DNA from: an uncultured Clostridia bacterium
GTDB taxonomy: Bacteria > Bacillota > Peptococcia > Peptococcales > Peptococcaceae
DNA: 58,590 nucleotides
Assembly: GCA_944391285.1 (NCBI GenBank)
Contig: CALXSY010000011.1
Coordinates: 1-58,590, forward strand
Reading direction: 5' to 3'
The notes below the pieces were generated by a model that was not told where the DNA came from, made no database searches, and saw nothing but the letters and a program-made list of their open reading frames with translations. How positions within the stretch are numbered: the stretch's first letter is position 1; each line of letters opens with the position of its first letter. Positions 1 to 58,590 of this stretch are shown here, piece after piece. The translations under genes were made by a program, and so were the position numbers.

Positions 1-10
1 TAACAGTTTG

Positions 11-38
11 TAGGGGAGTTCTGATACTCCCCTATAAA
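11..38. terminator. Stem-loop at window start, probable terminator
   Basis: An 8-bp perfect stem (TAGGGGAG / CTCCCCTA) with an 8-nt loop lies at 11-34 and is followed by a short A-rich tail. It is enclosed by a weaker 7-bp pairing, AACAGTT (2-8) with AACTGTT (53-59). It probably ends or belongs to a transcript whose body lies outside the window. The T-run is poor, so an RNA structural element is the alternative. Confidence 0.45.
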
Positions 39-84
39 AATGGCTATTTATCAACTGTTTGTTGTGACATAGCCTAATTAAAAT

Positions 85-126
85 AAAAAAAGCCGATTTT
101 GGTCGCTAACCAAGTTCGGCTTTTTT
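85..126. terminator. Bidirectional intrinsic terminator
   Basis: A long stem (AAAAAAAGCCGA / TTCGGCTTTTTT, with inner TTTGGT / ACCAA pairing) has A-runs on the left and T-runs on the right, so it can work in both directions. It lies just after the stop codon of the minus-strand DUF1836 gene and would also end any plus-strand transcript arriving from the left. Confidence 0.85.
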
Positions 127-130
127 AGTA

Positions 131-700
131 TTATTTTTTGGCATTTTTTTTGCTTTCCGGTGCTTCATCAAAGCATAAGGGCAATAATTTAGCGTTTAAA
201 ATTTGAATCAGTCCGGCAATAATAGCTCCTTGACTGATAAAATCTTTGATAGAATTTAAGTCATCTTTAGGCTCTAAAATTTTTACCTGTTCCAAAAAGT
301 ACATGGATGCACGGGCATATTTATCTACATAATGATCGTAAAATGCTGGTATTTCGTCGGCTGGGAGATTTAACGGCAGCATTTTTTGGATATCGGCAAT
401 ACTCATATTTTGTTTTAATGTGCAAATCATTAAAATGTATGCCAGATGAATCTTAGTATATCTTTTTTTGTAGGGCGCAGGCATTAACTTTAAACGCACA
501 TAATTATTGATGGTGCTGGCAGTGATGACTTGCTCGTGGGGATCGTGGGGAAAAACGGTTAAGTATTGGCTGATCAGCGAAATAACCTGATCCATGTACA
601 AATCAAAATTAGGCAGCTCATCCCATTTGGGCAAAAGATAGTTAGCTAAATTATTTTCCCAGGTTTGCAGGCACTCTTGGCAAGAAGAAATTTTGTCCAT
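131..700 (-). CDS. DUF1836 domain protein, probable DNA-binding regulator
   Basis: This 189-residue protein resembles the DUF1836 family of Bacillota, which carry an N-terminal MerR-like helix-turn-helix. The recognisable part is residues 60-110, with INNYVRLKLMPAP followed by KKRYTKIHLAYILMICTLKQ, the hallmark of the family. No ligand domain or membrane segment is visible. The start at 700 has a GAGGTG ribosome site about 8 nt upstream. A promoter TTGCAT-17-TATGAT sits at 756-733. The gene is divergent from the hemolysin III-like gene, so it could regulate that neighbour, but this is inference from position only. Its target is unknown. Confidence 0.75.
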   Translation of the reverse strand: MDKISSCQECLQTWENNLANYLLPKWDELPNFDLYMDQVISLISQYLTVFPHDPHEQVITASTINNYVRLKLMPAPYKKRYTKIHLAYILMICTLKQNMSIADIQKMLPLNLPADEIPAFYDHYVDKYARASMYFLEQVKILEPKDDLNSIKDFISQGAIIAGLIQILNAKLLPLCFDEAPESKKNAKK

Positions 701-732
701 ATTTTTTCACCTCATGAAGAATTGTTTCTAAT

Positions 733-761
733 ATCATAGCATATAATAAGATAAAATGCAA
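733..761 (-). promoter_or_regulatory. Promoter of the DUF1836 gene
   Basis: On the minus strand, -35 TTGCAT (761-756), a 17-bp spacer and -10 TATGAT (738-733) preceded by TGC (extended -10) lie 33 bp before the start codon. Confidence 0.6.
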
Positions 762-802
762 TATGCTAATCGAAATATTATAATAAAATTTTCAAAAACA
801 TA

Positions 803-831
803 TTGACGTAGTAATAAATATGATGTAATAT
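803..831 (+). promoter_or_regulatory. Promoter of the hemolysin III family gene
   Basis: -35 TTGACG (803-808), a 17-bp spacer and -10 TAATAT (826-831) precede a GAGAGGG ribosome site and the ATG at 864. This promoter diverges from the DUF1836 promoter. Confidence 0.55.
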
Positions 832-863
832 AATATTAAATATTAGATAAGAGAGGGATAAAC

Positions 864-1517
864 ATGTCATCACAAGCTTTACCGCGCAAGCAAAATCTCG
901 GCGAGGAAATCGCCAATGCCATTTCCCATGGCTTGGGAGCTTCATTGAGCATCTTGGGAATGGTTGTTTTAATCATCAGAGCCGTTGTTAATAATTCATC
1001 TGTCGCCTTGGGCTGTGCCATAGTGTATGCCAGCAGTTTGTTGATTCTTTACGGCGTTTCCTGCGCCTATCATGCCTGCCCTTGGGGAAGGGTTAAGCAG
1101 GTTCTGCGGACAATGGATCATTGCAGCATCTATCTTTTGATTTTAGGCAGCTATGTGCCTATTGCCCTGCTGGTGGTAGGAGGGAAGGTTGGCTGGATGC
1201 TGTGCATAATCAATGCCCTTTGCGCCGTAATCGGCATCACTCTTAATTGCTTCAGTGTCAACCGTTTTGAAAAATTTTCCCTTTGTTTGTATGTAATTAT
1301 GGGCTGGCTGGTTATCTTTGCTCTTAAACCGCTTATCGCTACCATGCCTTTAGCGGGAATTGTGGGATTGGTTATCGGCGGACTTTTCTACACTGTGGGC
1401 ATAATATTTTACAAAGCCAGCCGAGTAAAATATATGCACTTTGTCTGGCATTTGTTTGTTTTAGCCGGCAGTGCGGTGCATTTTTTGGTAATCCTATATT
1501 ATTGCTATCCGATTTAA
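864..1517 (+). CDS. Hemolysin III (TrhA/YqfA) family membrane protein
   Basis: A 217-residue integral membrane protein with about seven hydrophobic helices. It has the PAQR/hemolysin III signature: an early EEIANAISHGLGA, then SCAYHACPW (about residue 65), DHCSIYLLILGSYVPI (about 85-100) and a C-terminal HFVWHLFVLAGSAVHF. The conserved His and Asp residues of the family, thought to bind metal, are all present. Despite its name the family is not an established toxin; in E. coli TrhA affects membrane energetics. The length is typical. It forms a single-gene unit with its own promoter and a terminator immediately after the stop. Confidence 0.9.
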   Translation: MSSQALPRKQNLGEEIANAISHGLGASLSILGMVVLIIRAVVNNSSVALGCAIVYASSLLILYGVSCAYHACPWGRVKQVLRTMDHCSIYLLILGSYVPIALLVVGGKVGWMLCIINALCAVIGITLNCFSVNRFEKFSLCLYVIMGWLVIFALKPLIATMPLAGIVGLVIGGLFYTVGIIFYKASRVKYMHFVWHLFVLAGSAVHFLVILYYCYPI

Positions 1518-1543
1518 AGCTTGCCTTTAGGCAGGCTTTTTTA
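1516..1543 (+). terminator. Intrinsic terminator after the hemolysin III gene
   Basis: The stem AGCTTGCCT / AGGCAGGCT with a 2-nt loop is followed by TTTTTT directly downstream of the stop codon. Confidence 0.85.
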
Positions 1544-1567
1544 GTTTAGGGGTTTAATAAAAAACTA

Positions 1568-1596
1568 TTGTCAAAATCACCGATCTTTGCTATACT
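1568..1596 (+). promoter_or_regulatory. Promoter of dapF-zapA
   Basis: -35 TTGTCA (1568-1573), a 17-bp spacer and -10 TATACT (1591-1596) are followed by GGGAGGC and the dapF ATG. Confidence 0.7.
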
Positions 1597-1628
1597 GTAT
1601 GTAGTTTAAAGTATGGGAGGCAAGTCTC

Positions 1629-2465
1629 ATGAATTTTACGAAAATGGAAGGCTTGGGCAATGATTTTATCATGCTCAACGGCTTAAAAGAAAATATTCCG
1701 TCGGATTTGGCGGCTTTCAGCCAAAAGTATTGTGACCGGCATTTTGGTATCGGTGCCGACGGTGTAATTGTAATTTGGCAGTCGGATATTGCCGATATTA
1801 AAATGCAGATCATCAACAGCGACGGTTCGGAAGCAGAGATGTGCGGCAACGGGATTCGCTGCTTTGCTAAATATCTGTATGACCAAAAAATTATAGAAAA
1901 GAAAAAGATGACCGTGGAAACCTTAGCCGGCATCATCATTCCGGAGATTATAACCGACGAAAATGATCAGGTGCTTGCTGTCGAGGTTGATATGGGTGAG
2001 CCGATTTTAAAAGGTGAAATGATTCCTACCGTCTTTCAGACGGAACAGGTAGTTAATCAGCCTATCAAGATTGGCGGGCGGGAGTTTTATATAACCGCCG
2101 TCAGCATGGGCAATCCTCACTGCGTAGTTTTCACCGATGATTTAACGGATGAAAATTTGCAGAAATGGGGACCCATGATAGAGCGCTCCGAATATTTCCC
2201 CAAAAAAACCAATGTAGAGTTTGTCAAAGTATTAAACGAGCATGAAGCGCAAATGCGGGTTTGGGAAAGGGGTGCAGCAGTAACCTTAGCCTGCGGCACC
2301 GGAGCCTGTGCGACTTTAACAGCCGGCATATTGAATAAAAAATTTAATAAAGAAATTACCTTGCACTTGGACGGCGGCGATTTGTTGTTGAGATTTAATG
2401 ATAACGGTCATGTTTTTATGCGCGGTCCGGCAAAAACGGTATTCGAAGGGTGGATTGAGGCATAA
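1629..2465 (+). CDS. dapF: Diaminopimelate epimerase
   Basis: Converts LL- to meso-diaminopimelate in the cytoplasm, the last step before meso-DAP is used for lysine and peptidoglycan. The 278-residue length is normal. The N-terminus MNFTKMEGLGNDFI is classic. Both catalytic cysteines are present: Cys72 in EMCGNGIRC and Cys222 in LACGTGACATL, together with the VSMGNPHCV segment. A GGGAGGC ribosome site precedes ATG 1629. The stop codon overlaps the zapA start (TAATG), so the two genes are translationally coupled. This pairs meso-DAP supply with a cell division factor. Confidence 0.97.
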   Translation: MNFTKMEGLGNDFIMLNGLKENIPSDLAAFSQKYCDRHFGIGADGVIVIWQSDIADIKMQIINSDGSEAEMCGNGIRCFAKYLYDQKIIEKKKMTVETLAGIIIPEIITDENDQVLAVEVDMGEPILKGEMIPTVFQTEQVVNQPIKIGGREFYITAVSMGNPHCVVFTDDLTDENLQKWGPMIERSEYFPKKTNVEFVKVLNEHEAQMRVWERGAAVTLACGTGACATLTAGILNKKFNKEITLHLDGGDLLLRFNDNGHVFMRGPAKTVFEGWIEA

Positions 2466-2734
2466 TGGATCAGCAATCAGACAAGACAGCGGAAAAAAAC
2501 AAAGTCACAGTAAATATCTACGGTTCTAATTATACCATGCGCACCGCTTATACCGATGAGCAGGTAGAAAAAATTGTTGATTACTTAAACCAAAAAATGC
2601 AGGAAGCAGGAGCAAACCAAAGCCGGCTTAATTATAAAGACGTGGCGGTTTTGGCGGCTTTAAACATTACTGATGAATTGCTAAGTGTTAAAGAAGATTA
2701 TAAGCAGCTTTTGGAGATTATCAATGAAAATTAA
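2465..2734 (+). CDS. zapA: Cell division protein ZapA
   Basis: A small 89-residue cytoplasmic protein matching the ZapA family, which binds FtsZ and bundles its filaments at the division ring. The family pattern is visible: VTVNIYGSNYTMRTAYTDEQ (residues 15-34), EKIVDYLNQKMQEA, then a C-terminal coiled-coil helix with KDVAVLAALNITDELL. The ATG overlaps the dapF stop by one base. No terminator follows, but a separate promoter seems to drive the next gene. Other small coiled-coil proteins are possible, but the motif order fits ZapA well. Confidence 0.88.
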   Translation: MDQQSDKTAEKNKVTVNIYGSNYTMRTAYTDEQVEKIVDYLNQKMQEAGANQSRLNYKDVAVLAALNITDELLSVKEDYKQLLEIINEN

Positions 2735-2761
2735 AGCAATAGCTTTGATAATAACTTTGTG

Positions 2762-2791
2762 TTGGTAATTTGTCTAAAGAGGTAGTATAAT
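2762..2791 (+). promoter_or_regulatory. Promoter of the GCL-like gene
   Basis: -35 TTGGTA (2762-2767), an 18-bp spacer and -10 TATAAT (2786-2791) are followed by an AGAGGAG ribosome site and ATG 2830. Confidence 0.55.
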
Positions 2792-2829
2792 AAGCTTATA
2801 TTGAAAAAAAGAAAGAGGAGATAAAACTT

Positions 2830-4062
2830 ATGCTTCAAGACCAAATAGTTTCTCAATTACGCAAATATGAAGTGCCTTATGAAAAATTCGTTATGGGTGC
2901 AAAATTTCAGCATTTGCTTTTGCATCAAGATTTAACGGCAGTAAGCTATGATGAAGAAAAAGGCATTGCCGATTTCTTGGAATACCTCATGCGCACCAAT
3001 GATTGGGAGGGCATTTATGAGGGCGATTATATTATCGGTGCTAAAAAGGATAAGATGACGATCATGTTGAAATTGGGCGGACAAATCGAATGGGCTATGG
3101 CTCCTACTGCTCGCTTGCAGGAAGTAGACCGTGCTTATTTGGATTTTATCCAAAGCATCATGTCCGAATTATCCTCCCGAGGGCAGATTTTGATTTCCGT
3201 AGGTGCTCAGCCTAAAACTGCCGCTAAAGATATTCAAGTAGTGCCGATGGCATTAAATGAAGCTTTGCTGGCAAGCTTAAAAGATGATGAGGCAGCGACC
3301 GAGCTTCTTAAAACAGCGGCTAAGAGCGTTATCACCCTTTCCTATGCTCACAGCGATGATTTCGAGAAAAAATTAAACGTAGTGCAATTAATTTCTCCGG
3401 TTTTGGCGGCTATTTTTGACAATGTGCCGTTAAGAGCCGCAGCAGAAGTTACAGAGCCTTGTGCGAACCAAGGATTGATCAACAAAGCTAAATCCCAGCT
3501 TTTCAGAGAAGCCAGAGCAGTAGCCAAAGACAGCTTTAAATACCAAGATTATGCTAACTATGCTGCCAATATGCCGGTAGTAGCAGTAGCTGCCGGCGAA
3601 GGCTTAGTCGCTAAAGACGGTTTGGCTGTCAGTGCTTACGAGGGCAAAGAGGTTTCTGAGGATGAAGCAGAGGCTGTTTTAAATATGGTGCAGAGTGATA
3701 TTAAAATCACTCCCGATGGTATCGAGATTTCCGTCGTAGATGCTTTGCCGTATCCTTTAAATATGGCTTATATGGCGCTTTTGAAAGGCATCTTCAGCCA
3801 TAAGGAGCATATGGACGATATCGTTGATTCCTTTAAAGAGCTGACCGAGATCCAGCTGATGGAATTAAAAAGAGCTGTCTGCAACGAAGGCTTAGAGGCT
3901 AAGTTTGGCGAAGGCACACTCTTAGATTATGCTAAGGATTTGTATTTCATGGTTATGCCGACCATGGAGCCTTTGGAACAGCATTATATCCAGCCTTTGG
4001 ATATGGTTTTATTTAAAGGAGCTATTCCCAAAAAGGTATTGGCGCGTCAATTAATGAAATAA
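2830..4062 (+). CDS. Glutamate-cysteine ligase (GCS2-type) homologue, probably inactive
   Basis: The 410-residue cytoplasmic protein follows, along its whole length, the clostridial GCS2-type gamma-glutamylcysteine synthetase as I remember that family. Matching segments are YEGDYIIGAKKDK (63-75), GGQIEWAMAP (83-92), QILISVGAQPKT (119-130), ISPVLAAIFDN (188-198) and DALPYPLNMAYMALLKG (304-320). The residues that bind metal and substrate are replaced. The family GxExEH motif is GAKFQH (K25, Q27), LEPG is LKLG (K81), the EIRxxDA arginine is Ser301, and the central His/Thr-Ala-Ser loop is not recognisable. The reading frame is intact with good codon use and its own promoter, so it is a maintained protein rather than a decaying gene. 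Its function is unknown; a binding or regulatory role is possible. Confidence 0.7.
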   Translation: MLQDQIVSQLRKYEVPYEKFVMGAKFQHLLLHQDLTAVSYDEEKGIADFLEYLMRTNDWEGIYEGDYIIGAKKDKMTIMLKLGGQIEWAMAPTARLQEVDRAYLDFIQSIMSELSSRGQILISVGAQPKTAAKDIQVVPMALNEALLASLKDDEAATELLKTAAKSVITLSYAHSDDFEKKLNVVQLISPVLAAIFDNVPLRAAAEVTEPCANQGLINKAKSQLFREARAVAKDSFKYQDYANYAANMPVVAVAAGEGLVAKDGLAVSAYEGKEVSEDEAEAVLNMVQSDIKITPDGIEISVVDALPYPLNMAYMALLKGIFSHKEHMDDIVDSFKELTEIQLMELKRAVCNEGLEAKFGEGTLLDYAKDLYFMVMPTMEPLEQHYIQPLDMVLFKGAIPKKVLARQLMK

Positions 4063-4065
4063 ACT

Positions 4066-4103
4066 AAAACTCGAATCCATTTCAAAGGGATTCGAGTTTT
4101 TTT
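4066..4103. terminator. Bidirectional terminator between convergent genes
   Basis: The stem AAAACTCGAATCC / GGATTCGAGTTTT with an 8-9 nt loop, A-rich on the left and T-rich on the right, separates the GCL-like gene from the convergent PadR unit. Confidence 0.9.
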
Positions 4104-4113
4104 AGGTGAAAAA

Positions 4114-4767
4114 TCAATCTACATTTTTATCAAGCAGAAGGTAAAAGCAAAACAAGAGAGCAAATACTGCTAAAACAATTAAAGCATGCACTTGAAACAA
4201 GGTGTATTTGAGAAAAATGCTGAAAATCATCGCCAGAAATATGACCGCAAAAATCATAGCAAAAAGCTTTTTGTCCAAGGATTTGCTTTCCGAAAAGGCA
4301 GTTTTGCTGATAAAATTAAAAATATAGAATGCCGCCGGAATTATCAGCAAAAAGCCCAGCAGATCCCCCGCGGTAATGGGGATAAAGGGCAAGGTATTAA
4401 CTACTAAAAAGGCATCAAGCAGGCTGAAAACAAACCAAATGCCTAATAAAACCATCACAGAGGGCAAAACATCACGCAAAAGGGAAAAGGCTTTTTCTCT
4501 GCCGCTTAGCTTGGGCAGCTCCTTTAAAACACTGTCGCAGAAGCTTTGGTAATCCTCACCGATAATTTCCGCGACGGACAAGCCTCTTTTGCTGCCGTCT
4601 AAAACCATAGTTATAATATCCTGCCGTACGCTCTCCTGATAATAAGGGCTGGTACCGGCATGGCGGATGTAGGCTGAAATATCGGTTAAAATCCTTTGTT
4701 CTTGGTCATTAAGCTGTTTTTCCAGCTCATTGTTAGCTTTTAATAATTCTTTAGTGCGCTTACTCAT
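4114..4767 (-). CDS. PadR-associated membrane protein
   Basis: A 217-residue protein with a soluble N-terminal half and a membrane C-terminal half. Residues 1-90 are helical and charged, with KANNELEKQLNDQEQRILTD and a conserved-looking VRQDIITMVLDGSKRGLSVAE. From about residue 100 there are four hydrophobic helices. Proteins of this build are often encoded directly after a PadR regulator in Bacillota (DUF1048/DUF1129-like annotations; I am unsure which family name applies). It overlaps the upstream padR-like gene by 8 bases, so the two form an operon. The regulator may respond to, or control, this membrane protein; that is inference. Confidence 0.6.
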   Translation of the reverse strand: MSKRTKELLKANNELEKQLNDQEQRILTDISAYIRHAGTSPYYQESVRQDIITMVLDGSKRGLSVAEIIGEDYQSFCDSVLKELPKLSGREKAFSLLRDVLPSVMVLLGIWFVFSLLDAFLVVNTLPFIPITAGDLLGFLLIIPAAFYIFNFISKTAFSESKSLDKKLFAMIFAVIFLAMIFSIFLKYTLFQVHALIVLAVFALLFCFYLLLDKNVD

Positions 4768-5098
4768 TGGTTTTCCCTCCCGATTTTTCCAGCAGTAAAT
4801 TGATAGCGGCGGTCAACTGCTGATAGTTTTCGATAAAAGAGGCAAGCTCTTTTTTGCCGTCAGATGTTAAAAAATAATATTTTCTCTTAGGTCCCAGCTC
4901 TGACTGGCGGTAAGTGGCATTGATAAAGCCGTTTTTTTCCAAACGGAGCAGGAGAGGGTAAATAGTACCCTCGGTAATTTTACCGAAGCCGTATTTTTTC
5001 AGCTGTTCGGATATTTCGTAGCCGTAGGTTTCCTTTTGGCTGATAATGGCTAAAATACAGCCATCCAGCATACCTTTGAGCATTTGAGAAGAAGCCAT
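4760..5098 (-). CDS. PadR family transcriptional regulator
   Basis: A 112-residue winged-helix regulator. The PadR core is clear: a first helix MLKGMLDGCILAIISQKETYGYEIS, then GFGKITEGTIYPLLLRLEKNGFI (recognition helix and wing, about 35-58) and RKYYFLTSDGKKEL (70-84), ending in the dimerisation helix. The short length fits PadR subfamily 2. The GAGGTG ribosome site and a strong promoter precede it. The following membrane-protein gene overlaps its end. PadR proteins usually repress their own operon, and the 11-bp palindrome over the -10 box (5140-5150) is a candidate operator. Confidence 0.92.
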   Translation of the reverse strand: MASSQMLKGMLDGCILAIISQKETYGYEISEQLKKYGFGKITEGTIYPLLLRLEKNGFINATYRQSELGPKRKYYFLTSDGKKELASFIENYQQLTAAINLLLEKSGGKTNE

Positions 5099-5138
5099 TT
5101 AATCACCTCGGTATTATGCAATGCAAGATAGTAACTAT

Positions 5139-5167
5139 ATTGTAATACAAAGTAGTGCCTTTGTCAA
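5139..5167 (-). promoter_or_regulatory. Promoter and possible operator of the PadR operon
   Basis: On the minus strand, a consensus -35 TTGACA (5167-5162), a 17-bp spacer and -10 TACAAT (5144-5139). The perfect palindrome TTGTATTACAA (5150-5140) overlaps the -10 and could be the PadR autoregulatory site. Confidence 0.7.
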
Positions 5168-5237
5168 GATTTTTTCCGAGAAAAATTTTTAAATTGCAAT
5201 AAAATGCCGCAAAAATGTAAAGATTAAATGTTTTTTA

Positions 5238-5276
5238 GAACTTATGTTTGCATTGTATAGATATTTGTGCTATACT
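5238..5276 (+). promoter_or_regulatory. uvrBA promoter with a LexA-like SOS box
   Basis: -35 TTGCAT (5248-5253), a 17-bp spacer and -10 TATACT (5271-5276). GAAC-TTAT-GTTT at 5238-5249 overlaps the -35. The surrounding 14-mer AGAACTTATGTTTG matches the Bacillus DinR/LexA consensus CGAACATATGTTCG at 11 of 14 positions. LexA binding here would repress uvrBA until DNA damage. Confidence 0.6.
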
Positions 5277-5307
5277 AAAAAGTAATTTACTATGAGGAGA
5301 TGGAGTT

Positions 5308-7281
5308 ATGGGAGTGTTTAAGTTAGTGTCCGATTATAAACCAACCGGAGACCAGCCGGAAGCTATTGCCAAACTGGTAGACGGCTTGGACTGCGGCATG
5401 CCTATGCAGACCATGCTGGGTGTTACCGGCAGCGGCAAAACCTTTACGATGGCAAATGTTATCGCCGAAAGCAATCGTCCGGCTTTGGTCATCGCCCATA
5501 ATAAAACCTTGGCTGCCCAGTTATACAGCGAATTTAAGGCATTTTTTCCGGAAAATGCCGTAGAATATTTTGTGTCTTACTATGATTATTACCAGCCGGA
5601 AGCCTATGTGGCTTCCACTGATACTTATATTGAAAAAGATTCGCAAATCAACGACGAAATCGAAAAAATGCGCCACTCTGCTACCGCCTCCCTTTTAGAG
5701 CGCCGTGATGTTGTCGTGGTCGCCAGCGTTTCCTGCATCTATGGTTTAGGCTCGCCGGAGTTTTATCAAAATCAAATTCTTTCGTTAAGAGCAGGGCAGG
5801 AGTATGACCGCAATTTTATCCTCCATCGCTTAGTGGATATCCAATACGAGCGCAATGATTTGGATTTCAAGCGGGGCACCTTTCGGGTGCGGGGCGATAC
5901 GATTGAGGTGTTTTTGCCTTCCTCGGGGGATAAGGCAATCCGCATCGAGTTATTCGGCGATGAGGTAGACCGCATCACCGAGATTGACGTCTTAACCGGC
6001 AAAACAGTAGGTATCCGCAATCATGTCAGCATTTATCCCAATACTCACTATGTCACCGATCCGGAATATATGGAGACGGCTTTGGCAAATATTGAAAAAG
6101 AGCTGGAAGAGCGGGTTAAATATTTTGAGAGCGAGCATAAATATTTGGAAGCCCAGCGTATTAAGCAAAGAACTGAGTATGATTTGGAAATGCTCAGAGA
6201 AATCGGCATTTGCAGCGGAGTAGAAAATTATTCAGCGCCTTTATCCGGCAGAGAAAGCGGTTCAACACCGGATACGCTTTTAGATTTTTTCCCCGACGAT
6301 TTCATCTGCTTTATTGATGAATCCCATGTCAGTATTGGGCAAATAGGCGGCATGTATGCCGGTGACCGTTCCCGCAAGGAAAATTTGGTTAATTACGGTT
6401 TTCGCTTGCCGTCGGCTTTGGACAACCGTCCTTTGCGCTTTGATGAGTTTGAGCAGAAAATTCACCAAACTATTTTCGTTTCCGCTACTCCCGGCAAATA
6501 TGAGCTTGAACATTCCAAGCAGGTAGTAGAGCAGATTATCCGCCCCACCGGTCTTTTGGATCCGCTGATTGATGTACGTCCGGTGCAGGGACAGGTTGAT
6601 GATTTATTAGAAGAAATCCGAACCCGCGTAGAGAAAAATGAGAGAGTGCTGGTCACGACTCTAACGAAAAAAATGGCGGAGGATTTAACCGATTATTATA
6701 AAAGCTTAGGTGTCAAGGTGCGCTATCTGCACTCGGAGGTTAAAACTATCGAGCGCATGGAGATTTTACGAGATCTGCGCGTAGGTGAATTTGATGTTTT
6801 GGTAGGCATCAATCTGCTCCGTGAAGGTTTGGACTTGCCGGAGGTTTCTTTGGTAGCTATTTTAGATGCCGACAAAGAGGGCTTTTTGCGCTCGGAGCGT
6901 TCGTTAATCCAAACTATCGGCCGTGCTGCCCGCAACAGCGAAGGCATGGTTATTCTTTACGGCGATATAATTACCGATTCGATGAAAAAAGCCATCGATG
7001 AAACCAACCGCCGCCGAAGCATTCAGATGAATTATAATAAAGAGCATAATATCACGCCCAAAACGGTGCGCAAAGATATTCGCGAGGTTATCGAGGCGAC
7101 TAAAGCGGTGGCAGAAGAAACGGTTGATTATCGCCAAAAACCGGAGTTTGCCAACGAAAAGAGCAAAGAGCGCTACATCAAACAACTGGAAAAAGAGATG
7201 CAAAAAGCCGCCAAGGAATTGGAATTCGAAAAAGCGGCATTGCTTAGAGACTGCATCATAGAACTGCGAGGAGAGAAATAA
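5308..7281 (+). CDS. uvrB: Excinuclease ABC subunit B
   Basis: The damage-verifying helicase-like subunit of nucleotide excision repair. It loads onto DNA with UvrA and then recruits UvrC. The 657-residue length is typical. Walker [13 protein letters not shown] lies near residue 38, the beta-hairpin region [11 protein letters not shown] near 90, and the DEAD-like box FIDESHVS near 335. Helicase motifs V and VI appear as [13 protein letters not shown] and QTIGRAARN. The C-terminal UVR motif (about 620-655) that contacts UvrC is complete. The ATG at 5308 follows GGAGTT; an earlier ATG at 5300 is out of frame. uvrA starts at the base after its stop codon. Confidence 0.98.
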
Positions 7282-10107
7282 ATGGCTAAAGATAAAATAG
7301 TGATAAAAGGCGCCAGAGTGCATAATTTAAAAAATATCGACCTGGAGCTGCCCAGAGATAAATTTATCGTCATGACCGGCTTAAGCGGTTCCGGCAAATC
7401 TTCTTTGGCATTTGATACCATTTATGCCGAGGGGCAGAGGAGATATGTAGAGTCCTTATCGTCCTATGCCCGCCAGTTTTTGGGGCAAATGGACAAGCCG
7501 GATGTGGATTTGATTGAAGGCTTATCCCCGGCGGTATCCATCGACCAAAAGACTACCAACCGCAACCCCCGTTCCACCGTGGGCACAGTAACAGAAATAT
7601 ATGATTACCTGCGCTTGTTGTATGCCCGCATCGGCATTGCGCATTGCCCGAAATGCGGCAAAGTAATCGCTAAGCAGACCATCGAGCAAATGGTCGATAA
7701 GGTGATGGAGCTGCCGGAAGGAACTAAGCTGCAAGTTTTGGCACCGATTGTCCGCGGACGCAAAGGTGAGTTTAAGCAGGTTTTGGACAATTTGCGCAAA
7801 AGCGGCTATGTGAGAATCAAGGTTGACGGCGAAATGCGGGAAGTAGCCGAGGAAATCGCCTTAGATAAAAATAAAAAGCATAATTTAGAGGTAGTCATCG
7901 ACCGCATTATCGTCCGTGAAGGCGTTTACAGCCGCTTAGCCGAATCTTTGGAAGCAGCTTTGGGGCTCACAGACGGCATAGTCTGGGTGGAAATTATCGG
8001 CGGCGAAACCCTTGTGTTCAGCGAAAATTTCGCCTGCCCTGACTGCGGTATCAGCATCGGTGAAATCAGCCCCCGCATGTTCTCCTTTAACAATACCTAC
8101 GGCGCTTGCCCCGAGTGCGACGGCTTGGGCAGCAAACGGGAAGTGGCGCTGGATTTGGTTATTCCCGATGAAAATTTAAGCATCAATCAAGGAGCTATTG
8201 CTCCTTGGGGCAAAGGCAGTATCAGCAACTATTATTTAAAACTGCTGCAAGCCTTGGCAGAGAAAAATAATATTGATTTGGACAAGCCATGGAAAGATTT
8301 AAGCGCTGAAGCGAAAAAACTGGTGCTTTACGGTGACAGCTCGCAAAAGGTACAGTTCAGCTATATTAATCTTTTCGGTGAGGAAAAGACCCACACCGGC
8401 TTTTGCGAAGGCGTTATCCCCAATCTCACCCGGCGCTATTCGCAAACTACTTCCGATTGGGCAAGGGAAGAAATCGAGAGCTATATGGTGGAAAATCCCT
8501 GCTCCGCCTGCAAAGGCAAACGCTTAAAGCCGGAGGTTTTGGCGGTCACCGTAGGCGGCATCAATATTGCCCAGTTTACTGAGATGAATGTGGCAGAAGA
8601 AAAGAATTTTATCGACAATTTAGTTTTAAACGAGCGGGAAAAACTGATTGCGTCGCAGATTTTGGTGGAAATCAAAGCCAGACTGAACTTTTTGGTAACC
8701 GTGGGTTTAGATTATCTAACTTTAGACCGCATGGCAGGTACACTATCCGGCGGTGAATCTCAGCGTATTCGCCTGGCTACGCAAATCGGCTCCGGTTTGG
8801 TCGGCGTGCTTTATGTTTTGGACGAACCCAGCATCGGTCTGCACCAAAGAGACAATCAGCGGCTTATCAGCGCTTTAGAGGCATTAAGGGATTTAGGCAA
8901 TACCTTGGTGGTAGTAGAGCATGATGAGGATACCATGAGAGCGGCTGATTATCTGGTGGATATCGGACCGGAAGCCGGCAGATTGGGCGGTGAGGTGGTA
9001 GCCTGCGGCAGCTTGGAAGATATTATGAATGAGCCTCGCTCTATCACCGGTCAATATTTATCCGGAGCGAAAAAAATTGAAATTCCCGCCAAGCGCCGTA
9101 CTCCCCGTGAGGAATATTTAGTGATTAAAGGCGCTGAGGAGAATAATCTCAAAAATATCGACGTAAAAATTCCTTTAGGTGTTTTCGTCTGCGTTACCGG
9201 CGTATCCGGCAGCGGCAAAAGCACCTTGGTCAATGAAATATTGTACAAAGCCTTGATGCATAAGCTTTATAAAAACAATAAAATGCGTCCCGGCAAGCAT
9301 AAGGATATCTTGGGCTTAGAAAACATTGACAAGGTTATCAATATCGATCAATCGCCCATCGGGCGCACTCCCCGCTCCAATCCGGCGACTTACACCGGAG
9401 TATTTGACTTGATTAGGGAGGTTTTTGCCCAGACGCAGGAAGCAAAGGTCAGAGGATATAAAAGCGGCAGATTCAGCTTTAATGTCAAAGGCGGACGCTG
9501 TGAAGCCTGCAGCGGTGACGGTATCATCAAGATTGAAATGCATTTTCTGCCGGATGTTTATGTGCCCTGCGAAGTCTGCAAAGGCAAACGCTACAACCGG
9601 GAAACCTTGGAGGTGCATTATAAAGGCAAAAATATTTCCGATGTCTTGGGAATGACTGTTAACCAAGGCTGTGAATTTTTTGAAGCTATACCTAAAATTT
9701 ACCGCAAGCTGAAAACTTTGCAGGATGTAGGCTTAGGCTATATCAAGCTCGGTCAGCCGGCAACAACGCTTTCCGGCGGTGAAGCCCAAAGAGTCAAGCT
9801 TGCCACCGAATTATCCCGCCGCAGCACCGGCAAAACCTTATATATTTTGGACGAACCGACAACAGGACTGCATATAGCAGATATTCATAAACTTTTAGAT
9901 GTGCTCAATCGTTTGGTAGAAGGCGGCGATACGGTCTTAGTTATCGAGCACAATTTAGACGTGATTAAATCAGCCGATTACTTAATCGATTTAGGACCGG
10001 AAGGCGGCAAGGGCGGCGGTGAAATAATTGCCCAAGGGACTCCGGAGGAAGTAGCCGCTAATCCCCGAAGCTATACCGGCGAGTTTTTAAAGAAAATATT
10101 GGGCTAA
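7282..10107 (+). CDS. uvrA: Excinuclease ABC subunit A
   Basis: The damage-sensing dimeric ABC ATPase of nucleotide excision repair. The 941-residue length is standard. Two ABC modules are present: Walker [13 protein letters not shown] (about 31-42) and [12 protein letters not shown] (about 640), with signatures [12 protein letters not shown] and [12 protein letters not shown]. Zinc-binding cysteines include CPKCGK (about 118), CPDCG/CPECDG (about 252-275) and CEAC/CEVC (about 740-765). The gene directly abuts uvrB, with the ribosome site GAGGAGAG inside the uvrB end, so it is cotranscribed from the SOS-like promoter. Confidence 0.98.
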
Positions 10108-10152
10108 GGTACACATGTATACAATTTATAAGAATTAACGATAGACTTTTTC

Positions 10153-10198
10153 TTGCTAATTGATTAAAAATAGAATATAATGGATACATTATATTCTA
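10153..10198 (+). promoter_or_regulatory. ackA promoter with a perfect inverted repeat
   Basis: -35 TTGCTA (10153-10158), a 17-bp spacer and -10 TATAAT (10176-10181). An 11-bp perfect inverted repeat, TAGAATATAAT / ATTATATTCTA with a 6-bp spacer (10171-10198), covers the -10 and the expected start site. It could be a repressor operator or a 5' hairpin. Confidence 0.6.
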
Positions 10199-10216
10199 AT
10201 AAAGGAAGTGAGCTTT

Positions 10217-11422
10217 ATGCAATTGGTCTTGGTTGTCAATAGTGGTAGTTCATCGATGAAGTTTCAGCTGATCGATATTCCTAACGAAAAAAAGTTAGTG
10301 CGCGGGTTAGTGGAAAAAATAGGCATGGAGAATTCTTCCTATAGAATTATTGCCGGTAATCAAATAGAAGAAAAGCAAATTGAGGTCAAGGATCACCGGC
10401 AGGCGGTGGAAATTGCGCTGGATTATTTGACTCATCGCTCACCGGTGCACCTTAATTCCTTGAGCGATATCGATGGTGTAGGACATCGGGTTGTGCAGGG
10501 CGGCAGTACCTTTGATAAAGCTGCTTTTGTCACTCCTGAGGTTAAGGAGAAAATCAGGGAATACGGCATTATGGCGCCTTTGCACAATTATGCCAACTTA
10601 GCAGGCATTGAAGCCTGTGAAGCTTTGATGCCGGGTATTCCGCAGGTAGTAGTTTTTGATACGACCTTTCATCAAACGATGGCGCCGGAGGTTTACCATT
10701 ACGGCATACCTTATAAATATTACGAAAAATATCGGGTCAGACGTTATGGGGCTCATGGTACCTCGCATAAATATGTGTCGGAAAAGGCTATCGAGTTTTT
10801 AGGTGTTCAGGCTAAGGGAACAAAAATGATAGTCTGCCATTTGGGCAACGGAAGCAGTATTACTGCTATTAAAGACGGCAAAGTTGTCGATACCTCCATG
10901 GGCTTCACTCCTCTTGAGGGTTTAATGATGGGCACCCGAAGCGGGGATATTGACCCGGCAGCGGTAATGTTTTTGATGGAGCAGGAGCATCTGACGCCAA
11001 AAGAAATGGATGAAATTTTAAATAAAAAATCCGGACTATTGGGTGTCAGCGGCATCAGCAATGATATGCGTGAGCTGGAAGATGCCATGACCTGCGGCAA
11101 TAAGCGCGCTGAATTAGCACACAAAATGTTTATTTACCGCATAAAGAAAACCATCGGCAGCTATGTTGCCGCCTTAAACGGCTTGGATGTTTTGGTTTTT
11201 ACTGCCGGCATCGGCGAAAACAATGATTATGTGCGGGAAATGATTTGCCAGGATATGGACTTTTTCGGCATTAAATTAGACGCCAAAATAAATCATGGCA
11301 TGGATCATTTAGCGGAAATCGGAGAAAAAGGCGCTCCGGTACGCATTTTGGTAGTGCCTACCGATGAAGAAATGGAGATTGCCAAGGAAACCGAAGAACT
11401 GGTTTTATCAAGAAGCAAATAG
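10217..11422 (+). CDS. ackA: Acetate kinase
   Basis: Makes ATP from acetyl phosphate and ADP, giving acetate in fermentation. The protein has 401 residues from ATG 10217. A GTG at 10208 is in frame, but the GGAAG ribosome site would then touch the start, while it lies 8 nt from the ATG, which also gives the family N-terminus MQLVLVVNSGSSSMKF. ASKHA-fold motifs are present: HNYANLAGIEAC, VFDTTFHQTM, GAHGTSHKYVS, CHLGNGSS, TPLEGLMMGTRSGDIDP and FTAGIGEN. It stands alone between its own promoter and terminator; pta is not adjacent. Confidence 0.96.
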   Translation: MQLVLVVNSGSSSMKFQLIDIPNEKKLVRGLVEKIGMENSSYRIIAGNQIEEKQIEVKDHRQAVEIALDYLTHRSPVHLNSLSDIDGVGHRVVQGGSTFDKAAFVTPEVKEKIREYGIMAPLHNYANLAGIEACEALMPGIPQVVVFDTTFHQTMAPEVYHYGIPYKYYEKYRVRRYGAHGTSHKYVSEKAIEFLGVQAKGTKMIVCHLGNGSSITAIKDGKVVDTSMGFTPLEGLMMGTRSGDIDPAAVMFLMEQEHLTPKEMDEILNKKSGLLGVSGISNDMRELEDAMTCGNKRAELAHKMFIYRIKKTIGSYVAALNGLDVLVFTAGIGENNDYVREMICQDMDFFGIKLDAKINHGMDHLAEIGEKGAPVRILVVPTDEEMEIAKETEELVLSRSK

Positions 11423-11424
11423 CC

Positions 11425-11461
11425 AAAAAAAGCAAAGCTTCAGTGAAAGCTTTGCTTTTTT
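11425..11461 (+). terminator. Terminator after ackA
   Basis: The stem AGCAAAGCTT / AAGCTTTGCT with a 6-nt loop is flanked by A7 and T6 and starts just after the ackA stop. Confidence 0.92.
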
Positions 11462-11513
11462 GAGCCTATAAAATATTTTAATTGCAAATTATTAGCAAAA
11501 GCTGAAATATCAT

Positions 11514-11543
11514 TTGAATTTACCTAAGAAAAAAAGGTATAAT
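11514..11543 (+). promoter_or_regulatory. Promoter of pyruvate carboxylase
   Basis: -35 TTGAAT (11514-11519), an 18-bp spacer and -10 TATAAT (11538-11543). A strong AAGGGGGG ribosome site follows before ATG 11585. Confidence 0.6.
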
Positions 11544-11584
11544 AAAGTATTAAATATTGAAAATAGAATTAAGGGGGGCAATTT

Positions 11585-14500
11585 ATGAAAAAATTTAAAA
11601 AGATTTTAGTAGCCAACCGAGGCGAAATCGCCATCCGCGTTTTTCGCGCCTGCAAAGAAATGGGAATAAAAAGCGTAGGTATTTATTCCGAGGAAGATAA
11701 AAATGCACTTTTCCGCACTTTAGCCGATGAATCATACCAGGTCGGTCAGGATAAAATGCCGGTAGAGGCTTATTTGGATATGAATGAGATCATCGCTTTG
11801 GCTGTCAGCAAAGGTGTAGATGCTATTCACCCCGGATACGGATTTTTGTCGGAAAATCCCGAGTTTGCTTCTCGCTGTGAAGCAGCGGGTATTACTTTTA
11901 TCGGACCAAATTCTCAGATGATGTTAGCTTTGGGCGATAAAATCCAATCCAAAAAAGTAGCTACTTCAGTAGGTGTACCAACTATTCCCGGAGTGGAACG
12001 GGCGGTAGAAAACGACGAAGATGCTTTAGCTTTAGCCCGCCAGTGCGGCTATCCGATTATTCTCAAAGCCTCTGCCGGCGGCGGTGGTCGCGGTATGAGA
12101 GTTGTGCGGGACGAAGCCAATCTTTTAAATGAATATCACAGCGCTAAAAGCGAAGCTAAAAAAGCCTTTGGCATCGATGATGTTTTTATCGAAAAATTAA
12201 TCGAAGAGCCTAAGCATATCGAGGTGCAAATTTTAGGCGATACTTACGGCAATTTAGTGCATTTGCATGAAAGAGACTGCTCTATTCAGCGACGCCATCA
12301 AAAGGTGGTAGAATTTGCCCCGTCCTTGGCGTTAACCGCTGAGCAAAGAGAGGCTATTTGTGCTGATGCCTTAAAAATTGCCAAAGCTGTTAATTACCGC
12401 AGCGCCGGTACGGTCGAATTTTTAGTAGACAAGCATGGCAATCACTATTTCATTGAAATGAATCCCCGTATCCAGGTAGAGCATACTGTCACGGAAATGA
12501 TTACCGGAGTGGATATCGTTCAAGCGCAAATTTATATTGCCGAAGGCTATGCTTTGGATTCGGAAGAAATCAATATTAAATCTCAAGTGGATATTGTACC
12601 TCATGGCTATGCTATCCAATGCCGCATTACCACTGAGGATCCGGACAATAATTTTGCTCCCGACCACGGTATTATCAATATTTACCGCTCTTCCTCCGGC
12701 AATGGTATCCGTTTGGACGGCGGCAATGCTTACACCGGAGCCAACATTACCCCTTATTACGACAGCTTGCTGGTTAAGGTTATTTCCTATGGCCGCAGTT
12801 TTAATGATGCGATTAATAAAGCTATCCGTGCTTTAAGGGAAATGCGCATCAAAGGAGTTAAAACTAACATCGGCTTTTTGTTAAACGTCTTAAATCATGA
12901 GCAGTTCCGCCAAGGCAAATGCACAACCAGCTTTATTGCTACTACTCCCGAATTATTTAATATCCCCAAGAGCCAGAATAAGGAGTATAAAGTATTGAAA
13001 TTCTTAGGCGACAAAGCCGTCAATGAAACTCACGGCAAAAAACCCAGCTTTGGTCGTCCCAGTGTGCCGAAATTAATCGCTCCCGATAAGCTTACCGGTA
13101 CTCGTGATATCCTTTTGGAAAAAGGACCGAAAGCTTTAGCTGATTGGGTATTGGCACAAGATAAGCTGTTAATCACTGATACGACTATGCGTGATGCTCA
13201 TCAATCCTTGATGGCAACCAGAATGCGTACTATCGATATGGAGCGCATCGCTCCGGCATATGCGGTTTTGGGCAAGGATTTGTTCTCCTTGGAAATGTGG
13301 GGCGGAGCAACTTTTGACACCAGCTATCGCTATTTGAAAGAATCTCCCTGGGAGAGATTAGCAGTTTTAAGAGAAAAAATCCCCAATATCTTATTCCAGA
13401 TGCTTTTCCGCGGCGCTAATGCGGTAGGATATAAAAATTATCCTGACAATGTAATTCGTGCCTTTGTGCGTGAGTCAGCTCAAGCCGGCATTGATATTTT
13501 CCGCATTTTTGATTCACTTAACTGGATCAAAGGCATGGAAATAGCTATTGATGAAGCGTTGAAAACTAACTCGGTAGTCGAAGGCTGTATTTGCTATACC
13601 GGTGATATCATGGATAAGAGCCGCACCAAATACACTTTGGATTACTATGTCAAAATGGCAAAAGAATTGGAAAAATGCGGCTGTCATATGTTAGGCATCA
13701 AAGATATGTCTGCTTTGTTAAAGCCGCAGGCGGCATATACTTTGATTACTGCTTTAAAGAGCGAGCTTTCGATTCCGATTCATCTGCACACCCACGATAC
13801 TTCCGGCAATGGCATTGCTACTGTTTTAATTGCTGCCCAAGCAGGAGTGGATGTAGTTGACGCAGCCTTTAATTCCATGGCAGGCTTGACCAGTCAGCCG
13901 GCATTAAACTCAATTGTTGCCGCTACGGTTAATACTAAGCGCGATACTTATCTTGATTCAGATAATTTGCAGCTTATTTCTAATTATTGGGACGATATCC
14001 GTCCGATTTACGGCAAGATGGAAACGGGCTTAAAATTCGGCACGGCGGAAATTTATAAATACGAAATCCCCGGCGGTCAATATTCCAATCTGAAGCCGCA
14101 GGTCGAAAGCTTTGGCTTAGGACATAAGTTTGAAGAAGTTAAGCATATGTTTAAAACCGTCAATGAAATGTTAGGCGATATCGTTAAAGTAACACCTTCT
14201 TCCAAAGCTGTAGGCGATATGGCTATCTTTATGGTGCAAAATGATTTAACCCCGGAAAACATCTATGAAAAAGGCAAGGATATCGACTTCCCCGATTCCA
14301 TTGTATCTTACTTTGAAGGCATGATGGGTCAGCCGGAAGGCGGTTTCCCGGAAAAATTGCAAAAATTAGTCTTAAAGGACCGCAAGCCTATTACCTGCCG
14401 TCCCGGCGAGCTTTTGCCTGATGAAGATTTTGCGGGCATCAAAAAGCATTTGCAGGAGGAATTCGGATTAGAGGGCAATATGCAGGAGGTTTTAAGCTAC

Positions 14501-15016
14501 GCTTTGTATCCTAAAGTTTACGAAACCTATCTGAAAGAAAAACAGGAAAGTTTCGATTATCATTACTTGAGCAGTGAAGTATTCTTCCACGGCTTAGCCG
14601 AAGGAGAAGAAAATGAAGTAACTTTGGCTGAAGGCAAAATGCTGAGCGTCAAACTCATTGAAATCAAATGGGCAGATACTGACGGCAACAGACAGGTAGT
14701 CTTTGAAGTCAACGGCAACCGCCGTACGATCACCATTAACGATAAATCGGTGCAAACCGTGCAAGCTGCTAAAGGCAAGCTGATGGCTGATGAGGATAAT
14801 CCTTATGAAATCGGCGCCAATATTCCCGGCATGCTGGTTAAGCTTTTGGTGAAAAAAGGTGATACCATCACCGAAAATCAGCCGATAGCCGTTTTGGAAG
14901 CGATGAAGATGGAGACCAATGTTCTTTCTCCCGTTGCCGGTACGGTTAAGGATATTTTGGTAAGTGAGAATCAGCAGGTTGAAGCCGGCGAATTAATCGC
15001 GGTAATCGAACCATAA
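11585..15016 (+). CDS. pyc: Pyruvate carboxylase (biotin-dependent, single chain)
   Basis: Carboxylates pyruvate to oxaloacetate using ATP and bicarbonate, feeding the reductive TCA branch and aspartate-family synthesis. At 1143 residues all domains are in one chain. The biotin carboxylase domain (1 to about 450) has the ATP-grasp loop KASAGGGGRGMR, MNPRIQVEHTVTE and ERDCSIQRRHQK. The carboxyltransferase domain (about 530-800) has DTTMRDAHQSLMATRMR and HLHTHDTSGNG. The allosteric/PC-specific linker follows. The biotinyl domain (about 1075-1143) carries EAMKMET with the biotin acceptor Lys1108. The enzyme needs biotin ligase, which fits the BirA-like operator at the end of the window. Confidence 0.97.
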   Translation: MKKFKKILVANRGEIAIRVFRACKEMGIKSVGIYSEEDKNALFRTLADESYQVGQDKMPVEAYLDMNEIIALAVSKGVDAIHPGYGFLSENPEFASRCEAAGITFIGPNSQMMLALGDKIQSKKVATSVGVPTIPGVERAVENDEDALALARQCGYPIILKASAGGGGRGMRVVRDEANLLNEYHSAKSEAKKAFGIDDVFIEKLIEEPKHIEVQILGDTYGNLVHLHERDCSIQRRHQKVVEFAPSLALTAEQREAICADALKIAKAVNYRSAGTVEFLVDKHGNHYFIEMNPRIQVEHTVTEMITGVDIVQAQIYIAEGYALDSEEINIKSQVDIVPHGYAIQCRITTEDPDNNFAPDHGIINIYRSSSGNGIRLDGGNAYTGANITPYYDSLLVKVISYGRSFNDAINKAIRALREMRIKGVKTNIGFLLNVLNHEQFRQGKCTTSFIATTPELFNIPKSQNKEYKVLKFLGDKAVNETHGKKPSFGRPSVPKLIAPDKLTGTRDILLEKGPKALADWVLAQDKLLITDTTMRDAHQSLMATRMRTIDMERIAPAYAVLGKDLFSLEMWGGATFDTSYRYLKESPWERLAVLREKIPNILFQMLFRGANAVGYKNYPDNVIRAFVRESAQAGIDIFRIFDSLNWIKGMEIAIDEALKTNSVVEGCICYTGDIMDKSRTKYTLDYYVKMAKELEKCGCHMLGIKDMSALLKPQAAYTLITALKSELSIPIHLHTHDTSGNGIATVLIAAQAGVDVVDAAFNSMAGLTSQPALNSIVAATVNTKRDTYLDSDNLQLISNYWDDIRPIYGKMETGLKFGTAEIYKYEIPGGQYSNLKPQVESFGLGHKFEEVKHMFKTVNEMLGDIVKVTPSSKAVGDMAIFMVQNDLTPENIYEKGKDIDFPDSIVSYFEGMMGQPEGGFPEKLQKLVLKDRKPITCRPGELLPDEDFAGIKKHLQEEFGLEGNMQEVLSYALYPKVYETYLKEKQESFDYHYLSSEVFFHGLAEGEENEVTLAEGKMLSVKLIEIKWADTDGNRQVVFEVNGNRRTITINDKSVQTVQAAKGKLMADEDNPYEIGANIPGMLVKLLVKKGDTITENQPIAVLEAMKMETNVLSPVAGTVKDILVSENQQVEAGELIAVIEP

Positions 15017-15042
15017 TTACAATATTTAACGGAGCATTACTG

Positions 15043-15555
15043 ATGAAAGTTTGTACATTCACCGGTCATCGTCCTCACAAATTCCCTTGGAAATTTGACG
15101 AAGGAGATCCGCGCTGTCAAAAATTGAAACAAGAGTTGGCAAAGAGTATTTTGTCAGCGATAGCCTCAGGCTATGATTATTTTATTGCCGGCGGCTCTTT
15201 GGGAGTTGATATGTGGGCAGCGGAAACGGTGCTGAAATATAGGGACATTTACGGCTTAAGCCTGGAGATTGCCTTGCCTTTTGCCGGATTTAACGAATCC
15301 TCGGATGATATATATACTAAAAGACAGCAAGAGATCTTAGCCCGTGCTGATAAGGTAACTGTCGTTTCCACGGTGAGCGATTTAAAAAATGCTTACCGCA
15401 AGCGCAACCAATACATGGTCGAGCACAGCAGCCGCTTAATTGCCGTCTTTAATCCGAAGCAAATCTACAGCGGTACGGCTCAGACTGTGCGTATGGCACA
15501 AAAGGCTAAGCTGGAGATCGTTCAGCTCGATATTGCCTTGCCGGATATTTTATAA
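15043..15555 (+). CDS. SLOG-fold protein of the DUF1273 (YpsA-like) family
   Basis: A 170-residue cytoplasmic protein. The N-terminal CTFTGHRPHKFP and the glycine-rich AGGSLGVDMWAAETV (about 49-63) are the DUF1273/YpsA signature, a Rossmann-like SLOG fold related to DprA and nucleotide-binding proteins. YpsA in Bacillus has been linked to cell division, but the biochemical function is not settled. The C-terminal part, RNQYMVEHSSRLIAVFNPK, is also typical. It lies 26 bp after pyc with its own GGAGC ribosome site and is probably transcribed with the glycosyltransferase that follows 15 bp later. Confidence 0.85.
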   Translation: MKVCTFTGHRPHKFPWKFDEGDPRCQKLKQELAKSILSAIASGYDYFIAGGSLGVDMWAAETVLKYRDIYGLSLEIALPFAGFNESSDDIYTKRQQEILARADKVTVVSTVSDLKNAYRKRNQYMVEHSSRLIAVFNPKQIYSGTAQTVRMAQKAKLEIVQLDIALPDIL

Positions 15556-15570
15556 AAAGGAGCTATTGTG

Positions 15571-16305
15571 ATGGCGCAGAAGGTTAAAATATTAGAAACA
15601 GAAATTGATTGTCTGACGCAAAAAGAGGTGGTGGAGGAAATCGCATCTTTGATTTCTGCCCAAGAGCCTCACTATATCGTCACTGCCAATGCTGAAATAG
15701 TTTATATGGCGTGGCAGGACGAAAAAATGCAAACGACCGTCAATAACGCCAGCATCGTCACCGCTGATGGTTCCGGCGTGCTGTGGGCGGCTGAGGAATT
15801 AGGCATGCCACTAAAAGAGCGGGTAACAGGTATTGACTTGGTTTATGCTATCTGTGAGGAGGCAGCCAAAAAAGATTGGACCATCTATCTTTTGGGTGCA
15901 GCAGAGGGAGTGGCAGCCGAGGCGGCTAAACGCTTGATAGAGCGTTATCATTGCAATATTATCGGAACGCACAATGGCTTTTTAAAAGACCCGGCGGTCA
16001 ACCAAGCCGTTTTAGAGGAATTAACCGCGAAAAAACCGCAGATAGTTTTGGTGGCTATGGGCGCTCCCAGACAGGAATACTGGATTGTAGAGCATATGCA
16101 CAAGCTTCCGCCGGCGGTTTATATGGGCATCGGCGGCAGTTTGGATGTCATCAGCGGCAATCTGAAACGAGCTCCCTTATGGATGCAGAAAATGTCCTTG
16201 GAATGGCTTTACCGAGTAATCAAGCAGCCTTCCCGCTTCAAACGGGTCTTGGCACTGCCAAAATTTACCCGGGCTGTTAAAAAGCAAAAGAAAATGAAAA
16301 GTTAA
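15571..16305 (+). CDS. WecG/TagA/CpsF family glycosyltransferase
   Basis: A 244-residue peripheral membrane glycosyltransferase of the GT26 (WecB/TagA/CpsF) family. Members transfer N-acetylmannosamine or a related sugar to an undecaprenyl-linked acceptor for wall polymers. Family motifs: VTANAEIVYMAW (about 40), DGSGVLWAAEELG, ERVTGIDLVYAIC (about 87), YLLGAAEGVA and GAPRQEYWI (about 166), with a GIGGSLDVISG loop near the end. A GTG at 15568 could also start it, but ATG 15571 has the better 8-nt distance from AAGGAG. No other wall-polymer genes are nearby, so the exact sugar and acceptor are unknown. Confidence 0.9.
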   Translation: MAQKVKILETEIDCLTQKEVVEEIASLISAQEPHYIVTANAEIVYMAWQDEKMQTTVNNASIVTADGSGVLWAAEELGMPLKERVTGIDLVYAICEEAAKKDWTIYLLGAAEGVAAEAAKRLIERYHCNIIGTHNGFLKDPAVNQAVLEELTAKKPQIVLVAMGAPRQEYWIVEHMHKLPPAVYMGIGGSLDVISGNLKRAPLWMQKMSLEWLYRVIKQPSRFKRVLALPKFTRAVKKQKKMKS

Positions 16306-16308
16306 ACT

Positions 16309-16339
16309 AAACCGCTTGCCGTTTGGGCAGGCGGTTTTT
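16309..16339 (+). terminator. Terminator after the TagA-like gene
   Basis: The stem ACCGCTTGCC / GGGCAGGCGGT with a short loop is followed by TTTTT, shortly after the stop codon. Confidence 0.85.
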
Positions 16340-16442
16340 GGGTCTGGGAAATAAATGTTTGGAGATATTTTGCGCAAAATGTGAAAAAGCCCTTTATTTT
16401 AGGCGTAAATTTTGGTATGATAAAAGTTGATATGAAAAGAAG

Positions 16443-18350
16443 GTGAAAGACTTGATTATTCTCCAGGGAAAAAATTTAACAAAGTATTATGTAACCGACC
16501 TTATTTTTAAGAATGTCGATTTTTATATCCAGGAAAATGAAAAAGTGGCTTTAGTAGGACCCAACGGCGCCGGCAAATCCACTTTGTTTCGCTGTATCGT
16601 AGGCGAGGAAAACTTTGACGACGGGCAAATAATGCAAAGCCAGAAGCATACTTTAGGCTATTTAGAGCAGATGCCGGACTTCGGCGAAAAGGTTACGCTT
16701 TTGGATGCAGTTTTAGAAATGTTTGCCGATATATTCGCCATGCGCGATAAGCTCAGGGAATTGGAAGAAGCCATGGGCGAGGCTGAGGAAGAAAGCTTGG
16801 AAAAACTGCTGGAGGATTACGCCAACCTCACCCACCAGTATGAAGATTTAGGCGGCTTCAGCGCCGAGAGCAAAGCCAAAGGTATTATTAAAGGCTTAGG
16901 TTTTGCTGATGAGGATTTTAACCGCACGGTGTATAATTTTTCCGGCGGGGAGAAAACCCGGGTTTCCTTGGCACGGCTTTTAGCACGGGAGCCGGATATT
17001 CTGCTTTTAGACGAGCCGACCAACCATTTGGACTTAGAAGCGCTGGAATGGCTGGAAAATTTCCTGCGCAATTATAAAGGGGCGGTCTTTATCATCTCCC
17101 ATGACCGCTACTTTTTGGATCAGGTTGTCAGCAAAGTTTTGGAGCTGAATCACCACAGCTTAAAAAGCTACAACGGCAATTACAGCCGCTATTTAATCTT
17201 AAAGGCAGAGCAGGAATTAGCGCAGATGCGCGCTTACGAAAAGCAGCAGGAGGAAATCGCCCGCACTGAGGAGTATATTCGCCGTTATAAAGCCGGCATT
17301 AAATCCAAACAGGCTCGAGGCAGAGAAAAGCAATTATCCCGCCTGGAGCGCTTGGAAAATGTGAGCCTTAATAAAACTATCAATATCAACCTTAATTACG
17401 CTGCCCAAAGCGGTGATATCGTACTGCGGGTAAAGGATTTGTCCATGCATTACGGTGAGCGCCAGCTTTTTAAGGAGCTCAATTTTACCATCTATCAGGG
17501 GGAAAAAATCGGTTTGATCGGCTCTAACGGCGTCGGCAAAAGTACCATTTTAAAGATTATTCTGGGGCAAATCACTCCCACGAGCGGTACAGTCGAAGTG
17601 GGGGCAAGGGTTAAAATTTCTTACTTTGACCAGGAGCACAGGGGGTTAAATCTGGAAAACAGCGTTTTGGATGAGATATTTTATAATTACGATGTCAACT
17701 TAAACCAAGCCCGGGATTGGCTGGCACGGGTTTTATTTATCGGCGAGGACGTCTATAAAACAATCGGCGATTTATCCGGCGGTGAACGGGCGAGAATTGC
17801 CCTTTTAAAAATCATCATGGATGAGCCCAACTTTTTAATCATGGACGAGCCGACCAACCATTTGGATATCGATTCCAAAAATATCGTGGAAAATCTGCTC
17901 AATGATTTTCCGGGCACGGTTTTGGTAGTCTCCCATGACCGCTATTTATTAGATACTGTTTGCGAGCGGATTTTTGAATTAGAAAACGGCACCATCACCG
18001 ATTATTTGGGCAATTACTCCTATTGCCGGGAGAAAAAGGCAGAGCAGGAGCGTATCAAACGGGAAAAAGAGGAAGAAGCCCTTTTAGCCCAAAAGAAAAA
18101 AGCGCCGGAAAAAACCGCGCCTAAAATCAATAAAGCAAAAACAAAAGCAGAAATCAGCCAAACGGAAGAATTGATTGCCCAAAAGGAAGAGCGCTTGCAG
18201 GAGCTTTCGCAGGCATTGAGCGAAGCCAGCAGCTATCAGGATGAGGAATTGGGCAAAGCCTTGGTCAATGAGTATCAGGCATTGGAAAAAGAGATTCCTG
18301 AGCTTTATCAAAAGTGGGAAGATTTAAGCATGCTTTTGGAAAACACTTAA
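16443..18350 (+). CDS. ABC-F family ATPase (YdiF/Uup-like)
   Basis: A soluble protein with two ABC ATPase domains and no membrane segments. ABC-F proteins act on the ribosome in translation or antibiotic protection. Domain 1 (about 5-255) has Walker A GPNGAGKSTLF and NFSGGEKTRVSLA; domain 2 (about 320-540) has GSNGVGKSTIL and DLSGGERARIALL. Between them is the long charged linker (about 245-315), and the C-terminus (about 560-635) is a coiled coil rich in Lys/Glu. The interval begins at GTG 16443, but TTG 16452 would give the more typical N-terminus MIILQGKNLTKYY and better spacing from AAGG. It heads a run into the U32, mutS2 and mutS genes. Confidence 0.9.
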   Translation: MKDLIILQGKNLTKYYVTDLIFKNVDFYIQENEKVALVGPNGAGKSTLFRCIVGEENFDDGQIMQSQKHTLGYLEQMPDFGEKVTLLDAVLEMFADIFAMRDKLRELEEAMGEAEEESLEKLLEDYANLTHQYEDLGGFSAESKAKGIIKGLGFADEDFNRTVYNFSGGEKTRVSLARLLAREPDILLLDEPTNHLDLEALEWLENFLRNYKGAVFIISHDRYFLDQVVSKVLELNHHSLKSYNGNYSRYLILKAEQELAQMRAYEKQQEEIARTEEYIRRYKAGIKSKQARGREKQLSRLERLENVSLNKTININLNYAAQSGDIVLRVKDLSMHYGERQLFKELNFTIYQGEKIGLIGSNGVGKSTILKIILGQITPTSGTVEVGARVKISYFDQEHRGLNLENSVLDEIFYNYDVNLNQARDWLARVLFIGEDVYKTIGDLSGGERARIALLKIIMDEPNFLIMDEPTNHLDIDSKNIVENLLNDFPGTVLVVSHDRYLLDTVCERIFELENGTITDYLGNYSYCREKKAEQERIKREKEEEALLAQKKKAPEKTAPKINKAKTKAEISQTEELIAQKEERLQELSQALSEASSYQDEELGKALVNEYQALEKEIPELYQKWEDLSMLLENT

Positions 18351-18360
18351 GGAGAATATT

Positions 18361-20868
18361 ATGTCTAAAATAGAACTTTTAGCGCCGGCAGGCAGCAGAG
18401 AAGCCTTGCAGGCGGCAGTAGAAAACGGAGCCGATGCAGTTTATTTCGGCGGGCAGGTCTTTAATGCCCGGCAGAATGCCGCTAATTTTACCATCGCAGA
18501 AATAAACGAGAGCTTAGCTTATCTGCACAGCAAAAACCGGCAAGGCTTTATTACCTTAAATACTTTAATTGCTAATCATGAAATCGTTGATTTATTGGAA
18601 TATGTCTATGATATTGCCCAAGCGGGAGTGGACGGCGTAATTGTGCAGGATTTGGGTGTAGTGCAGCTTCTCAGAGAAACTCTGCCAGAATTACCTATTC
18701 ACGCCAGCACTCAAATGGCGGTGCATAATTTGCAGGGAGTAAAATATTTGCAGGATTTAGGCTTGAAACGGGTTGTGTTAGCCCGGGAAATGTCCTTGGC
18801 AGAGATTAAAGAAATCACCAATAAATGTGATGTAGAAATAGAAACTTTTGTGCATGGGGCTTTGTGCATCAGTTATTCGGGCAGATGCTTGATGAGCAGC
18901 TTTTTAGGCGGTCGCAGCGGCAATCGGGGCACCTGTGCCCAGCCCTGCCGCCTGCCTTACAGCTTAATGATGAATAACCAAGAAGTAGAAGCAGAGGGCA
19001 AGCATTTGCTTTCGCCGCGGGATTTAAATATGGTTGAGCATATTCCGCAATTAATCCAAAGCGGCATTAATTCGTTAAAAATAGAAGGACGCATGAAACG
19101 CCCAGAGTATGTGGCAACAGTGGTGCGCTGTTATCGTCATGCCATTGACAGCTTTTATCAAGGGCAGTTTAAGGTGACGAAAAAAGACCGTGACGATTTA
19201 CTGCAAATTTTTAACCGTCAGTTTACCACCGGCTATTATTTCGATAAGCCGGCTAAGAATTTGATGAGCTACGAAAAACCGGACAATCGGGGAGTTTTCT
19301 TGGGTGAAGCTTTAGAGGGGAAAAATAAATCGGTAAAGGTCAAGCTCTCAGCGCCTATCGCCGAAGAAGACGGATATTTATTTATCACCCCCAAAGGCAA
19401 GGAGATAGCCGGATTGGTGCATAATTTAAAGCTGAGCAAAGAAAATAAATCTTGGCTGGTCTCGTTTGCCGTGCCGGAAAATATTCCGCCCAAAAGCAAG
19501 TTTTACCGCACTTCTTCCAAAGAATTGCTGAAAGAGGCTAAGGCAAGCTATCAAATAACCGCCAAAGCGCAAGATAGTGAACCGGCAGATTTCTATTTCA
19601 CCGCCAAATTAGCTCAGCCGTTAAAATTAATAGCCGTCACAGCCGACGGCCGCTACAGCGAAAAAGAAAGCGAGTACACCGCACAAAAAGCTATCAATCG
19701 TGCCGCTACTGCGGAAACGGTGCGTCAGCAGCTGGATAGATTAGGCGGCAGCGGCTATGAGTTGGGACAGACAGAGATAATTATTGATGAAGACCTTATG
19801 CTGCCGGCCAGCGAAATCAATAAACTGCGCCGGGAAGTATTGGAAGAAATATCTGCTCAGAGGGTTTCTGCAGAGGAAGAAACAGCGGAGGAAAGCTTCT
19901 TTGCCGATGATTACACCAAAGAGGATTTCTTGGAGGAAGCGGAGGATTTCCTGCAAACTATTCCGCCCCAGGTTTTAGGCTATACCGATACCAAATTAAC
20001 CGTAGAAGTAAGCGACTTTGAGGCTTTAAAAGCGGCAGTGCAGGCAGGTGCTGATTGTCTTATCGCCAAATGGCATAGCTGGCGCCAGTTAAAATACTTT
20101 ACTGCTGCGGAGATAAAAGAGGCAATCGCTTTGTGCCATGAGAAGAAAAAGGAAATTTGGCTGTCCTTTAATCCCATCTGGGTAAATGACGAGGAAGAAA
20201 TATTGCGCCAAAAAATGCATCTCGCCCGGGACTGCGACGCTGACGGAGTTTATGCGGCGGATTTGGGAGCGTTAAATTTAGCTAAAGAAGCGGGCATCGA
20301 AAATATCGCTGTCGACTACGCTTTTAATACTTACAATGATTTAGCCATTAACTTTTTCTTAAAGGAAAACGTTACCCGCATTGCACTCTCAGCGGAGATG
20401 AATTTGGAGGAAATCTCTAACCTGACTTATCTGGGCAATATACCTATAGAAATTTTGATTCACGGCAATTTTCCTTTGATGGTGAGCAACTACTGTGCTA
20501 TCGGCGCCGTTAAAGATAAGGCAAGCAAGGTGCCTTGCTCTTATGCCTGCTTAAAGGGAGATTTTGCGCTTAAAGACCGCATGAATTGCCAATTTCCCCT
20601 TTTGACGGACGATCATTGCCGGATGTATATCTATAACAGCAAAACTTTAAATATTTATAAACGCCTTGATGAAATAATTGCCTTATCACCGGATTATTTG
20701 CGGATTATGGCGTGCGGTGAAAATATGGAGTGGATTAAGGAGACAGTAAGCGCCTATCGCTTGGCAATAGATAGTTTGGCAAGAAATGCTAAACTGCCTC
20801 CCAGCACCTCTTCTTTAATCAACGATACGCAAAACAGCACCTATGGTCATTTTTATCGGGGTGTATAA
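18361..20868 (+). CDS. U32 peptidase-family protein with two U32 modules
   Basis: An 835-residue cytoplasmic protein. Residues 1 to about 300 form a U32 domain starting IELLAPAGSREALQAAVENGADAVYFGG, with the cysteine cluster LCISYSGRC...GTCAQPCR (about 168-200) and the IEGRMKRPEYV signature. A DUF3656-like middle part (about 380-500) and an acidic linker (about 505-535) follow. A second U32-like TIM-barrel module (about 545-790) has its own cysteines in NYC, VPCSYAC and MNC. Relatives such as RlhA and TrhP hydroxylate RNA and use the cysteines for an Fe-S cluster, so an RNA-modifying role is more likely than proteolysis. It lies 11 bp after the ABC-F gene and 12 bp before mutS2. Confidence 0.85.
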   Translation: MSKIELLAPAGSREALQAAVENGADAVYFGGQVFNARQNAANFTIAEINESLAYLHSKNRQGFITLNTLIANHEIVDLLEYVYDIAQAGVDGVIVQDLGVVQLLRETLPELPIHASTQMAVHNLQGVKYLQDLGLKRVVLAREMSLAEIKEITNKCDVEIETFVHGALCISYSGRCLMSSFLGGRSGNRGTCAQPCRLPYSLMMNNQEVEAEGKHLLSPRDLNMVEHIPQLIQSGINSLKIEGRMKRPEYVATVVRCYRHAIDSFYQGQFKVTKKDRDDLLQIFNRQFTTGYYFDKPAKNLMSYEKPDNRGVFLGEALEGKNKSVKVKLSAPIAEEDGYLFITPKGKEIAGLVHNLKLSKENKSWLVSFAVPENIPPKSKFYRTSSKELLKEAKASYQITAKAQDSEPADFYFTAKLAQPLKLIAVTADGRYSEKESEYTAQKAINRAATAETVRQQLDRLGGSGYELGQTEIIIDEDLMLPASEINKLRREVLEEISAQRVSAEEETAEESFFADDYTKEDFLEEAEDFLQTIPPQVLGYTDTKLTVEVSDFEALKAAVQAGADCLIAKWHSWRQLKYFTAAEIKEAIALCHEKKKEIWLSFNPIWVNDEEEILRQKMHLARDCDADGVYAADLGALNLAKEAGIENIAVDYAFNTYNDLAINFFLKENVTRIALSAEMNLEEISNLTYLGNIPIEILIHGNFPLMVSNYCAIGAVKDKASKVPCSYACLKGDFALKDRMNCQFPLLTDDHCRMYIYNSKTLNIYKRLDEIIALSPDYLRIMACGENMEWIKETVSAYRLAIDSLARNAKLPPSTSSLINDTQNSTYGHFYRGV

Positions 20869-20879
20869 AGGAGTAAAGA

Positions 20880-23252
20880 ATGAACGAAACAACCTATGCT
20901 AAGCTTGAATATGCGAAAATTATCGATTTCTTAGCTGATGAATGCAGCTCAAATTTAGCAAAAGAAAAGGCTTTGGAGCTAAAGCCTATTACCGATGAGG
21001 AGCAAATAAGCTATTGGCAGGCGGAAACTACCGAGGGCGTGGATATGCGCCGTTTGGAGGCAAGTATTCCCTTAGGGGGAATTTTGGATATCCGCCAGGC
21101 TTTGCGTAAGATAGAGATTGGCGGTATGCCGGAAGCCTTTGAATTTTTGCAGATTATGGACGTTTTAAGGGCGTCTCGCCGTTTAAGGGTCTTTTTGGCA
21201 GAGCGCAAGAAAAATTATGAAACTCCCCGTCTCAGCTTTTGGGGCGGACAGTTAATCGCCTTTGAGGCGCTGGAGAAAACTATTGATAATATAATTGCGC
21301 CGGAAGCAACGGTGAGAGACAGCGCTTCACCTGCGCTTTTAAATCTGCGCAGAAAAATTGCCACTCTGCGCAGCCGCATTAAAGAAAAGCTGGACAATCT
21401 TTTGCGCAGCGAAAATGCTCATAAATATTTGCAGGACAGCTTAATCACTATCCGCGGTGACCGCTATGTGGTGCCGGTGAAGCAGGAATACCGCTCGCAG
21501 GTACCGGGCATAGTCCACGACCAGTCTGCCAGCGGAGCCACCTTATTTGTCGAGCCGATGGCAGTGGTGGAGATTAATAACGATTTGCGCAAGGCTCAAT
21601 TGGCAGAGAGAGACGAAGTAGTGCGCATTTTAGAGGAATTAAGCCAAAAGCTGGCGCCATATGTTGAGGATATCCGCCGTAATTTAGAGGTTTTGGCGCA
21701 TATTGATTTCATTTTTGCCAAGGCACGCTTGAGCGAAAAGATGGATGCTTTGTCACCCAAAATGCTCAAGAAACCGGCGTTTAATATTATCAAAGGACGC
21801 CATCCTTTGATTGATAAAAATAAAGTAGTGCCCTTAACCCTTTCTTTGGGAGAAGATTATAATGTTTTGGTTATCACCGGTCCTAATACGGGCGGTAAGA
21901 CCGTTACTTTAAAAACTGCCGGCTTGTTTGTGCTTATGCACCAGTCAGGTCTGCATGTGCCTTGTGAGGCAGGCAGTGCCATGGGTATCTTTAAAGGTGT
22001 TTATGCCGATATCGGCGATGAGCAGAGCATCGAGCAATCCTTGAGTACCTTCTCATCGCACATCACCAATATTATCAATATTTTAGACGCCTGCAACAAT
22101 AAATCATTAGTGCTTTTGGATGAATTAGGTGCCGGCACCGATCCGACTGAAGGTGCGGCATTGGCAGTGGCGATTTTGGAGTATCTCAAATCTTTGGATG
22201 CTAAAATCATCGCCACCACCCACTACGGCGATTTAAAAACCTACGCTTTTAACGAAAAAGGTGTCGAAAATGCCAGCGTAGAATTTGATATTGAAACCCT
22301 GCGCCCCACATACCGCTTGATGGTGGGCGTGCCCGGCAAAAGCAATGCTTTAAATATCGCTTCCCGCTTAGGCTTAAAGCAGGCAGTCATCAATAAAGCC
22401 AAAAGCTTCATTTCCCAGGAGGAGCACGATGTCACCGATTTAATTCAATCTTTGGAAACCAGCAATATTTTAGCTCAGCAAAAGGAGCAGGAGGCAGAGA
22501 AAAATCTGCGCTTGGTAGAAGAGGAATTGGCAAAACTGCGCCATGAACGAGCCAAATTGGCGGAGAATAACGACCGCATAAAAAAACGTGCTCAGGAAGA
22601 GGCAGCGCAGATTTTGCGCAAAGCCCGGGAAGAAAGCGATGAGATATTGAAAGAACTGCGGGAAATCAAAGCTCAAGCCGTGCTTGATGCTCAAGCAGAG
22701 CAAAAGGGGCAGAATCTGCGCAAAAAATTGCAGGACGATGCCGAAAAACTCCAGTCTAAGGCAAACCAAGCGCCGAAGATTATCGAAAACAAGGTTACTT
22801 CGGTTACTATCGGACAGGAGGTTTATGTACCTCGCTTTAATATGAATGCGCAAGTTGTATCCTTGCCTAACAAAAAAGGCGAATTATTAGTAGAAAGCGG
22901 CATCATGAAGATGACCGTTAACCTTAAAGAACTGCAATTAGTAGAAAAAGCTGAGAAAAAGAAAGAAAAAGGCGCCGTGCGCTTGGTTAACAATAAAACT
23001 GCCGATATCAAAAATGAGATTGATTTGCGGGGGATGACTGTTGAGGAGGCATATGATGCGGTGGATAAATATTTAGACGATGCTTATTTAAGCTCTCTGG
23101 CACAGGTCAATATTATCCACGGCAAAGGCACCGGCGTTTTGCGCACTGCCATCACCGATATGCTGCGCAAGCACCCTCATGTGCAGAGTTTCCGCTTTGG
23201 TAATTACAACGAAGGCGGCAACGGCATTACCGTAGTGGAATTAAAGAAATAA
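20880..23252 (+). CDS. mutS2: Endonuclease MutS2
   Basis: A MutS-like ATPase lacking the mismatch-recognition domain. It is linked to recombination control and, in Bacillus, to rescue of collided ribosomes. The 790-residue length is normal. Core and clamp occupy about 1-300, followed by the ATPase with Walker A GPNTGGKTVTL (about 338), DIGDEQSIEQSLSTFSSH and LLDELGAGTDPTEG. A long coiled coil spans about 515-630. The C-terminal Smr nuclease domain (about 715-790) has DLRGMTVEEAYD and the HGKGTGVLR loop. It sits in a run of repair genes between the U32 gene and mutS. Confidence 0.96.
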   Translation: MNETTYAKLEYAKIIDFLADECSSNLAKEKALELKPITDEEQISYWQAETTEGVDMRRLEASIPLGGILDIRQALRKIEIGGMPEAFEFLQIMDVLRASRRLRVFLAERKKNYETPRLSFWGGQLIAFEALEKTIDNIIAPEATVRDSASPALLNLRRKIATLRSRIKEKLDNLLRSENAHKYLQDSLITIRGDRYVVPVKQEYRSQVPGIVHDQSASGATLFVEPMAVVEINNDLRKAQLAERDEVVRILEELSQKLAPYVEDIRRNLEVLAHIDFIFAKARLSEKMDALSPKMLKKPAFNIIKGRHPLIDKNKVVPLTLSLGEDYNVLVITGPNTGGKTVTLKTAGLFVLMHQSGLHVPCEAGSAMGIFKGVYADIGDEQSIEQSLSTFSSHITNIINILDACNNKSLVLLDELGAGTDPTEGAALAVAILEYLKSLDAKIIATTHYGDLKTYAFNEKGVENASVEFDIETLRPTYRLMVGVPGKSNALNIASRLGLKQAVINKAKSFISQEEHDVTDLIQSLETSNILAQQKEQEAEKNLRLVEEELAKLRHERAKLAENNDRIKKRAQEEAAQILRKAREESDEILKELREIKAQAVLDAQAEQKGQNLRKKLQDDAEKLQSKANQAPKIIENKVTSVTIGQEVYVPRFNMNAQVVSLPNKKGELLVESGIMKMTVNLKELQLVEKAEKKKEKGAVRLVNNKTADIKNEIDLRGMTVEEAYDAVDKYLDDAYLSSLAQVNIIHGKGTGVLRTAITDMLRKHPHVQSFRFGNYNEGGNGITVVELKK

Positions 23253-23275
23253 TTACGATTTAAAAGGAGAAAAGT

Positions 23276-25897
23276 ATGCTGGGAAACACACCGATGATGA
23301 TTCAATACAAAAAAGTTAAAGACCAATACCAAGATTGCATTTTGTTTTATCGGCTCGGCGACTTTTATGAGATGTTTGATACTGATGCCGAAAAAGCCAG
23401 CCGGGTTTTGGGCATAGCCTTAACCAGCCGTGACGGCGGTATGGGCATCAAAGTGCCCATGTGCGGCGTGCCTTTTCATGCGGCGGATAATTATGTTGCC
23501 AAATTAATTAATGCCGGCTTAAAGGTAGCTATCTGCGAGCAGATGGAAGATCCCAAAGCTGCCAAAGGGATAGTGAAAAGGGACGTTATCCGCATTATCA
23601 CGCCCGGTACGGTTTTGGAGAGCAATATTTTAAAGGAGCGGGATAATAATTATCTTTTAGCAATAGTTAAAACCGAAGAGAAATACGGCATTGCCGCTTT
23701 GGATGCTTCTACCGGCGAATTTTTAGCCACAGAAATTGCCGACGAAAAAGAAACCGTCAATGAAATCTTACGCTTTGAGCCGGCAGAGTGCATCTGCGCC
23801 ATATCAGATATCTATTTGACCGAATTTTTAAAGGGGATTAATACAGCCAAGCCTTTGGTGGTTAATAATCATTTGGATTATGCCTTTGCTTATGATTATG
23901 CCCAAAATCGCTTAAAGGAGCATTTCGGCTTAAATTCATTAATCAGCTTAGGCTGTGAGGATAAGCCGGCGCTGGTGATGGCAGCGGGAGCAATTTTGGA
24001 TTATGTGACTTTGATGCAGAAAAACAAGCCGGAAAATGTCACTGCGCTGCGCATCTATTCTTTAGATGATAAGATGCACTTGGATTATGCGACCAAGCGC
24101 AATCTGGAATTGTTAAAATCCCTGCACTCCAACGACAAGCACGATGCTTTATTGGGCGTTTTGGATTACACCAAAACAGCGTTAGGAGCGAGAATGCTCA
24201 AAAGCTGGCTGGAGCGGCCGTTGATTAAAGAGGAGGAGATAAAACGCCGCCTTGATGCTACTGAGGAATTATACGACGATAACGGCATGCGCAATCGCTT
24301 GAAAGAGCATTTGGAACCGATTTATGATTTGGAGCGCATTACCAGCCGTATTTCTTACGGCACCGCCAATGCCAAGGATCTTTTGGCTTTGCGCAACTCG
24401 CTAGCTCTTTTTCCCAAAATAGCCGATGATATAAGCCTTTTAAAGACCGAGCTGTTTCAGAGCCTGGCTTTGGAATTTGATCTTTTAGAAGATGTTTATA
24501 CTAAGCTTGAGATAAGCATTAATGAAGAAGCTCCCTTTTCCCTGCGTGAGGGCAATTTGATTCGTGACGGCTATAACAGCGAGGTTGATGAGTTAAGGGA
24601 TATTGTGCACAACGGCAAAAAGTGGATAATCGATTTGGAAACCCGGGAGAAAGAAAAAACCGGCTTAAAATTAAAGGTCAGCTATAACAAGGTTTTCGGC
24701 TATTATATCGATGTCCCCAGAGCCAAAGCCGAGGAAGTGCCTGATTATTATCTGCGCAAGCAAACCTTGGCTAACAGCGAGCGGTTTATTACTCCCGAAT
24801 TAAAAGAGTTGGAGGGCAAAGTTTTGGGCGCTGACGAAAAGCTCAAAGAACTGGAGTATCAATTATTTGTCCAAGTGCGGGAAGAAGTAAAGCATAATCT
24901 GACGCGTATTTTAAAAAGCGCCCAAATCATCGGTCAGATGGACTGCCTATTTTCTTTGGCTCAAAGTGCAGTTTACAATAATTTTGTGAAGCCTACTATT
25001 AACCGCGAAGGAGTCTATCGTTTGAAAGACTGCCGTCATCCTATCGTGGAGAAAAAACTCGTCAACGGGTATTTTATCCCCAATGATGTTTATTTTGACC
25101 AAAAAGAGCAAAGATTTTTAATTATCACCGGACCCAATATGGCGGGCAAAAGCACCTATTGCCGCAGTGTGGCGATGGCAAGCATTATGCTGCAAATAGG
25201 CTCCTTTGTCGCTGCCGGTGAAGCAGATATGCCAATTGTGGATCGGGTGTTCGCTCGTATCGGTGCCAGCGATGATTTGAGCACCGGACAGAGTACCTTT
25301 ATGGTGGAGATGAATGAGGTTGCTAATATCGTTAACAACGCCACCAAAGACAGCTTAATCATTTTAGATGAAGTCGGCAGAGGCACCAGCACCTATGATG
25401 GTTTGTCCTTAGCCTGGGCATTGAGCGAATATATCAACAACAAAATCTGTGCTAAGACTATGTTTGCCACTCATTATCATGAGCTAACGGTCTTAGAAAA
25501 GCAGGAGGGAATTAAAAATTTCTCCGTAGCGGTAAAGGAAGACGGAGAAAACATTGTTTTTCTGCGCAAAATTGTTCCCGGAGGAGCAGACCGCAGCTAT
25601 GGTATTCATGTAGCAAAATTAGCCGGTATTCCCAATGAAATTTTGCTTGCGGCAGAGAATATTTTAAAGGATTTGGAAAGAGAGGAAAAAAGCAAAGAAT
25701 CTTTGCCTAAAGAAGACAGCGGCGAAAAAGAGCAGAGCGATAAACAGTTAGCTCAAAATACTCTTTTTGCACCTACTGCCGAACCTTCCAAAGTCTTAAA
25801 AAAACTTCTGAAAGCTGATTTGATGAATATGACCCCTCTTGATGCCTTAAATCTTCTTTATGATTTACAAACACAAGCCAAAAAAGAAATATTTTAA
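23276..25897 (+). CDS. mutS: DNA mismatch repair protein MutS
   Basis: Recognises mismatches and starts repair with MutL. The 873 residues contain the mismatch-binding N-terminal domain with the Phe-x-Glu motif in YRLGDFYEMFDTDA, the connector, core and clamp, and the ATPase with Walker A GPNMAGKSTY (about 622), GASDDLSTGQSTFMVEM and LDEVGRGTSTYDGLSLAW. A C-terminal charged tail (about 800-835) precedes a short dimerisation segment. It starts 23 bp after mutS2 behind AAAAGGAGAAAAG. mutL is the next repair gene but is separated from it by a MATE transporter with its own promoter. Confidence 0.98.
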   Translation: MLGNTPMMIQYKKVKDQYQDCILFYRLGDFYEMFDTDAEKASRVLGIALTSRDGGMGIKVPMCGVPFHAADNYVAKLINAGLKVAICEQMEDPKAAKGIVKRDVIRIITPGTVLESNILKERDNNYLLAIVKTEEKYGIAALDASTGEFLATEIADEKETVNEILRFEPAECICAISDIYLTEFLKGINTAKPLVVNNHLDYAFAYDYAQNRLKEHFGLNSLISLGCEDKPALVMAAGAILDYVTLMQKNKPENVTALRIYSLDDKMHLDYATKRNLELLKSLHSNDKHDALLGVLDYTKTALGARMLKSWLERPLIKEEEIKRRLDATEELYDDNGMRNRLKEHLEPIYDLERITSRISYGTANAKDLLALRNSLALFPKIADDISLLKTELFQSLALEFDLLEDVYTKLEISINEEAPFSLREGNLIRDGYNSEVDELRDIVHNGKKWIIDLETREKEKTGLKLKVSYNKVFGYYIDVPRAKAEEVPDYYLRKQTLANSERFITPELKELEGKVLGADEKLKELEYQLFVQVREEVKHNLTRILKSAQIIGQMDCLFSLAQSAVYNNFVKPTINREGVYRLKDCRHPIVEKKLVNGYFIPNDVYFDQKEQRFLIITGPNMAGKSTYCRSVAMASIMLQIGSFVAAGEADMPIVDRVFARIGASDDLSTGQSTFMVEMNEVANIVNNATKDSLIILDEVGRGTSTYDGLSLAWALSEYINNKICAKTMFATHYHELTVLEKQEGIKNFSVAVKEDGENIVFLRKIVPGGADRSYGIHVAKLAGIPNEILLAAENILKDLEREEKSKESLPKEDSGEKEQSDKQLAQNTLFAPTAEPSKVLKKLLKADLMNMTPLDALNLLYDLQTQAKKEIF

Positions 25898-25960
25898 GGG
25901 CTGAGGCTAATAAGATATAGTAATTGTTAGATTAGTAACCTTGGCATAAAGAATAACAAT

Positions 25961-25989
25961 ATGACATTTCTTCTAAGGTATAGTATGAT
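25961..25989 (+). promoter_or_regulatory. Possible promoter of the MATE gene
   Basis: ATGACA (25961-25966), a 17-bp spacer and TATGAT (25984-25989). Upstream, ATTGTTA (25923-25929) and TAACAAT (25954-25960) form a 7-bp inverted repeat of unknown role. Confidence 0.45.
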
Positions 25990-26024
25990 ATACTGAGATT
26001 ATTAAAGCGAGAGAAGGCGTTTAT

Positions 26025-27428
26025 ATGGAAAAAGAGATAGCAAATAATATGAGAAACGTCAATGAAATGGGTGTAGAAAGCATTACTAAGCTTATTTTCA
26101 AGTTTTCTGTTCCGGCAATAGTAGGAACATTGTGCTCAGCGGCGCAAAATATTATCAACAGAATATTTGTCGGTCAAGAAGTAGGGACAGATGCTATTTC
26201 GGGCTTAACGATATGTTTTCCGATTTTTATTATTTTTATGGCTATTTCAATGTTAATCGGTGTCGGCGGCACCACTTTGGCTGCCTTACGCTTAGGCGAG
26301 AAGGAATATGACGAAGCACAGGTGCTGTTGGGGCAGGCGTTTATTTTAATTACCGGCTCCTTAATAGTTGTAGCGGCACTGATGTATATGTTTATTGAAC
26401 CATTGTTAGCTTTTTGCGGAGCTACAGACCCTATAGTTTACGGCTATGCTAAAGAGTATTTGCAAGTAACGACGATAGCCATGGTTATTTCTAATATTGG
26501 CTTGAGTCTAAATAACTTCATCCGCGTAGAAGGAAACCCTAAAGTGGCAATGATCACCCAGCTAATTTCCTGTGCAGTGGTTGTAGTAAGCAACTATATT
26601 TTTGTTGTAATATTCCAGTGGGGAGTTTCTGGTGCCGCATCAGGCAATATAGTAGGCAGCGCAGTTAGCTTTGTGTGGGTGCTTTCGTATTTTAGACCAA
26701 ACGGCAAAGCAGTATTGAAACTTAAAGTAAAAAATTTCAAACTACAGTTTAATTTAATTAAAAATATCATGATCTTAGGTATACCGGCATTTTTGATGCA
26801 AATAAGCAGCAGTGCCCAAAACTTGATTTTAAACAGAGTTTTGGAAGCTCATGGCGGTACGATGGCTTTGGCAGCTGTAGGTATTGTAATGTCCCTATCA
26901 ACAATAATTATTTTGCCGATGATCGGCCTCAACCAAGGCGTTCAGCCGATTATGGGTTACAATTATGGTGCCTGCAATTTTAAAAGGGTAAAAAAGGCAT
27001 TAGGCATAGCTACTTTAATGGCTGTTATTTACGGCAGTATTTGCTTTGTGATTATCCAGCTGTTCCCGGATAAAATTGTTTCGATATTCGGCAGTGATAA
27101 GGATATAGCCATTTTAGAGTTGGCTGCTCATGCATTTAAAATTTATTTCTTAGTATTGCCGATTGTTGGTGCATCTATCGTTTGCAGCAGTTATTTTCAA
27201 GCTTCCGGCAAACCGATACAGGCTACAATAATCAATCTTTGCCGTCAGGTTTTGGTTTATATCCCGATTCTTTTGGTATTGCCGAGATTTTTTGATTTGG
27301 ACGGCGCTTGGTATGCTCAGCCGGTCGCTGATGTAGCATCTTTTATGATTTGTATGACGTTAACCTTCTTTGCTATGCGAGAGTTAAATAAAAGAATCAA
27401 ATTTCAGGAACTGCGGGAAGATAATTGA
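26025..27428 (+). CDS. MATE family efflux transporter
   Basis: A 467-residue membrane protein with twelve predicted helices in two similar halves. It fits the MATE (multidrug and toxic compound extrusion) family, MepA-like branch: ITKLIFKFSVPAIVGTLCSAAQNIINRIFVG at the N-terminus and the repeat-half equivalent with PAFLMQISSSAQNLILNR near residue 245. GLNQGVQPIMGYNYGA (about 300-315) is highly characteristic. Such pumps export cationic drugs by Na+ or H+ antiport; the substrate cannot be read here. It lies between mutS and mutL with a putative own promoter, so it is an insertion into an otherwise common repair gene order. Confidence 0.92.
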   Translation: MEKEIANNMRNVNEMGVESITKLIFKFSVPAIVGTLCSAAQNIINRIFVGQEVGTDAISGLTICFPIFIIFMAISMLIGVGGTTLAALRLGEKEYDEAQVLLGQAFILITGSLIVVAALMYMFIEPLLAFCGATDPIVYGYAKEYLQVTTIAMVISNIGLSLNNFIRVEGNPKVAMITQLISCAVVVVSNYIFVVIFQWGVSGAASGNIVGSAVSFVWVLSYFRPNGKAVLKLKVKNFKLQFNLIKNIMILGIPAFLMQISSSAQNLILNRVLEAHGGTMALAAVGIVMSLSTIIILPMIGLNQGVQPIMGYNYGACNFKRVKKALGIATLMAVIYGSICFVIIQLFPDKIVSIFGSDKDIAILELAAHAFKIYFLVLPIVGASIVCSSYFQASGKPIQATIINLCRQVLVYIPILLVLPRFFDLDGAWYAQPVADVASFMICMTLTFFAMRELNKRIKFQELREDN

Positions 27429-27439
27429 GGTGAAATAAT

Positions 27440-29395
27440 ATGGGAGTAATCAAACTGTTAGATGCGCAAACGGCAGATAAAATTGCTGCCGGTGAGGTTA
27501 TCGAAAGACCGCTGTCAGTAGTCAAAGAATTGCTGGAAAACAGCATCGATGCCGGCGCAACTTTTATCGAAATTGAGATAAAAGACGGCGGCGTAGGTTT
27601 GATTGCTGTCAGAGACAACGGCTGTGGTATGGCTAAAGATGACTTGGAGTTAGCATTTACCCGCCATGCTACCAGCAAGCTTAATCAAATAAGCGACTTA
27701 AATAAATTATCTTCTTTAGGCTTTCGCGGCGAAGCTTTAGCCAGCATTGCGGCGGTCAGCCAAGTGGAAATGACCAGCGCCTTAAAGGGCAGCAGCATTG
27801 GGCATAAAATCAGCTTAACTATCGGCAGTATGCCGGTTATTACAGAAGTAGCCGCTTCAAGCGGAACCAATATTGAAGTAAAAAACCTTTTTTACAATAT
27901 CCCGGCTCGCCGCAAATTTTTAAAAAGCGCTTCCTACGAAAGCGGATTGATCGGTGAGCTCATCAGCAAATATGCCTTGGGACATCTTAATATTCGCTTC
28001 CGTTTGATAAATAATCGGCAGGTGGTTTTGGATACGGCTAAAATGAACACCGCCGAAGAGCGCCTGAGCTATTTTTACGGCTCGGAAGTGCAAAAGCACG
28101 TTATCACTGTACCTAAGGTGGAATTTGCACCGCAGAAATTTTTGCAGATGTATTTACTGCGGGAGACCGTTTCCCGCAATAACCGCTCCCAGGAGATATT
28201 TTTTGTTAACGGTCGATTGATTAAATCTACAGCTTTAAGCTTAAGCCTGGAGCAAGGTTATCATACTCTGCTGGCTAAAGGCAGATTTCCTATCGGCGTA
28301 GTTATACTGGATTTGCCGGGGGAGCAGATTGATGTTAATATTCACCCCAGCAAGCTGGAAATCAAGATTAACGATTTTGAAAAGGTTAAGCAGGCAATAG
28401 TGGAATATACCAGCGATGCTTTGTGGCAGGCGAGCATCAGCAAAAATGCCTTTCTTTTGGACGATTACCGTCCTGCCGATGATTCTAAAAGCGGCTATGT
28501 TGCCTCTTTTAAGGACAAGCAGGATTCGGAAAAAAACATTGAGGACAAGCCTTCATTAGCTAAAGGAGAATATGCTTCTTTAACGGAGATCAAGCAAAAA
28601 ATCCTAAATAAAGAGGAATTTCCGCCCAAAGAGGCATCGGAGGATAAGGCATTTGCCCAGATTAATAATGAAAAGCCGGCAGAAAAACCGCTTGATTTGC
28701 CTAAAACCTTGTTTAAACCGCAAGAGGTGCAGGCAAAAGCCAAAAGTGAGCAGGTGGCAACTTTTAAAAAGGAACCGCCGAAAGCTGTGCAGGTCAAGGA
28801 CGTGGAGGGATTAACCCTTTTAGCTCAGCTGAATAATTCCTTTATTTTGGCTCAGAATAAAGAAGGGTTGTATATCATTGATCAGCACACCCTGCACGAA
28901 AGAATTTTGTATGAAAAATTTATGCAAGCTGCTGACGAAAAGCAGATTGTCAGCGAGAGTCTGCTGATTCCGGTGACCTTTAATCTGACACCTAAGCAGG
29001 AGAGCATCTTTATTCAATGTATTATTTATTTGCGGGATTTAGGCTTTGTAATTGAAGAGTTCGGCGACCGCAGCTATTTATTGCGGGCAGTGCCGCAGGG
29101 CTTGGCAGGAAACGAGGATTTGGCGCAGCTGATTATTGATTTAATCGAGGATTTGGGCGCAGAAAAAAATATCACCATTTCCCGTTTAAAAGAGGCTGTC
29201 ATCAATCAGGCAGCCTGCAAAGCGGCAGTAAAGGCACGGCAGCCTTTGGACGAAAAAGAGATGCTTGAATTATTATCCCAGCTTAATTTGGTTGCCAATG
29301 CGCACACCTGCCCCCACGGCAGACCGATATTTTATAAAATTTCTATGAAAGAACTTTACAATATCTTTAAACGAGGAGCATATCCTTATGATTGA
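27440..29395 (+). CDS. mutL: DNA mismatch repair protein MutL
   Basis: Couples MutS mismatch recognition to strand removal. The 651 residues contain a GHKL ATPase domain (1 to about 330) with KIAAGEVIERPLSVVKELLENSIDAG split over the first 45 residues, DNGCGM and the TSKL...LGFRGEAL loop. A low-complexity acidic linker spans about 345-460, followed by the C-terminal dimerisation/endonuclease domain. The metal motif appears as DQHTLHERILYE (family DQHAxxERxxxE; Ala is Thr here), with ACKAAVKA and CPHGRP also present. It is therefore an endonuclease-type MutL, as expected where MutH is lacking. Its end overlaps the next gene by 8 bases. Confidence 0.97.
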   Translation: MGVIKLLDAQTADKIAAGEVIERPLSVVKELLENSIDAGATFIEIEIKDGGVGLIAVRDNGCGMAKDDLELAFTRHATSKLNQISDLNKLSSLGFRGEALASIAAVSQVEMTSALKGSSIGHKISLTIGSMPVITEVAASSGTNIEVKNLFYNIPARRKFLKSASYESGLIGELISKYALGHLNIRFRLINNRQVVLDTAKMNTAEERLSYFYGSEVQKHVITVPKVEFAPQKFLQMYLLRETVSRNNRSQEIFFVNGRLIKSTALSLSLEQGYHTLLAKGRFPIGVVILDLPGEQIDVNIHPSKLEIKINDFEKVKQAIVEYTSDALWQASISKNAFLLDDYRPADDSKSGYVASFKDKQDSEKNIEDKPSLAKGEYASLTEIKQKILNKEEFPPKEASEDKAFAQINNEKPAEKPLDLPKTLFKPQEVQAKAKSEQVATFKKEPPKAVQVKDVEGLTLLAQLNNSFILAQNKEGLYIIDQHTLHERILYEKFMQAADEKQIVSESLLIPVTFNLTPKQESIFIQCIIYLRDLGFVIEEFGDRSYLLRAVPQGLAGNEDLAQLIIDLIEDLGAEKNITISRLKEAVINQAACKAAVKARQPLDEKEMLELLSQLNLVANAHTCPHGRPIFYKISMKELYNIFKRGAYPYD

Positions 29396-30173
29396 CAGCA
29401 GTATACCAATGGCAATAACTACCGGTAAATATGGTCATTTTGCCAAAGAAGCACAAGATTTGGCAGATTATTATAATCTGCCTTTTATTGAGCGCAATAA
29501 TAAGGGCATAGATAAGCTTTTGCAACTGCACGATTTAAAAGCTCTTTTGGTTTTAACAGAGGACGGTCTGGCAGCATACAGCTTAGGGCAAAAGGAAAAG
29601 CTGCGCTTTCATCCCGGCATGGCAGTGCCGAGAATGCGCCTGGCAAAGGCAGGTCAGCAGGAGCCGTTATTAAAAGCGATTGAGCCTCAGGAGGGCATGA
29701 GGGTCTTGGACTGCACGCTGGGACTGGCTTCCGATGCCCTCACGGTTGCCTTGGCAATCGGCGAAGAGGGCAGGGTGTTTGGTTTAGAGGCTTCTCCGGC
29801 AATTTACATTATTACCGATTACGGCTTAAGGCATTACCTGACTGCCAATAAAGCGATAGCGCAAGCTTTAAAGCGCATAACGGTGCAAAACGAAAATTAC
29901 AACCAATTTCTGCCCGCTTGCCGGGAAAAATTTGATGTGGTTTATTTTGACCCGATGTTTGACCATGGCTTGTATAAATCCCAAAGAATTAACGCTTTAA
30001 GACCTTTTGCCGATTACAGCCCGCTGATGCCGGAAATGGTGCGGCAGGCATTAAATCTGGCGCCTAAAGCGGTGGTCAAATACCGGCAGGAGGCAAAGCT
30101 GAATTTAGAGTTTGATGAGATTATCAAAGGCAATTATTCGCCCATAGCCTTTGGTGTTTGCTACAGGAGGTGA
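29388..30173 (+). CDS. Class I SAM-dependent methyltransferase, RsmJ-like
   Basis: A 261-residue cytoplasmic protein. A small N-terminal domain (1-90) is followed by a Rossmann methyltransferase domain with motif I VLDCTLGLASDALTVALAIG (about 105-125), an acidic LEAS strand end that should bind the SAM ribose, and the catalytic-type motif VVYFDPMFDH (about 184-193). DPMF resembles the DPMYP motif of RsmJ, the 16S rRNA m2G1516 methyltransferase, so an RNA base-methylating role is likely, but the substrate is not proven. The start overlaps the mutL stop (ATGATTGA), and miaA follows 4 bp after its stop. Confidence 0.75.
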   Translation: MIDSSIPMAITTGKYGHFAKEAQDLADYYNLPFIERNNKGIDKLLQLHDLKALLVLTEDGLAAYSLGQKEKLRFHPGMAVPRMRLAKAGQQEPLLKAIEPQEGMRVLDCTLGLASDALTVALAIGEEGRVFGLEASPAIYIITDYGLRHYLTANKAIAQALKRITVQNENYNQFLPACREKFDVVYFDPMFDHGLYKSQRINALRPFADYSPLMPEMVRQALNLAPKAVVKYRQEAKLNLEFDEIIKGNYSPIAFGVCYRR

Positions 30174-30177
30174 AGGC

Positions 30178-31128
30178 ATGAAAAAACCGTTAGTAGTCTT
30201 GGCAGGACCGACGGCAGTCGGCAAGACAGCTCTCAGTATTAATCTGGCGCATGCACTCAACGCTGAAATCATCTCCGGTGATTCCATGCAGGTTTATCGG
30301 GGCATGGATATCGGCACCGGCAAGATTAAAGCAGAGGAAATGGACGGGATTCCTCATCATCTTTTGGATATTAAAGACCCCAAGGAGGGTTTCAGCGCAG
30401 CGGAATTTCAAAGGCTGGCTCGGGAAAAAATTGCTGAGATCACCGACCGCGGCAAGCTGGCAATGGTTGTAGGCGGTACGGGCTTATATTTAAGCTCCTT
30501 AATCTATGAGTATGATTTTGCCCAAACCAGGCATGACGAAGAATACCGGGATTATCTGAGCAAAATCGCGCAGACCGAGGGAAACGAACGTCTTTTGGCG
30601 ATGCTGAATGAGGTGGATCGAGAAACGGCGGCTAAATTAAACTTGGCGGATACTAAGAGGATTATTCGGGCGCTGGAGATTTATCATTTAAGCGGACAGC
30701 CCTTATCGGAGCAAAAGCAGCAGGGCAGAGAGCGGGAATGTGCCTATAATTTAGCATTTATCGTGCTGGATATGGAGCGGCAGAAGCTGTATGAAAAGAT
30801 TGAACAGCGCATCGATGCTATGCTTGAAGCCGGCTGGTTACAGGAAGTAGAGGAGCTTTTGGCGCAGGGCTTAGATATTGATGATGTAGCCATGCATGGT
30901 TTAGGCTATCGGCAGCTGGCGATGTATTTAAAGGGCGAGATATCCTACGAGCGGGCAGTAGAATTAACCAAACGGGATACCAGACATTTTGCCAAGCGTC
31001 AGCTGACTTGGTTTCGCCATGAAAGCAATGTTTGCTGGCTTAATAAGGACGGCAAGACAGAAGAGCAAATATTAAAGGAGGCTTTGGCGATTATCACAAG
31101 TAAAATAAATTGTTTAAAAGTGCTTTAA
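30178..31128 (+). CDS. miaA: tRNA dimethylallyltransferase
   Basis: Adds a dimethylallyl group to A37 of tRNAs that read UNN codons, improving codon reading. The protein is 316 residues from ATG 30178, which has AGGAGGTG about 6 nt upstream; an upstream in-frame GTG at 30151 lies inside the previous gene and is less likely. Motifs: P-loop LAGPTAVGKTALS, GDSMQVYRGMDIGTGK, PHHLLDI, VGGTGLYLSSLI and the C-terminal DTRHFAKRQLTWFR. It ends the mutL-methyltransferase-miaA block. No hfq follows, unlike in many bacteria. Confidence 0.96.
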   Translation: MKKPLVVLAGPTAVGKTALSINLAHALNAEIISGDSMQVYRGMDIGTGKIKAEEMDGIPHHLLDIKDPKEGFSAAEFQRLAREKIAEITDRGKLAMVVGGTGLYLSSLIYEYDFAQTRHDEEYRDYLSKIAQTEGNERLLAMLNEVDRETAAKLNLADTKRIIRALEIYHLSGQPLSEQKQQGRERECAYNLAFIVLDMERQKLYEKIEQRIDAMLEAGWLQEVEELLAQGLDIDDVAMHGLGYRQLAMYLKGEISYERAVELTKRDTRHFAKRQLTWFRHESNVCWLNKDGKTEEQILKEALAIITSKINCLKVL

Positions 31129-31161
31129 AAGTAGATATTTATAAAAATTAACTAAGATTGC

Positions 31162-31190
31162 TTGAAAAAATTGGTCAAATGTAGTATGAT
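31162..31190 (+). promoter_or_regulatory. Promoter of the large unassigned gene
   Basis: -35 TTGAAA (31162-31167), a 17-bp spacer and -10 TATGAT (31185-31190). Confidence 0.5.
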
Positions 31191-31238
31191 ATAATAATAT
31201 TCGTGAAAATTTTAGTAAAGTTTATTTTAGGAGATGTA

Positions 31239-34200
31239 ATGATGAACTCTTATGCCTACCAAGAAAAAATGAAGCGTATAAAAGTCTATCAGAGCTGGCT
31301 TCAAGAAAAACAAAAGAAGGATGCAGTTACACAACAAAAACAGGTAGAGCTTTTATGCCGCTTGTGTGATCTGCAAGTTGCTTGCGGCTGTGACGAAACA
31401 TTTTTGGGCTGTGAAATAAGCCAAGCTGCTTATCAAAAAATGATCTTTCTTTGGAGCAATTGTAAAGAAATGAAAGAATACTTTGCTGAAGAAAGTAAAG
31501 ATATACAAAATCTCTTGGCTGAATATGCTATGTTTGTTGATGACATTCAAAACGGCTGGAAAGCCAGAACAACTGCTAAAAATAAAACTGCCAAAGAATC
31601 AATATTCTTGAGCGAGGAAAATAAGCAAATTTTGCAGCAAAAGCTGGAGAAGGGATTTGCTCAGGCTTTTTATATCGCGGATATAGCCGTAGATGACAGC
31701 GAATACGAATTTTTATTAAATTATACAAAAGACGTCTTAAAAGGGCTGAAAACTTCAAAAGAGAGTTTTCGCAATGATTTGCTGATTGTAACCTTTATGG
31801 TGCAGGTAGCCATCAGACATTATAAAGGCAAATATTGGGGAGCTTTTTTTGAGCAGGTAAAGATGAAAATGGAGCCTAGCCTCAAGAGCTTTTTAGAGAA
31901 AACTTTAATCTACACCCTTCAAAAAAACAATAAATATATTGTCAATAAAAACGAACGGCTTAATACGATTTTTTTCCATACTTTTTTATGCAATCATTAT
32001 GCTAACGCTTGGTTTGAGTTATTATTGCAATATTATTTAAAGGATTTAAACACGGCAATCAGTAATCATAATAAAAACAGATACCATTATTTTCTCCAAG
32101 GTTTGTTAAAACTGCCGCAAGACGGCGAGGACTTGCCGACTTCAGAGAGAAATACTGATGATGCTTATCTTTTAAGAGCTGCTTCCATTACCGCTATGAC
32201 TGCCAATGAAGATTTAAGCTTTGTCAAAGCTACCCAAGCTTTGCAGCTGATTCATAATGCTATTAAATTCGACGAATTTGCGCCAATGGGCAAAGAGCGT
32301 ATCCAAAATCTGTTTATCCAATGGAGCAAGGATTCCTACGCCTTTAAAGAGGCTTATGAAAGTAAAAATAAACTACCGTTTGAAATATGTCTCAGAGCTG
32401 ATTTGGAGGAGAATAAATTTTATCTTTATCTGCCCTCGAGATGCGTAGCCACTGAGGAGAATAATAAGAGTCTCTGCTGGCAAATCCGCACCAACAGAAG
32501 ACTGGAAAAGATTACTCCCGAGAGTGAAAGGGTTTTGTCCGGTGTTAAGGCTGACTGGAAGGAAATGGCAATTGGCAGCGATGAAATTTTCGGCAGAATC
32601 AAAGCGGAGCTTTTCTGGGGAGAAGAAAAAATTGATGAGCTTTTATTTAAAGGAGAGAAGCTCAGATTATTTGCCGAGGACGGTTATTATTGTGCCAATA
32701 TGCATAGCGGCGTGATGTATGCCTATACCAATAAAGAAACCAGCGTGCAGTCATTTGCTTTGGAGAAACGCTTGGATTTGCCCGGGTTAGTGCGCTATCA
32801 GCTGTACTGCGCTAAGGACGAAGTTTTGGTTATCAATAACTATGAAGTGCGCATTTCCGGTCACGGCTACGAAGAGGGCTTGAACACGCGCGGGAAAATT
32901 GAGAATATGACCGCCGTCGGAGAAAACAACCGCCCGTTAGCGGTTTACGGCGATCTGCCTATTTTGGCAATCACGGTGCAAGCTAACAAAATCAATGCTT
33001 CCTCCATTATCATCAATTCCAGCCGCTACAACTTGCGTTCCTGCCGGTTGGTTGAGTTTGAAAAGCCGGAGTCCAAAGGCGTGAAAATCGTTTTGGTTGA
33101 TCTGCGCAATATGCCTTCGTTCAAAGACGGCAAGATCAATCGCCTAAGCGTTGATATCATTGCCAGCAACAGCTTAAAAAGCTACAGCTTCGTTTATTGC
33201 CAGGGCTTGGAGTTAAAATTTACTCCGGAGAAATGTATTTTGGCAAAGGAAGCTATGGTTGAATTTGATTATACTTCTTCTTTCAGAAGCAAAGATAAAT
33301 ATGTGCAGAAAATGGAGCACAACAGCTTTGCCTTCGCCATTAATGATTATGACAAAGCTTTAAACTTTACTTTGGAAAAAGAGAAGCTGGATTTTGTCGT
33401 ACAAATGCCGATGGTGCTGGTAAGCAAGGATCAGGAAAATTGGTTTAACAAGCTCAAGGAAAATTTCCTGGCAAAGGACTTGCCGGAAAAAATTTATTTT
33501 AAAAATATTGACGCCGAAGAGATTACCCTGGAGCTGGCGGAGAGATTTTCCTGGCAGATTAACAGTGAAAACGGCATTTTCTGTGTAGATTTACTGCCTG
33601 TGATGGCGGCGCTTAATTATTTAAGCGACAGCGCTGAGTTAAATTTGCTGATCGGCGAAAAAAGATATCATTTGTGTAAGATTCAGCTGCATGATTATGT
33701 CTATCAAATGCGCTTAGCTTGTGACTATGCAACCGGTGAGCTCATTTTAAAATGTCATATCAAAGGCGACGGTCAATATTTTGCCGATATTTTGACTGCC
33801 AATAGTTTCATTTGCCGCAGGCAGGAGTTGATTCAAGGAAGCCTGACCGTTAAAGCCGAGAATCTTTTGGACGAATTTACGGTGTTTATTTACCAAAAGA
33901 CGGCTGAAGAAGAATACCAGCTTATTTACAGCCAAAAATCCCGTCCCTACAGCCTGAATGATTTAAGCGACTGTCAGGTGTTGATAGAGGGCTTTGCGGC
34001 TAAGCTAAACAGCGAGGAATACAGCCAATTTGTCCAAAAATACGTGCTTTATAATCTCAGCGAAACCGACGAAAATATTTACACTGCTTCCTTGGGCAAA
34101 AAAATCGGCGGGATGTATTATCCCTGGCTGGAAAAGGTTGAAGCAGAGTTTTATTTTGATACTGCATTCAGCAAATGCTATCTGACCTTTTATAATGAAG

Positions 34201-34565
34201 AAGATGAGTGCCTGAATGATTTTCTCTTTGACAGCAAAACCAATTGTCTGGCTGTCGAGGAAGCTGCTGATTTGGCTAACGAAGAAAAATACAGCCGCTA
34301 CAAGATGATGTTTGATGACAACTGCGTTTATCAGGCGCAAGTGCTGGCGGCACCGGATGCTTTAAAAAATGCTCAGGAGCTTAAAGAGTATCCGCTGGAG
34401 AAATTGGGTTTAAAAAATTATGAGTTAAAAATCTTCGAAGAGCTTGGATATAAAAATTTGGCTGAGGTTGATTTGCGCATTTTAGAGGAGCATTTAACCG
34501 GCAAGCTGCTAAAAGAAGAATTGCTCGCAAAAATTACTGATTTAAAGGAACTTTTAGGAGTTTAA
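31239..34565 (+). CDS. Large protein of unknown function (1108 residues)
   Basis: I do not recognise this protein. No signal peptide or membrane helix is visible, so it is probably cytoplasmic. Residues 1 to about 370 are mostly helical. From about 385 to 1000 it is rich in alternating beta-type segments (for example FYLYLPSRCVA, LFAEDGYYC, FAFAINDYDKALNFTLE), like several beta-sandwich modules in a row. The last 60 residues, LEKLGLKNYELKIFEELGYKNLAEVDL, look like a helix-hairpin/RNA polymerase alpha-CTD-like fold that often binds nucleic acid or protein. The start is ATG 31239 or 31242 behind AGGAG; an in-frame GTG at 31203 has no ribosome site. It is a single-gene unit with its own promoter and terminator. 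The first third is more AT-rich than its neighbours. Confidence 0.7.
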   Translation: MMNSYAYQEKMKRIKVYQSWLQEKQKKDAVTQQKQVELLCRLCDLQVACGCDETFLGCEISQAAYQKMIFLWSNCKEMKEYFAEESKDIQNLLAEYAMFVDDIQNGWKARTTAKNKTAKESIFLSEENKQILQQKLEKGFAQAFYIADIAVDDSEYEFLLNYTKDVLKGLKTSKESFRNDLLIVTFMVQVAIRHYKGKYWGAFFEQVKMKMEPSLKSFLEKTLIYTLQKNNKYIVNKNERLNTIFFHTFLCNHYANAWFELLLQYYLKDLNTAISNHNKNRYHYFLQGLLKLPQDGEDLPTSERNTDDAYLLRAASITAMTANEDLSFVKATQALQLIHNAIKFDEFAPMGKERIQNLFIQWSKDSYAFKEAYESKNKLPFEICLRADLEENKFYLYLPSRCVATEENNKSLCWQIRTNRRLEKITPESERVLSGVKADWKEMAIGSDEIFGRIKAELFWGEEKIDELLFKGEKLRLFAEDGYYCANMHSGVMYAYTNKETSVQSFALEKRLDLPGLVRYQLYCAKDEVLVINNYEVRISGHGYEEGLNTRGKIENMTAVGENNRPLAVYGDLPILAITVQANKINASSIIINSSRYNLRSCRLVEFEKPESKGVKIVLVDLRNMPSFKDGKINRLSVDIIASNSLKSYSFVYCQGLELKFTPEKCILAKEAMVEFDYTSSFRSKDKYVQKMEHNSFAFAINDYDKALNFTLEKEKLDFVVQMPMVLVSKDQENWFNKLKENFLAKDLPEKIYFKNIDAEEITLELAERFSWQINSENGIFCVDLLPVMAALNYLSDSAELNLLIGEKRYHLCKIQLHDYVYQMRLACDYATGELILKCHIKGDGQYFADILTANSFICRRQELIQGSLTVKAENLLDEFTVFIYQKTAEEEYQLIYSQKSRPYSLNDLSDCQVLIEGFAAKLNSEEYSQFVQKYVLYNLSETDENIYTASLGKKIGGMYYPWLEKVEAEFYFDTAFSKCYLTFYNEEDECLNDFLFDSKTNCLAVEEAADLANEEKYSRYKMMFDDNCVYQAQVLAAPDALKNAQELKEYPLEKLGLKNYELKIFEELGYKNLAEVDLRILEEHLTGKLLKEELLAKITDLKELLGV

Positions 34566-34569
34566 AGGA

Positions 34570-34598
34570 AGTGTGCCTTTTTTAGGCACACTTTTTTT
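34570..34598 (+). terminator. Terminator after the large unassigned gene
   Basis: The stem AGTGTGCCT / AGGCACACT with a 5-nt T loop, then seven T, 5 bp after the stop. Confidence 0.92.
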
Positions 34599-34692
34599 GC
34601 CGGCAAAAATAATGGGGAAAATTATGTTTTTAAATTATTATAAAATTTTATAAAAATAAAGTCGAAAAAAAGCGCTGATTGGGCAAAAGCCC

Positions 34693-34721
34693 TTGTAATC
34701 TTAGTTAAAATTGTGTATCAT
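34693..34721 (+). promoter_or_regulatory. Possible xpt promoter
   Basis: TTGTAA (34693-34698), a 17-bp spacer and TATCAT (34716-34721). I see no purine-riboswitch core in the short leader. Confidence 0.4.
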
Positions 34722-34753
34722 AATATTTATATATAAATCGGCGGAGGTAAAAT

Positions 34754-35326
34754 ATGGACGCATTAAAAGAACGCATTATGACCGATGGCGTGATTATCGG
34801 CGACAGCGTCATTAAGGTCGATAGTTTTTTAAATCATCAAATGGATATCGCTTTTTTAAAAAAGGTAGCCGCAGAGTTTGCCGAGCGTTTTAAAGGAGAA
34901 AAGGTCGATAAGATCTTGACTATTGAGGCTTCGGGCATTGGCATAGCGGCATTGACTTCCCTTTATTTCAATGATGTGCCGGTAGTGTTTGCCAAAAAAC
35001 ATTCGGCAAGCAATCTAAGCGACGATGTTTATGAAACGAGGGTGTATTCCTTTACCAAGCAAAAGGAAAATATCATTCGCGTGGACAAGCGCTATATCTC
35101 GGCAGGGGAAAACGTGCTGATTATTGATGATTTTCTGGCGTGCGGCAGTGCCGCTATGGGCTTGGGAGAAATAGTCAAAATGGCCGGAGCAAAAGTGGTC
35201 GGCATAGGTGCTGTCATTGAAAAAGGCTTCCAAGGCGGGCACGAAAAGCTGGTGGAAAAGGGGTATAGAGTAGAATCACTGGCAATAATCAAGGAAATCA
35301 AAGACGGCAAACTGGTCTTTGCCTAA
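34754..35326 (+). CDS. xpt: Xanthine phosphoribosyltransferase
   Basis: Salvages xanthine with PRPP to XMP. The 190 residues match Xpt: MDALKERIMTDGVIIGDSVIKVDSFLNHQMD split over the N-terminus, EASGIGIA near residue 58, and the PRPP-binding loop NVLIIDDFLACGSAA (about 119-133). GFQGGHEKL near 160 is also typical. An in-frame ATG at 34754 follows GGCGGAGG. In many Bacillota xpt is under a purine riboswitch; none is evident here. It lies directly upstream of the purine synthesis cluster on the same strand, so salvage and synthesis genes are neighbours, although purE has its own promoter. Confidence 0.95.
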   Translation: MDALKERIMTDGVIIGDSVIKVDSFLNHQMDIAFLKKVAAEFAERFKGEKVDKILTIEASGIGIAALTSLYFNDVPVVFAKKHSASNLSDDVYETRVYSFTKQKENIIRVDKRYISAGENVLIIDDFLACGSAAMGLGEIVKMAGAKVVGIGAVIEKGFQGGHEKLVEKGYRVESLAIIKEIKDGKLVFA

Positions 35327-35402
35327 GATTTATAGCTAAGGGTTATAACTCGATAGATAGGGAACCTTATCATCATAAGAGAAAAATTTGTTTGGTTTTT
35401 AA

Positions 35403-35432
35403 TTGACTAAAGCGGTCAAAATATGCTAAAAT
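35403..35432 (+). promoter_or_regulatory. Promoter of the purine biosynthesis operon
   Basis: -35 TTGACT (35403-35408), an 18-bp spacer and an extended -10 TGCTAAAAT (35424-35432). The predicted transcript start near 35439 leaves a leader of about 120 nt before purE. Confidence 0.6.
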
Positions 35433-35456
35433 AAAGAGTAATATATTTGAAAAATT

Positions 35457-35530
35457 AAAAGACTCGGAGGTTTTTTCTATGCTGATTATTTTTAGGCAAA
35501 AGAATTGGGAAATAACTGAAGGGTCTTTTT
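35457..35530 (+). promoter_or_regulatory. Candidate attenuator stem in the purE leader
   Basis: AAAAGACTC (35457-35465) can pair with GGGTCTTTT (35521-35529) using one G-U pair, and a T-run ends the right arm. The stem encloses the ribosome site and most of the leader peptide ORF. Terminator-like behaviour is possible but the stem is short and the loop long. Confidence 0.3.
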
Positions 35531-35544
35531 GCGTACTTTTTTAA
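35479..35544 (+). CDS. Possible 21-residue leader peptide before purE
   Basis: A short ORF starting at ATG 35479, 8 nt after a strong CGGAGG ribosome site, encodes a 21-residue peptide (MLIIFRQKNWEITEGSFCVL plus Phe). Its TAA (35542-35544) overlaps the purE ribosome site, 13 nt before the purE ATG, so translation of the two could be coupled. The peptide has no obvious domain. It is too short to judge by composition, and the strong ribosome site is the main evidence. Confidence 0.4.
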   Translation: MLIIFRQKNWEITEGSFCVLF

Positions 35545-35557
35545 AGGAGAGATTGAA

Positions 35558-36052
35558 ATGGCAAAAGTAGCAATTGTAATGGGCAGTGATTCAGATTTAA
35601 AAGTAATGGCGGAAAGTGCTAAAATTTTAAAAAGCTTTGGCGTAGAGTACGAAATGATTGTAGCTTCCGCTCATCGTACCCCCTATAAAGCCTTGGAATA
35701 TGCCCAAACGGCTGAAGAAAAAGGCATAGAAGTTATTATAGCAGGCGCCGGTGCGGCTGCTCATTTGGCAGGAGTATTGGCAGCGGTTACGGTTTTGCCG
35801 GTAATCGGAGTGCCGATTAATGCTACCGCTTTGGCAGGAGTTGATGCGCTGTATGCCATGGTGCAGATGCCTTCCGGTATACCGGTAGCCACAGTGGCTA
35901 TTAACGGTGCTAAAAACGCCGGTATCTTAGCAGCGCAGATTTTGGCAGTCAAAGATGGCGAGCTGCGCCAAAAACTGCATGCTTACAAAGAAAAAATGGC
36001 AAAAGAAGTAGAGGAAAAATCATTGCGTGTACAAAACGCCGTAATTGAATAA
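35558..36052 (+). CDS. purE: N5-carboxyaminoimidazole ribonucleotide mutase
   Basis: Converts N5-CAIR to CAIR in purine synthesis. The 164-residue length, [10 protein letters not shown] (about 8-17), [14 protein letters not shown] (about 37-50) and [15 protein letters not shown] (about 66-80) are those of class I PurE, which needs PurK to supply N5-CAIR. purK is not in this window. Start ATG 35558 follows AAAGGAGAG. It is the first gene of purE-F-M-N-H-D-L, all on the same strand with small gaps. Confidence 0.97.
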
Positions 36053-36085
36053 ATTTAACCCAGAAAAATAAGGATGGTAGAAACA

Positions 36086-37546
36086 ATGGATAATTTTAAC
36101 TGTTCCGGCGGCTTCTTTGATGAGGATCGTTTGGACAAGCTTAATGAAGAATGCGGTGTTTTTGGCATTTACAGCCCCAGCGGAGTAGCCAGTGAGTTGA
36201 CCTATTATGGTTTGTTTTCTCTCCAGCACCGCGGACAGGAGGGCTGCGGAATTGCCGCCAGCGACGGCAAGGTGATTAATTATCATAAAAACACGGGTCT
36301 GGTTACAGAAGCAATTAAGGCAGATGATTTGGCTCATTTGCCGGGCAAAATTGCCATCGGTCATGTGCGTTATTCCACCACCGGTGCCAACTCGGCATTG
36401 AATACACAGCCTGTAATCGGCTATTATTTCAAAGGACAATTAGCAGTAGCCCATAACGGCAACTTAACCAATACCACCGAGCTGCGCAATCGCTTAACGG
36501 CTAACGGCTCGGTTTTCCAAACAACAATTGATACGGAAGTAATTTTAAATCTTTTAGCTTTATACAGCCATGATGATTTATTGCAGGCGGTAAGAAAAAC
36601 TATGCTGGATTTAAGAGGATCGTATGCTTTAGTAGTTATCAGCGAAGATAAATTAATCGGTATTCGTGATCCTCACGGCAATCGTCCGCTGTGCATAGGA
36701 CAAACCAAGGACGGCGGTTATGTTATTGCTTCAGAAACCTGTGCTTTGGATACTGTTGGGGCTAAGTTTTTGCGGGACGTAGATCCCGGGGAAATTATTA
36801 TCATTGATGAAAATGGTATGCAGTCTTACGAAGGTTTTAAAGCTCCCAAAAAAGCTTTGTGTGTTTTTGAATATGTGTATTTTGCCCGCCCGGACAGCAA
36901 TATTGACGGCTTAAATGTCAGCAAGGCACGGAGATTGATCGGCAGAGAATTGGCAAACGAGGTTAAGCTGGATGTAGATATGGTTATTCCAGTTCCGGAC
37001 AGCGGCACGGTAGCGGCAATCGGTTATGCCGAGGCAGCGGGACTACCCTTTAATCAAGGTATTATGAAAAACCGTTATGCCGGCAGAACCTTTATTCAGC
37101 CGACCCAAGCCATGCGGGAATTGATGGTGCATTTGAAATTAAGCCCAATACGCCAAGAAATCGAAGGCAAAAAAATAGCAGTAGTGGACGATTCTATCGT
37201 GCGTGGGACAACCAGCCGGAGATTAATTCAGCGCTTAAGAGAGCAAGGAGCCAAAGAGGTGCATTTCTTGGTTTGCTCGCCGCCGGTTAAATGGCCCTGT
37301 TTCTACGGTATTGATACTGCCGACAGAGATAAATTGATTGCGGCTAATATGACCCATGATGAAATCTGCGAATATTTGGGCGCTGACAGCCTTCATTACA
37401 TCTCCATGGAAGGCATGATGAGAGCAGTTGAAAACAACGGCTGCACCTATTGCACCGCTTGTTTCAGCGGCGATTATCAAATGGGTGTGCCCGATGAAGA
37501 CAGCATCGGCAAAGATGCCTTGGAACGCAGCACAAGAAATAATTAA
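36086..37546 (+). CDS. purF: Amidophosphoribosyltransferase
   Basis: Commits PRPP to purine synthesis by transferring ammonia from glutamine. An in-frame ATG at 36074 has no room for a ribosome site, so ATG 36086 is preferred (486 residues). The N-terminal nucleophile is Cys23 in LNEECGVFGI, implying removal of a 22-residue propeptide. The Ntn glutaminase domain (about 23-250) has GHVRYSTTG and AHNGNL; the PRTase domain has the PRPP loop VAVVDDSIVRGTTSRR. The C-terminal CTYCTACFSGDY supplies cysteines for the Fe-S cluster of the Bacillus-type enzyme. The Fe-S form is oxygen-sensitive. Confidence 0.96.
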   Translation: MDNFNCSGGFFDEDRLDKLNEECGVFGIYSPSGVASELTYYGLFSLQHRGQEGCGIAASDGKVINYHKNTGLVTEAIKADDLAHLPGKIAIGHVRYSTTGANSALNTQPVIGYYFKGQLAVAHNGNLTNTTELRNRLTANGSVFQTTIDTEVILNLLALYSHDDLLQAVRKTMLDLRGSYALVVISEDKLIGIRDPHGNRPLCIGQTKDGGYVIASETCALDTVGAKFLRDVDPGEIIIIDENGMQSYEGFKAPKKALCVFEYVYFARPDSNIDGLNVSKARRLIGRELANEVKLDVDMVIPVPDSGTVAAIGYAEAAGLPFNQGIMKNRYAGRTFIQPTQAMRELMVHLKLSPIRQEIEGKKIAVVDDSIVRGTTSRRLIQRLREQGAKEVHFLVCSPPVKWPCFYGIDTADRDKLIAANMTHDEICEYLGADSLHYISMEGMMRAVENNGCTYCTACFSGDYQMGVPDEDSIGKDALERSTRNN

Positions 37547-37561
37547 CTTAGGAGGCTTACT

Positions 37562-38593
37562 ATGGAAAACATGACTTATTCCCAAGCGGGTGTAGATATT
37601 ACCAAAGGCAACGAAGCCGTTGATTTGATTAAACCTATCGTGAAAACTACTTTCAGACCGGAGGTAGTGACCGATTTAGGCGGATTCGGCGGATTATTTG
37701 CCTTGAATAAGGACAAATATGAGGAGCCTATTTTAATTTCCGGTACAGACGGGGTTGGTACTAAGCTGAAATTAGCTTTTGACATGGGCGTGCATAATAC
37801 TATCGGCATTGATGCAGTAGCAATGTGTGTTAATGACGTTTTGGTTAACGGCGCTGAGCCTTTGTTCTTCTTGGATTATTTGGCAGTAGGCAAATTGGAG
37901 CCTCAACAAGTGGCTGATGTAGTATCCGGCGTAGCCGAAGGCTGCCGTCAGGCCGGCTGTGCCTTAATCGGTGGAGAAACTGCCGAAATGCCCGGCTTTT
38001 ATACTCCCGGCGAATACGATGTTGCCGGCTTTACCGTTGGTATAGTTGATAAAAAGAAAATGATCGACGGCAGCAAAATTGCTTCCGGCGATGTAGTTTT
38101 AGGTCTGCCCTCCAGCGGCTTGCACAGCAACGGTTATTCCTTAGCCCGCAAGGTTATGTTTGAAAAGGTAGGCTATAAACCAAGTGATGAAGTAGCTTTA
38201 TTGGGCACTACCGTAGGTGAGGCAATGCTGAAACCGACCCGCATTTATGTTAAAACTGTTTTGGGTATCTTGGAGCAGGCTGAAGTTAAAGGCATGGCGC
38301 ACATCACCGGCGGCGGCTTTATCGAAAATATTCCCAGAGTGCTGCCGGATAATGTTGATGTAGTTATCGAGGAAGGCACTTGGTCTATTCCGCCGATTTT
38401 CTCTCTTATTGAAAACGCCGGCAATGTGGAAAAATCCGAAATGTTCCGCACCTTTAATATGGGCATCGGCTTTGTAATGATTTGCGATCAGGCAAATGCC
38501 ATGAAAGTTTTTGATTACTGCAAAGAAATCGGTGAGGAAGTTTACATGATCGGTATGGTTAGCGAGGGTAATAAGTCAGTCATCATTAAATAG
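37562..38593 (+). CDS. purM: Phosphoribosylformylglycinamidine cyclo-ligase
   Basis: Makes AIR from FGAM with ATP. The 343 residues have the AIR synthetase fold: YSQAGVDITKGNEAVDLIKP at the N-terminus, the ATP loop GTDGVGTKLKLAF (about 61-73), CVNDVLVNGAEPLFFLDY (about 88-105), GGETAEMPGFY (about 138-148) and AHITGGGFIENIPR (about 243-256). Start ATG follows GGAGGC with a 15-bp gap from purF. Cotranscribed in the purine operon. Confidence 0.97.
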   Translation: MENMTYSQAGVDITKGNEAVDLIKPIVKTTFRPEVVTDLGGFGGLFALNKDKYEEPILISGTDGVGTKLKLAFDMGVHNTIGIDAVAMCVNDVLVNGAEPLFFLDYLAVGKLEPQQVADVVSGVAEGCRQAGCALIGGETAEMPGFYTPGEYDVAGFTVGIVDKKKMIDGSKIASGDVVLGLPSSGLHSNGYSLARKVMFEKVGYKPSDEVALLGTTVGEAMLKPTRIYVKTVLGILEQAEVKGMAHITGGGFIENIPRVLPDNVDVVIEEGTWSIPPIFSLIENAGNVEKSEMFRTFNMGIGFVMICDQANAMKVFDYCKEIGEEVYMIGMVSEGNKSVIIK

Positions 38594-38602
38594 GAGGCCG
38601 AA

Positions 38603-39208
38603 ATGATTAAAATAGCAGTCTTAGCCAGCGGTCGCGGAAGCAACATGGCAGCCATTATGGAAGCCATAGAGCGTGGAGATATTGATGGTGAAATCAAGAT
38701 AGTTTTGAGTGATAAGGAAAATGCCGGAGCATTAGAGAAAGCTACTGCCAAGGGAATCGAAAATCATTGGGTTAATCCCAAAAGCTTTGCTGACCGCGAT
38801 AGCTACGAGCAGGAGCTTTTGCGGCTTATCGGCGAATGTGATTTGATTTGTTTAGCCGGCTATATGAAAATTTTAGGCGAAGGTTTTATTGCCAATGCTC
38901 CCTGCCCGATAATGAATATTCATCCGGCACTTTTGCCGGCATTTCCCGGACTTCACGGGCAAAGGCAAGCGGTGGAGTATGGGGTAAAAATTGCCGGCTG
39001 TACGGTGCATTTTGTGGATACTGGTCTGGACAGCGGACCGATTATTTTGCAGGCGGCAGTAAATGTATTAGATGACGACACGGAGGAAACTTTGGCAGCG
39101 CGCATTTTATTGGAGGAGCATAAAATCTATCCTCAAGCGGTTAAAGAGTTTGCCCGTGGTGAGTTAATAGTTGATGGACGCATAGTTAAAAGGAGGAGTT
39201 TCCAATGA
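38603..39208 (+). CDS. purN: Phosphoribosylglycinamide formyltransferase
   Basis: Transfers a formyl group from 10-formyl-THF to GAR. The 201 residues carry [11 protein letters not shown] at the N-terminus, LAGYMKIL (about 87-94), the catalytic [15 protein letters not shown] (about 107-121) with the essential Asn and His, and [16 protein letters not shown] (about 134-149) with the catalytic Asp. Its stop overlaps the purH start (ATGA). Folate-dependent, so the cell must supply formyl-THF. Confidence 0.97.
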
Positions 39209-40737
39209 AAAGAGCATTAATCAGTGTTTCCAACAAAGCCGGTATTGAAAAATTCGCTAGGGAATTAGTGGATTTAGGTTTTGAAATCGTTTCTACCGGC
39301 GGCACATCTAAGGCATTGAAAGAAAGCGGAATACCGGTTATCGGTATCAGCGAAGTTACCGGCTTTCCGGAAATTTTGGAAGGCAGAGTAAAGACTTTGC
39401 ATCCCAATATTCATTCCGGTATCTTGGCTAAAGGTACACCGGAGCATATGGCTGTATTGGCTGAGCACGGCATTAAAGCGATTGATTTGGTAGTAGTAAA
39501 CTTGTATCCTTTCCAGGAAACTATCGCTAAAAAAGATGTTACTTTAGACGAAGCTATCGAGAAAATCGACATCGGCGGTCCCAGCATGGTCAGAGCGGCT
39601 GCTAAAAATCATGCCAGAGTAGCAGTAGTGGTTAATCCTAAACATTATGATGAAATTATTGCCGAATTAAAAGATAAAGGCGAAATTTCCTTAGAAACCC
39701 GCCAAAAATTAGCGCTGGAAGCCTTCCAGCATACTGCTCAGTATGATGCGGCTATCAGCCAATATTTAACTAAAGCTTGGAATGCGGAAATTTTTGCCGA
39801 CGAAACAGCCTTTGGCGGAGCCAAAATTCAAAGCCTGCGCTACGGCGAGAACCCGCACCAAAAGGCAGCTTTTTATAAGATGGGCAAACCGCAAAGCGGA
39901 ACCTTGGCAAATGCTAAACAATTAAACGGCAAAGAATTATCTTACAATAACATCGTTGATGTTGACGCTGCTTGGCAGCTGGTCTGCGAATTTACCGAGA
40001 AACCGGCAGCGGTTATCATCAAACACACCAACCCTTGCGGTGCAGCATTGGGCGAAAGCCTGCAGGAGGCTTATGAAAGAGCCTTGGCAGCGGATCCGGT
40101 TTCGGCCTTCGGCGGTATTATCGCAGTAAACAGAGTAGTTGACAAAGGCACTGCCTCCAAAATTATTGAAACTTTCATGGAAGCAGTAATCGCTCCGGCT
40201 TTTGATGACGAAGCAGTAGAAGTATTGAAAACTAAGAAGAATTTGCGTCTCTTGGCTGTCGGTGAGCCTGAGGGCGAGGCGGAAATTTGGATCGAAAAAA
40301 TCAGCGGCGGTTTCTTATTGCAGGAGAGAGACAGCCATCATCTGAATTTAGACGAAGTAAAATTGGTAACCAAAAAAGCTCCGACCGAGGACGAATTGCA
40401 GGAATTGGCATTTGCTTGGAATATCGTTAAACACGTTAAATCCAACGCTATCGTCGTAACTAAGGATAAACAAACCTTGGGCGTCGGCGCAGGACAAATG
40501 AACCGGGTCGGTTCAGTAAAAATTGCTTTGGAAGAAGCAGGAGAAAAATCGGCAGGTGCTGTTTTGGCATCGGATGCATTCTTCCCCTTCAGCGACAGTA
40601 TTGAAACTGCTCACAAAGCCGGCATTACCGCCATTATCCAGCCCGGCGGTTCGGTCAGAGATGAAGAGGTAATCGAGGCTTGCGATAAATACGGTATTGC
40701 TATGATCTTTACCGGCATCAGACATTTTAGACATTAA
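39205..40737 (+). CDS. purH: Bifunctional AICAR transformylase/IMP cyclohydrolase
   Basis: Performs the last two steps to IMP. The 510 residues start with [18 protein letters not shown], the IMP cyclohydrolase domain (1 to about 195) with [27 protein letters not shown] and NLYPFQ. The transformylase domain (about 200-510) has [21 protein letters not shown] with the catalytic Lys-His, [13 protein letters not shown], and the C-terminal [17 protein letters not shown] and [12 protein letters not shown]. It overlaps purN by 4 bases, so translation is coupled. Confidence 0.98.
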
Positions 40738-40759
40738 TCAATTTTTGGGGGTATAATAG

Positions 40760-42019
40760 ATGAAGGTATTGGTAGTAGGAAGCGGCGGACGGGAGCATGC
40801 TTTAGTGTGGAAATTGGCTCAAAGTCCCTTGGTGGAAAAAGTATATTGTGCTCCCGGAAATGATGGCATGAAAGAAGCACAGTTGGTCAATATTAAAGCG
40901 GATGATTTGAACGCATTAGCGGAATTTGCTCAAAAAGAAGCCATTGATTTGACAGTTGTCGGACCGGAAGTGCCGCTGACGATGGGAATTGTCGATTTGT
41001 TTCAGGAGAAGGGCTTAAAAATCTTCGGTCCCAGCAAAGCGGCTGCCGAAATCGAAGGCAGCAAAGCTTTTGCCAAAGATTTGATGGCGAAATACAATAT
41101 TCCTACCGCAGCTTACGGAGTATTTACCGAAAGCGATAAGGCAATTCAGTTTGCCAAAAAAATCGGTGTGCCCTGCGTGGTTAAAGCCGACGGCTTAGCG
41201 GCAGGCAAGGGCGTACTTATTTGCGAAAAAATGGAGGACGCTGAAAATGCCATTAAGGATATCTTAGTTGATAATAAATTCGGCTCTGCCGGCAGCAGAG
41301 TCGTGGTAGAGGAGTTTTTGGAAGGTCAGGAAGTCAGCGTTTTGGCTTTTGCGGACGGCGAGCACATCGTACCGATGGTTTCGGCGCAGGATCACAAGCG
41401 CATCTTTGACAATGACAAAGGCTTAAATACCGGCGGCATGGGCGCTTATTCACCGGCGCCTATCTATACAGACGATGTACGGGCTGTTGTCGAAAAAGAA
41501 GTTTTAGCGAAAACTTTAGAGGCAATGAAAAAAGAAGGTCGTGACTTCAGCGGTGTTTTATATGCCGGCTTAATGCTGACTAAAGACGGTCCGAAAGTTT
41601 TAGAGTTTAATGCTCGTTTCGGCGATCCGGAAACTCAGGCAGTTTTACCGCGCTTGGAGAGCGATTTGGCAGAGATTATGCTGGCTGTCTGCGATAAAAA
41701 GTTGGATCAAATGGAAATCAAATGGTCTGATAATCCGTGTGTCTGCGTAGTTTTAGCCAGCGGCGGTTATCCGGAAACTTCGGAAAAAGGCAAAGTCATC
41801 ACCGGTTTAGAAAAAGCGGCTGACAATGCTCTGGTTTTTCACGCCGCTACCAAATTGGTTGACGGCGCCTACCAGACCAACGGCGGTCGGGTTTTAGGCA
41901 TCAGTACTCAAGATGAAACGATTGTCAGAGCAATCACCAAAGCATATAAAGCTGTATCGGAGATATCCTTTGAAAATATGCAGTATCGTACCGATATAGG
42001 AAAAAAAGCGATACTCTAA
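40760..42019 (+). CDS. purD: Phosphoribosylamine-glycine ligase
   Basis: Joins glycine to phosphoribosylamine with ATP. The 419 residues form the ATP-grasp GARS fold: MKVLVVGSGGREHALVWKL at the N-terminus, VVGPEVPLTMGIVD, VVKADGLAAGKGVLIC (about 137-152), SAQDHKRIFDNDKGLNTGGMGAYSPAP split across about 212-238, and FNARFGDPETQAVLPR (about 284-299). GGGGG precedes ATG 40760. A chance-looking TATAAT (40752-40757) lies next to the ribosome site; no good -35 accompanies it. Confidence 0.97.
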   Translation: MKVLVVGSGGREHALVWKLAQSPLVEKVYCAPGNDGMKEAQLVNIKADDLNALAEFAQKEAIDLTVVGPEVPLTMGIVDLFQEKGLKIFGPSKAAAEIEGSKAFAKDLMAKYNIPTAAYGVFTESDKAIQFAKKIGVPCVVKADGLAAGKGVLICEKMEDAENAIKDILVDNKFGSAGSRVVVEEFLEGQEVSVLAFADGEHIVPMVSAQDHKRIFDNDKGLNTGGMGAYSPAPIYTDDVRAVVEKEVLAKTLEAMKKEGRDFSGVLYAGLMLTKDGPKVLEFNARFGDPETQAVLPRLESDLAEIMLAVCDKKLDQMEIKWSDNPCVCVVLASGGYPETSEKGKVITGLEKAADNALVFHAATKLVDGAYQTNGGRVLGISTQDETIVRAITKAYKAVSEISFENMQYRTDIGKKAIL

Positions 42020-42032
42020 AGGAAGGGACAAA

Positions 42033-45000
42033 ATGGAGCAAATATATCGATTTTTTGCGGAAAAAAGAGAGGGATTTGATGTAGAGGCACAAAATTTGGG
42101 CACTACTTTAAAAACCTATTTACATTTAGATAAATTGAAGCAAGTGCGGATTATCAACCGCTATGATATTGCCGGCTTAAAGGCAGAGTACTGCGAAAAA
42201 GCAGCAAATTTGATAATTTCCGAGCCTCAGTGCGATTATTTATACCAAGAGGAGATTCCGGCAATCGACGGCGAATACCAAATTTTTGCGGTAGAATCCC
42301 TGCCCGGTCAGTATGACCAAAGAGCAGACAGCGCCGGTCAATGTTTGCAGGTTATCGCTCAAGGGGACAAACCCCTGGTTAAAGCGGCTAAGGTTTATGT
42401 TTTGCTGGGTGAGATCAGCGCTGAGGAATTGGCAAAAGTCAAGGAATATTTAATCAATCCGGTAGAGTGTCGGGAAGCGGCATTGGAAAAACCGCAAACC
42501 TTGGAAGAAGAGATAACTCCGCCGGAAAAAACCTTTGCTATTGCCGGATTTATAGATGGTGACGATGCTTTTTTAGAGGGCATATTGAAGGAATACGGCT
42601 TGGCAATGGATTTAGCTGATTTAAAATTCATGCAGAATTATTTTGCCGGTGAAGAAAAACGCAATCCTACCATTACCGAGCTGAAAATGATTGACACCTA
42701 TTGGTCCGATCACTGCCGTCATACTACCTTTATGACCCAGATTAAGGATATCGTGATCAATGATGCCTTAATCAAAGAGGCTTACGAAGAATATTTAAGC
42801 GCCCGTGAGGAAGTATACGGTGAGCGGGCAAAAACCAGACCGATTACCATGATGGATATGGCAACAATCGGTGCTAAAACCTTGAAAAAGCGGGGCGAGC
42901 TTACCAATTTAGACGAAAGCGAAGAGATCAACGCCTGCAGTGTCAAAGTTACCGCTAAGACCAATGAGGGCGAGCAGGATTGGCTGTTTATGTTTAAAAA
43001 CGAAACACACAACCATCCTACGGAAATTGAACCCTTTGGCGGAGCGGCAACCTGCTTGGGCGGTGCTATCCGTGATCCTCTTTCCGGGCGTTCCTATGTT
43101 TATCAGGCGATGAGAGTAACCGGTGCCGCTGATCCGCGCACGCCTTTGGAAGATACTATTGCCGGTAAATTACCCCAGCGCCGCATTACTACCTTGGCGG
43201 CAAAAGGCTATTCTTCCTACGGTAACCAAATAGGTTTGGCAACCGGTTTGGTCGATGAGATTTATCATCCGGGCTATGCGGCAAAACGCATGGAAATCGG
43301 GGCTGTCTTAGGGGCGGCGCCGGCAGAAAATGTGGTTCGCCTCAGACCCGAAGCGGGAGATTTGGTGGTACTTTTAGGCGGTCGCACCGGTCGTGACGGC
43401 TGCGGCGGTGCTACCGGTTCTTCCAAAAGCCATACTACCGAATCCTTGGCTTCCTGCGGAGCAGAAGTGCAAAAGGGTAATGCGGTCGAAGAGAGAAAAA
43501 TTCAGCGTTTGTTCCGCAACAAAGAAATCAGCACCTTGATTAAACGCTGCAACGACTTCGGTGCCGGCGGTGTTTCCGTGGCTATCGGCGAGCTGGCAGA
43601 CGGCTTGAAGATTAATTTGGACAAAGTGCCGAAAAAATACGAAGGTTTAAACGCTACCGAGTTAGCTATCAGCGAATCTCAGGAGCGCATGGCAGTAGTT
43701 ATTGCCAAAGAGGACTGGGAAAAATTCTCGCAGGCTGCGGCTTTGGAAAATTTAGAAGCGACAATAGTAGCAGAAGTAACCGCAGAAGCTCGTTTGGTGA
43801 TGACTTACGAAGGCGAAGTAATCGTCGATTTAAGCCGGGAATTTTTAAATTCTGCCGGTGCTGTCAAAGAAACAGCAGTTGAGATAAGCGATTATGACTA
43901 TCAGCAGGAAATTTTCAGCAGAGATTTAGGCTTTAAGGCAAGACTATGGACTATTGCGCAGGATTTAAATATTTGCTCCAAACGGGGTTTAATCGAAAAC
44001 TTTGACTCCTCTATCGGGGCAGGCACAGTTTTGATGCCCTTAGGCGGCAAATATCAGGCAACGCCTATTCAAACTATGAGTGCCAAATTGCCTTACTTAG
44101 GCGATGAATGCTCCACCGCCTCTTTATTATCCTACGGCTTTGACCCTTACCTCAGCAAAGAAAACCAATACTTGGGTGCCATGTGCGCCGTAGTTGAATC
44201 AGTGGCTAAATTGGTAGCCGGCGGCGGATCCTTGGATCAAGCTTGGCTGACCTTCCAGGAATATTTCCCCAATTTAAGAGGCGACAAAAAGCGTTGGGCA
44301 ATGCCGGTAGCTGCTTTATTGGGTGCATTTAAAGCACAGGTAGAATTAAAAGTAGGGGCTATCGGCGGCAAAGACTCCATGAGCGGCTCATTTATGGATT
44401 TAGACGTACCGCCGACTTTGGTTTCCTTTGCGGCAGGTGTTACCGATGCAGCCAAGGTTATCTCGCCGGAGTTCAAAGAGGCAGGGCATAAGGTTTATGT
44501 TTTAGCGGCTCCTTATGATAAATTCGGTCGTCCGATTTTGGCTAAAGTGCGGGAAAACTTGGAGCGTTTCTCTGCTTTTGCGGCTGAAGGCAAAATTTAC
44601 GCCGCTTGGGCACTCACCAAAGGCGGAATTGCCGAAGGTGTGCTCAAAATGGCATTGGGCAACCGCATTGGCTTTAAATATGCCGAAGCAATCAACGAAA
44701 AAACTATCTTCGCTAAAAATTACGGCGGCATTATTTATGAAGCCGAGGAACCGATTTTGGGCAGTGTGCTGATCGGTGAAACTATCGCTGAAGAAGCATT
44801 GATCTGCGGTGAAAACAATATTGCTTTGGCAGAGATTGAGGAAGTTTGGGCTTCGCCTTTGGAAAGCACCTTCCCAAGCAAAACCGCTGACAAAGGCAAT
44901 GTGGAAAAGTATAATTATGTTCACCTTGCGCCCTTTAAAGCCGGTACAAAGACAGCTCAGCCAAAAGCGGTTATCCCTGTCTTCCCCGGTACAAACTGTG

Positions 45001-45755
45001 AATACGATACTGCTCGCCAAGTGCGCATGGCAGGCGGCAAGGCTGAAGTGGTTGTGATTGCTAATCTGACAGCGCCGATGCTGGAGGATTCTATCAAACG
45101 CTTGCATGAAGCCTTAAAGGATGCGCAAATGCTTATTTTGCCCGGCGGCTTCTCCTTTGGCGATGAGCCGGAAGGCAGCGGCAAATTTATTTCCGCTTTC
45201 CTGCGGCATGAATTGCTTAAAGAGGATATTCACAATCTGTTATACAAAAATGACGGTTTGGCTTTAGGTATTTGCAACGGCTTCCAAGCCTTGATTAAAC
45301 TGGGCTTAGTGCCTTTTGGCGAAATTATTGCTACCGATGCCAATTGCCCGACCTTGACCTTTAATAATATTGCCCGCCACCAATCCCGCTATGTTTATAC
45401 CCGCATAGCATCCAATAAATCCCCGTGGCTGAGCAAATGCCAGGTCGGCGACATTCACGCTGTCCCAATTTCTCACGGTGAAGGCAGATTTGTCTGTAAT
45501 GATGAATTATTAGCCAAACTGGCGCAAAACGGGCAGATAGCTACCCAGTATGTTGACTTTAACGGACAGCCGTCCTTGGATATCGACTTTAACCCCAATG
45601 GTTCGGTGATGGCGATCGAGGGTATTTTAAGCCCCGACGGTCGTGTCTTGGGCAAAATGGGACATAGTGAGCGTATCGGCAAAAATGTAGCTAAAAATAT
45701 TTACGGAAAAAAAGATCAGCAGATCTTTAGAAGCGGTGTTGAATATTTCTTATAA
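42033..45755 (+). CDS. purL: Phosphoribosylformylglycinamidine synthase, single chain
   Basis: Converts FGAR to FGAM using glutamine and ATP. At 1240 residues the PurS-like, PurL and PurQ-like parts are fused in one chain, unlike the Bacillus three-subunit enzyme. The synthase part has DTYWSDHCRHTTFMT (about 224-238), ETHNHPTEIEPFGGAATC (about 323-340) and GGRTGRDGCGGATGSS (about 449-464). The glutaminase domain (about 980-1240) has FPGTNCEYD, the nucleophile in LGICNGFQ, and SHGEGRF with the catalytic His and Glu. It ends the operon, with a strong terminator after it. Confidence 0.97.
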   Translation: MEQIYRFFAEKREGFDVEAQNLGTTLKTYLHLDKLKQVRIINRYDIAGLKAEYCEKAANLIISEPQCDYLYQEEIPAIDGEYQIFAVESLPGQYDQRADSAGQCLQVIAQGDKPLVKAAKVYVLLGEISAEELAKVKEYLINPVECREAALEKPQTLEEEITPPEKTFAIAGFIDGDDAFLEGILKEYGLAMDLADLKFMQNYFAGEEKRNPTITELKMIDTYWSDHCRHTTFMTQIKDIVINDALIKEAYEEYLSAREEVYGERAKTRPITMMDMATIGAKTLKKRGELTNLDESEEINACSVKVTAKTNEGEQDWLFMFKNETHNHPTEIEPFGGAATCLGGAIRDPLSGRSYVYQAMRVTGAADPRTPLEDTIAGKLPQRRITTLAAKGYSSYGNQIGLATGLVDEIYHPGYAAKRMEIGAVLGAAPAENVVRLRPEAGDLVVLLGGRTGRDGCGGATGSSKSHTTESLASCGAEVQKGNAVEERKIQRLFRNKEISTLIKRCNDFGAGGVSVAIGELADGLKINLDKVPKKYEGLNATELAISESQERMAVVIAKEDWEKFSQAAALENLEATIVAEVTAEARLVMTYEGEVIVDLSREFLNSAGAVKETAVEISDYDYQQEIFSRDLGFKARLWTIAQDLNICSKRGLIENFDSSIGAGTVLMPLGGKYQATPIQTMSAKLPYLGDECSTASLLSYGFDPYLSKENQYLGAMCAVVESVAKLVAGGGSLDQAWLTFQEYFPNLRGDKKRWAMPVAALLGAFKAQVELKVGAIGGKDSMSGSFMDLDVPPTLVSFAAGVTDAAKVISPEFKEAGHKVYVLAAPYDKFGRPILAKVRENLERFSAFAAEGKIYAAWALTKGGIAEGVLKMALGNRIGFKYAEAINEKTIFAKNYGGIIYEAEEPILGSVLIGETIAEEALICGENNIALAEIEEVWASPLESTFPSKTADKGNVEKYNYVHLAPFKAGTKTAQPKAVIPVFPGTNCEYDTARQVRMAGGKAEVVVIANLTAPMLEDSIKRLHEALKDAQMLILPGGFSFGDEPEGSGKFISAFLRHELLKEDIHNLLYKNDGLALGICNGFQALIKLGLVPFGEIIATDANCPTLTFNNIARHQSRYVYTRIASNKSPWLSKCQVGDIHAVPISHGEGRFVCNDELLAKLAQNGQIATQYVDFNGQPSLDIDFNPNGSVMAIEGILSPDGRVLGKMGHSERIGKNVAKNIYGKKDQQIFRSGVEYFL

Positions 45756-45789
45756 AAAAAAGAGGATTGCTTAGCAATCCTCTTTTTTA
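45754..45789 (+). terminator. Terminator of the purine operon
   Basis: The stem AAGAGGATTGC / GCAATCCTCTT with a 3-nt TTA loop, A-run before and T6 after, overlapping the purL stop. Confidence 0.95.
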
Positions 45790-45826
45790 CTGAAAAATTG
45801 CGCTGAAAGCAAAAATAAAAATATCC

Positions 45827-45855
45827 TTGACAAAGGAGCGAAAAATGGGTATATT
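45827..45855 (+). promoter_or_regulatory. Promoter of the sdaAB operon
   Basis: Consensus -35 TTGACA (45827-45832), a 17-bp spacer and -10 TATATT (45850-45855). Confidence 0.7.
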
Positions 45856-45892
45856 GTCTAATAGTGAATAAATATTGAGGAGTAATGGGACA

Positions 45893-46567
45893 ATGACAAA
45901 TTACAGCAGTTTTGATATCATAGGACCGGTAATGGTCGGTCCGTCCAGCTCACATACAGCCGGAGCCTGCCGCTTGGGCAGATTGGCAAAAGCTTTGTCG
46001 GCAACACCGAAAAAAGTGGACATTATCCTCCATGGATCTTTTGCTAAAACCTATAAAGGTCACGGCACCGATTTAGCGCTTTTGGCTGGTTTGCTAGGCA
46101 TGGATACTGACGATGAACGGATTCGCTTTGCAGAAAAATATGCCCATGAGGCGGGGCTGGAATACACTATTTCGACCGCTGATTTGGGCGAAAAATATCA
46201 TGCCAATACGGCAAAATTCCGCATCGAAAACGAAGACGGCGATGTATTTACTATGATTGGTTCTTCTTTGGGCGGAGGACGGGTGATGATTACCGAGATT
46301 AACGGCTTTCCGGTGGAAGTGTCAGGAGATTTGCCGGCCATCAGCAATATTCATCTCAATCGTCCGGGAGCGATTTACACTATTTCCGGAGTATTGGCAA
46401 AGCATAATATCAATGTTTACTCCATGAAGGTTTACCGCAGCGAAAAGAAATCAACGACCGCTTTTATGATTTTGGAAACAGACGAAATCGTGCCGCCGGA
46501 AGTGATGGCAGAGATTGAAGAACTGCCGGTTATTGTAGATGTCAAATTTATACCGCCGATTGTATAA
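45893..46567 (+). CDS. sdaAB: L-serine dehydratase, beta subunit
   Basis: The small subunit of the iron-sulfur L-serine dehydratase that deaminates serine to pyruvate and ammonia. The protein is 224 residues from ATG 45893. An in-frame TTG at 45875 precedes the GAGGAG ribosome site and is rejected as the start. N-terminal domain motifs are SFDIIGPVMVGPSSSHTAGACRLG (over the first 35 residues) and LHGSFAKTYKGHGTDLALL. The C-terminal ACT domain (about 150-222) begins around NIHLNRPGAIYTISGVLAKHNIN split there and may sense an amino acid. The alpha subunit follows after 11 bp. Confidence 0.96.
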   Translation: MTNYSSFDIIGPVMVGPSSSHTAGACRLGRLAKALSATPKKVDIILHGSFAKTYKGHGTDLALLAGLLGMDTDDERIRFAEKYAHEAGLEYTISTADLGEKYHANTAKFRIENEDGDVFTMIGSSLGGGRVMITEINGFPVEVSGDLPAISNIHLNRPGAIYTISGVLAKHNINVYSMKVYRSEKKSTTAFMILETDEIVPPEVMAEIEELPVIVDVKFIPPIV

Positions 46568-46578
46568 GGAGAATAGCC

Positions 46579-47448
46579 ATGGGATTTAATTCGATTAAGG
46601 AAATATTAGATATAGCTAAGGAAAAAAAACTGACCATCGGGGAAATTATGCTCATGCAGGAAGCAGAGGGCGAGGGAGTCGTTAAAGATGGCGTTTTTGA
46701 GCAAATGCTGGAAAACTGGCAGATCATGAAAAATTCCGTTGAGAATGGTTTGGTCAATGCACCAACCTCCAAAAGCGGATTGGTCGGCGGCGACGGGCAG
46801 AAGCTTTATCAGTACAGCAAAAGCGAAACTTTAGCCGGACATAAGATCAACAGAGCAGTAAGCTATGCTTTGGCTACTGCCGAGGTCAATGCCTCGATGG
46901 GGCGAATTGTTGCTTGTCCTACTGCCGGTTCCTGCGGTATCGTGCCGGCGGTTTTAAAAAGCGTGCAGGAAACCTATAATTTTTCCGACCATAAAATTAC
47001 TTTAGGGCTGTTTACGGCCGCGGCTATAGGCAGCGTGGTAGCGTTTAAAGCGTCGGTGTCCGGGGCAGTCGGCGGCTGTCAAGCCGAATGCGGCACCGCA
47101 GCAGCAATGGCAGCGGCAGCAGCCGTGGAATTAGCCGGCGGTTCGCCGGAGCAAGCGGCTGATGCGGCAGCGATGGTTTTTAAAAACATTTTAGGCTTGG
47201 TCTGCGATCCGGTAGCCGGATTGGTAGAGGTGCCGTGTGTTAAGCGCAATGCTATGGGCGCATCCTTGGCATTAATTTGCGCTGATATGGCTTTGGCTGG
47301 CATCAAAAGCAAGATTCCCTTAGATGAAGTAATTACGGCGATGGATAAAGTTTCTAAACTCATGCCCGTTTCCTTAAAGGAAACGGCATTAGGCGGGCTT
47401 GCCGCTACTCCGACCGGTATAGAAATCGCCGAAAAGCTGTATAATTAA
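46579..47448 (+). CDS. sdaAA: L-serine dehydratase, alpha subunit (Fe-S)
   Basis: The catalytic subunit that carries the [4Fe-4S] cluster. The 289 residues include SKSGLVGGDGQKL (about 62-74), ASMGRIVACPTAGSCGIVPAV split over 107-127 with the first cysteines, GAVGGCQAECGTAAAMAAAAA and LVCDPVAGLVEVPCVKRNA (about 209-227). These are the conserved cysteines of the family. The cluster makes it oxygen-sensitive, which suits an anaerobe. Together with SdaAB it feeds serine carbon into pyruvate, upstream of acetate kinase and pyruvate carboxylase also encoded in this window. Confidence 0.97.
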   Translation: MGFNSIKEILDIAKEKKLTIGEIMLMQEAEGEGVVKDGVFEQMLENWQIMKNSVENGLVNAPTSKSGLVGGDGQKLYQYSKSETLAGHKINRAVSYALATAEVNASMGRIVACPTAGSCGIVPAVLKSVQETYNFSDHKITLGLFTAAAIGSVVAFKASVSGAVGGCQAECGTAAAMAAAAAVELAGGSPEQAADAAAMVFKNILGLVCDPVAGLVEVPCVKRNAMGASLALICADMALAGIKSKIPLDEVITAMDKVSKLMPVSLKETALGGLAATPTGIEIAEKLYN

Positions 47449-47462
47449 TTGGGGCGAAGGCT

Positions 47463-48218
47463 ATGCGCATTATTATTTCGCCGGCTAAAAAAATGAATAT
47501 TGATGATGACGGCTTTTTGGAAATTACTGTTCCGCCTTTTTTAGCAGAGGCTGATTGTTTGCGGAGCGAATTAAAAAAGCTAAGCCCGGCAGAGCTAAAA
47601 AAGCTTTGGCAGTGCAATGAAAAAATTGCCCAGGAAAATATTCAGCGCTTAGAAAATATGGATTTGCAAAGCAATCTTACGCCATCTGTCTTAGCCTACG
47701 AGGGAATCCAATATAAATATATGTCTCCGGCAGTAATGGAAAGGGACACTTTGGCTTATTTGCAGGAGCATTTGCGGATTTTAAGCGGATTTTACGGCAT
47801 TTTGCGCCCTACTGACGGAGTAGTGCCGTATCGTTTGGAAATGCAGGCAAAACTGGCGGTAGGGGATAAGAAAAATTTGTATGAATTTTGGCAGAGAAAA
47901 TTGGCAGATTATTTATTTAACGAGACAAGCTTTATTTTAAATTTGGCAAGTAAGGAATACAGCAAGGTTATTGAGCCCTATTTATCAAAAGAGGTGCAGT
48001 TTTTAACCGTTTCTTTTGCTGAGCTTCTTGATGGCAAAGTTATCGAAAAAGGAACCTTATGCAAAATGGCACGGGGAGAAATGGTGCGGTGGCTGGCGGA
48101 AAATAACATTACCGCCGCCGCAGAAATTAAAAATTTTGACCGCTTGGATTATGGGTTTAATGAAACATATTCAACAGAAAATAACTATGTATTTTTAAAA
48201 GGAGGGAGCAAATGTTAG
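47463..48218 (+). CDS. yaaA: Peroxide stress protein YaaA family
   Basis: A 251-residue cytoplasmic protein of the YaaA/DUF328 family, which in E. coli lowers free iron during peroxide stress and binds DNA. The N-terminus MRIIISPAKKMNIDDD, SPAELKKLW, VLAYEGIQYKYMSP, LRILSGFYGILRPTDGVVPYRLEM split across 97-120, and the C-terminal YGFNETYSTENNYVFL are characteristic. It overlaps bcp by 7 bases, which joins two oxidative stress genes in one unit. It follows sdaAA by 14 bp and could share its transcript, which would protect the Fe-S dehydratase. Confidence 0.93.
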   Translation: MRIIISPAKKMNIDDDGFLEITVPPFLAEADCLRSELKKLSPAELKKLWQCNEKIAQENIQRLENMDLQSNLTPSVLAYEGIQYKYMSPAVMERDTLAYLQEHLRILSGFYGILRPTDGVVPYRLEMQAKLAVGDKKNLYEFWQRKLADYLFNETSFILNLASKEYSKVIEPYLSKEVQFLTVSFAELLDGKVIEKGTLCKMARGEMVRWLAENNITAAAEIKNFDRLDYGFNETYSTENNYVFLKGGSKC

Positions 48219-48673
48219 AGATAGGAGCAAAAGCTCCGGATTTTTCTCTTTTGGACAAAGACGGAAATTCGGTGGCGTTAAGTGATTTTTTAGGCAAGAA
48301 GGTTGTGCTTTATTTTTATCCCAAGGATAACACTCCGGGCTGTACCAGACAAGCTTGCGCTTTTGGCGCTAATTATGAGGAGTTTAAGCGTTTGGGTGTT
48401 GTTGTAATCGGTGTAAGCAAGGACTCGGTGGCTTCTCATCAAAAGTTTGCCGCTAAGTATGAATTGCCGTTTATTCTTTTGTCTGATCCGGAGCGGCAAG
48501 CGATTGAAAGCTATGGCGTTTGGCAGGAAAAGAAGATGTACGGCAAAGTAAGCATGGGTGTTGTGCGCAGCACTTATATTATTGACGAAAATGGCATGGT
48601 AGAGAAGGTTATGCCTAAAGTAAAACCCGATACCAATGCTGAGGAAATATTGGCATATTTAAAAGGCGAATAA
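48212..48673 (+). CDS. bcp: Thiol peroxidase of the Bcp/PrxQ family
   Basis: A 153-residue peroxiredoxin that reduces hydrogen and alkyl peroxides. AKAPDFSLLDKDGNSVALSD opens the thioredoxin fold. YFYPKDNTPGCTRQACAF holds the peroxidatic Cys44 and the resolving Cys49 five residues later, which is the alpha-type atypical 2-Cys arrangement. VIGVSKDSVASHQKFAAKY and VVRSTYIIDENG also match the family. ATG 48212 has AAGGAGGG upstream within yaaA. A terminator follows directly, so bcp ends the operon. Confidence 0.96.
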   Translation: MLEIGAKAPDFSLLDKDGNSVALSDFLGKKVVLYFYPKDNTPGCTRQACAFGANYEEFKRLGVVVIGVSKDSVASHQKFAAKYELPFILLSDPERQAIESYGVWQEKKMYGKVSMGVVRSTYIIDENGMVEKVMPKVKPDTNAEEILAYLKGE

Positions 48674-48703
48674 AAAAGACACATTTTAAATGTGTCTTTT
48701 TCT
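48674..48703. terminator. Terminator after bcp
   Basis: The stem AAAAAGACACATTT / AAATGTGTCTTTTT is symmetrical enough to work on both strands, between bcp and the convergent small membrane protein. Confidence 0.9.
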
Positions 48704-48707
48704 CGTT

Positions 48708-48923
48708 TCAGGGCTTCTTTTTAAAGAAGGAGCTGATAAAAAGTCCTGCCATTATAATAAGGTAAAGGAGATAGCATGTGCGCCATTGTTCAGCGCCGAA
48801 TTTGAAATCACCGATGTAGATTACTCTGCCTAAGGCGGGATTGGAGAGAGCAGAGAAAACTAAGATGATTGCTATAAGGAGCATGATAAGGATTATGAGC
48901 CGTAAAATAATTTTTTTATTCAT
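48708..48923 (-). CDS. Small membrane protein of unknown function
   Basis: A 71-residue protein with two hydrophobic helices, about 7-26 and 48-66, joined by a short polar loop containing FKFGAEQWRTC, and a basic C-terminal tail ending FFKKKP. I do not recognise the family. A good GGAGCGG ribosome site lies about 8 nt before the ATG at 48923, and the start codon, composition and helices argue that it is real. A terminator stands between it and the NAGPA-like gene upstream, so it depends on readthrough or a promoter I could not find. Confidence 0.6.
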   Translation of the reverse strand: MNKKIILRLIILIMLLIAIILVFSALSNPALGRVIYIGDFKFGAEQWRTCYLLYLIIMAGLFISSFFKKKP

Positions 48924-48944
48924 CTTACCCGCTCCTTTTTTGAA

Positions 48945-48974
48945 AAATAAAAACCGGTGCCAAGCACCGGTTTA
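48945..48974 (-). terminator. Terminator of the NAGPA-like gene
   Basis: On the minus strand the stem AAACCGGTGC / GCACCGGTTT with a 3-nt loop is followed by a T-rich tail just after the stop codon. Confidence 0.88.
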
Positions 48975-48976
48975 AA

Positions 48977-50107
48977 TCATTTAGTCAATAAATTTTCTTT
49001 AAAAACGAGAGCATTGCTGATGTCACAAAGAGGCTCAGCAACATAGCTTTCATCGACAAATAATCCCGATGACGCGCCGCCGTTTAAGGAAACTGCTTGT
49101 ACTGCACCGGCTTTAATCATGATATTAGCCAGGGTTGTTAAATCACAGCGCACACCGGCTACCAAAATCAAATCTTCGTCTTTATTCCAGCCGATAGCAG
49201 TGCGGTTAACGGCAGTATTATCAGCTTGGGAAAGCTGAGAAGCGACTAAAGCGCTGGCAGAGTCTTTAACCAAAATCTTTTCGGCTTTTACTGCCGCCTG
49301 AATATTTTTCAGCTCATAGCCTTTCAGCGTGAGCGAATATTTAACTGCGGTATTAACTTTCAACGCTGCTGCCAAGGCATCATTTTTGCCGATAACATTG
49401 ATGACATAGCCGCCTTGAGGAATTTCGCTGTTAATATTGGTTTGAATTTTCTTTACCACACCATTTTGAACAATATAATTAGTGCCGTAGTTAAAGCCTA
49501 CATTGCTGCCGCGGCTTTGGTCAAAGATGGTGATAGTAGAAGCACTTTGGCTCGGTGTATGATTGACTGCATTGATAGTATAATCCTTGCCGCCGACGCT
49601 TAAAGTGCCGGTAATGCTTAAAGAAGCAATTTCCGCAGTGCCGTCAGCTGTAAAAACAAGCGCATCGCAGGAAGCAGAGTCAGTATGCAAAATGCGCCCC
49701 CGGGAAACCAAAACTCCGTAAGGATCTTTGGGTTTATTATTGTCCAAATTTTGAAAATCACTGCCGCTGATACCGACCAAAGCACCGCTGCGGGTGGTCA
49801 TAGATTTTAAATCTTCACCGGAGCCGACAGCGGTTTTGGCTAAGACTATGTCCACTGACCAATCGCTGTTATTGGACAAAAGGCAATACTCAATTTTGCT
49901 GGTAGTATTTCCTGTAGTGATTTCCAAGGTTTTAATCTGCACACTGTCGCTTGTTTGACCAGCTGAGGTAGTGGCAGAGTTAGTCAAAAATGTCGGAAAC
50001 AGGTTATTTTGCTCAATAGTTACGCTGGCAAAAGAAGCTGTAGCCGGCAATGATAAAAATACAGTCAAAGTAAAAATACTCGTTAATTTTTTTCTTAAAT
50101 TTTTCAT
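48977..50107 (-). CDS. Exported phosphodiester glycosidase (NAGPA/DUF2233) family protein
   Basis: A 376-residue protein with an N-terminal signal peptide (MKNLRKKL, hydrophobic stretch to about residue 27, cleavage likely after FAS), so it is secreted or surface-held. The C-terminal domain fits the NAGPA family: VNRTAIGWNKDEDLILVAG (about 302-320) and the later AVSLNGGASSGLF (about 343-355). The family norm is a LDGGGSS motif; here Asp is Asn and one Gly is Ala, so catalytic activity is uncertain. Other members cleave sugar-1-phosphate diesters such as uncovered N-acetylglucosamine. It has no obvious partner; an inverted repeat GTAAC/GTTAC lies in its leader. Confidence 0.75.
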   Translation of the reverse strand: MKNLRKKLTSIFTLTVFLSLPATASFASVTIEQNNLFPTFLTNSATTSAGQTSDSVQIKTLEITTGNTTSKIEYCLLSNNSDWSVDIVLAKTAVGSGEDLKSMTTRSGALVGISGSDFQNLDNNKPKDPYGVLVSRGRILHTDSASCDALVFTADGTAEIASLSITGTLSVGGKDYTINAVNHTPSQSASTITIFDQSRGSNVGFNYGTNYIVQNGVVKKIQTNINSEIPQGGYVINVIGKNDALAAALKVNTAVKYSLTLKGYELKNIQAAVKAEKILVKDSASALVASQLSQADNTAVNRTAIGWNKDEDLILVAGVRCDLTTLANIMIKAGAVQAVSLNGGASSGLFVDESYVAEPLCDISNALVFKENLLTK

Positions 50108-50138
50108 ATTATCCAGTCCTTAAGTCTAAATGTAAATA

Positions 50139-50154
50139 GTAACAAAATAGTTAC
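50139..50154. promoter_or_regulatory. Inverted repeat in the NAGPA-like gene leader
   Basis: GTAAC-AAAATA-GTTAC lies between the predicted minus-strand promoter (TTGCAA-17-TATACT, just upstream on that strand) and the start codon. It could be an operator; the regulator is unknown. Confidence 0.35.
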
Positions 50155-50298
50155 ACCTATAGTATATAGCAAGATTGGAAATTTTGCAAGCTTTTTTTTA
50201 CTCAAATGCCAAAAATTTTTTATTTTAGTGCAACTTTTTTTCAAAAAAAAACATCTTTGGTTTTTAATGGGCTGGAAAATCATAAAACTGATATTTTG

Positions 50299-51978
50299 TT
50301 AAAGGGCAGGCATATTTGCAAGATAGCGTTTGGTTAAATAATTAGTTATAGCGGAGCGGGAAACAATACCTACCACTTTATTGTCGCTGACAACGGGGAC
50401 TTTTTTGATACCGGTTTTGCCAAGCAGCTTGATAGTGTCTTCGAAAGAATCATTTTCAGAGATAGTAATTGGTTTATTGGTACCGATTTCCAGCACAGTT
50501 AAATCCATGATGGAATTTAGTTTTTCTTCAAATTCGGCACTAGGATTCCAGAAATAATTCATAAACAATATGGAGGAGTCAGTTACCGCAAAATTGAATT
50601 CGTCATTTTTTAGGTATCTTATGATATCTCCGTCACTGATAAAGCCAACAGCTGCACCGTTTGCCGAAACGATAGGAGCACCACTGATATTTTTCTGGGC
50701 AAAAAAGGCAATAGCGTCTCTAATGGTTGCTGTTTCTCCTAAGGTGTAAACATCTTTTTGCATATAGTTGCTGACCAAATCAGCGCTTTTTTCAATAGCA
50801 TAAGAAGCGGCATAGCTGTTTTTGAGTTTAAGATAATAGCTATCTACATAAGCCATATAAATTATGGCGCCGATTATATAGGCTATGGCAGTTAAAGCAA
50901 AGCCGTTGGTAAGACCGATGGATTCTTGCATAAAGCCCATCAAAAGAGAGCCAATGCCTATGCCGATATCGTAAGAAAGCAAATATGTTGCGTTAGCAAC
51001 ACCTCGTTTAAGCGGTGGAGTTGTGCCGGTAACAAAGGATTGGAAAAGGGGCTGCAAGATGCCGTAGCCTAAGCCGAAAAAGAAGCCGGCAATAAGTAAA
51101 TGAAGACCTGTTGACAAAAATATGTAGCTAAGCATAGTAGCAATTAAACAAATCAAGCTTACATATACTAAAAGCTTATGTTTGCCGGCATCAATCATTT
51201 TCTGCGTGGAAAGTTTGGATAAAAGCATACCGCAAACCAGAAAAATATAAAAATACGGCAACACAGACATTAATCCTTTTTCCTGAGCCAAGATAGAGGA
51301 ATAAGCAATTACCGCTCCATAGGGAATCATTAGAAACATCATGTTAAACATAAAAGGGAAAGCTGGTTTATAAAAAGAGTCTTTAAAAACAAACTTTTTT
51401 CTTTCTACTTTAGGATATTTAATTTGTGCAGCTAATACACAAATCAAGGCAATTACAGTAATAGCAAAAACTGTTAAGAATGAAGTTGTGCTGCTTAGGC
51501 GATTTTGTACTTGAATACCAACAAAAGGTCCAAGTGCCATACCAATAGAGATAGTAAAAGCAAAACGGCTGATTCCTTCGGTAATTTTAGTAGGCGGTAA
51601 AACATCGCTGGCTAATGTCATGGTAGCAGAGCCGCATACTGAATAAACTGCACCCATATACAGACGGATTATAACCAATGCGCCAAAGATGGGGAAGGCG
51701 ATGAATCCTAAAAAGGATAAACAAAACAGAAATAAGAAGAGCAGGTACACATGATAACGATTAAAATTATCCAGCAAGTAACCTGCAAAGGGACGAAATA
51801 GAATAGTGGCAACAGACATTGCTGTAAGCACGATACCTATTTTTGAGCCGGTGATGCCTATTTCCTGACAGTAAACGGGGATAATAGGAATCGAGGCATA
51901 AAAGGCTGCTAAAACCAGCAGGTTGGTGATGAAGAGCAGAACAAATTTTTTGTTCCAGATCTTCTGAGGTTTTTCCAT
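50299..51978 (-). CDS. MFS transporter with C-terminal CBS domain pair
   Basis: A 559-residue protein. An upstream in-frame extension of 50 residues crosses the operator region and has no ribosome site, while ATG 51978 follows AAGGAG by 10 nt. Residues 10 to about 400 are a 12-helix major facilitator with the loop FRPFAGYLLDNFNRY (about 60-75) and GGLYG-like turns. After a linker come two CBS units: the first around YTLGETATIRDAIAFFAQKN and GFISDGDIIRYL, the second around LTVLEIGTNKPITISENDS and GIVSRSAITNYL. CBS pairs usually bind adenine nucleotides, so transport may be gated by energy state. Divergent from the MarR gene. Substrate unknown. Confidence 0.85.
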   Translation of the reverse strand: MEKPQKIWNKKFVLLFITNLLVLAAFYASIPIIPVYCQEIGITGSKIGIVLTAMSVATILFRPFAGYLLDNFNRYHVYLLFLFLFCLSFLGFIAFPIFGALVIIRLYMGAVYSVCGSATMTLASDVLPPTKITEGISRFAFTISIGMALGPFVGIQVQNRLSSTTSFLTVFAITVIALICVLAAQIKYPKVERKKFVFKDSFYKPAFPFMFNMMFLMIPYGAVIAYSSILAQEKGLMSVLPYFYIFLVCGMLLSKLSTQKMIDAGKHKLLVYVSLICLIATMLSYIFLSTGLHLLIAGFFFGLGYGILQPLFQSFVTGTTPPLKRGVANATYLLSYDIGIGIGSLLMGFMQESIGLTNGFALTAIAYIIGAIIYMAYVDSYYLKLKNSYAASYAIEKSADLVSNYMQKDVYTLGETATIRDAIAFFAQKNISGAPIVSANGAAVGFISDGDIIRYLKNDEFNFAVTDSSILFMNYFWNPSAEFEEKLNSIMDLTVLEIGTNKPITISENDSFEDTIKLLGKTGIKKVPVVSDNKVVGIVSRSAITNYLTKRYLANMPAL

Positions 51979-52018
51979 AAAAACTACACTCCTTTTAATT
52001 TTAAGATATAAAAAAAAA

Positions 52019-52109
52019 TAGTGGCAAAGACCACCATATTTAATAAAATAACACAAAAGTAATTTTGTGTCAAGAGATAGTTGCAAAAGCCACCATATTA
52101 TATTATAAT
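52019..52109. promoter_or_regulatory. Divergent promoter/operator region of the MFS-CBS and MarR genes
   Basis: Two 22-bp direct repeats (52019-52040 and 52078-52099, 19 of 22 identical, core GCAAAnnCCACCATATT) flank a perfect 8-bp inverted repeat ACACAAAA-GTAA-TTTTGTGT (52051-52070). The MFS promoter (minus) is TTGACA (52073-52068), a 17-bp spacer and TATTTT (52050-52045). The MarR promoter (plus) is TTGCAA (52081-52086), a 17-bp spacer and TATAAT (52104-52109). The repeats overlap both, so MarR could repress both directions. Confidence 0.7.
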
Positions 52110-52142
52110 AATTACTATCAAAACGCAAAGGAGGGCATTTAG

Positions 52143-52580
52143 ATGCCGAATATTATGGAAAGTCCCTTTAAAGCCATTTCGATTTTGTACAGAAAATCTC
52201 ATATCTGGCTCAATAATAGTTGCGCTTCATATGATCTGACGGCTGCTCAAGCAGCAATCATCTTGATTGTCTGCGATTTTAAAATGCTGACCCAAGACGA
52301 AATTACAAAACGGCTGGGAATCGATAAAAGCGTAATCGCTAAAACAGTTGCCAAGATGGAAAAGCAAGGATTTTTAATCCGTACTACCAATAAAAAAGAT
52401 AAAAGAACTTATGATATCAGTCCGACAGCAAAAGCATTGGAAGTTTATCCCTTCGTTAAAGAGCAGATAGATATTTCTTTTGAGCGTATGACGCAAAAAA
52501 TGACTGATGCGGAAAAGGAAGAATTTAAGCGGCTCTTGCAGTTGGCTGCTGAGGTAACTATTTCTCAAGAAGATTTTTAA
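52143..52580 (+). CDS. MarR family transcriptional regulator
   Basis: A 145-residue winged-helix regulator with the MarR pattern: LTAAQAAIILIVCDFKMLTQDEITKRLGIDKSVIAKTVAKMEKQGFL forms helices 2-4 and the recognition helix (about 28-77), followed by the wing RTTNKKDKRTYDISPTAKA (about 80-98). ATG 52143 follows AAGGAGGG. It diverges from the MFS-CBS gene and shares the repeated operator region, so it most likely represses both until a ligand, perhaps the transporter substrate, binds. Ligand unknown. Confidence 0.92.
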   Translation: MPNIMESPFKAISILYRKSHIWLNNSCASYDLTAAQAAIILIVCDFKMLTQDEITKRLGIDKSVIAKTVAKMEKQGFLIRTTNKKDKRTYDISPTAKALEVYPFVKEQIDISFERMTQKMTDAEKEEFKRLLQLAAEVTISQEDF

Positions 52581-52630
52581 ACTTTCAAGTAAAAATTTAA
52601 GAAAAATTTCTTGATAATACAAGATAATGC

Positions 52631-52659
52631 TGGAGTTTTAGCGCAATAAATGGTATAAT
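52631..52659 (+). promoter_or_regulatory. Possible promoter of the yhbY-proBA operon
   Basis: TATAAT (52654-52659) with a weak -35 TGGAGT (52631-52636) lies before the GGGGG ribosome site of yhbY. Confidence 0.4.
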
Positions 52660-52692
52660 ATTAAAAGCAAAATTTTCTAAGGGGGAAACAGA

Positions 52693-52983
52693 GTGAATAA
52701 TAAAGACAAAAAATATCTGCGTTCTATCGGCATGAATATTGAGGCGATTGTCCAGGTGGGCAAAAACGGCGTTAATGAAAATACCGTTCATTCTTTAGAT
52801 GAAGCGTTGGAGGCAAGAGAGCTGGTCAAGGTTAAAGTCTTAAAAAATTGCTTCGAAGAAATTGATGAGGTGGCAAAAAGCTTGGAAGCCCAATGTGATT
52901 GCGAAATCGTGCAGGTGATCGGGCGCAATATTTTGCTTTTTAGAGCTAATGCTAAAAAGCCGGTTATCAAATTCCCCCAATAA
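52693..52983 (+). CDS. yhbY: YhbY/CRM-domain RNA-binding protein
   Basis: A 96-residue protein consisting of one CRM (CRS1/YhbY) domain linked to 50S subunit assembly. YLRSIGMNIEAIVQVGKNGVNENTV (about 9-33) with the GKNGV loop, and LVKVKVLKNCF, are typical; the C-terminal RNILLFRAN is the last beta-strand. It starts with GTG 52693, 7 nt after AAGGGGG. It heads the operon with proB and proA, a common clostridial arrangement. Confidence 0.93.
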   Translation: MNNKDKKYLRSIGMNIEAIVQVGKNGVNENTVHSLDEALEARELVKVKVLKNCFEEIDEVAKSLEAQCDCEIVQVIGRNILLFRANAKKPVIKFPQ

Positions 52984-52995
52984 GGAGTAAGCGCT

Positions 52996-54132
52996 ATGCA
53001 AAGAACACAATGCTCGCAAATGATTACCGAGGCTAAGCGCATCGTGGTTAAAGTCGGCACCAGCAGCTTGACTTATGCCAACGGCAAATTAAATCTGCCC
53101 CAGATCGACCTTTTAGCCCGGCAATTAACAGATTTATATAATCAAGGCAAGGAAGTAGTCTTGGTTTCTTCCGGAGCTATCGCTACCGGTATGGGAAGAT
53201 TGGGCTTGGAAGAAAAGCCTAAGGATATTCCCCAAAAGCAAGCCTTGGCAGCGGTCGGTCAGGGAGTGCTTTTGCACTTGTATGAAAAAATGTTTGCCGA
53301 ATATGGGCAGATAGTAGCGCAGCTGCTTTTAACTAAGGCGGATCTGGACAATCATATGCGCTTTTTAAACGCCCGCAATACCTTACTGGCACTTCTAAAA
53401 ATGGGCATCATCCCTATTATCAACGAAAACGATACGGTTTCCATTGATGAGATTCGCATCGGTGATAATGATACCTTGGCAGCTACGGTAGGAGTGTTGA
53501 TTGAGGCTGATTTGGTGATTCTTTTAAGCGATATCCAAGGATTGTATGAAAGCGACCCCCGCAAAAACCCGGCGGCGAAAATGCTTGAGGTAGTAGAAAA
53601 AATTGATAATTCTATCGAAAGCCTTGCCGGAGCGGCAGGGAGCAATCTGGGCACCGGCGGCATGGTAACAAAAATCATGGCGGCAAAAATTGCTAATAAT
53701 GCCGGCATACCTTTAGTGATTGCTCACGGAGCCGAGGAGAACGTTTTAGCAAAGATTGTGAAGGGGGAAAATGTCGGCACCTTATTTTTAGCAAACGACG
53801 TTAAACCCCATTTGCGCAAATGCTGGATTACCTTTGGCTGTAAGCTTAGTGGTGCGGTGATAGTTGACGACGGAGCGAAAAATGCCCTTATTTCTAACGG
53901 TAAAAGCTTGCTCTCCAGCGGTATCAAGGCGGTAGAGGGCAATTTCTCCAAAGGAGCGGTAGTATCCATTTGCGACGAAAACAAGCGGGAATTTGCCAGA
54001 GGCATGGTTAATTATTCCTCTAAGGAATTAGATATTATCAAAGGAGCGAAAAGCAGGGAAATTTACGATTTGCTTGGGTACAAGGATTATGATGAGGTTA
54101 TCCACCGGGATAATCTGGGATTGCTGTTATAA
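52996..54132 (+). CDS. proB: Glutamate 5-kinase
   Basis: Phosphorylates glutamate in the first step of proline synthesis. The 378 residues have a kinase domain (1 to about 270) with KRIVVKVGTSSLTY, VSSGAIATGMGRLG (about 53-66), PIINENDTVSIDEIRIGDNDTLAATV (about 140-165 in two pieces), DIQGLYESDPRKNP and GTGGMVTKIMAA. A C-terminal PUA domain (about 280-365) is present as in most bacteria. Proline feedback usually acts on the kinase domain. It lies 12 bp after yhbY, and proA follows after 15 bp. Confidence 0.97.
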   Translation: MQRTQCSQMITEAKRIVVKVGTSSLTYANGKLNLPQIDLLARQLTDLYNQGKEVVLVSSGAIATGMGRLGLEEKPKDIPQKQALAAVGQGVLLHLYEKMFAEYGQIVAQLLLTKADLDNHMRFLNARNTLLALLKMGIIPIINENDTVSIDEIRIGDNDTLAATVGVLIEADLVILLSDIQGLYESDPRKNPAAKMLEVVEKIDNSIESLAGAAGSNLGTGGMVTKIMAAKIANNAGIPLVIAHGAEENVLAKIVKGENVGTLFLANDVKPHLRKCWITFGCKLSGAVIVDDGAKNALISNGKSLLSSGIKAVEGNFSKGAVVSICDENKREFARGMVNYSSKELDIIKGAKSREIYDLLGYKDYDEVIHRDNLGLLL

Positions 54133-54147
54133 AAGGAGGCGGAAGCT

Positions 54148-55392
54148 ATGCATGAAGAGTTAAAAATAAAGGGTCAATTAGCCCAGGAAGCAGCCTACCA
54201 ATTAGGCTTGTTGACGGCTGAGGAGAAAAACAATGCCTTGATGGCTATGGCAGAGGCTTTGGAGAAAAATAAAGAGGAAATTTTAAAAGCCAATAAGCTG
54301 GATATGGAAAAGGGCGAGGCTAATAATTTATCCAAAGCATTTTTAGATCGCTTATTGCTAACGGACGGACGCATTAAAGATATGGCTGACGGCTTAAGAG
54401 CTATCGCCAAATTAGAAGATCCCATTGGGCATATCGATGAAAGCTGGCTGGGTGCAGAAAATATTCAAATCGGCAAAGTACGGGTGCCTTTGGGTGTCGT
54501 AGGTATCATCTACGAAGCCAGACCCAATGTCACTGTTGATGCTGCCGGCTTATGCTTAAAGAGCGGTAATGCCGCCTTTTTAAGAGGCAGCAGCGATGCT
54601 TTTAATTCCAACTTGGCTATTTGCCGGATTTTAGCGGCAGCCTGCGAACAATGCGGCGTACCTCAAGGAGCCGTGCAGCTTATCGAGGATACTTCCCGGG
54701 ATTGCGTCAATCAAATGCTTAAACTGAATGAATATTTGGACGTGCTGATTCCCCGGGGAGGAGCCGGATTAATCAAAAATGTGGTAGAAAATTCTACCGT
54801 GCCGGTTATTCAAACCGGCGTTGGCAACTGCCATATTTATATTGATGACAAAGCTGATCTGGAAATGGCAGTTAAAATTACGGTTAACGGTAAAATGCAG
54901 CGCCCCGGTGTCTGCAATGCTTTGGAAACCCTTTTGGTGCATCAAGATTTGGCACAGGAATTTTTACCGCTTATTGCGGCTAAACTAACCAATGTAGAAT
55001 TAAGAGTCTGCGAAAAAGCAAAAGCATATTTGCCGGACTGCCGATTGGCTACGGAGGAAGATTATGCGACAGAGTTTCATGATTTGATTTTAGCTGTCAA
55101 AGTAGTGCAGGATATCGACGAGGCTATCGCTCATATCCGCAAATACAGCACTAAACATTCGGAAGTAATCGTAACCAATGATTATGCGCACAGCAGAAAG
55201 TTTACTCATATGGTTGATGCGGCTTGTGTCTATGTCAATGCCTCCAGCCGCTTCAGCGACGGCTTCCAATTTGGCTTTGGCGCAGAAATCGGTATCAGCA
55301 CCCAAAAACTGCACGCCCGCGGACCGATGGGCTTAAAAGAGCTGACCAGCTATAAATATGTTATCTTAGGCGACGGACAGGTGAGAAAATAA
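54148..55392 (+). CDS. proA: Glutamate-5-semialdehyde dehydrogenase
   Basis: Reduces glutamyl-5-phosphate to the semialdehyde with NADPH, which cyclises to pyrroline-5-carboxylate. The 414 residues show RVPLGVVGIIYEARPNVTVDAAGLCLKSGN over about 112-141, PRGGAGLIKNV, the catalytic-Cys region QRPGVCNALETLLVH (about 250-264), ASSRFSDGFQFGFGAEIGIS and HARGPMGLKELTSYKY at the end. It works with ProB, possibly as a complex. ProC is not in this window. The stop is 3 bp before nadD. Confidence 0.98.
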   Translation: MHEELKIKGQLAQEAAYQLGLLTAEEKNNALMAMAEALEKNKEEILKANKLDMEKGEANNLSKAFLDRLLLTDGRIKDMADGLRAIAKLEDPIGHIDESWLGAENIQIGKVRVPLGVVGIIYEARPNVTVDAAGLCLKSGNAAFLRGSSDAFNSNLAICRILAAACEQCGVPQGAVQLIEDTSRDCVNQMLKLNEYLDVLIPRGGAGLIKNVVENSTVPVIQTGVGNCHIYIDDKADLEMAVKITVNGKMQRPGVCNALETLLVHQDLAQEFLPLIAAKLTNVELRVCEKAKAYLPDCRLATEEDYATEFHDLILAVKVVQDIDEAIAHIRKYSTKHSEVIVTNDYAHSRKFTHMVDAACVYVNASSRFSDGFQFGFGAEIGISTQKLHARGPMGLKELTSYKYVILGDGQVRK

Positions 55393-55395
55393 TCG

Positions 55396-55992
55396 ATGAA
55401 AAAGTTAGGTGTTTTAGGCGGCGCTTTTGATCCGATTCATGCCGGGCATTTGCATCTGGCTAAGGTTTGCTACCAAAAGCTGGGCTTGGATAAAGTATTG
55501 TTTATTCCTTCGGCGGTTTCCCCGTTTAAGGAAGGAAAAACCAGCTCTTTCAGCCAGCGGCTAACGATGACGGCTATTGCTACGGCGGAAATACCTTATT
55601 TTGAAGTAAGCGCTGTGGAAGCCTTACGGGAGGGCAAGTCCTACACTTGTGAGACGCTGAAGGTATTAAAAGAAATTTACGCCGGCTGGGAATTGTATTT
55701 TTTAAGCGGCGCCGATGCCTTGGAAAGCTTAAGCCGCTGGTACAACTGGCAGGAGATTTTGGCTAACTGTTATTTTGTGGGCGTTAATCGCCCGGGGTAT
55801 GAGCTGAAAATTGATGAGGCACTTAACAGTTTCCCTCAAGCAAAAGAAAAAATTATCTTGCTTAAGGCGGAGGAGGAAATAGATATATCGTCCCGGCTTT
55901 TGCGCAGCGAAATACAAAGCGGTCTTAAAAATGAGTATTTGCCGCCTAAGGTTTGGGAATATATCAAGGAGCAAGGGTTGTACAGAAGGTGA
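55396..55992 (+). CDS. nadD: Nicotinate-nucleotide adenylyltransferase
   Basis: Adenylates nicotinate mononucleotide to deamido-NAD. The 198 residues start with GVLGGAFDPIHAGHLHLA, containing the HxGH nucleotidyltransferase motif (His15, His18). FLSGADALESL binds the substrate, and DISSRLLRSEIQSG is the family ISSTxIR equivalent. The usual C-terminal helix VWEYIKEQGLY is present. Its ribosome site GGTGAG lies within the proA end, so translation is coupled. It is followed by yqeK, as is common in Bacillota. Confidence 0.96.
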   Translation: MKKLGVLGGAFDPIHAGHLHLAKVCYQKLGLDKVLFIPSAVSPFKEGKTSSFSQRLTMTAIATAEIPYFEVSAVEALREGKSYTCETLKVLKEIYAGWELYFLSGADALESLSRWYNWQEILANCYFVGVNRPGYELKIDEALNSFPQAKEKIILLKAEEEIDISSRLLRSEIQSGLKNEYLPPKVWEYIKEQGLYRR

Positions 55993-55996
55993 AAAA

Positions 55997-56581
55997 ATGG
56001 ATAAGTACGAAGGTTATAAAATAATATTGCAGGAGAGACTTTCGGAGAAACGCTATAAACATTCATTAAATGTAGCTGATACAGCGGCAAAACTGGCGAT
56101 TGTGCATAATATGGATGCTGATAAGGCGTATTTGGCAGGGCTTATGCATGATTACGCCAAAAATTTAGATGGTGATGAGCTTTTGGAGATTGCTCAGAAA
56201 AACGGCATTTTAAAAGATGATGTGGAAATACTGGCTCCTCACGTGCTGCACGGACCGGTAGGAGCATTTTTGCTAAAGGAAGAAAATATTATTAATGATG
56301 AAGAGATTTTGCAGGCTATTGGTCTGCATACGACCGGCAGCGAATATATGACGCCCTTTGATGCGCTTGTTTATATCGCTGATTATATTGAGCCGGGCAG
56401 AAAATTCAGCAATTTGGACAATATCCGCGCCATTGCTTATAAAAATTTAGAGTTTGCATTAATAAGCTGTTTAGATAGTGTTATCGCCTATCTTTTATCA
56501 AACGGCGGCTATATTCATCCGGCATCTGTCCGTGCCAGAAATGCGGCAATCAGCCGTATCAATACCCGCAACAGCAATTAA
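55997..56581 (+). CDS. yqeK: HD-domain bis-nucleosyl tetraphosphatase YqeK
   Basis: A 194-residue HD-fold phosphohydrolase. Family members cleave diadenosine tetraphosphate (Ap4A) symmetrically to ADP. Visible metal ligands: His in RYKHSLNVADTA, the HD pair in GLMHDYAKN, and HVLHGPVGAFLL, later LHTTGS and YIADYIEPGR. An in-frame ORF begins further upstream inside nadD, but ATG 55997 follows AAGGTG and gives the usual N-terminus. In many Bacillota a lytR gene separates yqeK and rsfS; here rsfS follows directly after 11 bp. Confidence 0.95.
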   Translation: MDKYEGYKIILQERLSEKRYKHSLNVADTAAKLAIVHNMDADKAYLAGLMHDYAKNLDGDELLEIAQKNGILKDDVEILAPHVLHGPVGAFLLKEENIINDEEILQAIGLHTTGSEYMTPFDALVYIADYIEPGRKFSNLDNIRAIAYKNLEFALISCLDSVIAYLLSNGGYIHPASVRARNAAISRINTRNSN

Positions 56582-56592
56582 GGAGGAAATAA

Positions 56593-56955
56593 ATGGATTC
56601 ATATGTTTTGGCGGAGTCAATAGTGAAAGCGATTGACGAGAAAAAAGGAAAGGATATTATATTATTGGATATCCACGAAAAAACAGGCATTGCCGATTAC
56701 TTTGTCATTTGCACCGGCAATACCAAAATTCAAACTAAGGCTATTGCCGACGGCATAGAGGAAAGCTTGGACAAAAATTATCAACTGCAGGTTCTGCACC
56801 GTGAAGGATTTCAAAGCGGCGAATGGATTTTATTGGATTACAGCACTGTAGTAGTGCAGATTTTCCAGCCGGAAGCCAGAGAATATTATAATTTGGAGAA
56901 GCTGTGGTCCGACGGCAAGCAAATAGATATAAGTGCAATTATAGGTGAGGAATAA
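56593..56955 (+). CDS. rsfS: Ribosomal silencing factor RsfS
   Basis: A 120-residue DUF143 protein that binds uL14 of the 50S subunit and blocks joining of the subunits during starvation. KDIILLDIHEKTGIADYFVICTG (about 20-42), LHREGFQSGEWILLDYSTVVVQIFQPEAREYYNLEKLW (over about 71-108) are the conserved core. ATG 56593 has a perfect AAGGAGGAA site. Its stop overlaps the next start (TAATG). Confidence 0.97.
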   Translation: MDSYVLAESIVKAIDEKKGKDIILLDIHEKTGIADYFVICTGNTKIQTKAIADGIEESLDKNYQLQVLHREGFQSGEWILLDYSTVVVQIFQPEAREYYNLEKLWSDGKQIDISAIIGEE

Positions 56956-57725
56956 TGGCTTACGAAAATTTAGCCCAAGTTTATGATAAAATTATGGCAG
57001 AAGATGTGGATTATCAGGTTTGGGCGAAGTATTGCAGTGAGCTGTTTAAAAAAGCTCATTGTCCCGGCAAAGCAATCGTTGACTTAGGCTGCGGCACCGG
57101 CGGTATTACTTTGGAAATGCAGCGCTTGGGCTGGCAGATGTGCGGGGTGGATATATCCCCGGCTATGCTGATGCAGGCTCAAGAGAGATTTGCTGAAGAA
57201 AAGGCAGATATAGAATTATACTGCCAAGATATAGCTAAGCTGGATTTGCCGCTTAAGTTTGACGGAGCTTTGGCAACCTTTGATACTTTAAACTATCTGA
57301 CTAAAGCCGAGGATGTTTCGGCATGCTTAAAAAGGGTGGGGGAATGCTTAAATCCGCAGGGAATTTTGCTTTTTGATTACAATACCTTTTTTAAGCTGGC
57401 GGATATTTTGGGAGACAATACTTACAGCTACTACAGCGATGATGTGGTCTATATTTGGGAAAACACCTTTGATGCAGAAGAGAAAATCTGCGAAATGGAG
57501 CTGACTTTTTTTATTAAGCAGGACAATGGCTTATATGAGCGCACTTTTGAAAAACATCGCCAAAAGGCTTATGAATTAAACGAATGGAAAAGCCTGCTGG
57601 AAAAGAGCGGCTTCAGCTTTTTAGCCGCTTATGATCAGCTTGAATTTGAAGAAATTGCTGAGGAAGAGTTTGCCGAAAAAATATTTATTGTGGCACAAAA
57701 AAAGTCCCAGAGCTTGGAGGGATAA
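56955..57725 (+). CDS. Class I SAM-dependent methyltransferase
   Basis: A 256-residue cytoplasmic protein with a clean class I Rossmann fold: an N-terminal YENLAQVYDKIMAEDVDY, motif I AIVDLGCGTGGITLEMQ (about 41-57), an acidic GVDISPAMLMQA and LATFDTLNYLT (about 107-117). The start overlaps the rsfS stop, so it belongs to the same operon. A methyltransferase of this kind often follows rsfS in Clostridia. The substrate is unknown; small molecules or RNA both remain possible. Confidence 0.85.
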   Translation: MAYENLAQVYDKIMAEDVDYQVWAKYCSELFKKAHCPGKAIVDLGCGTGGITLEMQRLGWQMCGVDISPAMLMQAQERFAEEKADIELYCQDIAKLDLPLKFDGALATFDTLNYLTKAEDVSACLKRVGECLNPQGILLFDYNTFFKLADILGDNTYSYYSDDVVYIWENTFDAEEKICEMELTFFIKQDNGLYERTFEKHRQKAYELNEWKSLLEKSGFSFLAAYDQLEFEEIAEEEFAEKIFIVAQKKSQSLEG

Positions 57726-57728
57726 TGA

Positions 57729-58502
57729 TTGGCTATAGCTGTTTTTGATTCGGGCATCGGAGGCTTAAGCGTTTTGAGCCAAGCTCGCCGGAGATTGCCC
57801 AAAAAAGATTATGTATATTATGCAGATACCAAAAACGTACCTTACGGAGTAAAAAGCAAAGAAGAAGTGCTGGGATATGTAAATGAAGCCGCAGAGTTTC
57901 TGCTCGGTCTGGGCAATATCGAAGCCTTGGTTTTAGCGTGCAATACTGCCACCAGTGTAGCAGCAGCTTCGCTGAGAATCAAGTACGATATTCCTATTTT
58001 AGGCATGGAGCCTGCGGTAAAACCGGCAGTAACTGCGGACAAGGTGCATAGAATTTTGGTTACGGCTACTCCGCTGACCTTAAAAGAGGAAAAAATGCAA
58101 GCCTTGCTGGCAAAATGGGATAACGAGCATTTAAGCGATTTACTGCCCTTGCCTAAATTGGTAGAATTCGCTGAAAAAGGCGATTTTCAAAGCCCAGCGG
58201 TAGAAAAATATTTGCAGGATGAACTGAGTAATTTTACTTTGGCTAATTATTCGGCAATCGTTTTAGGCTGCACCCATTTTAATTTTTTTAGGCATACTTT
58301 GCGCAGACTTCTGCCTGCCAATGTGCATATTATTGACGGCAGCCAAGGCACCGTTCGCCATTTAGCTTCACTGGTTGATGAAAGTGAAGAAAAGGGCAAA
58401 GTAAGCTTTTATAATTCCAAAGTATTGGTTTCTGAGGCGGAAGAGTTAGCCCGTTATCAGAAGCTTTTAGCTATTTTAGAGGATAATATGCGCATAGAGT
58501 AA
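57729..58502 (+). CDS. murI: Glutamate racemase
   Basis: Interconverts L- and D-glutamate, supplying D-Glu for peptidoglycan. The 257 residues have IAVFDSGIGGLSVL at the N-terminus and both catalytic cysteines, Cys71 in LACNTATS and Cys181 in LGCTHFNFF. It starts with TTG 57729, 7 nt after GGAGGG; the nearby ATG 57725 is out of frame. Family length and the GSQGTVRHL end fit well. It closes the operon, and I see no clear terminator before the next promoter. Confidence 0.96.
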   Translation: MAIAVFDSGIGGLSVLSQARRRLPKKDYVYYADTKNVPYGVKSKEEVLGYVNEAAEFLLGLGNIEALVLACNTATSVAAASLRIKYDIPILGMEPAVKPAVTADKVHRILVTATPLTLKEEKMQALLAKWDNEHLSDLLPLPKLVEFAEKGDFQSPAVEKYLQDELSNFTLANYSAIVLGCTHFNFFRHTLRRLLPANVHIIDGSQGTVRHLASLVDESEEKGKVSFYNSKVLVSEAEELARYQKLLAILEDNMRIE

Positions 58503-58520
58503 AACCGCACCAATTAAAAT

Positions 58521-58570
58521 GCACCCCATTTGTTAGACAAGTATGATATAATATATCTAACAAATGGGGT
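58521..58570. promoter_or_regulatory. BirA-like operator and promoter of the next gene
   Basis: A perfect 16-bp inverted repeat, CACCCCATTTGTTAGA (58521-58536) and TCTAACAAATGGGGTG (58555-58570), has an 18-bp centre holding TATAAT (58546-58551). TTGTTA and TAACAA are 22 bp apart, the same spacing as TTGTAA/TTACAA in the E. coli bio operator as I recall it. The right arm overlaps the GGGGTG ribosome site. Confidence 0.5.
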
Positions 58571-58578
58571 GATTTTAT

Positions 58579-58590
58579 ATGACAAAAATA
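58579..58590 (+). CDS. Start of a gene cut by the window end
   Basis: ATG 58579 follows the GGGGTG ribosome site by 8 nt; only four codons (Met-Thr-Lys-Ile) are inside the window. A biotin-related gene such as bioY would fit the BirA-like operator and the short N-terminus, but this cannot be decided here. Confidence 0.5.

Follow-up and report, generated by a model that had tools for sequence, protein, structure and literature searches.

Genes and features of the locus

The window analyzed here is a stretch of 58,590 nucleotides from an uncultured Clostridia bacterium (contig CALXSY010000011.1). It carries, in the same orientation, the diaminopimelate epimerase gene dapF, the cell-division gene zapA, and a gene for a homologue of plant-type glutamate-cysteine ligase (GCL) that has lost its catalytic residues, here referred to as pseudo-GCS2 (Table 1). 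The latter frame opens with ATG and holds no internal stops; it is preceded by a ribosome-binding site and followed by a Rho-independent terminator (centroid -16.9 kcal/mol, MFE z-score -4.8). A first-pass annotation of the sequence had also assigned the gene a promoter of its own. The promoter-like sequence exists, but the region around it holds 5 such sites versus 4.2 +/- 2.1 in shuffled sequence, which is not above chance, and a separate promoter is therefore unproven.

Table 1. Coordinates of the genes, signals, and former active-site motifs discussed in the text (positions in the window; residues in the numbering of the window protein)
Feature	Position	Strand	Remarks
dapF (diaminopimelate epimerase)	1629..2465	+	overlaps zapA start by 1 nt; adjacent in 10/11 genomes
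zapA (cell-division protein ZapA)	2465..2734	+	directly upstream of pseudo-GCS2, 95 nt gap; adjacency in 11/11 genomes
Promoter-like TTGGTA-18-TATAAT	2762..2791	+	10/12 consensus match
Shine-Dalgarno AGGAG	2816..2820	+	ribosome-binding site of pseudo-GCS2
pseudo-GCS2	2830..4062	+	410 aa; plant-type glutamate-cysteine ligase homologue without catalytic residues
Former strand-1 motif GxExEH (Mg2+/ATP)	2896..2913	+	residues 23-28, GAKFQH; GxSFGH in most orthologues
Former LEPGxQxE motif	3067..3090	+	residues 80-87, LKLGGQIE; E81 and P82 lost, Q85 and E87 kept
Former PKxRYxxMxxY...G.YAHxMMK segment	3244..3312	+	residues 139-161; K140, R142, Y143, H157, M159, M160 lost; one Gly deleted
Former RxxIWxxxDxxR loop	3466..3501	+	residues 213-224; 4/4 invariant residues lost
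Former strand-6 motif ExRxxD	3724..3741	+	residues 299-304, EISVVD; Arg lost, Glu and Asp kept
C-terminal block	3895..4059	+	residues 356-410; highest conservation of any segment in the family, lowest in canonical enzymes
Rho-independent terminator	4066..4107	+	13-bp stem and T run, directly 3' of pseudo-GCS2

Kinship with the GCS2 family along the whole length of the protein, which had been proposed from the letters alone, was borne out by profile searches: the Pfam GCS2 profile matched with 29 bits (cut-off 21 bits; E 9e-7), and TIGR01436, the profile of plant-type GCL, covered residues 3-378 (E 2e-26) with a score of 92 bits that lies far below the equivalog cut-off of 463, as do the scores of all intact homologues found in the phylum. 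In the PDB, the sequence matched the plant GCLs 9ufc, 6gmo, and 2gwc (E 2e-17 for 9ufc to 4e-14). An AlphaFold2 model was built from a four-sequence alignment (mean pLDDT 57, pTM 0.58) and compared to known structures with Foldseek, whose score draws on sequence as well as structure; with this model of moderate quality, plant GCL 2gwc was the best match (E 4.5e-16), followed by the carboxylate-amine ligase YbdK (1r8g, E 3.5e-6) and, more weakly, by PafA and glutamine synthetases. A control model of the intact homologue L020 was no better (pLDDT 53); modest model quality alone is therefore no sign that the fold of the window protein is broken. By homology the window protein is a member of the GCS2 family, and its fold, in a model of only modest pTM, is GCS2/glutamine-synthetase-like.

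Loss of the active site in the window protein

The residue comparison used an alignment of 43 homologues drawn from genomes at three levels, i.e., the family, the order, and the phylum to which the window belongs; losses in the window protein were scored against 28 canonical homologues, and invariant columns were counted in 18 canonical sequences of other families. Of the residues that do not vary among the 28 canonical homologues, the window protein has changed 14, namely, E25 to K, E27 to Q, E81 to K, P82 to L, R142 to L, Y143 to N, G153 to a gap, R213 to N, W217 to I, D221 to K, R224 to L, F288 to Q, R292 to K, and R301 to S (window numbering). The 18 sequences of other families have 31 invariant positions, and the window protein also departs from canonical invariants at M146 (L), M159 (L), M160 (L), D171 (S), and Y323 (S), in addition to the loss of H157 (T in the window) and of one glycine. 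Retained residues include G23, Q85, E87, K181, Y241, M286, E299, and D304. The motif readings made earlier, i.e., GAKFQH and LKLG in place of the acidic motifs and a serine for the arginine in EIS, each proved correct in the alignment. The central His loop had been described as gone; one glycine, the histidine, and both methionines are indeed lost, but the segment still aligns.

According to Iyer and colleagues, the catalytic set of the superfamily comprises GhExE in strand 1, acidic residues in strands 2 and 3, a polar pair in strand 4, Ex[RK]xxD in strand 6, and two arginines near strand 5 (PMC2588565), and every one of these motif classes is affected in the window protein. The possibility that the catalytic residues are present at shifted positions was examined across the 43 homologues, and none reappears. 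Because the catalytic Glu/Arg/Trp/His set is missing, the window protein is predicted to be inactive, unlike plant-type GCL, with which it shares full-length homology and the best fold match; judged from these substitutions, it is very unlikely to make gamma-glutamylcysteine. It likewise differs from YbdK, which has the same fold and for which activity is reported, as far as the citation of its structure paper in PMC2588565 conveys.

Fixation of the losses in the family

Eleven orthologues, distributed over five genera, were found in the taxonomic family of the window, and nearly all catalytic residues are missing in all of them; the other members are 38-46% identical to the window protein. 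The losses first read in one protein are thus fixed across the family. E25, E27, E81, R142, R213, and W217 are absent in 11 of 11, and most of the 14 canonical invariants are changed in every member. In place of GhExE, strand 1 reads GAKFQ in the window and GxSFG, GxCFG, or GxAFG in the other 10 orthologues. With strands assigned by alignment, E81 is lost in all 11 and E87 kept in nine, and at the strand-4 polar pair ([HD]x[NH]), represented in these homologues by Q167, most of the family carries V. In strand 6, the arginine of Ex[RK]xxD (R301) is S in the window and H, S, or A in most orthologues, with R remaining in two of the 11. As to the two conserved arginines of strand 5 and the preceding loop, R213 and R224 are lost in 11 and 10 members, respectively, and R292 is replaced by K or T in seven; which of these three are the two named ones is assigned by alignment only. 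Some replacements are common to the family (S25, G27, K142) and others are scattered, e.g., position 217, Trp in every canonical enzyme, is occupied by seven different residues among the 11. The gene is absent from two genomes of the family, G001 (87% complete) and G009 (82% complete); since zapA and dapF could not be found in these incomplete genomes either, the absence is most simply explained by missing contigs. One contig scan gave three loci, two of which were copies of those in G002 and G005.

The pattern of losses also bears on the suggestion that the protein senses glutamate, cysteine, or ATP. A ligand sensor would still bind a gamma-glutamyl compound, glutamate, cysteine, or a nucleotide and signal to a partner encoded in the operon, and the persistence of the fold and of G23, Q85, E87, E299, and D304, together with the binding of amino acids by members of this fold, is consistent with such a role. 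Set against this, the lost residues belong to the classes that make the Mg2+-ATP, phosphate, and substrate contacts in the superfamily (PMC2588565), and both substrate-loop arginines are gone in nearly all family members. Sensing is therefore weakened and not favored, and we judge it unlikely.

Selection and the present location of constraint

Selection was estimated as NG86 dN/dS, trusted only for pairs with dS below about 0.9. The closest pairs gave values of about 0.1 for pseudo-GCS2 (0.10 for G006-G010, 0.09-0.10 for G007-G011, 0.11 for G006-G008, and 0.13-0.14 for G008-G010), similar to the 0.05-0.11 of dapF and zapA in the same genomes, and the clean reading frame of the window extends to all 11 orthologues, with zero internal stops. 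Such dN/dS values are incompatible with a dying gene. An inactive relic awaiting deletion would account for the loss of both the catalytic residues and the partner gene (see below), and a short-frame GCS copy does exist in another genome (G308), but the selection data contradict it, as do open frames in 11 genomes of five genera down to 38% identity and the presence of a ribosome-binding site, a terminator, and a conserved gene linkage; it is highly improbable. The earlier view of a maintained pseudoenzyme rather than a decaying gene agrees with losses fixed family-wide under strong purifying selection. Enzyme homology, fixed catalytic loss, and purifying selection are found together in this gene, which classes it as a pseudoenzyme whose inactivity and non-catalytic function are predicted.

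Measured as column entropy, the conservation of residues 356-410 exceeds that in the canonical enzymes by 1.54 bits, the largest gain along the protein (equaled by 0.7% of circular shifts), and residues 121-300, where most of the lost residues were located, show the smallest gain. Between genera of the family, this C-terminal block is the top segment with 58% identity, versus 26%, the lowest, between canonical families. Most of the residues that have become invariant are located toward one end of the protein or the other. Conservation has thus moved off the former active site to the C-terminal helical block, and this block and the zapA linkage are the signal of retained function.

This distribution weighs on the idea of a repurposed enzyme, in which the old ligase site is gone and the pocket has acquired a new, ATP-independent activity based on H28, Q85, E87, E299, and D304. 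Each of the five is retained by 9 to 11 of the 11 family members, and the glutamine synthetase/GCS superfamily has changed its reaction before, as described for PafA versus Dop (PMC7947786, PMC8599861). A new active site is, however, not what the conservation profile suggests, because the gain is least at 121-300, the former location of most canonical invariants, and polar residues have not formed a new invariant cluster in that region. We consider this alternative rather unlikely; residual or new chemistry may nevertheless come from the former active-site positions that are still conserved, i.e., Q85, E87, E299, D304, K181, and Y241.

Loss of the partner gene and the pathway

Canonical loci carry, next after the GCS2 gene, a second gene (about 440 aa) whose product has a circularly permuted ATP-grasp domain (PF14403, E 2e-8). 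This ATP-grasp domain is adjacent or fused at 21 of the 25 canonical loci examined; two of the other four lie at contig ends and two have no ATP-grasp nearby. The single fusion, at L110:1367-4024 (minus strand, G283), is one ORF of 886 aa in which an intact GCS2 ligase is joined to the circularly permuted ATP-grasp, and it supports a joint two-step pathway. Two further loci in the wider set have altered GCS2 genes. At L106:1763-2560 (G308), a GCS2 homologue with a short frame of 266 aa matches profile positions 6-225 only; it comes from an unrelated family and may be truncated. At L115:2405-3682 (G422), a GCS2 gene beside an open-frame ATP-grasp gene has one in-frame TAG within the match, which may reflect either the onset of pseudogenization or a mistake in the assembly.

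Within the order of the window, the ATP-grasp gene was found only in G017 and G018, and the GCS is intact in both; in G018 each of the two genes is located at a contig break. The related genomes G014 and G015, both of which have damaged GCS copies, lack the ATP-grasp gene, and it was found in none of the 13 searched genomes of the window's family. The genome of the window gave no further GCS2 match, and a GCS1-type ligase was found in none of the genomes of the order. With no ATP-grasp partner, no other GCS2, and no GCS1 type, the two-step gamma-glutamyl peptide pathway is, within the reach of these searches, absent.

These absences speak against two readings in which the protein would still serve glutamate-cysteine ligation. 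That it remains a working ligase with substitute residues could be argued from its being the sole GCS2 homologue in the genome and from the persistence of E87, E299, and D304; this is highly improbable given that E25, E27, E81, R142, R213, W217, and R301 are lost or non-equivalently replaced, that no compensating pattern appears among the orthologues, and that the partner enzyme is absent. Dead enzyme copies commonly end up as regulatory subunits of an active paralogue, comparable to GCLM or the prozymes, but no active paralogue was found (one GCS2 match in the genome, no GCS1 type in the order), which leaves this the most improbable reading of all.

History of the damaged copies in the order

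In the phylogenetic tree, the 15 sequences of the order form one clade among the cassette members (support 100/100), with the window's family as a clade inside it (100/100). The damaged copy of G014 is sister to the intact copy of G017 (96/92), and the copy of G015 is sister to the window's family (96/82) on a long branch. In G014, the GCS gene adjoins a YhcN/YlaJ-like lipoprotein gene, which in G017 lies 3' of the cassette, and the intervening ATP-grasp gene is gone; G015 has the same arrangement and a shortened protein (360-aa frame). This sporulation lipoprotein gene, assigned by PF09580 as tested on the G014 copy, stands beside GCS in G017, G014, and G015 (L072, L073, and L075), with or without ATP-grasp.

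The G014 protein lacks E25, Q85, E87, R142, and W217 and retains E27, E81, R213, R224, and R301. The loss patterns are complementary, i.e., the window's family kept Q85/E87 and lost what G014 kept, nearly the opposite. A tree computed without the catalytic columns needs two losses; a single damaged clade of the family, G015, and G014 has a lower likelihood and is not rejected (AU p 0.13). Together, the complementary patterns and the tree favor separate losses, and the damage in G014 likely arose independently of that in the window's family.

Linkage to zapA

In each of the 11 family genomes with pseudo-GCS2, the next gene upstream is zapA, in the same orientation, and dapF precedes zapA in 10 of them; in the remaining genome (G004), no dapF was found and zapA abuts or overlaps the pseudo-GCS2 gene. 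The genomes G003, G004, and G005, which represent separate genera, have no other neighbor in common with the window within the retrieved stretches, so the zapA linkage is not part of general synteny. In related families zapA is located elsewhere, and the gene ahead of it there reads, by eye from the translations, as what we take to be pheT. The gap between zapA and pseudo-GCS2 measures 68-150 nt in most genomes; because such gaps allow a separate promoter, shared transcription could be incidental. Directly 3' of pseudo-GCS2 in G012 (L071:2168-5848) lies an ORF of 1226 aa whose start looks Cas12a-like by eye, followed by a Cas4-like ORF.

Discussion

Taken as a whole, the best explanation is a fixed pseudoenzyme whose pathway is gone and which acts as a non-catalytic, zapA-linked binding protein or scaffold, and we hold this to be moderately probable. 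Its two parts differ in strength: the fixed pseudoenzyme is highly probable from the alignment and the selection estimates, and the zapA-linked scaffold is proposed tentatively. The ancestor would have been the first enzyme of a two-gene cassette for a gamma-glutamyl (glutathione-type) peptide, in which the gene of a circularly permuted ATP-grasp ligase came after that of the GCS2 ligase. On the branch that led to the window's family, both the ATP-grasp partner and the GCS2 active site would have been lost, in either order, and the GCS gene would have come to sit behind zapA and stayed there under purifying selection. The present protein may be a folded binding protein, scaffold, or adaptor that acts without catalysis in a dapF-zapA operon and contacts its partner through the conserved C-terminal helical block (residues about 356-410); the first candidate partner would be ZapA or another division or envelope protein. 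The repurposed enzyme and the ligand sensor remain as rivals, whereas the selection data, the lost residues, and the lack of a paralogue largely exclude the relic, the active ligase, and the prozyme-type subunit.

Under a more specific and very unlikely variant, the dead GCS2 fold would bind the gamma-D-glutamyl-meso-diaminopimelate of peptidoglycan precursors or fragments and report the DapF-derived supply of wall precursors to the division ring via ZapA. If true, this would be a division regulator that evolved from a glutathione enzyme, with ancestors that handled gamma-glutamyl compounds.

Pseudoenzymes are already known as a kind. Lengsin, a glutamine-synthetase homologue of the eye lens, is reported to be inactive and was recruited to a non-catalytic role within the same broad superfamily; it belongs to a different family than pseudo-GCS2, is an animal protein, and is lens-specific. 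In the literature searched, nothing specific was found on a GCS2-family pseudoenzyme or on the GCS2 and ATP-grasp cassette, nor on a cell-division operon that contains a GCS2 dead throughout a family; the closest relatives that have been described are active enzymes. The parent group is the Bacillota cassette of GCS2 and ATP-grasp (L072 in G017; L020 in a Tissierellaceae MAG; the fused L110), whose members retain the active site and, in most cases, the partner, whereas the window's family has neither.

For annotation, the locus carries a warning, as profiles can label such genes glutamate-cysteine ligase though very likely no gamma-glutamylcysteine is made. Pseudo-GCS2 also marks an uncharacterized conserved protein in a cell-division operon. 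Finally, one order offers several stages side by side, namely, the intact enzyme with its partner (G017, G018), damaged copies that have no partner but are still near the ancestral neighbors (G014, G015), and, in 11 genomes, a fully dead protein under strong selection that is encoded behind zapA, and comparison of these stages makes it testable what an enzyme of glutathione synthesis does after catalysis ends.
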